36,852 nt of DNA from Clostridia bacterium (GTDB lineage: Bacteria > Bacillota > Clostridia > Oscillospirales > Acutalibacteraceae): positions 1-36,852 of the forward strand of contig JAGBFF010000089.1 of NCBI GenBank assembly GCA_017936615.1, given 5' to 3'. The notes under the pieces were generated by a model. It did not search any database. It was not told the origin of the DNA and saw only the letters and a program-made list of their open reading frames with translations. Made by a program: the position numbers and the translations under genes. This document shows positions 1-36,852 of the stretch, piece by piece; position 1 is the stretch's first letter; every line of letters begins with the position of its first letter.

Positions 1-512
1 CCCTCATGATAGTGCTCGCTGCCGGCGATTTCGCGGCCGCCCAGACGGCCAGAGGCACAAACCTTGATGCCCTTGGCGCCGGCGCGCATAGCGCGTGCCA
101 TGGCGTTCTTCATTGCGCGGCGGTGGGAAATACGCTTCTCCAGCTGCTGAGCAATGTTCTCAGCCACCAGCTGGGCGTTCATGTCAGCGTTGCGGACCTC
201 AACGATGTTCAGCTTCACCTTCTTGCCGATCATCTTCTCGACAGCCAGGCGGTACTGCTCGATCTGCTCGCCGCCCTTGCCGATCACGACACCGGGACGT
301 GCGCAGTGCAGATAGACGGTGACGGTATCAGCGCTGCGCTCGATCTCGATCTTGGGAACGCCGGCACCGTACAGGGTCTTCTTCAGGAACTTGCGGATCT
401 TCTGATCCTCGACGATCAGATCGCCGACCTTCTCATCACTGGCATACCAACGGGAATCCCAGTCTTTGATGACGCCCACGCGCAGGCCGTGGGGATTAAC
501 TTTCTGTCCCAT
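1..512 (-). CDS. rpsC: 30S ribosomal protein S3 (3' end beyond window)
   Basis: Encodes ribosomal protein S3, a small-subunit head protein near the mRNA entry site. The first 170 residues are present, starting [13 protein letters not shown], the S3 signature, and including the KH-domain motif [12 protein letters not shown]. The C-terminus lies outside the window. The ATG at 512-510 has an upstream GGAGA and follows rplV by 18 bases. It is the last visible gene of the S10 operon, and rplP is expected next. No anomaly is seen. Confidence 0.97.
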
Positions 513-530
513 AAACTGTTCTCCTCTCTC

Positions 531-875
531 TTATGCCTTTTCTGCCACAGCGATGGTGACATGAGAAGTACGCTTGTTGATACGGTAAGCGCGGCCCTGA
601 GCGCGGGGCATCATGCGCTTCAGGATGGGGCCGGGGGTAGCGAACACCTCGGTGACCACCAGCTTAGCGGGGTCCATGCCGAAGTTGTTCTCAGCGTTAG
701 CGCAAGCGCTCTTCAGCAGCTTCATCAGAGGCTCGGAAGAGGACTTGTTGGTCTGCATCAGGATAGCCATGGCGGTGCCGGCATCCTTGCCGCGGATCAG
801 ATCGCAGACGATCTGAACCTTACGGGGAGAAATGCGGACATAGCGCAGATGAGCCTTTGCAATCTTGTTTTCCAT
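531..875 (-). CDS. rplV: 50S ribosomal protein L22
   Basis: Encodes L22, which lines the peptide exit tunnel. About 114 residues are present, with the family motif [21 protein letters not shown] near the N-terminus and the C-terminal loop region [15 protein letters not shown]. An upstream in-frame ATG at 884 abuts GGAGG with no spacer, so I place the start at the second ATG (875), which is 9 bases from GGAGG and gives [10 protein letters not shown]. It sits between rpsS and rpsC in canonical S10 operon order. Confidence 0.97.
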
Positions 876-893
876 GTTCAGCATCCTCCTTTA

Positions 894-1154
894 TCAGTCT
901 TTGCGATGGCCGCGGAAAGTACGGGTGGGAGCGAACTCACCCAGCTTGTGACCGACCATGTCCTCGGTAACGTAAACCGGCACGTGCTTGCGTCCGTCAT
1001 GCACCGCGATGGTGTGACCGACGAAATCCGGGAAGATGGTGGAGGCGCGGCTCCACGTCTTGAGGATGCGCTTCTCCCCGGCCTTGTTCATTTCCTGAAT
1101 CCTTTTCAACAGAACGGGCTGTACGAAAGGACCCTTCTTTACGCTTCTACCCAT
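894..1154 (-). CDS. rpsS: 30S ribosomal protein S19
   Basis: Encodes S19 of the small-subunit head. The 86 residues are slightly shorter than the usual 90-92. The protein opens [11 protein letters not shown] and ends in the conserved [15 protein letters not shown], so it looks complete. It lies between rplB (19-base gap) and rplV, with a GGAGA ribosome binding site upstream. Confidence 0.97.
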
Positions 1155-1174
1155 AAAAATGAATCTCCTTTCGC

Positions 1175-2005
1175 TTACTTACCGTTGCGGCGCTTCACGA
1201 TAAACTTATCGGACGCCTTGTGATTCTTGCGGGTCTTGTAACCCAGCGCCGGCTTACCCCACGGGGTGACCGGGCCCGGACGACCGATGGGAGACTTACC
1301 TTCACCACCACCGTGCGGGTGATCGCAGGGGTTCATGACGGAACCGCGCACCGTCGGACGCCAACCCATGTGACGCTTACGACCGGCCTTACCGATCTTG
1401 ACGTTCTCATGGTCGAGGTTGCCGACCTGACCGATGGTCGCCATGCAGTTCAGCGGAATGTTGCGCATCTCGCCGGAGGGCAGACGGATCATCGCCAGAT
1501 TGTTTTCCTTACCGACCAGCTGAGCCATAACACCGGCAGCGCGAGCGAGCTGAGCACCCTTACCGGGATACAGCTCCACGTTGTGGATGAACGTACCGGT
1601 GGGGATGTTCACCAGCGGCAGAGCATTGCCGGGCTTGATGTCCGCATCGGCGCCGGCAGAGATCACATCACCGACGGACAGGCCCTGCGGAGCAACGATG
1701 TAGCGCTTTTCGCCGTCTTCGTACTGCACCAAAGCGATGTTCGCGCTGCGGTTGGGATCGTACTCCAGGGTCAGGACCGTGGCAGCACCCAGCTTGTTGC
1801 GCTTGAAGTCGATGATGCGGTACTTACGGCGGTTACCACCGCCGCGATGGCGGACGGTGATGCGGCCGTAGCTGTTACGGCCGGATTTTTTCTCCAAAGG
1901 AGCCAACAGGCTCTTTTCCGGCTCCACCTTGGACAGGTTGCTGTAGTCCAGAACGGACATACCGCGGCGTCCGGGCGTTGTCGGTTTATAAAGTTTCGTA
2001 GCCAT
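1175..2005 (-). CDS. rplB: 50S ribosomal protein L2
   Basis: Encodes L2, required for subunit association and peptidyl-transferase centre assembly. The 276 residues match the usual length. The C-terminal [18 protein letters not shown] contains the functionally important histidine region, and the N-terminus is [15 protein letters not shown]. An upstream GTG at 2014 is only one base from AGGAG. The ATG at 2005 has a 10-base spacing and matches family starts, so it is preferred. The 104-base gap to rplW carries a hairpin described separately. Confidence 0.98.
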
Positions 2006-2035
2006 TCGATTCACTCTCCTATTTCTTGGCTTAGC

Positions 2036-2072
2036 GGGACACGGCCGCTTCCTCGTTTACGAGGTGTGTCCC
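2036..2072 (-). other. Nested hairpin in the rplW-rplB intergenic RNA
   Basis: The outer arms GGGACAC (2036-2042) and GTGTCCC (2066-2072) are perfectly complementary. Inside them lies the palindrome CCTCGT-TT-ACGAGG (2051-2064). No T-run follows, so this is not an intrinsic terminator. In the transcript it sits just upstream of the rplB ribosome binding site. Possible roles are an RNase processing site, a stability element or a ribosomal-protein binding site. This is inference from complementarity only. Confidence 0.5.
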
Positions 2073-2109
2073 ATACATTGCCCGACCTTCGTTTTCTTTC
2101 GGTCGTCGA

Positions 2110-2400
2110 TTAGAACATACCGTCGAAGAACTCGATGGTCTTGGAGTCGGGCTTCAACGTAACGATCGCTTTCTTCCAATCGGAAGTGTAACCGACGTTG
2201 CGACCCATGCGGCGCTGATGACCCTTCATGCTGACAGTGTTGACCTTGTCGACCTTGACGCCGAAGATCTCTTCCACAGCCTTCGCGATCTCAATTTTGT
2301 TAGCGCGACCGTCCACACGGAAGGTGTACTTCTTCTCGGGCAGCATGGAAACCGCCTTTTCCGTAATGACAGGCGCCAGAATAATATCACGGGCGTTCAT
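2110..2400 (-). CDS. rplW: 50S ribosomal protein L23
   Basis: Encodes L23, located at the exit-tunnel rim and docking site for trigger factor and SRP. The 96 residues begin MNARDIILAPVITEKAV, the family signature (PVITEK), and include the extended loop region GHQRRMGRNVGYTSDWKKAIV. Its ATG overlaps the rplD stop by one base (TAATG), with GGAGG upstream inside the end of rplD, so the two are probably translationally coupled. Confidence 0.97.
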   Translation of the reverse strand: MNARDIILAPVITEKAVSMLPEKKYTFRVDGRANKIEIAKAVEEIFGVKVDKVNTVSMKGHQRRMGRNVGYTSDWKKAIVTLKPDSKTIEFFDGMF

Positions 2401-3023
2401 TATGCGTACACCTCCTCAATCTTAGCGACGGCATCCTTCACCACGATGAAGGTATCGCAGTTGAGGATATCGTAAACATTCAGCGTGTTGACCAGCGCGG
2501 TCTTAACACCGGGAATGTTGCGGGCGGACAGGACCGCTTTCTCGTCCTTTTCAGGAAGAACGATGAGCACCTTCTTTTTCGCCTCGAGAGCCTTCAGCAT
2601 CTCAACGACGGTCTTGGTGCGGATGGACTCGAGCGTCAGCTCGTCCAAAACCAGCATTTCACCGTTCTGCACCTTGGAGGAGAACGCCGACTTCAGAGCG
2701 AGGCGACGAACCTTCTTCGGCAGCACATAGGTGTAGCTGCGCGGCTTCGGGCCGAGGGCGATACCGCCGTGCGTCCACTGAGGAGCGCGGGTGGAACCCT
2801 GACGGGCGTGACCGGTGCCCTTCTGTCTCCAGGGCTTACGGCCGCCGCCGCTCACCTCGGAGCGAGTAAGGGTGGACTGAGTACCCTGGCGCTGATTTGC
2901 CAGATAGTTGACAACGGCGCTGTGCAGCACGGTGGCGTTGGGAGCGATACCGAAGATGGCATCCGACAGCTCCATGGTGCCGGTCTGCTTGCCGGTCATG
3001 TCAAAAGTAGTAACTGTAGCCAT
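2400..3023 (-). CDS. rplD: 50S ribosomal protein L4
   Basis: Encodes L4, a tunnel-constriction protein. In gamma-proteobacteria L4 is also the autogenous regulator of this operon; no such role is shown here. The 207 residues contain the conserved extended loop GGGRKPWRQKGTGHARQGS, which inserts into 23S rRNA, and the family core after it. It follows rplC by 18 bases with AAGGAGG upstream of the ATG. Confidence 0.97.
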   Translation of the reverse strand: MATVTTFDMTGKQTGTMELSDAIFGIAPNATVLHSAVVNYLANQRQGTQSTLTRSEVSGGGRKPWRQKGTGHARQGSTRAPQWTHGGIALGPKPRSYTYVLPKKVRRLALKSAFSSKVQNGEMLVLDELTLESIRTKTVVEMLKALEAKKKVLIVLPEKDEKAVLSARNIPGVKTALVNTLNVYDILNCDTFIVVKDAVAKIEEVYA

Positions 3024-3041
3024 GATAATTTCCTCCTTCCC

Positions 3042-3671
3042 TTACGCCTTCACGGAATCGGAGATCAGGACCAGTCCGCCGCGGGGGCCGGGAACGGCAC
3101 CTTTGATCGCGATCAGATTGTTCTCTGCGTCAACCTTGACGACCGTGAGGTTCTGGACGGTTACGCGCTCAGCGCCCAAGTGACCGGCGCCCTTCATGCC
3201 TTTGAACACGCGGGCCGGGTCGATAACACCCTGCGAACCGGAGTGGCGAGCCACAGGACCGGTACCGTGGGTTTCCTTCAGACGGCTGTGGTTCCAGCGC
3301 TTGATAACGCCGGCGTAACCCTTACCCTTGCTCACACCGACAACATCAACCGCGTCGCCGGTTGTGAAGGTGTCCGCCTTGACGATATCGCCCACGCTGT
3401 AAGCGTCGCAGTCGTCGAAGCGAAACTCTCTGAGGGTCTTTTTGGGAGCAACGTCCGCTTTGTCAAAGTGGCCCTTCATGGGCTTGTTGACATTCTGTAC
3501 CTTAGCGTCACCGAAACCGAGCTGCACTGCTGCGTAGCCATCGTTTTCGGCGGTCTTCTTCTGAACAACGACACAGGGGCCGGCCTCAATGACCGTAACC
3601 GGAACGACGTTGCCCTTTTCGTCGAAGATCTGCGTCATGCCGATCTTCTTGCCGATGATGCCTTTTTGCAT
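3042..3671 (-). CDS. rplC: 50S ribosomal protein L3
   Basis: Encodes L3, an early assembly protein near the peptidyl-transferase centre. The 209 residues begin [16 protein letters not shown] and contain the central [13 protein letters not shown] extension, in which a glutamine is methylated in some bacteria. The ribosome binding site GGAGG is 7 bases from the ATG. A 90-base gap with two small hairpins separates it from rpsJ. Confidence 0.97.
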
Positions 3672-3694
3672 TGTCTATACCTCCTTGGTTATTG

Positions 3695-3748
3695 GTTCCC
3701 GTTCGGGAACATGACCTCGCTGGGACGGAACCGAAGGATCGCTCCTTC
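3695..3748 (-). other. Two hairpins in the rpsJ-rplC intergenic RNA
   Basis: Stem 1 is GTTCCC (3695-3700) with GGGAAC (3705-3710) and a four-base loop. Stem 2 is GAAGGA (3733-3738) with TCCTTC (3743-3748). On the transcribed strand the loop of stem 2 is GCGA, a stable GNRA tetraloop. Neither is followed by a U-run. They lie just upstream of the rplC ribosome binding site, so processing, stability or translational control are possible roles. Assigned from complementarity only. Confidence 0.45.
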
Positions 3749-3761
3749 TGTCAAACCGGCA

Positions 3762-4073
3762 TTACAGTTTGATTTCGATTTCCACACCGGCGGGGAGTTC
3801 AAGGCCCATAAGAGCCTCGACCGTTTTGTTCGAGGGCCGCAGGATGTCGATCAAGCGCTTGTGCGTACGGGATTCAAACTGTTCACGGGAATCCTTGTAC
3901 TTGTGCACGGCACGCAGGATGGTGACGACTTCCTTCTCCGTGGGGAGCGGCACCGGGCCGGAAACGCGAGCGCCGGTACGGCGAGCGGTCTCCACGATCT
4001 TCTCGGCGGACTGATCCACCAGCTGATGATCGTAACCCTTAATACGAATACGGATCTTTTCTTTGACTGCCAC
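3762..4073 (-). CDS. rpsJ: 30S ribosomal protein S10
   Basis: Encodes S10 (NusE), a small-subunit protein that also joins the Nus antitermination complex. The 103 residues contain the family motifs [24 protein letters not shown] and [11 protein letters not shown]. The start codon is GTG at 4073, with AAGGAGG nine bases upstream; no ATG fits. It is the first gene of the S10 operon and is preceded by a long untranslated leader. Confidence 0.97.
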
Positions 4074-4437
4074 TGAAAAACGCCTCCTTAAATTTGTTTA
4101 GTTGGCGGGCGACGCCAAAACCGCACACTCTGCCGTGTGTTCCCACACCGGCGTTTTAAAAACCGGATACTTGTTTGGGTCCAAGCTCCGGGTGCGATGT
4201 AAGCGTCTTGAACAAGACTGTGCCAGACCTGCGCCGCAAGTACGCAAAGACAGTGTGCAACTCACCGTCCGTGGGAGTCTGACTCTTACAGCTATTCCTG
4301 TCGCCCGGTTTGAAATCGGACATGCTCGGCGGAAAAACCGGCCTGTTGCAAGGCCGCAACCTCCCGCGTCATCGCTTGTTGTGCAGTCCGCACGACCGCA
4401 AAAAGGGCGCAAAATGCCCTACCTCCCATAATCGTGC
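4074..4437 (-). promoter_or_regulatory. Long structured leader of the S10 operon with two terminator-like hairpins
   Basis: About 364 bases separate the predicted transcription start (near 4437) from the rpsJ GTG, and I see no convincing gene in it. Hairpin A (4404-4420) is AGGGC/GCCCT followed on the transcript by UUUUU; its five-pair stem is weak. Hairpin B (4339-4356) is CGGCCT/AGGCCG with a 6-base loop followed by GUUUUU, and looks like a real intrinsic terminator. An alternative stem GTTGC/GCAAC overlaps hairpin B and is mutually exclusive with it, as expected of an attenuator. No known leader family is recognised. Confidence 0.5.
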
Positions 4438-4443
4438 CTTGCT

Positions 4444-4472
4444 ATTGTACTGCAACCGACAGAAAAAATCAA
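4444..4472 (-). promoter_or_regulatory. Sigma-A promoter of the S10 operon
   Basis: On the minus strand, TTGATT (4472-4467) and TACAAT (4449-4444) are separated by 17 bases. An A/T-tract region immediately upstream (4474-4510) could act as an UP element, as expected for a ribosomal-protein promoter. Predicted start is near 4437. Confidence 0.8.
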
Positions 4473-4482
4473 GTCTTTTTTG

Positions 4483-4501
4483 AAATTTTTTCGAAAAATT
4501 T
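4483..4501. repeat. A/T-tract inverted repeat upstream of the S10 promoter
   Basis: AAATTTTT and AAAAATTT flank TCG as a perfect 8-base inverted repeat. It lies between the end of the AraC gene and the S10 promoter. It may be an UP element, curved DNA, or a weak AT-rich terminator for the AraC gene. I see no stronger terminator for that gene. Confidence 0.4.
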
Positions 4502-4517
4502 TTATATTTATTCCTTA

Positions 4518-5363
4518 TTATATATAAGACGCATGCTTCGTCTGCTCCAAACGGTATTCCCGACGGTATTCCGTCGGCGTCAATGCGTACTGCTTGCGGA
4601 ACAACCGCGCGAAATGTCCTGACTCCGACAGGCCGACACGCTCCATGATCTCCGACACCGGCAGATCGGTCTCCTCCAGCAACCGCTTCGCCGCCTCCAT
4701 CCGCCGCTCGGCCACATACCGCGCGGGGGTTTGTCCCGTGCAGCCGCGGAAGTAGCGAATAAAATGGTTGGGATGCAGGTGACAGCGCGCCGCCAACTCA
4801 GCGTTGTCGAGGTCTCCGTCCAGGTGTTCGTGGATATACGCCAACAAATTCTGCAGCTGTTCCTCCTGCTCGCCGCCCACCAGCACCTCGCCCGCCTGCG
4901 CCACGGTGATATACCGCGCGAGCAGCGACAGCAGATACGCCTTGGCGTTAAGCCGATCATCCAGGCGGTCGCTGCTGTTCGCCTCGATCAGCCGATGAAA
5001 CAGCTCGCGCGACGGATCGTCTGCCGCCACGTGTATCAAGCGAGGCAGCTTCAGCATCTGGGCAATCTCCGCGTTTGGATACAGATCAAAATGGATCCAG
5101 TATTTCTCCAACGGTTCGCCCGGAATATAGCTGTATTTGTGCCGCGTTCCCGCCGGAATGAAAAACCACGTTCCGGCTTCTCCGACATACTCTTTGCCTT
5201 CGATCGTCAAGCGACAACGACCACCGGTAATATAGTAAAATTTGTTTTGCACAAAGGTATGCTCGCGGTATTTCCACTCCTCACCCGGGCGCAAGGAAAA
5301 CGCGCCGCCGATATGGCACACCGCGTTCAGATTTGCAAAATACACATCCTGTAAATACGCCAT
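4518..5363 (-). CDS. AraC-family transcriptional regulator (cupin sensor)
   Basis: The N-terminal half is an AraC-type cupin (LTIEGKEYVGEAGTWFFIPAGTRHKY, about residues 50-80). The last 100 residues carry the two helix-turn-helix motifs, with ELAARCHLHPNHFIRYFRGCTGQTP and the hallmark VGLSESGHFARLFRKQYALTPTEYR. The predicted product binds DNA in response to a small, probably sugar-like ligand. The GTG at 5372 overlaps the AAGGTGAG ribosome binding site, so I use the ATG at 5363 (281 residues). It is divergent from the creatininase-like gene, its likely target. The ligand is unknown. Confidence 0.88.
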   Translation of the reverse strand: MAYLQDVYFANLNAVCHIGGAFSLRPGEEWKYREHTFVQNKFYYITGGRCRLTIEGKEYVGEAGTWFFIPAGTRHKYSYIPGEPLEKYWIHFDLYPNAEIAQMLKLPRLIHVAADDPSRELFHRLIEANSSDRLDDRLNAKAYLLSLLARYITVAQAGEVLVGGEQEEQLQNLLAYIHEHLDGDLDNAELAARCHLHPNHFIRYFRGCTGQTPARYVAERRMEAAKRLLEETDLPVSEIMERVGLSESGHFARLFRKQYALTPTEYRREYRLEQTKHASYI

Positions 5364-5444
5364 CTTTCTCACCTTTTCAAAACTACGCTAATTTTATACC
5401 TTTATTGCGTAAACGCCGTTCTTTTCTTTTTATTCTAACAACGA

Positions 5445-5469
5445 TATACTGAACTTGTCAAGATGACAA
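5445..5469 (+). promoter_or_regulatory. Candidate -10 element and operator palindrome of the creatininase/GH operon
   Basis: TATACT (5445-5450) is a good -10 with no clear -35 at the right distance, typical of activator-dependent promoters. The predicted start falls inside a perfect inverted repeat TTGTCA-AGA-TGACAA (5455-5469). That position suits a repressor site, or a hairpin at the 5' end of the mRNA. The divergent AraC protein is a candidate binder, but AraC sites are usually direct repeats, so another regulator is possible. Confidence 0.45.
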
Positions 5470-5489
5470 CTTAGAAAGGATGATTTTAC

Positions 5490-6251
5490 ATGAGCAGCAT
5501 CGAATACGCCTACACTTATCCCCGCGAGCTGGAAAAAGCGAAGGCGGAACAGTGGCCCATCTTAATCCCCGTCGGCACGATGGAGTATCACTCCGCACAT
5601 TGCCCGTTCGGCTGTGACACCCTGGCCGCTATGGGTCTGGTGCGTGAGATCGCCAAAAAAGTCGACTGCGTCGTGATGCCGCCCGTGTGGTACGGTGCCG
5701 CCAGTTACGCCGTCGGCGGTCCCGAAAAGAACTCCCTTCACGTGGATTGCGACACGCTCGAGCAGTATATGTACTGCATCCTGAAATCGCTGTTTAAGGC
5801 CGGTTTCACGCGCAACATCCACATCTTCATCTGCCACCAGACGGAGGACTATAATCCCCAGTCGCTCGCGTGTATGAAAGCAGCTCGCAAGCTGATCTTC
5901 GAATATCTCGAGGAGACCGGCGGCACCGGCTGGTGGGGCAATAACGACAATGCGGAGTTCTACTCGCAGTTGTTCGAAAAAGACAATCCGTGGAACTGGA
6001 TCCGCACCCACGGTCCGCTGAAAACCAAACGGGACTATCTGAAGGAGTTTAAAGGCGATCACGCCGGTAAATGGGAATGCAGCTACCTGGAAGCGCTGTA
6101 CCCCGGCAGCATCAAGCTTGACCGTCTCTCTGAGACCGACGACTGGTTTGCACAAAGCGCCGTCGAGATGGATGTCGAGCTCGGCAAGCGCCACACCGAA
6201 GCGCGTGTTAAACACTTCTTGCAAGAGATTGGACGGGATGATTTGTGTTAA
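5490..6251 (+). CDS. Creatininase-family amidohydrolase
   Basis: The 253 residues match the creatininase family, metal-dependent hydrolases of cyclic or linear amides. Predicted metal ligands E32, H34 and D43 lie in PVGTMEYHSAHCPFGCDT and match the spacing of creatininase E34/H36/D45. The later family motif is present as GDHAGKWECS. The usual second histidine motif (NGHxEN-like) appears in altered form as ICHQTEDYN, and K replaces the usual GE after HAG, so the substrate is probably not creatinine. It has no signal peptide and is cytoplasmic. The start ATG has AAAGGATG upstream. It overlaps the next gene by 7 bases. Function beyond the family is unknown. Confidence 0.8.
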   Translation: MSSIEYAYTYPRELEKAKAEQWPILIPVGTMEYHSAHCPFGCDTLAAMGLVREIAKKVDCVVMPPVWYGAASYAVGGPEKNSLHVDCDTLEQYMYCILKSLFKAGFTRNIHIFICHQTEDYNPQSLACMKAARKLIFEYLEETGGTGWWGNNDNAEFYSQLFEKDNPWNWIRTHGPLKTKRDYLKEFKGDHAGKWECSYLEALYPGSIKLDRLSETDDWFAQSAVEMDVELGKRHTEARVKHFLQEIGRDDLC

Positions 6252-8383
6252 ATAAAGAGAATCGCTACGATTTTTACAAGCGCCTAATCCCCATTCATAA
6301 ACCCAACCGCCGCAACCGCGCACTAACACCGAACAACAACGAGTGGGCATTTCCCGACGGCGCGATCATCCGTTTGCCGGAAAATCCCGACAAGGTGCTT
6401 AAGACCGCCGCGCTGGACTTCATCGATTACCTGCTGACCTCCATGAACATTTCCGCACGTCTGACGTTTGAGCAAACGGGATTTGCCCACATCAACGTCA
6501 GTGTTGACAGCGAAGTCCCCGGCCCGATCGGCTATCGCATCGTCACCACCGCCGAAGGCGTTACTCTCATTGGCTCCGACGCCGCCGGAGCGGCCCAAGG
6601 CTTCTATTCGCTGGAGGATCGGATGAACCTGCGTTGTGCGCCGTTTTTGGAGATCGGCACGGTAACGCGCCGCTCCCTCTTCGCCAGCCGCTCAGTCCAT
6701 TCGCCGTTTGGTATGTTTGAATATAACGACGAATGCTTTGCGTGGATGGCACATCTCGGCTACAACTCCATCTCCCTGTGGCTAGAGGACAGCGGTACCT
6801 CCCTGCGTGGGGATACCGTCAACGTGCAGCTTCTGTGCGAACGCGCCGAAAAATACGGCATTCGTGTTAGCGCGTGCCTGTTCCAGCTTCACGATCGTCA
6901 CCCCGACGATCCCGGCTCGCAGGAGTATTATGACAAACTTTACGGCGATTTCTTCGCCGCCTGCCCGAAACTCAGCGGTGTCAGTCTTGTGGGCGAATCC
7001 CAGCAATTCCAAAGCCGCGACCCGCGCGTCGGCAAATCGCCCAATACCGAGAACTATCACGAAAACATCCCGACGGGAAAAATGAGCCCCGGTTGGTGGC
7101 CGTGTGAGGATTATCCCAAATGGGTTGAGATGATCAAGCGCGCCATCAAAAAAGCAAAGCCCGACGCCGGTGTGGGTTTTAGCACCTATAACTGGGGGTT
7201 TGCACCCGAAGAGGACCGCATCGCACTGATCAACGCGCTTCCCGAAGGTGTCGGCATCAATCCGACGTGGGATATGTTCGAGCAGTTTGAGCGCGACGGC
7301 GTTACCGAGGATGTTGTCGACTATACACTTTCGTTCACAGGCCCCGGCCGCTACTTTGTCAGCGAAGCGGAGGCGGCGCACAAGCGTGGACTCGGACTCT
7401 CCATCAACGCTCAATCCGGTGGACGGACGTGGGATTTCGGCGTCGTTCCTTATGAGCCGATGCCGTACGCCTGGATCGACCGCTACGAGGCGATCGTCGC
7501 CGCCTGCGAGCGATGGAATATCCGCGGCATCACCGAGAGCATTCACTACGGCTTCTGGCCGTCCATCATCTCGCTTCTGGAGAAGGAAGCGTTCTTCACG
7601 GGTGGTATGCCGCTGCACGAGCTGCTTCCCAAACTCATCGCCGCCGAATTCGGCGCGGATCACGTTGACACGATCGACAAAACGTTCCGTCTGTGGTCGG
7701 AGGCTATTCGTTATATGATCCCCACCAACGAGGATCAGTACGGGTCCCTCCGTACAGGCCCGTCGTATCCGCTGTGGCTGACCGATGTCAACACCCTGCC
7801 CAATTTCGGACGTGTGCCGACGAACAACAACCCGGTGCACACCGGCATCTACTACACCTACTACAAGGAAAACGTCTCCGGCCGCAACTCGTTGCCGAGT
7901 GTTCGTCGCCCCGTAGAGATTGCCGCTATTGAAAAAATGACAGCGTTGCTCAAAGAAGGCGTGGCACTGCTGGAGAGCATCCCCAACCCCAACGAAGAGC
8001 TTGAACGACTGCTTCTTCTTGGAAAATACCTGGTTTGCTCCTCGGTGAGTGCGATCCACGCTAAACGCTTTTTCACGCTCAAGGCGCGATTGTTCGCATG
8101 TGAGTCGCGCGAAGAATCGGCAGCATTGCTCGACGAAATCGAACAGGTGATGCGTGCCGAACGCGCCAACGTCGAAGCCGCCATTCCCGTGGCCGAGCAA
8201 GACTCCCGCCTCGGTTGGGAGCCGAGTATGGAGTATGTGGGCGATGCGTATTGTCTGCGTTGGAAGTTGCGTCAGTTGGATTACGAGCTGAACACCACGC
8301 TTAAGGTATACCGCAAGGCAAACGCTCTCGGCACACCCGAATACGAGCGTTACGCTGATGCTCCCGTCGTGGTGTTCCATTAA
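6245..8383 (+). CDS. Large cytoplasmic GH67/GH20-like glycoside hydrolase-fold protein
   Basis: 712 residues with no signal peptide. Residues 30-135 resemble the alpha/beta domain found N-terminal to GH20 and GH67 catalytic barrels (GYRIVTTAEGVTLIGSDAAGAAQGFYSLEDRM). The following ~350 residues look like a TIM barrel (LGYNSISLWLED, FSTYNWGFAPEE, RWNIRGITESIHYGFWPS), and the last ~150 are helical. I cannot identify the catalytic acids with certainty, so the activity is open. The start is GTG at 6245, overlapping the upstream stop by 7 bases, which implies translational coupling. With the creatininase-like partner it suggests joint breakdown of an amide-bearing or N-modified sugar. Confidence 0.65.
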   Translation: MLNKENRYDFYKRLIPIHKPNRRNRALTPNNNEWAFPDGAIIRLPENPDKVLKTAALDFIDYLLTSMNISARLTFEQTGFAHINVSVDSEVPGPIGYRIVTTAEGVTLIGSDAAGAAQGFYSLEDRMNLRCAPFLEIGTVTRRSLFASRSVHSPFGMFEYNDECFAWMAHLGYNSISLWLEDSGTSLRGDTVNVQLLCERAEKYGIRVSACLFQLHDRHPDDPGSQEYYDKLYGDFFAACPKLSGVSLVGESQQFQSRDPRVGKSPNTENYHENIPTGKMSPGWWPCEDYPKWVEMIKRAIKKAKPDAGVGFSTYNWGFAPEEDRIALINALPEGVGINPTWDMFEQFERDGVTEDVVDYTLSFTGPGRYFVSEAEAAHKRGLGLSINAQSGGRTWDFGVVPYEPMPYAWIDRYEAIVAACERWNIRGITESIHYGFWPSIISLLEKEAFFTGGMPLHELLPKLIAAEFGADHVDTIDKTFRLWSEAIRYMIPTNEDQYGSLRTGPSYPLWLTDVNTLPNFGRVPTNNNPVHTGIYYTYYKENVSGRNSLPSVRRPVEIAAIEKMTALLKEGVALLESIPNPNEELERLLLLGKYLVCSSVSAIHAKRFFTLKARLFACESREESAALLDEIEQVMRAERANVEAAIPVAEQDSRLGWEPSMEYVGDAYCLRWKLRQLDYELNTTLKVYRKANALGTPEYERYADAPVVVFH

Positions 8384-8387
8384 ACGC

Positions 8388-8417
8388 AAAAAGAAGAGGC
8401 TCACGCCTCTTCTTTTT
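8388..8417. terminator. Bidirectional intrinsic terminator
   Basis: Perfect stem AAGAAGAGGC (8391-8400), loop TCAC, GCCTCTTCTT (8405-8414), extended by flanking A and T runs on both sides. It serves the GH gene on the plus strand and the convergent aroQ end on the minus strand. Confidence 0.92.
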
Positions 8418-8842
8418 TATTGCATCAATATATCGATTGCTTCGCAGTAGCCGTCGAAGCCCTTGCCGCAGATCGTTTTTACACAAACGGGACTGATGAA
8501 CGAATGACGGCGGAACTCATCACGGCTGTTGATATCCGAGATGTGTACCTCCACCGTGGGGATCGCCACCGCTTTGAGCGCATCCAAAATTGCCACACTC
8601 GTATGCGTGTATGCCGCAGGGTTGATAACAATGCCATCGATCTTGTCAAAATACGCTTGCTGAATCGCATCGACGATCGCGCCCTCGTGATTGGATTGGA
8701 AAAACGAGACTTCCACGCCGCGCACCGCCGCGTGGTCAGCAATCTGCTGCAACAACATCTCATATGTCTGCTTGCCGTAGATATCCGGTTCGCGGATACC
8801 CAGCATATTCAGATTGGGTCCGTTGATTACCAAAACTTTCAT
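8417..8842 (-). CDS. aroQ: 3-dehydroquinate dehydratase, type II
   Basis: Converts 3-dehydroquinate to 3-dehydroshikimate, step 3 of the shikimate pathway. The 141 residues match type II enzymes: INGPNLNMLGIREPDIYG carries the catalytic Tyr/Arg flap, INPAAYTHTSVAILDAL and VEVHISDINSRDEFRRHS carry the active-site Asn and His residues. The ATG overlaps the aroE-aroK stop by 4 bases. It is the last gene of the aro operon and ends at a bidirectional terminator. Confidence 0.97.
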   Translation of the reverse strand: MKVLVINGPNLNMLGIREPDIYGKQTYEMLLQQIADHAAVRGVEVSFFQSNHEGAIVDAIQQAYFDKIDGIVINPAAYTHTSVAILDALKAVAIPTVEVHISDINSRDEFRRHSFISPVCVKTICGKGFDGYCEAIDILMQ

Positions 8843-10062
8843 TTCAGCACCTCCAAAATACGCTCACAAGTCACCTGCGGATCGTCATCCACGGCGACGA
8901 TGTGATCCGCCATACCGCGGTACAGCGGCAACCGCTGTTCATACAGCGCCTGCAGCGCCGCCCTGCCGTTCGATAGCGGGCGACCGACGGTTGCTAATTT
9001 TTCAATCGACCGTTCCAAAAAGATCACGACGCCGTTCTGCCGTAGTGCCAATCGGTTACGCTCCCGCAGGATCGCACCACCGCCGGTGGCGATCACCTGA
9101 CCGAGCCGCTTTCCCGTCTCCTCGACCGCCGCTTCTTCCAAATCGCGGAATGCCATCTCACCATCTGCGACGATGATATCGGGAATGGTGCGACCTGCCG
9201 TCTTTTCAACCACAACATCGGTGTCGGTAAATTCCTTATCAAGCCTCTGTGACAGCAATCGCCCCACGGTGCTCTTGCCGCAGCCGGGCATTCCCACCAA
9301 TACCACATTACAAAACCGCTGTGCCATCGAGCAAACCGTGCTTTCTATCAATTCATCATCGAAAGCACGCTCAAAAAAGATCTCTGCCGCACGCTTTCCC
9401 TGCGCCACGAGCATTTCAAGACCGTTGACAGCGATCATCCCGAGTTGCTCTGCATCCAAAAGAAGCTGTGTCTTCAGCGGATTGTAGACAATATCCACCA
9501 CCGCCTCGCACTCGGGAAACCGCGTAAGATCCAACGGTGCAACCAGATTGTGCGGATACATTCCGACCGGCGTGGTGTTCACGATCACACCGGCATCGGC
9601 GTGGCGCTCAAGATTGTCATAGTTATTTTCGCCGGAGCGCGAGATCACCACGACTTCCCGCGCCTGCATATCGCGCAAGACACAACACGCCGTGACCGAC
9701 GAGCCACCGCTGCCCAGCACCAGCACCTTACGTCCCGTCACGGGAACACCGTTTTTCTCCAGCAGATACCGAAAACCAAAATAATCGGTGTTATAGCCGC
9801 GCACAGCATCACTGTCAAAGCGGATGGTGTTGACGCTGCCGATGCGCTGCGCCGTCTCATCCAGCTCGTCGCAAAACGCCATCACGTCTTTTTTGTACGG
9901 GATGGTCACGTTGATGGCACGAAACTCGGGGGCGACAAAAAACGCTGCCAGTTCGTCTTTTTCTTTTTCAATGAGCGTGTAGGGATACTCCCCAAAATAG
10001 CTGTGGATCTGCGGCGACAGGCTGTGCCCGAGCCGCTCTCCCAGCAATCCGAAGCGTTCCAT
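8839..10062 (-). CDS. aroE-aroK: Shikimate dehydrogenase / shikimate kinase fusion
   Basis: A single 407-residue bifunctional polypeptide. Residues 1-240 are shikimate dehydrogenase (GHSLSPQIH substrate motif, catalytic K in NVTIPYKKDV, D in NTDYFGF, NADP loop GSGGSS, NTTPVGM). Residues about 245-407 are shikimate kinase (Walker A GMPGCGKST near residue 257, ATGGGAIL, RPL lid). It therefore performs two non-adjacent-substrate steps, dehydroshikimate to shikimate to shikimate-3-phosphate, in sequence. The ATG at 10062 overlaps the pheA TGA by one base; the GTG at 10065 lies inside pheA. All motifs look intact, so both halves should be active. Confidence 0.95.
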   Translation of the reverse strand: MERFGLLGERLGHSLSPQIHSYFGEYPYTLIEKEKDELAAFFVAPEFRAINVTIPYKKDVMAFCDELDETAQRIGSVNTIRFDSDAVRGYNTDYFGFRYLLEKNGVPVTGRKVLVLGSGGSSVTACCVLRDMQAREVVVISRSGENNYDNLERHADAGVIVNTTPVGMYPHNLVAPLDLTRFPECEAVVDIVYNPLKTQLLLDAEQLGMIAVNGLEMLVAQGKRAAEIFFERAFDDELIESTVCSMAQRFCNVVLVGMPGCGKSTVGRLLSQRLDKEFTDTDVVVEKTAGRTIPDIIVADGEMAFRDLEEAAVEETGKRLGQVIATGGGAILRERNRLALRQNGVVIFLERSIEKLATVGRPLSNGRAALQALYEQRLPLYRGMADHIVAVDDDPQVTCERILEVLK

Positions 10063-11204
10063 CACACGACCTCGGTATAGCTGCCGAGATACTGGAACTT
10101 ATCCGCCTCCGCCTGCAGCTGGGACAACAGGTTTTCAAACGCCTCGGAATACACCGACACCTCGATGTCGAAGTAGAACATAAACTCAAAATCCCGACCG
10201 GGAAGCGGGCGGCTCTCCAACTTCAGCAAATTAACACCCAGCGAATAGAACTTGGACAGGATGCTGTGCAGTGCGCCGGGCTTGTGCGGCAACACCAGCA
10301 TCAAGCTGGTACGGCTCGCGCCGGGGTAGATCTCCAACGGCTTGGCAATACAAATGAACCGTGTATAATTGTTGTCCACGTTCGGCAACGCCGTTTCAAG
10401 AACGTCCAGATCGTACAGTGCCGCACAGGATTCCGAGGAGATCGCTGCCACGTCAGTACGACCGCTTTCCGCCACAGCCTTTGCCGCCATCGCGGTGTTT
10501 TCGCAGACGTTGACACGAACATTCTTCAGCCCCTGCAAAAATTCGCTGCACTGTTGGATCGCCTGCTCGTGTGAGTAGATCTCCTTGATATCCGACAGCT
10601 TCGTACCCTTCGGTGCCAGCAGCACGTGCGAAATGTGCAGACGGGTGCTGCGGACGATGTGGAAATTGTACTTCATCATCAGATCGTAGATCTGATTGAC
10701 CGAGCCCGCCGAGCTGTTTTCCAGCGGCAGAATACCGTAGCGGCACAAGCCTTTGTCGACTGCATTGAACACGCCCTCAAAGCTGTTCATATACATAATA
10801 TTTGCCGCAGGAAACAGCTTGTCGCAGGCGAGCTGCGAATACGCGCCCTCCACGCCCTGACATGCCACAAATGCACGCTCCGGGAATACTTTGTCGGTGT
10901 TTTCGATACCGCTGCGGATCTTCTCGAGCAAAGCGCCGTCGAAACCAAGACGGTGGTTTTGATACGAGCGGCTGAGGCTGAGGATCAGATTGTACAGCAC
11001 GCGAGTCTGCGATTCCAGTTCCTCTCCTGCCAGCTCCGACACGCGTTCCAGCAACCGACGTTCACGTGCGGGATCCAGCACCGCACGACCACTTTCCTTC
11101 TTCTCATCCGCCACCTGAGCAGACACACCCATACGCTTAACAAACAGCGCAACCAATTGTTCGTCGATCGCATCGATCTCCCGACGCAGTTCTTCCATCC
11201 CCAT
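10062..11204 (-). CDS. pheA: Bifunctional chorismate mutase / prephenate dehydratase (P-protein)
   Basis: Converts chorismate to prephenate and on to phenylpyruvate for phenylalanine synthesis. Residues 1-90 are an AroQ-type helical chorismate mutase (LRREIDAIDEQLVALFVKRM). About 108-285 is prephenate dehydratase with GVEGAYSQLA and the catalytic TRF motif at T281-F283. About 295-375 is an ACT domain with LESRP, implying feedback inhibition by phenylalanine. The ATG at 11204 has GGAGG 8 bases upstream, and the gap to aroC is 13 bases. Confidence 0.96.
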   Translation of the reverse strand: MGMEELRREIDAIDEQLVALFVKRMGVSAQVADEKKESGRAVLDPARERRLLERVSELAGEELESQTRVLYNLILSLSRSYQNHRLGFDGALLEKIRSGIENTDKVFPERAFVACQGVEGAYSQLACDKLFPAANIMYMNSFEGVFNAVDKGLCRYGILPLENSSAGSVNQIYDLMMKYNFHIVRSTRLHISHVLLAPKGTKLSDIKEIYSHEQAIQQCSEFLQGLKNVRVNVCENTAMAAKAVAESGRTDVAAISSESCAALYDLDVLETALPNVDNNYTRFICIAKPLEIYPGASRTSLMLVLPHKPGALHSILSKFYSLGVNLLKLESRPLPGRDFEFMFYFDIEVSVYSEAFENLLSQLQAEADKFQYLGSYTEVV

Positions 11205-11217
11205 AGGTAGTTCCTCC

Positions 11218-12282
11218 TTAAATCAGATAATCACACAAAACAACGGCACACGCCGCTTCCACGCACGGAACGGCACGCGGCACGATGCAGGGGTCGTGCC
11301 GCCCCCGAATTACCAACGGTTCGACCTGCCCTGTACGGCGATTGAGCGTTTGTTGCTCCTTCGCAATGGACGGTGTCGGTTTGATCGCCGCACGGAACAC
11401 CAGCGGCATCCCGGTACTGATACCACCCAACACACCGCCGTGGTTGTTGGTGCACGTGCGGATCACACCGTCCTTTTCGTAATAACAATCGTTGTTCTCC
11501 GAGCCACGCAGTGTCGCCGCTTCGAAGCCGTTGCCAAACTCAACACCCCGAACAGCAGGAATACCGAACACCGCCGCCGATAACCGATTTTCCAAACCGT
11601 CAAACATCGGATCGCCGATGCCGGCAGGTAATCCCACCGCGGCGCATTCGATGATACCACCGACGGAATCACCGTCTGCACGCGCCGCCTCGATGACGGC
11701 GCGCATCGCGTCACCCGCCGCCTCGTTCAGCACCGGGAACGTGCCACCCAAAAAATCAGCAGCGGTCACCTTCACCGTATCAAACGGTGTGTCTTTAACA
11801 CCGCCGATCGCGGCGATATGAGCACCGATCGCGATACCTTTTTGGGCAAGATATTGCAGGCACAGTCCCCCTGCCACACACAGTGCCGCCGTGAGCCGGC
11901 CCGAAAAATGGCCGCCCCCACGCACATCCTGCGCACCACCGTAGCGCACATCCGCCGGATAGTCGGCGTGCGAGGGGCGTGGCTGATCAAACAGCTCGCG
12001 GTAATCTTCCGAACGTGTGTTGGTGTTGCGGATCACGGCGCAGATCGGTGCGCCGCAGGTCACGTCGTCTAACAAGCCGCTGATAAACTCCACCTCATCT
12101 GCTTCCTTGCGGGAAGTAGCAAACGCGTGCTGCCCCGGCGCGCGGCGTGCCATAAAAGCGCGAAGCGCCGCCCGATCCACCGCAAAACCTGCGGGAAATC
12201 CATCGATCACCACACCGATCGCTTCGGCGTGCGATTGACCGAAAATACTGATCTTTAACTTTCGCCCGAATATGGAGGACAT
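11218..12282 (-). CDS. aroC: Chorismate synthase
   Basis: Makes chorismate from EPSP using reduced FMN, the last common step. The 354 residues carry the family signatures GQSHAEAIGVVIDGFPAG, the RSEDY region, RPSHADYPADVRYGGAQDVRGGGHFSGR and the C-terminal GRHDPCIVPRAVPCVEA. The start codon lies inside the end of aroA (28-base overlap), which is unusually long for this operon and implies coupled translation. Confidence 0.97.
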   Translation of the reverse strand: MSSIFGRKLKISIFGQSHAEAIGVVIDGFPAGFAVDRAALRAFMARRAPGQHAFATSRKEADEVEFISGLLDDVTCGAPICAVIRNTNTRSEDYRELFDQPRPSHADYPADVRYGGAQDVRGGGHFSGRLTAALCVAGGLCLQYLAQKGIAIGAHIAAIGGVKDTPFDTVKVTAADFLGGTFPVLNEAAGDAMRAVIEAARADGDSVGGIIECAAVGLPAGIGDPMFDGLENRLSAAVFGIPAVRGVEFGNGFEAATLRGSENNDCYYEKDGVIRTCTNNHGGVLGGISTGMPLVFRAAIKPTPSIAKEQQTLNRRTGQVEPLVIRGRHDPCIVPRAVPCVEAACAVVLCDYLI

Positions 12283-13535
12283 ACCCTCATCCCTCTTTCC
12301 GCAAATTCTTTGAAAAAGCTCGGGTAGGATTTTCGCACAGCCTCGGCGCCATCGATCACGACCGGCTGTTCACAGATACACGCCGCCACCGCCGCCGCCA
12401 TGGCGATGCGATGGTCGTTACAGGCGTCTACCGCACCACCGACAAGAGTGCCCGTGCCGTCGATCGTCAGCGACTCCTCTTCCATCGACACCCGACCGCC
12501 GAGTGCTGTCAGCATCGCGTGGACACTGCACAGACGGTCGCTTTCCTTCAGCCGCAACCGTCGGGCGTTACCGATCACACTGCGGCCCGGAATCGCCGCC
12601 GCCAGCACGGCGAGTATCGGCACCAAATCAGGGATCTGCGCGGCATCCACCTGCAAAGGATGGCTCAAAGGTCCGCTCTTCGGAACAAGCTCACCATCGA
12701 TGACCTCCACTCTGGCCCCCGCCTCGCGCAGCAGCTGTACGATCGCGCAGTCGCCTTGCAGCGAATCGGTATCCAAACCAGCCACCGCCAAGCGACTGCC
12801 GTCAGCAATTGCGCCGGCGACCAGCCAAAACGCACCGTTAGACCAATCGCCTTCGGCAATAATCTCCCCCGGTGAACGGTAGGCGTTACCTGCCGGCACG
12901 GTAAATATATTGTCTTCCTCGATGACGGTCACGCCGAACCGACGCATTGCCGCCACCGTGAGATCGATATACGGGCGGGATTCCACCGCTCCGGTCACAC
13001 GGATCTCACACGTGCGCCCCAACAACGGCGCCGCGAGCAGCAGCCCACTGATAAACTGGGAGCTGACCCCACCGTCGATACAAAATCGTTCTCCACCCAG
13101 TGTACCCGCCACCGTCAAAGGAAAAGTCCCTTGCGGCGACAGGATGCAGCCGTTTTCGCACAGCAATTCATACAACGGTGATAACGGACGTTCTGCCAGC
13201 CGCCCGCGGCCGGTAAACCGTGCGCCACCAAGCGCTGCGGCGATTGGCAGTAAAAATCGCAAGGTCGAACCGCTCTCGCCGCAATCCAGCAATGCATCGG
13301 CATGCGGTGTCTGAATCGGCTTTACTGTGATTCGCGCACCATCCACCACAATCTCCGCACCCAGTGCACACAAGCACTCCGCCGTAGCGGCGATATCCTG
13401 CGATACCGAGCAGTTTTCAAGCACCGTAGGGTTATCGCTGAGCGCTGCACAGATCAGCAAGCGGTGCAACACAGACTTCGATGCAGGTGCCGTCGCCCGT
13501 CCCGTCAAGGTACGACCGCTGACCGTTACCGTCAT
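12255..13535 (-). CDS. aroA: 3-phosphoshikimate 1-carboxyvinyltransferase (EPSP synthase)
   Basis: Joins phosphoenolpyruvate and shikimate-3-phosphate. The 426 residues contain ASKSVLHR, CGESGSTLRFLLPIAAAL, EGDWSNGAFWL, RLKESDRL and NDHRIAMAAAVA. The phosphoenolpyruvate loop reads GESGSTLRF rather than the enterobacterial GNAGTAMRP, so the loop associated with glyphosate sensitivity differs; this is common in clostridial enzymes. It overlaps aroB by 4 bases and aroC by 28. Confidence 0.96.
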   Translation of the reverse strand: MTVTVSGRTLTGRATAPASKSVLHRLLICAALSDNPTVLENCSVSQDIAATAECLCALGAEIVVDGARITVKPIQTPHADALLDCGESGSTLRFLLPIAAALGGARFTGRGRLAERPLSPLYELLCENGCILSPQGTFPLTVAGTLGGERFCIDGGVSSQFISGLLLAAPLLGRTCEIRVTGAVESRPYIDLTVAAMRRFGVTVIEEDNIFTVPAGNAYRSPGEIIAEGDWSNGAFWLVAGAIADGSRLAVAGLDTDSLQGDCAIVQLLREAGARVEVIDGELVPKSGPLSHPLQVDAAQIPDLVPILAVLAAAIPGRSVIGNARRLRLKESDRLCSVHAMLTALGGRVSMEEESLTIDGTGTLVGGAVDACNDHRIAMAAAVAACICEQPVVIDGAEAVRKSYPSFFKEFAERGMRVCPPYSGES

Positions 13536-14584
13536 TTCACCGCCCCCATCTCAATGTATCGGGCAAGCTCCGTCACCGCAATGGTTTCGATGCCGCCCTC
13601 ACCAATTACCGGAACCGTGATCAGTGCCAACGTGTCGTTGGCACGTTTTTTATCCGAAAGAGCCACCTCGTACAGCGCTTGCGGCGCAATATCACACGTC
13701 GTTGGCAGACCGCAGGCGGCAAGCAGCGCGAGCAGCCGCTCACACTCCTCTGCCGGGGTTTTTCCCATAGCCGAGAGCGCCCGTGTCAAAACCGCCATCC
13801 CGATCGCCACGGCACTGCCGTGGGAAATCGAAAAATCACTGCACTTTTCCACCGCATGGCCGACCGTGTGTCCAAAATTCAGCAGCTGACGGTAGCCGGT
13901 ATCCCGTTCGTCCTGCTCAACGATATCGCGCTTGATTGCCACACAGCGGCAAATGATCTCGGTGTCGGTCAGTTCGCCGCGCTCCAATGCCTCAAACAGG
14001 GTACGGTCGCGGATCATACCGTACTTGATGACTTCCGCCATCCCGTCGGCGTAAATTTCGGAAGGCAGCGTCTGCAGCGCCGTCGGATCACACAGCACCA
14101 GCCACGGCTGATAAAACGAACCCAGTAGATTTTTGCCCTCCGGCAGGTTGACCGCCGTCTTGCCTCCCACCGAGGAATCGACACAGGCAAGCAGTGTGGT
14201 CGGGATCTGCACAAAGCCGATGCCGCGCAGATAAGTCGCGGCACAAAATCCGCCGAGATCCCCCACAACGCCGCCCCCGAGAGCGACGATCGCATCGCTG
14301 CGGGTGAAATGGTTTTCTGCTAAATAAGACACGACCTGCAAATAGGTCGCTGTGCTTTTAGAGTCTTCGCCCACTGCCACGGTATACGGGTTGACCTCGA
14401 AACCACTCGCCTCCAGCGATTGCTTCACGGTATTCAGATACAGCGCACCGACCGTCTCGTCGGTCAGCAGCAGCACCTTTTTGCCGCGCAACACCTGCGC
14501 GCAATACGCACCCGCACGGTTCAGCAAGCCCTCTTCCACAAAAATATCATACCGCCGGGATGCGTTTACCTCAATGATGTTCAT
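13532..14584 (-). CDS. aroB: 3-dehydroquinate synthase
   Basis: Cyclises DAHP to 3-dehydroquinate, step 2 of the pathway, using NAD and a divalent metal. The 350 residues include ALGGGVVGDLGGFCAATYLRG, DSSVGGKTAVNLPEGKN and the metal ligands in MAEVIKYG, NFGHTVGHAVE and HGSAVAIGM. An upstream in-frame extension to 14680 would lie wholly within tyrA; the ATG at 14584 gives MNIIEVNASRRYDI, a normal N-terminus, and overlaps tyrA by 14 bases. Confidence 0.95.
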   Translation of the reverse strand: MNIIEVNASRRYDIFVEEGLLNRAGAYCAQVLRGKKVLLLTDETVGALYLNTVKQSLEASGFEVNPYTVAVGEDSKSTATYLQVVSYLAENHFTRSDAIVALGGGVVGDLGGFCAATYLRGIGFVQIPTTLLACVDSSVGGKTAVNLPEGKNLLGSFYQPWLVLCDPTALQTLPSEIYADGMAEVIKYGMIRDRTLFEALERGELTDTEIICRCVAIKRDIVEQDERDTGYRQLLNFGHTVGHAVEKCSDFSISHGSAVAIGMAVLTRALSAMGKTPAEECERLLALLAACGLPTTCDIAPQALYEVALSDKKRANDTLALITVPVIGEGGIETIAVTELARYIEMGAVK

Positions 14585-15419
14585 GATCAAAGTCGATCCT
14601 TTCCTTGCGCTCGCTACCGGCACGCAGCAGCGACCGCAGCGTGTCTTCATCCCGATCCTCCAACGCATCGCGATACGCACCCAGCGATGCCATAAGGATA
14701 TCGATCTCGTTCAACAGGTTGTCCCGATTTTCCAAAAACAGCTCCGCCCACATTGCGTCATTCAGCCGTGCTACCCGCGTCAGATCCTTGTAGCTGCCCG
14801 CGGAAAACCCGCGGTGCACCTGCGCGCGCGGACTCTTGACGTAGGCGTTGGATACCACGTGTGCCAGTTGTGACGTAAAGGCAATGATCTCATCGTGCTG
14901 CTCCGGAGTCGTCACCGTCACCGTTTCAAACCCCATCGACTTGACAAACGCCGTTACCTTTTCCAGCAGGGAAATATCCCGGGTGTCTTTCGGCGTAAGG
15001 ATCATCGAAGCACCGTCATACAGCGTATCGGTAGCGTACTTCAAACCCGACCGATGCAGACCCGCCATGGGATGACCGCCGATGAACACGAATCCGTGCT
15101 CTGCGGCGAGCGGGCGACACATCTCGCAAATGCTGCGCTTCACGCCGCCGCAATCGATCACGATCGTCCCCGCAGCGAACTCCGCCGCGTGGTCGCGCAC
15201 ATAGTCAACCGTCGCACCGGGGTACACGGCAAGCAGCACAAACTCACACTGTGACAGGGTTTCTGCAGTCAATCGGCCGTCGATACAGCCGATCAGTTCG
15301 GCATACCGAACCGTCGCCTCATTGGTGTCGCAGCCGAGCACCGTATGTTGTGTTTTTGCTTTCAGCGCCTTCGCAAGCGAGCCGCCGATCAGGCCGAGGC
15401 CGACGACGCCTACCGTCAT
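14571..15419 (-). CDS. tyrA: Prephenate dehydrogenase
   Basis: Oxidatively decarboxylates prephenate to 4-hydroxyphenylpyruvate for tyrosine. The 282 residues have an N-terminal NAD fold (VGVVGLGLIGGSLAKALKA), GGHPMAGLHRSG, and the helical C-terminal domain TSQLAHVVSNAYVKSP. It lacks a C-terminal ACT domain, unlike many Bacillus-type TyrA proteins, so feedback control may rest on transcription. It overlaps aroF by 4 bases. Confidence 0.94.
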   Translation of the reverse strand: MTVGVVGLGLIGGSLAKALKAKTQHTVLGCDTNEATVRYAELIGCIDGRLTAETLSQCEFVLLAVYPGATVDYVRDHAAEFAAGTIVIDCGGVKRSICEMCRPLAAEHGFVFIGGHPMAGLHRSGLKYATDTLYDGASMILTPKDTRDISLLEKVTAFVKSMGFETVTVTTPEQHDEIIAFTSQLAHVVSNAYVKSPRAQVHRGFSAGSYKDLTRVARLNDAMWAELFLENRDNLLNEIDILMASLGAYRDALEDRDEDTLRSLLRAGSERKERIDFDHEHH

Positions 15420-16420
15420 AATTCCAACGCCTCCCGCACACGGGTCACGCCGCGCATCACGTCATCAAACTGTGCCGGTGTCAACGATTGTGCGCCGTCG
15501 CACAGTGCTTTGGCCGGATTATTGTGCACCTCGATCATCAAACCGTCCGCTCCCGCGGCTGCCGCCGCCAACGCCATAGGCTTGACCAGACGGCTGATAC
15601 CGCTGGCGTGGCTGGGATCCACCACCACCGGCAGGTGTGACAGCTCCTTCAGCATCGGCACTGCCGACAGATCCAGCGTGTTGCGCGTATAGGTCTCAAA
15701 CGTACGTACGCCGCGCTCGCACAGAATGATCTGCTCGTTACCGCCCGCCATAATGTATTCGGCGCTCATCAGCAGTTCTTTCAGCGTGTTGGCAAGACCG
15801 CGCTTGAGAAGAATGGGTTTCTTGGTGCGGCCCAGCTCCTTGAGCAGCTCGAAATTCTGCATATTCCGCGCACCGACCTGAATAAGATCAACGTCCTCGA
15901 ACAGCGGCAGATGGTTGGCATTCATAATTTCAGTCACGATCGGCATGCCGGTAACCTTTTTGGCTTCTTTCAGCAGCTCCAGACCGTCCGCTTGTAAACC
16001 CTGAAAGTCATACGGCGAGGTTCTCGGCTTAAACGCGCCGCCACGCAACAGCGTTGCACCCGACTGCTTGACCGCGCCCGCTACCTCCAGGATCTGATCG
16101 TGCGATTCCACCGAGCAAGGACCTGCAATGACCGCAAAATGACCGTCGCCGATCTTCACACCACTGACATCGACGATCGTGTTGTCGGGATGAAATTTGC
16201 GGTTGGCGTTTTTGAACGGTTCGGAGATCCGCATCACATTTTCGACGATCTCCAGATTCTGGAGCAGCTCCATATCCACGTTGGTGGTGTCGCCGACCAG
16301 GCCCAAAACCGTGTTGTACTCACCCTTGGAAATATGCACGTGTACCTTTTGCGTCTCCAACCACGCGATGAGGTTTTCGATCTGATTATCGGTTACTCCT
16401 TGCTTGATGACTGCGATCAT
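15416..16420 (-). CDS. aroF: 3-deoxy-7-phosphoheptulonate synthase (DAHP synthase, AroA-beta/KDO8P type)
   Basis: Condenses PEP and erythrose-4-phosphate, the committed first step of the pathway. The 334 residues have a ferredoxin-like N-terminal regulatory domain (residues 1-70) followed by a type I-beta barrel (AGPCSVESHDQ, LRGGAFKPRTSPYDFQG, RNMQNFELLKELG, VVVDPSHASG). The N-terminal domain is the Thermotoga-type element that confers Phe/Tyr inhibition in relatives. A TTG at 16435 lies within the GGAGG itself; the ATG at 16420 has 8-base spacing and is used. First structural gene after the attenuator. Confidence 0.95.
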   Translation of the reverse strand: MIAVIKQGVTDNQIENLIAWLETQKVHVHISKGEYNTVLGLVGDTTNVDMELLQNLEIVENVMRISEPFKNANRKFHPDNTIVDVSGVKIGDGHFAVIAGPCSVESHDQILEVAGAVKQSGATLLRGGAFKPRTSPYDFQGLQADGLELLKEAKKVTGMPIVTEIMNANHLPLFEDVDLIQVGARNMQNFELLKELGRTKKPILLKRGLANTLKELLMSAEYIMAGGNEQIILCERGVRTFETYTRNTLDLSAVPMLKELSHLPVVVDPSHASGISRLVKPMALAAAAAGADGLMIEVHNNPAKALCDGAQSLTPAQFDDVMRGVTRVREALEL

Positions 16421-16432
16421 TGTCCATTCCTC

Positions 16433-16470
16433 CAAAAAATCAAAAGGCCCGCAGCTTTCACTGCGGGCCT
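16433..16470 (-). terminator. Intrinsic terminator of the aro operon attenuator
   Basis: On the transcript, GGCCCGCAG pairs with CTGCGGGCC (9 bp, arms 16469-16461 and 16454-16446, loop TGAAAG) and is followed by UUUUGAUUUUUU (16445-16434). It lies between the leader peptide stop and aroF, so readthrough decides operon expression. Its left arm and loop contain GCAG-T-GAAAGC, which can instead pair with GCTTTC-TG-CTGC near the end of the leader peptide gene, forming an antiterminator. Confidence 0.93.
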
Positions 16471-16505
16471 GAATTACAGGGTTCAGAAGGTGTTACACCT
16501 TCGCA

Positions 16506-16592
16506 TTACCGGCAGCAGAAAGCACTCTTACTCTTGTTGCTAAAGTAAAAGTAAAAGTAGGCGTATTCTGCTGCAAAGGTATGATTGTTCAT
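16506..16592 (-). CDS. Phe/Tyr leader peptide of the aro operon attenuator
   Basis: A 28-codon reading frame with ribosome binding site AGGTG 7 bases before ATG. Residues 10-17 read YAYFYFYF, giving four Tyr and three Phe control codons in a row of eight, with further Phe at 6 and 25; there is no Trp. RNA segment 1 (GCAGCAGAA, codons 7-9) pairs perfectly over 9 bases with segment 2 (TTCTGCTGC, codons 25-27). A ribosome stalled at the Tyr/Phe codons would cover segment 1 and free segment 2 to form the antiterminator with segment 3. This is the standard logic of ribosome-mediated attenuation, as known for enterobacterial pheA and trp. No function beyond translation is expected of the peptide. 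Confidence 0.92.
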   Translation of the reverse strand: MNNHTFAAEYAYFYFYFSNKSKSAFCCR

Positions 16593-16622
16593 GGTAAACA
16601 CCTGTCTTTACGGATTGTTATC

Positions 16623-16651
16623 ACTATAGCACACTAACGCGCTGTTGTCAA
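16623..16651 (-). promoter_or_regulatory. Sigma-A promoter of the aro operon
   Basis: Minus-strand TTGACA (16651-16646) and TATAGT (16628-16623) with exactly 17 bases between, a near-consensus promoter. Predicted start is near 16616, giving about 24 untranslated bases before the leader peptide ATG. A strong promoter fits control by attenuation rather than by initiation. Confidence 0.9.
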
Positions 16652-16659
16652 TAACAAAT

Positions 16660-19600
16660 TTACCAGATCGGGGTAACGATCTGATGGCTCGTGCTATCGG
16701 TCACCGAGTAGTAGTGCCGCAAAATCTGCACATAATTCCAGCCTTCCTCGTTGGCATACCCCACCGCGCCCATCTGGCTCAGGCCGACACCGTGACCCCA
16801 ACCCTGCGTAGTGATGGTCACTGTATCGGTGGACGCATCGTACGCAACGCGAAACGCGTGTGACCGCAGACCAAGCGCCTGACGGATGTTGTAACCCGTC
16901 AGCGGCTTCTTGTTGCCGCGCGCATCCACGTAGTAGAAATTGGTGTGGAACACAAAATTCCAAGCATCACCCGAGCCTGCCGTGCCGTCGCCGTCGTACG
17001 AAAGCACGCGAAGCGGTGCCACCCCGTCCTCAGCTTTAAACTGATCCTCCGGAACCACGTAGTTGCTGTGTTTGTCCAACACGTTTTTCTGCATCCACGC
17101 ACGGACCTCTTCGTATAACTCGGCACGGGTAAAGGTCAGCGTTGCCTCAAACTTACCCATACCTCCGTACTTGGCATAACTGGAGGCATTGTCGTATTTA
17201 CTGATCACACTCTTGGCATACGGAAGCGTGCCGCTCCACACCTTATTGCTGGATGCGGTATAGCCGCCGGTGGCAGCAAAATAGGAGGTTGAACAGAACT
17301 GCTTGGCGATGGTTGCCTTGGAGAGATCCAGCAGCTTAACACCAAGCACCTCGCCGACAGCATCGTAGATCTTTTTGTCGTTGGCAGAGTTCTTGATGTC
17401 CAGCGCCTTGAGCGAACAGGCGTACGGCTTGTTGTAATTCACGTTATACCACAAAATGTATGTATAGGACACGACCGCCTGTGCCTTCTGCGCTTCGGTG
17501 GAGTTCACCATCGTGGCCGCCGAGCCCAGCTCCGAATTGACGACCTGCGCCACCAACCGCTGCAGCTCCTCTTTGGTGGTGGGGCGAACGTACCCGTCCT
17601 CACCTTCAAGATCGTCCGTGGTGTTCGTGCTGATTTTCAGCACGAAATAACTCATCACATCATATTCCGACACCGTACCCTGCACCGTTCCCAACGCCGG
17701 CGGCGTGGGCGGTGTGACATCTGCGTTCGGAGGACGGGTCACCGTCGGACGAGGCATCGTGCTCGTGCTGCTCGACGTTGTTGTTTCACCGATCAACGAA
17801 TCCGGCTCCTCGTTAAGTGTCGTCTCGGTCGGCTTTTTTGTGGTCGTTGTGGTCGGTTTTTTTGTCGTTGTCGTCGTCGGCTTGGTCGAGTCCGGTGTAT
17901 TCGTTCCCGTCGTGGTCGACTCGGTCGTTGCATCGGAGCTCTGCATCTCCTGCCAGATCGACGGCATTAGCACCGTCTTGTTGAGACGCGCCTTGGAAAG
18001 GTCGTTCTCTTTATCCTCGTTCGCACGAACGCGTCGCGCCGCAACAACGATACGGGCATCGCTGAAGCTGTATTCGATCGGGGTGGTCAGCAGGAGCAGA
18101 TCGTCACCCTCCTGAATGTCCACCGGCGTGTCGAACAACGACCGCAGACGCAGCTGCGCCACATATTCCAAAAACGCCTCTTCGCTTTGGAACTCATCCA
18201 CCGTGAAGTCGAAGGCATCCTCCGATTCATCGCCGTCCTGCACCAATACCACCGCGAACACCTTATAGCTGTTTTCACGGTACAGCGTGCTGAAATCCAC
18301 GGTAGGATGCTCTTTCAAGTAGGCAAGCTCGGTATATCCCGCCAGATCTGAGAACATCTGTCCGCTTTGTGTATTGTTTCCGTAGATCACCAGCGACCGA
18401 TTCGACGTATGCGGCGTGATCACCGTGCCTGCTTCAACGTGCAGCGTACCGAAAATCGAGGTCTCCTCATAGAAATTACGGCCGTTGTAATATCCCTCCG
18501 ACGGGTTGATTACCACGGGATGGCTGATCGCGGTATCCTCCACGACCAACCAGCCGCGCACGTCATTGTTGATGCTGTACAAGCCGGTAAACTGCGACAG
18601 CATACTGTCCGGATATTTGACAGAACCCGGCTCAATATCCGCCAACCCCTGCCAATCCAAGCCTAGGCTGTAGATCTCGTTCAGATCCTTGATCTCCTGA
18701 TTATGCTGATGCGGACGCAGAAACAACGCGTAAACCGCCACGACCGCCGCCATCAGCAGCACCAGCAGCAGCGACAGCCATATCCAATGCCGTCCCCGCA
18801 TCGTGGGTGCCGGCTTGCGCGGTGAGGGTGCGATGGGCTGTTGCATTTTATCCAGCGGCTGTCCGCCCGCCATAACACCCGGATACGCCTCCAAATAGCG
18901 ACGCGTCATATCCAGTGCGTACAGCGTCGCCGCATTACGGATCTGCTCGCGGTCTTTCACTTCGCCGCCGGCAAAAATGCGTTTCGCCCACACACGGCGA
19001 TCATCCGCCAGTGCAACGTACACCGTACCGACCTCTTTCCCCTCGCTGGGATCAGGGCCGGCAACGCCGGTGATGCCGATACCGATATCCGCGCCGCCCA
19101 CACGGCGGGCACCCGCCGCCATCGCAGCGGCAACCTCAGGAGCTACCGTGCCCTGTGCTTCCAGCAGTGCTTCCGGCACACCGAGGACCTGCCGCTTGAT
19201 CTCCGGAGAATACGCGGCAATGCCGCACTCAAACACCTGCGACACGCCGGGAATCTCGGTCAATTTTCCGGAAAGCAGTCCCGCCGTGCAGGACTCCGCC
19301 GTTGCGATCTTCTTGTTGCGCTCTTTGAGCTGCTCCACAACGGTTTTCGCCAAGCCGCCGGTGTCCACGCCATACACGGCCGTACCCAACCGCTCGCGGA
19401 TCTCGTCGATCACGGGACGGCACAGTTCGTCCGCCGCGTCTTCATCTGCCGCCTTGGCAGTCACACGCAACTGGACCTCACCTTCCTTGGCATACGGCGC
19501 CACCGTGGGGTTCGCACTTTCCATCAGGTCGTGCAACCGCTCGTCGATCGCTGCTTCGGGAATACCGAACACGCCGATCGTGTGCGAACGGATCGTCTCA

Positions 19601-20118
19601 CCCGAAAACCGCTGCAAAAACGGCGCAACATACCCCAAAAACATCGGGGTCAGCTCCTTCGGCGGGCCGGGAAGTAAAATAACGCACTTCCCGTCCTTCT
19701 CTACGGCACATCCCGGGGCGGTACCGTGGTCGTTGGGAAATACGGTGCACCCCTCCGGGAGCATCGCCTGCTTGCGGTTGTTTTCGGTATATTCCTTACC
19801 GGTGCTACGGAAATACTCCTGAATGCGCACATCGCTTTCCTCGTGAAGCACCAACGGAATATCCAACGCTTTCGCAACCGTTTCACGTGTCAGGTCGTCC
19901 TCGGTCGGCCCAAGACCACCGGTAAGAATGACCATGTCGCAGCGCGACAACGCGAGTGACAGTGCGCATTCCAACCGCTCGCGGTTGTCGCCCACCGTTG
20001 ACTGATACAGCGTGTCGATGCCATACACCGCCAGCTCACGGGACAAAAACTGGCTATTGGAGTTGACAATATCCCCCAGCAACAGCTCCGTGCCGACAGT
20101 CAGTATTTCTGCGTTCAT
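16660..20118 (-). CDS. CinA - membrane segment - degenerate sortase - Thr-rich linker - SpoIID fusion protein
   Basis: A continuous 1152-residue reading frame. Residues 1-412 are full-length CinA (MoCF-like domain with TGGLGPTEDDLTRE; PncC nicotinamide-nucleotide amidase domain with ATAESCTAGLLSG and GITGVAGP). Residues 444-466 form one membrane helix. About 480-725 is a class B sortase fold whose catalytic His is Asn581 (YGNN for YGHN) and whose Cys is Pro680 (LLTTP for LSTC), with Arg689 kept. Residues 725-810 are a Thr/Pro-rich linker with a tandem TTTTTKKP repeat. Residues 811-1152 are SpoIID/LytB-like with candidate catalytic E863 and GWGHG at 1106-1110. The ATG at 20118 has AAAGGTGG upstream. 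CinA would lie in the cytoplasm, the rest outside. An internal ATG at 18873 with GGAGG 14 bases upstream could also yield the envelope part alone. A lost stop codon or assembly error cannot be excluded. Confidence 0.85.
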   Translation of the reverse strand: MNAEILTVGTELLLGDIVNSNSQFLSRELAVYGIDTLYQSTVGDNRERLECALSLALSRCDMVILTGGLGPTEDDLTRETVAKALDIPLVLHEESDVRIQEYFRSTGKEYTENNRKQAMLPEGCTVFPNDHGTAPGCAVEKDGKCVILLPGPPKELTPMFLGYVAPFLQRFSGETIRSHTIGVFGIPEAAIDERLHDLMESANPTVAPYAKEGEVQLRVTAKAADEDAADELCRPVIDEIRERLGTAVYGVDTGGLAKTVVEQLKERNKKIATAESCTAGLLSGKLTEIPGVSQVFECGIAAYSPEIKRQVLGVPEALLEAQGTVAPEVAAAMAAGARRVGGADIGIGITGVAGPDPSEGKEVGTVYVALADDRRVWAKRIFAGGEVKDREQIRNAATLYALDMTRRYLEAYPGVMAGGQPLDKMQQPIAPSPRKPAPTMRGRHWIWLSLLLVLLMAAVVAVYALFLRPHQHNQEIKDLNEIYSLGLDWQGLADIEPGSVKYPDSMLSQFTGLYSINNDVRGWLVVEDTAISHPVVINPSEGYYNGRNFYEETSIFGTLHVEAGTVITPHTSNRSLVIYGNNTQSGQMFSDLAGYTELAYLKEHPTVDFSTLYRENSYKVFAVVLVQDGDESEDAFDFTVDEFQSEEAFLEYVAQLRLRSLFDTPVDIQEGDDLLLLTTPIEYSFSDARIVVAARRVRANEDKENDLSKARLNKTVLMPSIWQEMQSSDATTESTTTGTNTPDSTKPTTTTTKKPTTTTTKKPTETTLNEEPDSLIGETTTSSSTSTMPRPTVTRPPNADVTPPTPPALGTVQGTVSEYDVMSYFVLKISTNTTDDLEGEDGYVRPTTKEELQRLVAQVVNSELGSAATMVNSTEAQKAQAVVSYTYILWYNVNYNKPYACSLKALDIKNSANDKKIYDAVGEVLGVKLLDLSKATIAKQFCSTSYFAATGGYTASSNKVWSGTLPYAKSVISKYDNASSYAKYGGMGKFEATLTFTRAELYEEVRAWMQKNVLDKHSNYVVPEDQFKAEDGVAPLRVLSYDGDGTAGSGDAWNFVFHTNFYYVDARGNKKPLTGYNIRQALGLRSHAFRVAYDASTDTVTITTQGWGHGVGLSQMGAVGYANEEGWNYVQILRHYYSVTDSTSHQIVTPIW
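17690..17946 (-). repeat. Thr/Pro-rich linker coding region with short tandem repeats
   Basis: Low-complexity coding DNA for residues about 725-810 of the CinA fusion. It contains two tandem KKPTTTTT-like units and many Thr codons; the plus strand shows repeated TTTTTTGT and GTCGTTGT blocks. It probably forms an extended wall-spanning spacer between the pseudosortase and SpoIID domains, and the repeat could vary in length by slippage. Confidence 0.7.
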
Positions 20119-20154
20119 AGATCTCGCCACCTTTGTTGTGGAATCGCGTCGAAG

Positions 20155-21324
20155 TTACATGCGCTCCGTACGCACGCCGGCGATCGCCTCCGCGATCAGC
20201 TCATCAACCGGCAATTTCTGTTCCGCCTGCTCCAGCTCCTCCACGCGCGGACGCGTGCGCGGGTGGCGCGGCGTAAACACGGTACAGCAATCCTCATACG
20301 GCTGGATGGACGTCTCAAACGTACCGATCCGCCGCGCAATAGCTATAATTTCCTCTTTATCCATGCCGATGACCGGACGAAACACCGGCAACGTTGCCAC
20401 CGCGTCGGTGCATTGCAGCGCCCCGATCGTCTGACTGGCCACCTGTCCGACGCTCTCACCGGTGATAAGTGCACCGCACCCCTTTTCTTCGGCAATGCGT
20501 GATGCAATCTTCATCATAAACCGCCGCATGATAAGCGTAAACAGTTCCTCGGGACAGTGCCGCCCGATCTCCTCCTGAATATGCGTAAACGGCACGATGT
20601 ACAGCGTCGTGTGCCCCGCATACTCACCGACCTGCTGCAAGAGGGTCTTGACCTTCAGCTCGGCGCGCTCACTGGTGTACGGTGGTGATGCAAAATGCAC
20701 TGCGGCAAGTTCAATGCCGCGCTTGGCCATCATATACGCCGCCACCGGGGAATCGATGCCGCCGGACAGCAGGATCGCCGCTTTGCCACCGGTACCCACC
20801 GGCATACCGCCCGCACCGGGCAGCTGCGGCCCATGGATATACGCAGCAAAATCGCGGATCTCCACCCACACCGTAACCTCGGGATTGTGAACGTCTACCG
20901 ACAGGTGGGGATACACCTTCAACAGATGCTCCCCCACCTGCGCGCAGAGCTGCGGTGAGGTGAGAGGAAATCGCTTGTCCGCGCGCTTCGCCTCCACCTT
21001 GAAGGTTCTGGCGCGGCGCAGCGGCTGTTCCAGATAGGTCGTTACCGCGTGGACGATCGCCGACAGCTCCTTCTCCGTCACGCAAGCGCGCGAAAATGCC
21101 GAAATACCGAACACCTTGGCAACGCGGTCGCTGACCTCGTCCCAGTCCACCGTCTCGTCCTGCGGCTCGATATAAATGGTGGATTGCGCCTTGCGGAAAG
21201 TAAACAACCCCAACGGCTTGAGCCGCCACCGCAGGTTTTTGATGAGAACCTCCTCAAACGTACCGCGGTTAAGACCCTTTAGCGCCAATTCACCGTTTTT
21301 TATCAGGATAACTTCCTTTGCCAT
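20155..21324 (-). CDS. thiI: tRNA 4-thiouridine synthase ThiI
   Basis: Adenylates and thiolates U8 of tRNA using sulfur from a cysteine desulfurase, and in some bacteria also feeds thiamine synthesis. The 389 residues have an N-terminal ferredoxin-like region, a THUMP domain (about 60-165) and a PP-loop ATPase domain with SGGIDS at 187-192. There is no C-terminal rhodanese domain, as is usual in Firmicutes, so sulfur should come directly from the partner desulfurase encoded two genes upstream. The ATG at 21324 has AGGAG 7 bases upstream; the earlier in-frame start lies in the end of the sortase gene. Confidence 0.95.
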   Translation of the reverse strand: MAKEVILIKNGELALKGLNRGTFEEVLIKNLRWRLKPLGLFTFRKAQSTIYIEPQDETVDWDEVSDRVAKVFGISAFSRACVTEKELSAIVHAVTTYLEQPLRRARTFKVEAKRADKRFPLTSPQLCAQVGEHLLKVYPHLSVDVHNPEVTVWVEIRDFAAYIHGPQLPGAGGMPVGTGGKAAILLSGGIDSPVAAYMMAKRGIELAAVHFASPPYTSERAELKVKTLLQQVGEYAGHTTLYIVPFTHIQEEIGRHCPEELFTLIMRRFMMKIASRIAEEKGCGALITGESVGQVASQTIGALQCTDAVATLPVFRPVIGMDKEEIIAIARRIGTFETSIQPYEDCCTVFTPRHPRTRPRVEELEQAEQKLPVDELIAEAIAGVRTERM

Positions 21325-21344
21325 GCTGTTACTCCTTTGTCGGA

Positions 21345-22373
21345 TCACCGGTACTGCTCAGGCAGCTCCAGCTCCTGATTGACATACCACGCCTTCGGCA
21401 TCAGCACGTCCTTGTTGACTACTGTTTTGGATGCATCCACGTCCGCGCTTTCACCCTCGCGCAGCCGCCGTGCCACAACGATCGTGCGACCGTTTTTCAG
21501 CGTGGTATCCTTTTTGTTGCTGCAGGTGGACAGGGTAAGCAGCTGATCGTCCGCATTCACATCGACGTCGCCGAAATCGTACAGCGACCGCTCACGGATC
21601 TTGTCAACAAACGACGAGAACTGCGTGTCACTGCCGAACTCGGTACGAATATAGTTGAAAGCACCGGCACCGGTGGCATCCGCGTCGATCACCATAACGG
21701 CGAACACTTTATAAGTCACCTTTTCGCCGTAAGCGTTGTCCAGCGTCAGCGTTTCCAGCGTGCGCGCACGCTGCTCGTTCTGCGAAACCAGTAAATTGAA
21801 CTTGGAAAACATCAAGCCGCTCTTCAAATTGTGCCCATAGATCACGAGATTACGCTCCTCGTCAAATCGGGTCAGATCGTTCCGATAATCGAAAAACAGC
21901 GTCCCCGCTTTATCCTTATCTCCCAAAAAGTCGATATCCAGATACTTATCGTTGTCTGCGGCCTGCACCACCGGGTTATCAACCGTCCCCTCGAACAGAT
22001 CCTCCTGCCCCGTGGTTTTGAAGGTCAGCCACCCGGCAATATCGGGATTGCGGGCGTAGAGTGCCTTAAAGTTGCTCCCCAGTCCCTCTGGATACGCAAT
22101 ATCCTCGGGGATCTCATCGACATCCACACCGTCCGTCTCACCGCTGATGTACAGATCTCGCATGGAGCTGGTGACCTCCTGCGTGTGCTGCGGCTGAAGG
22201 TACAGCTCATCCATCAAATAATAACCGGAGCAAAGAAATACCGTGAGCGCCGTTAAAAAAGCTATCTTACGGATCCACTCCCGACGGCTGTCGCCGCGCA
22301 GCGGAACGACCGCCCGCAGCACACGCACGGCCCCACGCCCGATGATCTTTAACACGTTTTTCATTTGGTTCAT
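21345..22373 (-). CDS. srtB: Class B sortase
   Basis: Membrane-anchored transpeptidase that attaches sorting-signal proteins to peptidoglycan or pili. The 342 residues have one membrane helix (about 33-53) and a C-terminal sortase domain with an intact triad: H181 in LVIYGHN, C284 in TLSTC and R296 in NGRTIVVARR. It is clearly paralogous to the degenerate sortase inside the CinA fusion downstream, including the C-terminal NKxVLMPxxW tail. The ATG overlaps the desulfurase stop by 4 bases, with AGGAGG upstream. I see no sortase substrate with a sorting signal in this window. Confidence 0.92.
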   Translation of the reverse strand: MNQMKNVLKIIGRGAVRVLRAVVPLRGDSRREWIRKIAFLTALTVFLCSGYYLMDELYLQPQHTQEVTSSMRDLYISGETDGVDVDEIPEDIAYPEGLGSNFKALYARNPDIAGWLTFKTTGQEDLFEGTVDNPVVQAADNDKYLDIDFLGDKDKAGTLFFDYRNDLTRFDEERNLVIYGHNLKSGLMFSKFNLLVSQNEQRARTLETLTLDNAYGEKVTYKVFAVMVIDADATGAGAFNYIRTEFGSDTQFSSFVDKIRERSLYDFGDVDVNADDQLLTLSTCSNKKDTTLKNGRTIVVARRLREGESADVDASKTVVNKDVLMPKAWYVNQELELPEQYR

Positions 22374-23503
22374 GTGCGCCTCCTTTGCAGCGTTGCCGCT
22401 GCGTCCCGCAAAGCCTGTGCCAGCGCCCGCACCTCATCCTCTGTGTTTTGATAGCAAAAACTGATCCGCAGCGACGAATCGATCTCCGCTGCAGGCAGCC
22501 CCATCGCCTCCAGCACCGCGCTGTGCTGCCCTTTGGAGCAGGCAGAGCCGGACGAAACGTAGATCTCCCGTGCCGCCAAAAAATGCAGCAGCGTTTCGCT
22601 GCGAATACCGGGGATCGACAAATGCACGATATACGGTACACCTCCCGGCGGCAGATGCCACCGTACCTCCGGCAGCGTCTGCAGCTCGGCAATCAACGTC
22701 TCCCGCAGTACCGTGTAATGTGCTTGCTGTGCATCCACCGACGGAACGGCGGCAGCCGCCGCGCCGAAGCCAACGATCGCCGGCACCGCCTCGGTGCCGC
22801 TGCGAAGCCCCTTTTCCTGCCCACCGCCAAGCATACGCGGCAGCAGGCGAACACCCTTGCGGACGTACAGAGCGCCGCACCCTTTCGGCCCGTGCAGCTT
22901 ATGCGCACTGACCGACATAAGATCCACACCCCAGCGTTCCGCTTTCAGCAGTAGCTTACCCGCCGCCTGCACGCAATCGGTATGGAACACCGCCTGCGGA
23001 GCGCGCTCCTTGACCGCGTCGACCATGGCGGGAATATCAAACCGTGCGCCGGTCTCGTTGTTGACCGCCATCACGCTGACAAGGGTCGTATCTGCCGTGC
23101 AGGCTGCCGCCAATCGTTCCGGCGAGATAGTGCCGTCCGCAGCAGGTTTAACACGAGTAACAGTCCATCCCTGGTGTTCCAGTTCGTCGAAGCACGCTGC
23201 AACAGACGGGTGCTCCACTGCGGTGGTGACCGCCACAGGAGGGCGCCGCCGCAACGCAGCCGCGGTGCCTAAAATTGCCAGATTGTTCGCCTCTGTGCCG
23301 CTGCCGGTAAAGGTGATCTGCTCCGGCTTGGCTCCCATCAGCGCCGCCACCTCCGCGCGTGCCTGCGCGACCTCCTGCTCAGCACGCACACCCATCGTGT
23401 GCAAAGAGGACGGATTACCGTACACCTCGGTCATCACGCGCATCATACGCGCGACGGACGCTTCGCACACCGCGGTAGTCGCACTGTTATCGAAATACGC
23501 CAT
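22370..23503 (-). CDS. Cysteine desulfurase (NifS/IscS family)
   Basis: A PLP enzyme that moves sulfur from cysteine to an active-site cysteine persulfide. The 377 residues begin AYFDNSATT after Met and contain the PLP lysine K202 (SAHKLHGPKG) and the catalytic loop cysteine C322 (SSGSACSKGQ), typical of group I enzymes. With thiI in the same operon it probably supplies sulfur for tRNA s4U8. The start at 23503 has GGAGAGG 6 bases upstream; the ATG at 23509 would abut the site. Whether it also serves Fe-S assembly is open. Confidence 0.93.
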   Translation of the reverse strand: MAYFDNSATTAVCEASVARMMRVMTEVYGNPSSLHTMGVRAEQEVAQARAEVAALMGAKPEQITFTGSGTEANNLAILGTAAALRRRPPVAVTTAVEHPSVAACFDELEHQGWTVTRVKPAADGTISPERLAAACTADTTLVSVMAVNNETGARFDIPAMVDAVKERAPQAVFHTDCVQAAGKLLLKAERWGVDLMSVSAHKLHGPKGCGALYVRKGVRLLPRMLGGGQEKGLRSGTEAVPAIVGFGAAAAAVPSVDAQQAHYTVLRETLIAELQTLPEVRWHLPPGGVPYIVHLSIPGIRSETLLHFLAAREIYVSSGSACSKGQHSAVLEAMGLPAAEIDSSLRISFCYQNTEDEVRALAQALRDAAATLQRRRT

Positions 23504-23555
23504 GCCCATCCTCTCCCTTCTGCCAAACAGCAACACTTTCCTTTTTAACTAATGT

Positions 23556-23584
23556 ATTATAGCATATTATCCCCCAAGTTACAA
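23556..23584 (-). promoter_or_regulatory. Sigma-A promoter of the desulfurase-sortase-thiI-cinA operon
   Basis: Minus-strand TTGTAA (23584-23579), a 17-base spacer and consensus TATAAT (23561-23556). It drives the operon starting at 23503. Confidence 0.85.
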
Positions 23585-23586
23585 CT

Positions 23587-23607
23587 ACAACATTTTTACA
23601 ATGTTGT
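23587..23607. promoter_or_regulatory. Palindromic operator candidate upstream of the -35
   Basis: ACAACATT (23587-23594) and AATGTTGT (23600-23607) form a perfect 8-base inverted repeat with a 5-base spacer, two bases upstream of the -35. This position suits an activator or a repressor. No regulator gene lies next to it, so the binder is unknown. Confidence 0.55.
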
Positions 23608-23751
23608 TACTGCCCAAGCCGTTGCTTTATACAAAAGTATCTCACATATCACAGCAAAATAGATGTACGGAAAGCGGAGATCATCCCGCAACGAAAAAAC
23701 GCTTTACGAGCGCAGTACAGACGCTTGGCCCCATCCTTATATAAGCACAAA
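23608..23751. other. Intergenic stretch with no gene seen
   Basis: About 144 bases between the desulfurase promoter and the rpsI terminator. It holds a weak CGCT/AGCG stem followed by a T-run on the minus strand (near 23695-23712), and I see no reading frame or RNA family that I can support. Confidence 0.5.
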
Positions 23752-23778
23752 AAAGCCCTCGGAAATTCCGAGGGCTTT
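23752..23778 (-). terminator. Terminator of the rplM-rpsI operon
   Basis: Stem AAAGCCCTCGGAA (23752-23764) with TTCCGAGGGCTTT (23766-23778), followed on the minus strand by a T-run. It lies 20 bases after the rpsI stop. Confidence 0.93.
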
Positions 23779-23798
23779 CGTTTGGCACGATGTAAAAA

Positions 23799-24203
23799 TC
23801 AGCGCTTGGAGAACTGCGGTGCGCGACGAGCGGCCTTCAAGCCGTACTTCTTACGCTCCTTCATTCTCGGGTCGCGGGTCAGGAACCCGGCCTTCTTCAA
23901 CTGCGGACGCAGCTCTTCGCTGTTGTACTGCAGCAGCGCACGGGCGATACCGTGACGGATCGCACCGGCCTGACCGGTGACGCCGCCGCCGGCAACGCGG
24001 CACTCGATGTCAAACTTCTCCGTCAGCGCGGTAAGCACCAGGGGCTGACGCACGATGACCTTCAGGGTCTCCAGACCGAAATAGTCGTTGATATCACGGC
24101 CGTTGATCGTCACGTTGCCGGTACCGTTGTACAGGCGCACGCGGGCAACCGACTTCTTGCGGCGGCCGGTGCCGTAAAAATACGGTCTCTTATTGTAATC
24201 CAT
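23799..24203 (-). CDS. rpsI: 30S ribosomal protein S9
   Basis: Encodes S9, whose C-terminal tail contacts the P-site tRNA. The 134 residues contain [20 protein letters not shown] and end in the conserved [17 protein letters not shown]. The ATG at 24203 has GGAGG 8 bases upstream; the earlier in-frame ATG at 24221 overlaps the rplM end and lacks a site. Standard rplM-rpsI pair. Confidence 0.97.
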
Positions 24204-24220
24204 GTGAACAGCCTCCTTCA

Positions 24221-24649
24221 TTAAAACTCAAACGCTTCGGGCTTCTGCGCAGCGTGGTCATGCTGCGCACCGGCGAACACGCGAAGACGCGCGCTGGCCT
24301 GACGACCCAACGTGTTGTTCGGAATCATGCCGTTCACAGCCAGCTCCATCGCCTTTTCGGGGCGCTGAGCCATAAGGGTGGAGTACTTGGTAGCCTTCAG
24401 GTTACCGATCCAACCGGTGTGACGGTACCAAACCTTCTGTTCGGCCTTCTTACCGGTCAGAACAGCCTCGGCGCAGTTGATGATGATCACATGATCACCG
24501 CAATCCACGTGAGGAGTGTAGGTGGGCTTATGCTTACCACGGAGCAGCACGGCAGCCTGAGCAGCCACACGGCCCAGCGGCTTTCCGGCGGCGTCGATCA
24601 CATACCATTTGCGCTCGACCTGACCGGCTTTTGCCATATAGGTGGACAT
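24221..24649 (-). CDS. rplM: 50S ribosomal protein L13
   Basis: Encodes L13, an early large-subunit assembly protein. The 142 residues contain [38 protein letters not shown] and the motif [25 protein letters not shown] precedes the ATG by 8 bases. The leader is short (about 39 bases), with no room for the longer L13 leader RNA known from bacilli. Confidence 0.97.
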
Positions 24650-24694
24650 GGTGAAAACCTCCTGTTAATAGTATCTTTTTTCACAGCTTGCCTA

Positions 24695-24723
24695 TCATAT
24701 CACACCCGTTTTCGGCTGTCAAG
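24695..24723 (-). promoter_or_regulatory. Sigma-A promoter of rplM-rpsI
   Basis: Minus-strand consensus TTGACA (24723-24718), 17-base spacer and TATGAT (24700-24695), with an AT-rich region upstream. Confidence 0.9.
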
Positions 24724-24752
24724 ACTAATTTTACGGAATTTTTAATTTATAT

Positions 24753-24828
24753 CCCTCTATCTCTCGTTTTCTCTCATTTTCTCTCCTGTTTTCTCTGTTT
24801 CTCATTTTTCATTTCACTTTTTACTTAC
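24753..24828. repeat. Pyrimidine-rich quasi-repeat between divergent promoters
   Basis: About 75 bases almost purely C/T on the plus strand, built of repeated CTCTC blocks separated by T-tracts (CTCTCGTTTT, CTCTCATTTT, CTCTCCTGTTTT) at roughly 10-12 base spacing. It lies between the rplM and radC promoters. The phased T-tracts suggest bent DNA, and the strand asymmetry could support triplex formation. No gene is present. Confidence 0.5.
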
Positions 24829-24852
24829 TGTCGAATTTTGTAAAAATAGCCC

Positions 24853-24881
24853 TTTTCATCGCCTGCTACCTTTGGTATAAT
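24853..24881 (+). promoter_or_regulatory. Promoter of radC
   Basis: TTTTCA (24853-24858) and consensus TATAAT (24876-24881) are separated by 17 bases. The -35 is a weak match. The predicted start is about 15 bases before the radC ATG. Confidence 0.7.
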
Positions 24882-24903
24882 AGAGCGTGAACGGAGGGAT
24901 CCT

Positions 24904-25623
24904 ATGTCGCAGAGTGTTCATGACGGTCACCGCGAACGTCTGAAAAATCGATTTATCAACTACGGCCTCGACTCGTTTGAGTCTCATCAGGTGCTGGAGC
25001 TGCTGCTGTTTTACGCCATTCCGCGCAAAGATACCAATCCGCTGGCGCACGAGTTACTTAACACCTTCGGCAATCTTCCTGCGGTGTTGGACGCGTCGGT
25101 GAAGGATCTGTGCAAAGTCAAAGGGATTTCCGAGCACAGCGCCACGCTCATCAAGCTGTGCGGCGAGATGCTGCGGCGGTACGAGCACGAGATCCAATCC
25201 GGTGTCAAAGCCTTTGCCTGCCTCGACGAGATCGGTGCCTATCTGCAGCCGCGTTTTCGCGGTGAGCAACGAGAAATGTCAATACTGGTATGTCTGAATA
25301 ATCGTTCAGAACTGCTGGGTGCCCCGATATTGAGCACCGGCGGCCTTGTCAGCACCGAGGCCAAGTTACGGGAGATCATCGAACAATCGGTCATCCATCA
25401 GGCAACGCGGGTCGTGCTGGCACACAATCACCCCGCCGGCTTTGCAACTCCCTCCGGAGCCGACATTTCAACCACACGCCGTATCATTGATTCGTTAAAG
25501 ATCGTTGAGGTCGAAGTGGTAGACCACATGATCTTTGCCAAGGACGATTATATCTCGCTGCGGCAAACACCGCAGTATGCGCCGCTGTTTTCCGGCATGA
25601 TCGGCCGCTTGATGGCAGAATGA
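24904..25623 (+). CDS. radC: RadC family JAB/MPN+ protein
   Basis: The 239 residues have an N-terminal helix-hairpin-helix-like region (LPAVLDASVKDLCKVKGIS, about 55-80) and a C-terminal JAB/MPN+ metalloprotease-like domain with H174-N-H176 and D187 (HNHPAG then S-x-x-D). The once-proposed role in DNA repair is not well supported, and the biochemical activity is uncertain. The GGAGG site is 6 bases from the ATG. It is a single-gene unit between its own promoter and terminator. Confidence 0.93.
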   Translation: MSQSVHDGHRERLKNRFINYGLDSFESHQVLELLLFYAIPRKDTNPLAHELLNTFGNLPAVLDASVKDLCKVKGISEHSATLIKLCGEMLRRYEHEIQSGVKAFACLDEIGAYLQPRFRGEQREMSILVCLNNRSELLGAPILSTGGLVSTEAKLREIIEQSVIHQATRVVLAHNHPAGFATPSGADISTTRRIIDSLKIVEVEVVDHMIFAKDDYISLRQTPQYAPLFSGMIGRLMAE

Positions 25624-25637
25624 TCTGATACACATAC

Positions 25638-25677
25638 AAAACGCCCCGACAGAAGCGAGGTGCTGTCGGGGCGTTTT
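25638..25677. terminator. Bidirectional terminator between radC and the AGCS symporter gene
   Basis: AAAACGCCCCGACAG (25638-25652) pairs with CTGTCGGGGCGTTTT (25663-25677) around a 10-base loop. A/T runs on both sides let it stop both convergent genes. Confidence 0.93.
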
Positions 25678-25689
25678 GCTATTCGATCG

Positions 25690-27216
25690 TCAAACTTCGA
25701 CGGTCTCCTTGTTTTCTTCCTCTTGAGCTTTTTGGTAGGAAATCATTGCTTCCGTTGCCTTGCCCTTGAGATTACGATCCACGTAGTTGTTGGTGATCTT
25801 CATAACCAGCGGGAACAACGCCACCACGCCGATCAGGTTGGGGATCATCATCAAACCGTTGAAGGTATCCGACACATCCCACGCAAGCGACGAGGTCATC
25901 ACCGCACCGAACATAATGGTGCAGATGTGGATGACCTTAAACACAACGGTGCTCTTGGCGCCGAAGAGATACTCCCATGCCTTGGAGCCGTAGTGTGACC
26001 AGCCGAGAACGGTGGTAAACGCAAACAGGAACATCGCCACGGCAATAAATTTCTCACCGAAGTTGATGCCAAAGTCGAAAACGCTGTTAAAGGCACCGCC
26101 GACCAGCGTTGCATCGTCATAGCCGGCGAGCAGCGCACCCGTCTTCAGGTTATACGCGCCCGAAGTCAACACCACGAGCGCCGTCATCGTGCAGACGACC
26201 ATCGTGTCGGCAAACACCTCAAAAATACCCCACATACCCTGCTTGACGGGTTCTTTGACGTTGGAGTTGGAGTGTACCATAACCGACGAGCCGAGACCGG
26301 CCTCGTTGGAAAACACGCCGCGCTTGAAGCCCTGCACGATCGCCGTACCGATCAGGCCACCCAAGCCGGCCTCCAGGTTAAACGCACCGGCAAAGATCGC
26401 ACCGAACGCCGGAATGATGTTCGCGTAGTTGATACCAATAATCACCACACTGCCCACAACAAACAGTATGACCATAAACGGCACGATCTTTTCCGCAACC
26501 GAAGCAATACGCTTCAAGCCGCCAAGAACGATGAGCGACGTCAGCAGCATGATCACCGCGCCGATGATGACATTATACAACGAGATACCGTCCATCACCT
26601 GGACCGAGGACAGCGCCGGAACGTCAAACGCTTTGACAACATTTGCCACGATCTTGTTGACCTGACCCATGCTGCCGATACCGAAGGATGCCAGCAGCGT
26701 GAAAATGCAGAACAGTACCGCCAGTACCGAGCCAACGATCTTCATGCCCTTCTTACTGCCCAGACCGTCTCTCAAATAATACATAGCACCGCCGGACCAT
26801 TCGCCGTTATTGTTGCGACGGCGAAAGTAAATGCCCAGCACGTTTTCGGAATAGTTGGTCATCATACCGAAGAACGCCGCGATCCACATCCAGAACACCG
26901 CACCGGGACCACCGATGACGATCGCCGCGGCAACACCGGCAATGTTACCGGTGCCGATGGTGGCGGCAAGGGCGGTACACAGCGCCTGAAACGGTGAGAT
27001 GGAACCTTTTTCCTTGGTATGGCCGATAACATCCTTTTTGAACAGGCTACCCAGCGTGTTCTTAAACCAGTGACGAATGTGCGTGATCTGGAACACCTTG
27101 GTGCACAGCGTCATCAGCACACCGACTGCGATCAGCAGCCACACGCCCGTCTTGGTCCAAACGAAGGTGTTTAGCACGTCGTTGACCTCTTGGATCCATT
27201 TTAAAACTGCTTCCAT
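25690..27216 (-). CDS. Sodium:amino acid symporter of the AGCS family, probably glycine uptake
   Basis: 508-residue polytopic inner-membrane protein of the alanine/glycine:cation symporter family. Typical motifs are ATIGTGNIAGVAAAIVIGGPGAVFWMW near residue 90, GAMYYLRDGLG and FKRGVFSNEAGLGSS. Substrate assignment to glycine rests on the tandem glycine riboswitch in its leader; the family also carries alanine. The ATG at 27216 is 12 bases from GGAGG. A TTG at 27237 lies upstream of that site and is rejected. It is monocistronic. Confidence 0.93.
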   Translation of the reverse strand: MEAVLKWIQEVNDVLNTFVWTKTGVWLLIAVGVLMTLCTKVFQITHIRHWFKNTLGSLFKKDVIGHTKEKGSISPFQALCTALAATIGTGNIAGVAAAIVIGGPGAVFWMWIAAFFGMMTNYSENVLGIYFRRRNNNGEWSGGAMYYLRDGLGSKKGMKIVGSVLAVLFCIFTLLASFGIGSMGQVNKIVANVVKAFDVPALSSVQVMDGISLYNVIIGAVIMLLTSLIVLGGLKRIASVAEKIVPFMVILFVVGSVVIIGINYANIIPAFGAIFAGAFNLEAGLGGLIGTAIVQGFKRGVFSNEAGLGSSVMVHSNSNVKEPVKQGMWGIFEVFADTMVVCTMTALVVLTSGAYNLKTGALLAGYDDATLVGGAFNSVFDFGINFGEKFIAVAMFLFAFTTVLGWSHYGSKAWEYLFGAKSTVVFKVIHICTIMFGAVMTSSLAWDVSDTFNGLMMIPNLIGVVALFPLVMKITNNYVDRNLKGKATEAMISYQKAQEEENKETVEV

Positions 27217-27235
27217 AATATTTCTGTTCCTCCTC

Positions 27236-27274
27236 AAAAAAACAGCGAACCGCCCCTGTTACAGCGCGGTTCGC
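27236..27274 (-). terminator. Intrinsic terminator in the glycine riboswitch expression platform
   Basis: On the transcript, GCGAACCGC (27274-27266) pairs with GCGGTTCGC (27253-27245), followed closely by seven U residues (27242-27236). It lies between the aptamers and the AGCS ribosome binding site, so glycine binding most likely switches termination. I could not define the antiterminator with certainty. Confidence 0.85.
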
Positions 27275-27309
27275 AAAAACACAAAAGTACACCGATCGAT
27301 CCGGTGGTG

Positions 27310-27480
27310 TTGCCTTTGTCCTTTTGCCTGAGAGATTCACGCTGTCACACGCTTTGCCCCTTCGGCCCTCGGCTTCCACCGAGCGTCTCCAAAGTCCTAT
27401 CTGCATTACAGTCCTCATCCGTTGCCGGACACCTGAGAGTGTTGCTCCTTCGGTTGCGGTTCTCCCGCATTTCCTGCAAG
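27310..27480 (-). ncRNA. Tandem glycine riboswitch
   Basis: Two consecutive glycine aptamers on the minus strand. Aptamer 1 (about 27400-27480) has GGGAGA, CCGAAGGAGCAA and CTCTCAGG. Aptamer 2 (about 27310-27395) has GGAGACGC, CCGAAGGGGCAAA and AATCTCTCAGGCAAAAGGAC, the most conserved signature of the class. It is followed by a terminator and then the AGCS gene. The class usually turns genes on to degrade glycine; for importers the sign of control can be off, and I cannot decide it from sequence alone. Confidence 0.93.
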
Positions 27481-27512
27481 CATCGCATAGGCGTATTCGG
27501 TTGTCATTGCAC

Positions 27513-27541
27513 ATTATATACCCATATATCGTAAAACGCAA
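27513..27541 (-). promoter_or_regulatory. Promoter of the glycine riboswitch and AGCS gene
   Basis: Minus-strand TTGCGT (27541-27536), 17-base spacer and consensus TATAAT (27518-27513). Predicted start is near 27506, about 25 bases before aptamer 1. Confidence 0.85.
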
Positions 27542-27549
27542 GCCTTTTG

Positions 27550-27578
27550 TTGCATTTTTTAGTGATATGATGTAAAAT
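27550..27578 (+). promoter_or_regulatory. Candidate promoter of the ABC transporter gene
   Basis: TTGCAT (27550-27555), 17 bases, TAAAAT (27573-27578). It is back to back with the riboswitch promoter and leaves a short leader before the ATG at 27602. Confidence 0.6.
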
Positions 27579-27601
27579 TGGGCATGAGGTGTTGATTTCC
27601 C

Positions 27602-29356
27602 ATGAAAGATATAAAAAAACCATCCAACAAGGCTCTCATACGCCGTTTTCTGCCGTACTACCGCGAATTTATCGGCGTGGTGATCCTGGATCTGTTCTGT
27701 GCATCGCTCACCACCGTGTGTGAGCTGGTGCTGCCGCTTATCGTGCGCTTCATTACCGACAAGGCAATGACGGATATATCCGCACTGACGGTACAATCCA
27801 TTCTCACCGTGGGCGTACTGTATCTGGCGCTGCGGATCATCGACACCGCCGCGAACTACTACATGACCTCTATCGGACATATTATGGGTACGCGCATCGA
27901 AACACGAATGCGCAGCGATCTGTTCCGCCATCTGCAAAAGCTGCCGTTCTCATATTACGACGAGACCAAGGTTGGCACGCTGATGTCGCGCATCACCAAC
28001 GATCTGTTTGAGGTGACGGAATTTGCGCACCACTGCCCCGAGGAGTTTTTCATCGCCGGTATCAAGATAACCGCGGCGTTCATCATCCTGTGTACCGTCA
28101 ACGTGTGGCTAACGCTCATCGTCTTTGCCATCGTACCGCTGATGCTGGTCGTCTGCATCCCTTTCCGCCACCGCATGAAGGAAGGCTTCCGCGATTCGCG
28201 CGTTGTCATCGGCGAGATCAACTCGCAGGTGGAAGATAGCCTTCTCGGTATTCGTGTGGTGAAATCCTTTGCCAACGAGCCGTTGGAGTTGGAAAAATTT
28301 GAAGCGGGTAACAGCAAGTTCTTGGAAGTGAAAAAGAAGATCTATTATGCGATGGGCGGTTTTAACAGCGTCACACGCCTGTTTGACGGCCTAATGTATA
28401 TTGCCGTCGTGGTCGCCGGCGCCCTGTTTATGATCGACGGGCAGATTACCCCTGCCGATCTCGTGGCCTATCTGCTGTACGTATCCACCCTGCTGACCTC
28501 GGTACGGCGCATCATCGAGTTTTCCGAACAATTCTATCGCGGTATGACGGGTATCGAACGGTTTTCCGAAATTTTGGACACCCCCGTCACGATCGCCGAC
28601 CGTACCGACGCCAAGACGATCGAACACGTGCGCGGCGATATCGCCTTCCGCGACGTTACCTTCCGCTACAGCGAAACGGGCGAGGATGTGCTGCACCACC
28701 TCACGCTGAACATTGAAGCCGGCAAGACCATCGCTTTGGTCGGGCCGTCAGGCGGTGGCAAGACCACCCTGTGCGGCTTAGTACCGCGGTTTTATGACAT
28801 CGCCGAAGGCTCGGTGCTTCTCGACGGCGTGGACGTGCGCGAGCTGACGCTCGGTTCGCTGCGCAATGCGATCGGTGTCGTGCAGCAGGACGTTTACCTG
28901 TTTTCGGGAACGATCTACGAAAACATCGCCTACGGCAAGCCCGGCGCTACACGTGCCGAGGTGGAGGAAGCCGCCCGTCTTGCGGGTGCGGAGGAGTTTA
29001 TTTCGCTGCTTCCCGACGGATATGATACCTACGTCGGCGAGCGCGGCGTCAAGCTCTCCGGCGGTCAAAAACAACGCATCTCCATTGCCCGCGTTTTCCT
29101 GAAAGATCCCCCGGTTCTGATCCTCGACGAAGCGACCAGCGCGCTCGACAACGAATCCGAGCTGCTGGTACAGCAGTCGCTGGAGCGCCTCGCCAAAGGC
29201 CGCACTACCTTTATCGTGGCACACCGTCTCACCACCGTGCGCGATGCCGACGTGATCGCCGTCATCACCCGCGACGGCATCACCGAAATGGGCTCGCACA
29301 AGGAATTGATGGCAAAGGACGGTATGTACGCCTCGCTGTATCGCCTGTACGAATAA
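27602..29356 (+). CDS. ABC exporter half-transporter (fused membrane and ATPase domains)
   Basis: The 584 residues comprise a six-helix type I exporter membrane domain (about 20-310) and a nucleotide-binding domain with Walker A GPSGGGKTT starting at residue 381, signature LSGGQKQR near 485, Walker B LILDEATSAL near 505 and the H-loop histidine in VAHRL. It probably acts as a homodimer, since no partner half-transporter is nearby. The substrate is unknown; relatives export lipids, peptides or drugs. The ribosome binding site AGGTG is modest. It is monocistronic and ends at a strong terminator. Confidence 0.9.
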   Translation: MKDIKKPSNKALIRRFLPYYREFIGVVILDLFCASLTTVCELVLPLIVRFITDKAMTDISALTVQSILTVGVLYLALRIIDTAANYYMTSIGHIMGTRIETRMRSDLFRHLQKLPFSYYDETKVGTLMSRITNDLFEVTEFAHHCPEEFFIAGIKITAAFIILCTVNVWLTLIVFAIVPLMLVVCIPFRHRMKEGFRDSRVVIGEINSQVEDSLLGIRVVKSFANEPLELEKFEAGNSKFLEVKKKIYYAMGGFNSVTRLFDGLMYIAVVVAGALFMIDGQITPADLVAYLLYVSTLLTSVRRIIEFSEQFYRGMTGIERFSEILDTPVTIADRTDAKTIEHVRGDIAFRDVTFRYSETGEDVLHHLTLNIEAGKTIALVGPSGGGKTTLCGLVPRFYDIAEGSVLLDGVDVRELTLGSLRNAIGVVQQDVYLFSGTIYENIAYGKPGATRAEVEEAARLAGAEEFISLLPDGYDTYVGERGVKLSGGQKQRISIARVFLKDPPVLILDEATSALDNESELLVQQSLERLAKGRTTFIVAHRLTTVRDADVIAVITRDGITEMGSHKELMAKDGMYASLYRLYE

Positions 29357-29363
29357 TGCTTGG

Positions 29364-29395
29364 CGCACCGCACCTTGTGTGCGGTGCGTTTTTTT
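29364..29395 (+). terminator. Terminator of the ABC transporter gene
   Basis: CGCACCGCAC (29364-29373) pairs with GTGCGGTGCG (29379-29388) around a 5-base loop, followed by seven T. Confidence 0.95.
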
Positions 29396-29396
29396 G

Positions 29397-29425
29397 TTGC
29401 ACATTTTGTCGTTTTGTGGTACTTT
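29397..29425 (+). promoter_or_regulatory. Candidate promoter of the membrane protein pair and M20 peptidase operon
   Basis: TTGCAC (29397-29402), 17 bases, TACTTT (29420-29425). A better -10 (TATAAT, 29438-29443) exists, but it would start transcription inside the ribosome binding site, so I favour the upstream pair. Confidence 0.45.
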
Positions 29426-29459
29426 TATATGTAGTAATATAATAAAGGAGTGATCCTGC

Positions 29460-30194
29460 TTGGAATTCAGTGTCAACCATCCCATTCTGTTTGCACTGGT
29501 CGGGGTCATCATTGCCGTCGTTTTGGGGCAATCGGTGTACTTCCTTGTCAAGGCCTGCCGTCGTGCAAAACAACTGGGTATTGCTTCTTCCACCGTGAAG
29601 AAAACCATCTCCTCGGCGGCGGTATTCACCGTCGCTCCCGCCATCGGCATCCTGATCGGCGTTATCGCGCTTTCCAAAGCGCTGGGACTGGCCCTTCCGT
29701 GGATGCGCCTGTCGGTCATCGGCTCCATCACCTATGAAAACGTCGCCGCCACCAACGTGCTGAACGCCGCCGAGGTATCCAGCGGCGCCACTATCACCGA
29801 TCCGTCGTTGTACGTCACGGTGCTGTGGGTCATGACCCTCGGCATCGCCGCAGGGCTTGTCCTGGTGCCGTTTGTCACCAAGAAGCTGCAAAGCGGCATG
29901 TCCAAGATCGGTATGAAGGACAAAAAATGGGGCGAGATCTTCAACAACTCGATGTTCCTCGGTATGGTCTCCGCATTTCTCGGCTACGTGTTCTGCGACG
30001 TCAGCGACGTATTCTCCGGCAAAACGGCAGGGCTCATCCCTGTTTGTGTTATGGCGGTATCCGCCGTCGTGATGGCGATCTGCGGATTGCTGTCCAAGAA
30101 GCTGAACGCGCACTGGCTGGAGGACTATGCGCTGCCCGCCAGTTTGATCGTCGGCATGGCGTCTGCCATTCCGTTTACCGCGTGGTTGGGTTAA
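29460..30194 (+). CDS. Polytopic membrane protein, probably DUF5058 family
   Basis: 244 residues with about six predicted membrane helices (helices near 9-30, 50-75, 118-138, 160-180, 190-210 and 225-243), and a cytoplasmic loop rich in lysine around 140-155. I recognise it with moderate confidence as the uncharacterised DUF5058 family. The start is TTG at 29460 with AAAGGAG nine bases upstream. The next gene, another polytopic protein, follows after 13 bases, and a membrane-anchored M20 peptidase after that. The set looks like a two-component transporter with a peptidase, but no transport function is shown. Confidence 0.7.
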   Translation: MEFSVNHPILFALVGVIIAVVLGQSVYFLVKACRRAKQLGIASSTVKKTISSAAVFTVAPAIGILIGVIALSKALGLALPWMRLSVIGSITYENVAATNVLNAAEVSSGATITDPSLYVTVLWVMTLGIAAGLVLVPFVTKKLQSGMSKIGMKDKKWGEIFNNSMFLGMVSAFLGYVFCDVSDVFSGKTAGLIPVCVMAVSAVVMAICGLLSKKLNAHWLEDYALPASLIVGMASAIPFTAWLG

Positions 30195-30207
30195 GGAGGT
30201 GCTGACA

Positions 30208-30879
30208 ATGAAACAGAAACAAGCTCTTTCCTACATGGACAGCGTCCATCGTGACGGTCGCCTTTGGGGTATTCTCGTCGCGATCCTCATCATCTCGTTC
30301 CCCGTCGCGGTTTCGCTGATCTTCAGCGCCGTGCCTCAATGGGGCGTGCTGGTCGACGGTCTGATCGCGACCGCACCGATGTACTGGGCTGTCGGCATCG
30401 TGGAGATCTTCACCTACGTACCAATGCTTGGTGCCGGCGGCACCTATCTGTCGTTCGTGACGGGCAACATCTCCAACCTAAAGCTCCCCTGCGCCATCGA
30501 CGCCATGGAGCGCGCCAAGGTCAAGGCGAGCAGCGAAGAGGGTGAGGTCATTTCCACCATCGCCATCGCGGTTTCCAGTATCGTCACGACGTTGGTTATC
30601 ATTATCGGCGTGATCTGCATCGTGCCGCTGTCCCCCATCCTCGATCACCCGGCGCTGACACCTGCCTTTGATATGATCCTTCCGGCGCTGTTCGGTGGTC
30701 TGGCCGTCGTGTTTATCTCGAAAAACCTCAAGCTGTCGGTAGCGCCCGTCCTGCTGATGCTGATCCTGTTCATCTCGATTCCGGCGCTCAACGCCGGCAC
30801 CGTCGGCATTATGGTCCCCGTCGGTGTAGTGTTCACCGTTGCCGTTGCCCGCGTGATGTACAAGAAGGGTTGGTTGTGA
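30208..30879 (+). CDS. Uncharacterised polytopic membrane protein, partner of the DUF5058-like protein
   Basis: 223 residues with about six hydrophobic helices and a central polar segment (AIDAMERAKVKASSEEGEVIS, about 95-115). The glycine-rich motif FTYVPMLGAGGTYLSFVTGN, about 65-85, could be a pore or substrate-binding loop. I do not recognise a named family. The ATG at 30208 has AAGGAGG 8 bases upstream; the GTG at 30199 overlaps that site. It is coupled to the genes on both sides (13 and 1 base gaps), so it probably forms a complex with its upstream neighbour. Confidence 0.65.
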   Translation: MKQKQALSYMDSVHRDGRLWGILVAILIISFPVAVSLIFSAVPQWGVLVDGLIATAPMYWAVGIVEIFTYVPMLGAGGTYLSFVTGNISNLKLPCAIDAMERAKVKASSEEGEVISTIAIAVSSIVTTLVIIIGVICIVPLSPILDHPALTPAFDMILPALFGGLAVVFISKNLKLSVAPVLLMLILFISIPALNAGTVGIMVPVGVVFTVAVARVMYKKGWL

Positions 30880-30880
30880 T

Positions 30881-32314
30881 ATGTGGTGGCTGATTCCCGT
30901 AGCAGCAGTGCTGCTGTTCATCGCGGTACTGCTTATCCGCACGCTTCGCTTTACCCCAAAACCTGCCGTTCCGCTGCAGGACGGCGAAGAGCACTTTGAC
31001 CGCGACGCCGCTGTCTGTAATCTGCAGCAGCTCGTTCGCTGCAAAACGGTTTCCTACCGCGATCCCGCGCTGGAGGACGACGCGGAGTTTGAAAGGCTCA
31101 TCGCTCTGCTTCCCTCGCTGTATCCCCACGTGTTTGAAGCCTGCTCGTTTGAGCGCCTTCCCGACCGCGCCCTGCTGTTTTGCTGGCAGGGCCGCACCGA
31201 CGGCGACCCCGCAGTGCTGATGGCACACTACGACGTCGTGCCGGTCGAAGAAGATGGCTGGGACAAACCGCCGTTCGAGGGCTTGTTGGAAAACGGTGTT
31301 CTCTGGGGCCGCGGCACGTTGGATACCAAGGTCACCTTCAACGGCATCCTATTCGCCGCCAATCACTTGATCGCCCAAGGCTTTCAGCCCGAAAGCACGG
31401 TCTACTTTGCTTTTTCTGGCGGTGAGGAGATCAACGGAAACGGTGCCGCTAACATCGTGGATTGGTTTGAAGAGCACGGTATCACGCCCTCGATGGTCGT
31501 TGATGAAGGCGGCGGTGTCGTAGAGAACGTATTCCCGGGTGTCACCGCCCCCTGCGGACTCATCGGCATTGCCGAAAAAGGCATGCTCAACGCGCAATAC
31601 CGCACCACCTCCACAGGCGGTCACGCTTCGGCGCCCAAGCCGAACGCCCCCATCGATCGTCTCGCGGCCGCGTGCTGCAAGGTGCTGAAGCACCCCTTCC
31701 CCTATCACATCACCCCGCCCGTCGCGCAGATGTTCGATACGCTGGGACGGCACTCCTCATTTGTATTTCGTATGATCTTTGCCAACCTGTGGCTGTTCAA
31801 GCCGGTGCTGAATATGCTGTGCAAGAAATCGGGCGGTGAGCTCAATGCGCTGATGCGCACCACCGTGGCGTTTACCCAGATGAACGGCTCCAAAGCCGCG
31901 AACGTCATTCCGCCGCACGCGGAACTGGTGGCAAATATGCGGCTCAACCCCTACGACACGATCGACTCGGCGCTTACCTACCTGCGCCGCACCGTCGGTG
32001 ACGATACGGTGGAGATCACCGCGCTGGACGGTATGAATCCCAGCCGCATTTCCACCACCGATTGTGAGGGCTGGAACAAAGTCGCCTGTGCCGTCGCCTC
32101 CACCTGGAAGGGCTGCATCGTATCACCGTACCTGATGGTGCAGTGCTCCGACAGCCGCCACTACGGTCGTATTTCGGATAAGGTATACCGTTTCTCCGCA
32201 ATGGACTTGACAAGCGAGGAGCGCGCCACCATCCACGGCCACAACGAACGCATCCGCGTCGATGCATTGTGCCGTTCGGTAGAATTCTTTATCCGTCTGA
32301 TGAGACAATGTTAA
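30881..32314 (+). CDS. Membrane-anchored M20-family peptidase (PM20D1/carboxypeptidase S-like)
   Basis: The 477 residues begin with a single membrane helix (about 3-19), then an M20 zinc-peptidase domain. Metal and catalytic residues are visible: H116 and D118 (MAHYDVVP), D148 (GRGTLDTK), E182/E183 (GGEEINGNG), D208 (VVDEGG) and a C-terminal histidine in HGHNERI. The N-terminal anchor and this motif set resemble eukaryotic PM20D1 and yeast carboxypeptidase S. It probably cleaves or condenses N-acyl amino acids or dipeptides at the membrane. The ATG follows the upstream stop by one base. Confidence 0.88.
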   Translation: MWWLIPVAAVLLFIAVLLIRTLRFTPKPAVPLQDGEEHFDRDAAVCNLQQLVRCKTVSYRDPALEDDAEFERLIALLPSLYPHVFEACSFERLPDRALLFCWQGRTDGDPAVLMAHYDVVPVEEDGWDKPPFEGLLENGVLWGRGTLDTKVTFNGILFAANHLIAQGFQPESTVYFAFSGGEEINGNGAANIVDWFEEHGITPSMVVDEGGGVVENVFPGVTAPCGLIGIAEKGMLNAQYRTTSTGGHASAPKPNAPIDRLAAACCKVLKHPFPYHITPPVAQMFDTLGRHSSFVFRMIFANLWLFKPVLNMLCKKSGGELNALMRTTVAFTQMNGSKAANVIPPHAELVANMRLNPYDTIDSALTYLRRTVGDDTVEITALDGMNPSRISTTDCEGWNKVACAVASTWKGCIVSPYLMVQCSDSRHYGRISDKVYRFSAMDLTSEERATIHGHNERIRVDALCRSVEFFIRLMRQC

Positions 32315-32325
32315 AATATACGCAA

Positions 32326-32357
32326 AACCGCCGCGTGCAGCATAGCACGCGGCGGTT
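32326..32357. terminator. Bidirectional terminator between the M20 and oxidoreductase genes
   Basis: AACCGCCGCGTGC (32326-32338) pairs with GCACGCGGCGGTT (32345-32357) around AGCATA, with T-rich flanks on both strands. Confidence 0.93.
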
Positions 32358-32359
32358 GT

Positions 32360-33520
32360 TTATTTGGCGCTTCCGAAGGTGTTAGACGTGTCGGCAACAA
32401 CCTCTCTCACGTTGGTCTTTTGTCGTGAGGTGGCCACACGCTTCATCAGCTCTGCGTAGTATAATTCATCATCGATCGGCTGTTCCACGGTTTGTCCAAT
32501 AAAGGTGGACAACTGCATGGCGTTTGTCAGCATGGTGCTGTTCAGCCCCTCGCGTCCGTCAGCAATCATCTCTCCGGTTCCCAGCACAGCTTCTGCCCAT
32601 GCATCCAGGACGATAAAATGGAACCGATCCGGGGTTTTACCGTGGAACTCCTCGGTGGTATACGACATCGTATCAAACGGCGTCGTGCTGGCTTTGGAAA
32701 AATCCTGCTCCGCCATCTCATACGTTTCAATGGTCAGCACGTCGTTCTCGACGATAAACCGGCCTTTATCCATTTGGATTTCCAAACGATTCGTTCCGCG
32801 TGCATCCCCGGTAGAGGTAATAAACACACCCGTCGCCCCATTGGCAAACTCCATATATACCGTGGCATCGTCCTCCGTTTCAATATCATGCCACTTCCCG
32901 AAATGCAAGTGCGAGTGCACCTTTTTAGGGACACCACACATCCACTGAAGCAGATCAAGCTGATGTGGGCACTGATTCATCAGCACCGCACCGCCTTCAC
33001 CTGCCCACGTTGCACGCCACGCGCCGGAATCGTAATACGCCTGTGGACGATACCAAGTAGTAATGATCCAATTCATACGGCGCATCTCTCCAAAATCGCC
33101 TGAGGCGATCAGATCATGTACCTTTTGATATACCTCGATCGTACGCAAGCAGAACATCACACCGAATTTGATCTCCGGATGCGCGTCCGCCATGGCGTTC
33201 ATTTCCTTCACTTGTTTGGTATACACGCCGGCGGGTTTATCCACCAGCACGTGAATACCTCGTTTCATGCACTCCATCGCATAACGGGGATGATCGTAGT
33301 GCGGTGTTACCACAATGCACGCTTCAACGAGACCGCTATCCAGCATCTCGATTGCATCCGCGAACCGTGCCGCGTGGGGCACCGTCTTTTCCGCCCATTC
33401 CAAACGTGCCGGATTGATATCCGCTACCGCCGTAAGTTCCAAATACTTACTGTAGTTCATATGTTCCGCATAATAGCCGCCTTGATTACCGATGCCGATA
33501 ATACCCACCTTGATTGCCAT
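32360..33520 (-). CDS. Gfo/Idh/MocA-family oxidoreductase
   Basis: 386 residues. The N-terminal Rossmann fold (GIIGIGNQGGYYA, residues 6-18) binds NAD(P), with the catalytic-type lysine K95 in VDKPAG, and the C-terminal alpha/beta domain carries GGAVLMNQCPHQLDLLQWMCG with the conserved His/Asp. The family oxidises or reduces sugars, inositols and related polyols; the exact substrate is unknown. It is the last gene of a three-gene operon with an isomerase and a CE15-like esterase, 25 bases after the esterase stop. The stop abuts the bidirectional terminator. Confidence 0.9.
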   Translation of the reverse strand: MAIKVGIIGIGNQGGYYAEHMNYSKYLELTAVADINPARLEWAEKTVPHAARFADAIEMLDSGLVEACIVVTPHYDHPRYAMECMKRGIHVLVDKPAGVYTKQVKEMNAMADAHPEIKFGVMFCLRTIEVYQKVHDLIASGDFGEMRRMNWIITTWYRPQAYYDSGAWRATWAGEGGAVLMNQCPHQLDLLQWMCGVPKKVHSHLHFGKWHDIETEDDATVYMEFANGATGVFITSTGDARGTNRLEIQMDKGRFIVENDVLTIETYEMAEQDFSKASTTPFDTMSYTTEEFHGKTPDRFHFIVLDAWAEAVLGTGEMIADGREGLNSTMLTNAMQLSTFIGQTVEQPIDDELYYAELMKRVATSRQKTNVREVVADTSNTFGSAK

Positions 33521-33545
33521 ACCGTTTACCTCCTACTTTTGCGAT

Positions 33546-34712
33546 TTACTCACTAGCTGCACCGGGCTGTTTCCACGAGAATATGCGTTGCGGCTCGGGA
33601 AAGGGCCGTTGATAGAACTTGCCGCTGATCGGTTCGCCCCACATCCGATGCCGAATGAGATTGACCAGCATTTGAACATCTTCAATCGCGTGTTCATGAT
33701 ACCCTCTGCGGAAATACCAATACAGGTTCTGCGGCACCCCCAAGAAATCATACACTTCCTGCGCCGCAACCGTTGTCATCCACGACCCAACCGGATTTGC
33801 CGGAATATCGCTGGCCGCCTCCGACACGAACAACAGCCTAGGCGCGATCATTGCTTTAAGATAATGAGAATCAAAAGGAAGTTCTGCTTCTCGTCCCGCA
33901 TACTCGCCCAACTGCGGCCCAAACCAATAGCCCGCATCATAGCGATACAGCTTGGCAAGATCCTCGCTTTCCACTTCTTCGCCGTCCTCTGTGATCGCCT
34001 TCATTTTCATCCGATAACAACCACACCCGCCGGCACAGGTCGCATTAGGATTCACAATGACGGCTCGCTCGTCCAACGCGCCGGCAAGAATGGCTGTTTT
34101 ACCTCCGCGCGAGTGCCCCGTGAAAGCAACACAGCCGTTGTCCACCGTACCCAATCGTTCAAGAGCATCCACACAGCGCGAGTAGCCCCACGCCCACGCA
34201 CCTAAAGCGCCGAATGTGTACTGCGGATAGGCTTGATACAATGGCCCGTTGCCGCGCCCTTGTCCCCGAATATCATCCGCCAGTTCCGTGCGTGCAAACA
34301 TAACCAGCATAATCCCGGCATCCGTAAATGTACGGATGAATTCTCGGTCATACACGTACCGGAAACACAGATCACCATCCACCACAGCCGGATAAGGCCC
34401 GTCGTGCGGCGGCGTAAAGGTATACATGAGAAACGACACGGGGTGTGCATAGGTGCCCGTCGTAATACGATAGGAGGAGATGTAGAAATCTATACCCAAC
34501 CGCTCACAAATAGGATGCACCGTAAGAAACTCGGGCGGCGGCGGCTGTGTGCCGTATTGCAGTTCAATCGCGGTCGTATATAATTCCCTGCGCCGTGAGT
34601 CCCACTCCGTCGCATCACATATACGGTGTCCGTCGTTCATCATGAACGGGTCGGGCAGCTCGCCCAGCACTGAAATCTCGGTAATGCGAATCAAATTCTC
34701 ATCAAAATCCAC
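33546..34712 (-). CDS. CE15-like esterase (glucuronoyl esterase-type alpha/beta hydrolase)
   Basis: 388 residues with the CE15-type nucleophile motif GHSRGGK (S201), upstream GELPDPF and WDSRRREL typical of glucuronoyl esterases, and a later HEHAI near the C-terminus for the catalytic His. CE15 enzymes cleave ester bonds between glucuronoyl side chains of xylan and lignin; a related acetyl or methyl esterase activity is possible. No signal peptide is visible, so it may act on imported oligosaccharides. A start at 34778 would lie inside the isomerase gene; GTG at 34712 follows its TAG and a GGAG 5 bases away, and is preferred. Confidence 0.78.
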   Translation of the reverse strand: MDFDENLIRITEISVLGELPDPFMMNDGHRICDATEWDSRRRELYTTAIELQYGTQPPPPEFLTVHPICERLGIDFYISSYRITTGTYAHPVSFLMYTFTPPHDGPYPAVVDGDLCFRYVYDREFIRTFTDAGIMLVMFARTELADDIRGQGRGNGPLYQAYPQYTFGALGAWAWGYSRCVDALERLGTVDNGCVAFTGHSRGGKTAILAGALDERAVIVNPNATCAGGCGCYRMKMKAITEDGEEVESEDLAKLYRYDAGYWFGPQLGEYAGREAELPFDSHYLKAMIAPRLLFVSEAASDIPANPVGSWMTTVAAQEVYDFLGVPQNLYWYFRRGYHEHAIEDVQMLVNLIRHRMWGEPISGKFYQRPFPEPQRIFSWKQPGAASE

Positions 34713-34722
34713 CGTGTCTCCA

Positions 34723-35496
34723 CTACTCAAACAAGGGGAACAGGGTGCTGAATTCTCGCATTTCGGCTTCGAAGTCATGCTGTACAGCTCCTTCCAACGT
34801 CACTCGTCCTGTATAATGGATCGCGTCCAACGCTTCTATCAAGCGCTTTATCTCGTCGATATCACCCAAACCGGGCACACGCCGATCCAGAGCTGAAATG
34901 TGGATATGCTTTAAATACGCTCCGGCCTTTTCCATCACCGAAAACGGCTCACCCTCCTGATAAGAATGAAAAAAATCCATCAGGCACCCCACGCGCGGAT
35001 GATCTGTCGCGCGACAGATGTTCAGTGCTTCTTCAAAGGTGGTGATGAAATTGGTGGCTTTCCCAAACAGCGGCTCCACCACGATATCCACGTCATTTTT
35101 CTCCGCGATCTCGCCATAGCGTTTCAGCATCGCCACAAATTTTTGTGTTGCAGTTTCGTAACTCATTCCCTCCAGAATCATGCGGGATGCGCCGCTGCCG
35201 ATCACGATATATTTCGCACCCAATCGTTTGGGACGCCCCAAGCTACTCTTCAAATACTCGTCCAACTCGTCCAAACCGCTCTCCAGCAAACTCATAGGCG
35301 GATCGGCGAAACAGTTTGTCCCTTCCGCACGCAAGCCCGTTTCCGTAACGGCATCCGCCAACGCCTGAAACTCAGGCTCCGACATCTCACGGAGCAAACG
35401 AAAGTGCGCCTCAAAAAAATGATACCCGTATTTTGCGAGTATTCTAACCTCGTCCGGTGTGCTTGTACACGCACCGATGCGTCGTTTCACGTCCAT
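34723..35496 (-). CDS. Sugar phosphate isomerase/epimerase-type TIM-barrel protein
   Basis: 257 residues of the xylose-isomerase-like (AP endonuclease 2) TIM barrel. Likely metal ligands are the Glu in VVEPLFG, Asp and His in CLMDFFHSY, His in HIHIS and Glu in VTLEGA. It is predicted to isomerise or epimerise a sugar or keto-sugar acid; substrate unknown. The ATG at 35496 gives MDVKRRIGACTST and has a G-rich site upstream; earlier in-frame ATGs lie close to the predicted start of transcription. First gene of the carbohydrate operon. Confidence 0.85.
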   Translation of the reverse strand: MDVKRRIGACTSTPDEVRILAKYGYHFFEAHFRLLREMSEPEFQALADAVTETGLRAEGTNCFADPPMSLLESGLDELDEYLKSSLGRPKRLGAKYIVIGSGASRMILEGMSYETATQKFVAMLKRYGEIAEKNDVDIVVEPLFGKATNFITTFEEALNICRATDHPRVGCLMDFFHSYQEGEPFSVMEKAGAYLKHIHISALDRRVPGLGDIDEIKRLIEALDAIHYTGRVTLEGAVQHDFEAEMREFSTLFPLFE

Positions 35497-35533
35497 ACCG
35501 ATTACCCCCCTTTTCAAGCAGTATATCATAACG

Positions 35534-35597
35534 AAATGCATTTAATATTGCATTTTTGAAAATAACTATTGCAAATTCTTTCATATAACACTATACT
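35534..35597. promoter_or_regulatory. Divergent control region of the carbohydrate operon and AraC gene
   Basis: Plus strand: TTGCAA (35569-35574), 17 bases, TATACT (35592-35597) form the AraC-gene promoter. TATTGCA occurs twice as a direct repeat (35546-35552 and 35567-35573), exactly 21 bases apart, the spacing of AraC-type half-sites on one helix face. An inverted repeat AAATGCA/TGCATTT (35534-35540, 35549-35555) covers the region in front of the minus-strand operon. The second half-site overlaps the plus-strand -35, which suits autorepression. Confidence 0.6.
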
Positions 35598-35615
35598 AGC
35601 GGTGAGGTGATCGGT

Positions 35616-36470
35616 ATGGCCTTATGGGTTCGTCAGTTCGGTGATGTTTGTTGCCGTTATACGCTGGAAAGCACACCGCAAAGCACATGCGTTATGCACA
35701 CGCACGACGTACTGGAGATCTATTATTTTATCTCGGGCGATTGCACCTATCTCATTGAGGGTACCGCCTACGCGTTGCGGCCGGGCGATATTATTTTCAA
35801 GCGTCCTTTAGAAGCGCATAAGCTCGTTGTCAATTCCTCTGAGGTTCCGTACGAGCGTATTGGTATTACCCTTCCTATCGACCGCTTTCGCGGCTTGGAA
35901 ACCAACGATATTTTTGAAGCCATGATGCGCCGCCCCCTCGGAACCGGAAACCGCTTTACCGCTGAGGATTTCGGTCACACGCGATGTGAGGATATGATGC
36001 GGGAGATCGCACGGCGTGGCGAGACAATGAGCCACGCCGAGTTTCTCAGCCATATTTTTCTGATCGCCACCGAGGCGGATCGTGTACTGCGGCAAAAAGG
36101 TAACGCACCTCATAAAGAGCAACGCGCCTCTACCGTCGCCACCCGATTGATCGATTACACCAACGAACATCTCTACAGCGAGTTCTCCCTGACAGACTTG
36201 TGTCAGCAATTTTTCCTGAGTTACTCACAGATCAACCGTATATTCAAACAGCATACCGGCTCTACCGCATGCCGCTATATCACCACCAAGCGTCTGCTCA
36301 CCGCCCGTGATCGCATCCGCCACGGTGCCACTCCGGCAGAGGCCTGTTATTCGTGCGGTTACAATGATTACTCCACGTTTTATCGGGCATATGTCCAGCA
36401 GTTTGGTCATGCGCCCAAAGCGGATCAAGGCGTTCCGACATCCTCTTCCGAACTGCTCAAGACAGAATAA
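35616..36470 (+). CDS. AraC-family transcriptional regulator
   Basis: 284 residues with an N-terminal cupin (MHTHDVLEIYYFISGDCTYLIEG and LRPGDIIFKRPLEAHKL, about 30-75) and a C-terminal pair of helix-turn-helix motifs (LTDLCQQFFLSYSQINRIFKQHTGST, CGYNDYSTFYRAYVQQFGHAP). Likely controls the divergent isomerase/esterase/oxidoreductase operon in response to a sugar. The ATG at 35616 has GGTGAGG 8 bases upstream; the GTG at 35607 overlaps that site. Ligand unknown. Confidence 0.9.
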   Translation: MALWVRQFGDVCCRYTLESTPQSTCVMHTHDVLEIYYFISGDCTYLIEGTAYALRPGDIIFKRPLEAHKLVVNSSEVPYERIGITLPIDRFRGLETNDIFEAMMRRPLGTGNRFTAEDFGHTRCEDMMREIARRGETMSHAEFLSHIFLIATEADRVLRQKGNAPHKEQRASTVATRLIDYTNEHLYSEFSLTDLCQQFFLSYSQINRIFKQHTGSTACRYITTKRLLTARDRIRHGATPAEACYSCGYNDYSTFYRAYVQQFGHAPKADQGVPTSSSELLKTE

Positions 36471-36488
36471 TCACTTAAAACCAAAAGA

Positions 36489-36520
36489 AGAACCGCCCCA
36501 CCGATCGGTGGGGCGGTTCT
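36489..36520. terminator. Bidirectional terminator between the AraC gene and nifJ
   Basis: AGAACCGCCCCACC (36489-36502) pairs with GGTGGGGCGGTTCT (36507-36520) around GATC, with T-runs on both strands. Confidence 0.94.
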
Positions 36521-36542
36521 GTTTTGCTTGTGAGAGCGAGAC

Positions 36543-36852
36543 TTACTCGTTGTAGAGAGCCTGCAGCTTCTGCAGATGCTCGTAACGCTTCATCGCCGTG
36601 GCTTCCGCCTCGGTGAACAGCGCCTCGGCACGCTCGGGGAAGGAGCGGGTCAGCGACGCATAACGAGCCTCGTTCATGATAAAGTCACGGTAGCTCGTGG
36701 TCGGCGCCTTGCTGTCGATGACGAACTTCTTCTCGGCAGCCGGGTTGAAGCGGAACATATTCCAGTAGCCGCAATCCACAGCCTTCTTCATCTCGGCCTG
36801 GCAGTTGACCATACCACCCTTGATGCTGTGCATCTCGCAGGGGGCGTAGCCG
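36543..36852 (-). CDS. nifJ: Pyruvate:ferredoxin (flavodoxin) oxidoreductase, C-terminal end
   Basis: The last ~102 residues of PFOR, which converts pyruvate to acetyl-CoA and reduced ferredoxin in anaerobes. The segment YAPCEMHSIKGGMVNCQAEMK, NMFRFNP, DSKAPTTSYRDFIMNEARY and the trailing helices match the C-terminus of single-chain PFOR. The N-terminal part is beyond the window edge, so integrity cannot be judged. It supports an anaerobic fermentative lifestyle. Confidence 0.95.
   Translation of the reverse strand, partial: GYAPCEMHSIKGGMVNCQAEMKKAVDCGYWNMFRFNPAAEKKFVIDSKAPTTSYRDFIMNEARYASLTRSFPERAEALFTEAEATAMKRYEHLQKLQALYNE

Follow-up and report, generated by a model that had tools for sequence, protein, structure and literature searches.

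A CinA protein continued in frame into a predicted inactive sortase fold and a SpoIID/LytB domain in Acutalibacteraceae

Introduction

Whether an enzyme of cytoplasmic nucleotide metabolism can be built into a protein of the cell wall is the question raised by one gene of a Clostridia bacterium of the family Acutalibacteraceae. The stretch of DNA analyzed (the window; 36,852 nucleotides of contig JAGBFF010000089.1) carries on its minus strand an open reading frame (ORF) that runs uninterrupted from an ATG at 20118 to a stop at 16660 and encodes 1152 amino acids; read on the plus strand, 16660..20118 is interrupted by stops. The original prediction was that this one frame holds CinA, a membrane segment, a sortase fold, and a SpoIID domain, and the ORF together with profile matches confirms it. 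It also held that no such architecture had been described, and we likewise found no description of CinA, sortase, and SpoIID in one protein in the open-access literature searched; judged by titles and the beginnings of abstracts, none of the papers there that mention both CinA and sortase is about such a protein. The gene has the following features.

16660..20118, minus strand: whole fused ORF, 1152 amino acids, ~125 kDa; CinA, transmembrane segment, predicted dead class B sortase fold, Thr-rich linker, SpoIID/LytB
19609..20118, minus strand: COG1058/MoCF domain of ADP-ribose pyrophosphatase type, residues 1-170; motifs TGGLGPTEDD and LPGPP retained
19369..19587, minus strand: CinA KH domain, residues 178-250 (Pfam match)
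18892..19353, minus strand: PncC/NMN-deamidase domain, residues 256-409; ESCTAG (275-280), Tyr303, Lys308, and Thr350 kept
18718..18786, minus strand: predicted transmembrane helix, residues 445-467, after a K/R-rich segment
18025..18612, minus strand: class B sortase fold with no catalytic His (Asn581, 18376-18378) or Cys; Arg689 kept
17686..17940, minus strand: Thr-rich low-complexity linker, residues 727-811, from its sequence likely wall-spanning; variable among relatives
16690..17568, minus strand: SpoIID/LytB domain, residues 851-1143; E863 (17530-17532) and GWGHG 1106-1110 (16789-16803)
16662..16685, minus strand: terminator-like hairpin overlapping the end of the ORF

Results

The CinA part is apparently intact, as its motifs suggest. 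Residues 1-410 match the NCBIfam equivalog PRK00549 with 505.9 bits (cut-off, 379), and the Pfam families MoCF, CinA_KH, and CinA each score above their cut-offs. The closest solved chains to residues 1-412 are those of CinA, 6mr3 and then 4cta, 4uux, and 4ct8, and we take the 4ct8 group to be the CinA of Thermus thermophilus (TtCinA). According to the excerpted text of PMC4246079, TtCinA is a bifunctional NMN deamidase and ADP-ribose pyrophosphatase, is a dimer in the crystal and in solution, and uses a Lys, a Tyr, and a Thr at its NMN-deamidase site; the fused protein has all three of its domains, and these residues fall, by motif spacing, on K308, Y303, and T350. Unlike the fused protein, TtCinA as described in that excerpt has no membrane helix and no ectodomain. 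The PncC motifs are retained in all 53 CinA-sortase and CinA-sortase-SpoIID rows, including the 4 of 12 three-part proteins that have lost the COG1058 motif. All 28 genomes tested have a single PncC domain, and the one PF02464 match in the window's genome is that of the fused protein. A survey of NMN deamidases reports occasional fusions of CinA to further domains, as well as extensions at the N terminus; unlike what we see here, the excerpted part of that survey (PMC3855486) describes no sortase or SpoIID partner.

Beyond CinA, the chain has one strongly hydrophobic stretch, at about residues 445-467, with Lys and Arg upstream of it. Since the positive-inside rule places such residues in the cytoplasm, a single-pass topology with the N terminus inside and the C terminus outside is predicted, and frame, domain matches, and this topology together support the proposal that a cytoplasmic NMN deamidase is joined in frame to an extracellular, wall-associated part. 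The linkers between domains vary freely among relatives. A juxtamembrane "PWKGD"-like motif, searched for with a rough regular expression, was too patchy to mark the history of the join (24 of 43 CinA-sortase proteins, 7 of 27 standalone sortases, 0 of 16 sortase-SpoIID proteins, and 5 of 12 true three-part proteins).

The sortase fold stands as a fold; the catalysis expected of it does not. Residues 451-692 match TIGR03064 with 97.9 bits, under the cut-off of 153.75, a cut-off that a catalytically complete sortase encoded nearby also falls under (P0002, 140.4 bits). The region aligns over 183 residues with Clostridioides difficile SrtB (4ux7/5gyj; excerpted text of PMC5118464), and the catalytic Arg is kept. 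Unlike that enzyme, it is embedded between CinA and SpoIID, and the catalytic His and Cys are missing: the Cys column holds Pro680 (18079-18081), or Ile681 in one pairwise alignment, and there is no Cys at 676-682. Judged by these residues, the fused sortase is a fold without working catalysis.

The C-terminal domain scores 95.0 bits with the SpoIID/LytB model TIGR02669 (cut-off, 83.3) and 20.8 with Pfam SpoIID, slightly under the cut-off of 23; E863 and GWGHG lie exactly where they had been placed. It resembles the SpoIID lytic transglycosylase (4rwr, 5i1t, 5txu; excerpted text of PMC6221140) in its SpoIID/LytB domain, its catalytic-column Glu, which all 42 module rows keep, and its GxGHG motif. 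It differs from that enzyme in being attached to CinA and a sortase fold, in not being the sporulation orthologue (it scores 86.7 bits with TIGR02870, whose cut-off is 234.75), and in an insertion of four residues between E863 and EAxKAQ that is present in 12 of 12 rows of the window's clade and may impair SpoIID catalysis.

The fused gene lies in a cluster that also encodes the complete sortase, srtB, two genes upstream.

20155..21348, minus strand: thiI, between srtB and the fused gene (TIGR00342, 374 bits; cut-off, 264.5)
21345..22373, minus strand: srtB (P0002), 342 amino acids, complete partner sortase; His, Cys (TLSTC), and Arg present
22370..23536, minus strand: first gene of the cluster, a NifS/IscS-like cysteine desulfurase (best match TIGR03402, under its cut-off)
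23556..23584, minus strand: promoter-like site that matches 10 of 12 consensus positions and lies ~20 bases before the start of the desulfurase gene

The desulfurase gene overlaps srtB by 4 bases. The promoter-like site is weak evidence, as the region has 3 such sites against a shuffled mean of 3.3; terminator-like hairpins number 15 against a shuffled mean of 7.7.

The pairing of an active with a dead sortase is systematic and is newly recognized here. His or Cys is lost in 38 of 39 SpoIID-attached sortase domains, and 22 of the 26 standalone sortases retain both residues. Among the 10 genomes of the window's clade that were tested, 9 have exactly two matches to class B sortases and G096 has three, and the standalone sortase keeps His, Cys, and Arg in all 8 that were read (G068 and G088 lie outside this count). 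In G061 the sole SrtB match lies in the fused protein L163, where His, Cys, and Arg are all kept, an exception that, from its residues, fits the pairing. At the Gemmiger loci, no active sortase adjoins the gene.

The three-part protein was found in 12 distinct loci, the 11 besides the window being L002, L003, L004, L005, L079, L112, L114, L117, L118, L119, and L163. Both same-genus genomes searched (G023 and G150) have it, as do further genera, and five relatives aligned over their whole length are 51-72% identical to the window protein. Between the window and L002, each of the seven segments measured has a dN/dS of 0.08-0.27, with synonymous sites near saturation. Because the architecture recurs in this way and is under such constraint, the fused frame is a genuine and old in-frame join and not a product of chance. 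More widely, at least 52 of the family's 200 genomes have an NMN-deamidase domain joined to a sortase fold, CinA is fused to an active sortase in other genomes, and joins of CinA also occur in other families; in other orders, no open CinA frame of more than 540 codons occurs among the matches listed (341 genomes of the class searched). Unfused neighbors do exist in relatives, as the state of other lineages and not as a sign of error in the window: L123 has a gap of 3 bases between distinct cinA and srt genes and L142 one of 12, and L189, from another family, has cinA, srtB, and a spoIID-like gene as three adjacent genes. L149 is a CinA-dead sortase protein with no SpoIID in frame, and L091 is cut by a contig end. 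Degenerate pieces of CinA were detected on SpoIID partner proteins in 9 of 13 sortase-SpoIID groups (hhalign probability of ≥90), with no remnant in 3 groups and a value of only 73.6 in one; five further SpoIID proteins, aligned together, carry degenerate CinA at 99.1 over 314 columns. The Gemmiger formicilis gene at L053 is one example of a protein with degenerate CinA.

The covalent link between CinA and the wall-associated part has been made more than once in evolution. In the CinA tree, the eleven three-part loci other than L163 form one clade with L091 and L149 (support, 100), and in the SpoIID tree the same eleven form one with the contig-cut L161 (99); L163 is placed there on the sporulation SpoIIDs' side, which means that no single SpoIID is common to all the three-part proteins. 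A quick tree of the sortases unites 37 rows, every one of them dead, in one group (96), in which dead sortases without SpoIID are intermixed among SpoIID-attached ones. Since catalysis is also lost in 10 of 40 sortase domains attached to CinA but not to SpoIID (two of these rows are contig-cut) and 5 dead rows fall outside the group, this loss was confined neither to SpoIID attachment nor to one event. A single origin of all 12 three-part fusions was rejected on the SpoIID domain (AU test, P = 0.0035) and not on the sortase domain (P = 0.097), and placing the 30 SpoIID-attached sortases other than L163 by themselves in one clade gave a P value of 0.048, all of these values being softer than they look because the groups were chosen after the first trees.

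Discussion

The reading that we favor, tentatively and at a little short of even weight, is that the fused protein is the tethered glycan-cutting arm of a wall-remodeling module, in which the catalyzing sortase would be the separate SrtB of the cluster. It would be a genuine single-pass membrane protein with CinA inside and the dead sortase, the Thr-rich spacer, and a SpoIID-type glycan-cleaving domain outside. The dead sortase may serve to dock or position SrtB, its sorting substrates, or a lipid-linked wall precursor, while the Thr-rich linker would let the SpoIID domain reach glycan strands. CinA, which probably dimerizes by analogy with the Thermus enzyme, would keep two arms together while continuing its housekeeping role in NAD salvage. 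As a counterpoint, CinA may be retained simply because the cell needs it.

The main rival, which we regard as quite possible, is a tolerated fusion of operon neighbors, in which srtB and spoIID-like genes settled beside an old desulfurase-thiI-cinA cluster and CinA works as usual, merely tethered and with no functional link. Loss of the stop would have been harmless, given that the sortase begins with a cytoplasmic tail and a helix and that the C terminus of CinA is free. Elsewhere in the order, 13 of 20 loci from other families have thiI close to cinA and 1 of 20 a sortase, which agrees with such a history, as do the separate genes of L123 and L142 and the free variation of the linkers; keeping PncC while the COG1058 motif decays is likewise expected if only housekeeping is selected. 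Against this stand the degenerate CinA on SpoIID proteins, which housekeeping need is unlikely to have held there, the joining of CinA to active sortases, to dead sortase-SpoIID proteins, and again in other families, and the active/dead pairing. A bolder version of the module, which we consider unlikely, gives CinA the role of a sensor across the membrane: when it binds or turns over NMN or ADP-ribose, its asymmetric dimer would change and thereby gate the SpoIID domain, guided by the dead sortase, outside. NAD-dependent DNA ligation yields NMN as a by-product, and, were the sensor real, NAD turnover and DNA replication would be coupled to wall opening and surface-protein anchoring.

The long frame might also not be the working product, being cleaved or having its outer half made as well from an internal start near residue 416, which would yield a soluble CinA and a membrane-bound sortase-SpoIID protein. 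The linker is otherwise variable, yet 11 of 13 rows retain M416-A-G-G, and GGAGG precedes the codon by 14 bases in the window; however, Met is Leu in L118 and L163, GGAGG occurs in only 4 of 13 rows, and the spacing is long, so that the start is not conserved; no processing site was noted either, and we think this reading improbable. That the SpoIID domain partners SpoIIP in engulfment, as a sporulation protein, is more doubtful still. The genome does encode SpoIVA and SpoIIP, yet the sporulation SpoIID, full-length and above its cut-off, and SpoIIP each have a gene of their own there (genome G000), and the SpoIID tree sets the 13 canonical SpoIIDs apart as a group (95) with the fused domain outside, which rules out identity with the sporulation SpoIID; moreover, Gemmiger, which is not known for spores, has a relative of the module. 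An assembly or sequencing artefact or a chimeric contig has a negligible probability: the source is a draft genome (98 contigs, 83% complete), yet the same architecture is found in metagenome-assembled genomes from sheep, yak, and goat samples, among others, as well as within the genus, and purifying selection acts on each side of the join. These relatives and this selection also dispose of the recent stop-codon loss that had been offered as an alternative.

An enzyme of pyridine-nucleotide salvage, apparently the only copy in the genome, is tied covalently to the cell wall, and a natural pair of active and dead sortases is now available to sortase biology, where we did not find the term "pseudosortase" in the open-access literature searched. 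If the link is not functional, these proteins are a clear case of repeated tolerated fusion with retained pseudoenzymes. If it is functional, it would be an unrecognized route from the cytoplasmic nucleotide state to peptidoglycan remodeling in gut bacteria.

Architecture and predicted topology of the fused protein

The open frame runs for 1152 codons from an ATG at 20118 to a stop at 16660, at the coordinates of the original prediction; it lies on the minus strand. E863 and GWGHG (1106-1110), which were said to mark its SpoIID part, are both found at those positions. In searches with NCBIfam and Pfam profiles, residues 1-410 form a complete CinA, residues 451-692 are class-B-sortase-like with a score under the curated cut-off, and residues 855-1140 are a SpoIID/LytB domain. 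Because R/K-rich residues precede a hydrophobic helix at about 445-467, CinA should lie inside the cell and the remainder outside. In alignments with Clostridium difficile SrtB, the position of the catalytic His falls in IYGNN and that of the catalytic Cys in LLTTPIE, which has no Cys (the multiple alignment has Pro680 there, pairwise alignments Pro or Ile), while the catalytic Arg is retained; judged by these residues, the sortase part is dead. dN/dS between the window protein and that of the relative L002, a rough measure with synonymous sites near saturation and several values for a second relative, L003, not computable, was 0.08 to 0.10 for the CinA domains, 0.15 for SpoIID, 0.18 for the dead sortase, and 0.23 to 0.27 for the linkers.

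Another class B sortase, in which His, TLSTC, and Arg are all present, is encoded two genes upstream of the fused gene (P0002; 21345..22373, minus strand), and these two are the only SrtB model matches in this genome. The cluster, desulfurase-srtB-thiI-fused gene, is tight and on one strand, with 4-base overlaps among the first three genes. Other elements of the window are as follows.

Other elements of the window
27306-27402, minus strand, aptamer of a glycine riboswitch (58.3 bits)
4298-4380, minus strand, S10-Clostridia ribosomal protein leader (51.3 bits)
16623-16651, minus strand, strong promoter-like site (11/12, second hexamer preceded by TG) in the interval that separates the fused gene from the gene for DAHP synthase
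16445-16470, minus strand, G+C-rich hairpin and T run, after the promoter-like site and just before the DAHP synthase gene

The promoter-like site and then the hairpin before the DAHP synthase gene are arranged as for an attenuator.

Relatives and origins of the fusion

The search of related genomes that the original prediction had proposed recovered the same architecture. A scan of genome contigs yielded 80 loci, five of which (L002, L003, L004, L005, and L079) carry it whole in one frame, with 72, 59, 57, 52, and 51% identity to the window protein, respectively. The same-family survey took in 200 genomes, this one among them, and 61 loci were examined (60 family genomes plus the window), picked from the long open frames at the match and not comprising all of them. 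PncC, sortase, and SpoIID share a frame in 10 of these loci, PncC and sortase do so in 42 (six cut by contig ends), and neither arrangement is seen in 9, so that the NMN-deamidase domain is joined to a sortase fold in at least 52 of the 200 genomes. All five titled genomes that carry the fused gene were assembled from metagenomes.

In the SpoIID tree, L163 stands apart from the remaining three-part proteins, and keeping all of them in one group is rejected (AU p 0.0035), so that at least two origins of the three-part join are probable; when the sortase domain is tested in the same way, a single origin is not rejected (p 0.097).

Retained and lost motifs

NMN-deamidase motifs are present in all 53 CinA-sortase(-SpoIID) rows, and the COG1058 motif is absent from 4 of the 12 three-part proteins. 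Each of the 28 genomes tested has one PncC domain, so that in those of them that carry the fusion, several being incomplete, no copy besides the fused one was found. Five CinA-sortase fusions (L149, L151, L154, L168, and L170) have lost the COG1058 domain and retained PncC; their sortase is dead, and SpoIID is absent from the same frame.

The catalytic Glu of SpoIID is found in 42/42 module rows and GxGHG in 38 by reading the aligned rows (35 with a narrower regular expression). Four extra residues between the Glu and EAxKAQ mark the window clade (12/12 rows) and are absent from the other readable rows. The window's genome has full-length SpoIID and SpoIIP as separate genes, and SpoIVA too; SpoIID/LytB matches occur widely across the family (179/200 genomes), so the domain by itself does not set the module apart. 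In 5/5 proteins of one set (L211, L212, L213, L214, and L217:7445-9838), three of which reach the end of the stretch examined and are incomplete, the GxGHG end lies N-terminal of the catalytic-Glu part, and the SpoIID domain looks circularly permuted; no report of such a permutation was found in the open-access literature searched.

Among 105 sortase domains, His or Cys is lost in 38 of the 39 attached to SpoIID, 8 of the 38 being of a Gemmiger type in which the second half of the domain alone aligns and the His column is empty; L163 has the sole intact one. Both residues are present in 22/26 standalone sortases, and of the 40 sortases joined to CinA but not to SpoIID, 30 are intact. A tree of 95 sortase rows, made by a quick method without bootstrap, puts 37 rows, all dead, in one group (support, 96), with 5 further dead rows outside it. 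The genome of L163 (84% complete) has a single SrtB match, that of L163 itself; nine of the 10 window-clade genomes have exactly two, and G096 has three. Pairing of active and dead sortases exists also without SpoIID: L141:6112-7047, L150:3739-4710, L166:3945-5363, and L167:8333-10333 are standalone sortase-fold genes lacking His/Cys, and these loci also contain a sortase with both.

Degenerate CinA on the SpoIID partner

The second gene (sortase-SpoIID) of many relatives encodes a long cytoplasmic N-terminal part, which hhalign matched to the CinA profile with a probability of 90 to 99 in 9 of 13 groups (the contig-cut L161 set aside) and 73.6 in one, with no match in three. Five SpoIID proteins without a sortase part, from unfused family loci, matched CinA over 314 columns at 99.1 when aligned jointly. 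On these profile matches, the SpoIID partner repeatedly carries CinA, whether in real or in degenerate form. Thermus thermophilus CinA is described as a dimer (PMC4246079), which makes it attractive to suppose that real and degenerate copies pair with each other.

In Gemmiger and relatives, a protein of 1113 to 1215 residues that combines a degenerate remnant of CinA KH-PncC with a membrane helix and with SpoIID adjoins a normal cinA at 11/11 loci (L030, L034, L043, L048, L050, L053, L056, L058, L059, L061, and L067; L053 and L061 are from Gemmiger formicilis strains). A faint sortase remnant is seen at 7 of them and, in a separate analysis, at L030.

A possible tethered module

For contrast, 20 further loci of the family whose CinA frame has the usual length were examined, and all 20 are unfused; a sortase gene adjoins cinA in 11 of them, and 5 have a SpoIID protein that bears a remnant of CinA. 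Of 20 loci taken from the order's other families, a sortase adjoins cinA in one, and SpoIID was beside cinA in none. Also in other families, cinA, srtB, and a SpoIID gene are three neighbors at L189 (gaps of 15 and 25 bases), and L185 to L188 carry CinA-sortase fusions, followed at L185 by a separate SpoIID gene. A fusion of operon neighbors that is merely tolerated is a serious candidate explanation, if one to which we give less than an even chance. Over such a tolerated fusion we favor, tentatively and at somewhat below even odds, a functional reading of these sequence patterns, in which the fused protein would be a tethered wall-remodeling module, with CinA as its base and the dead sortase as a docking domain.
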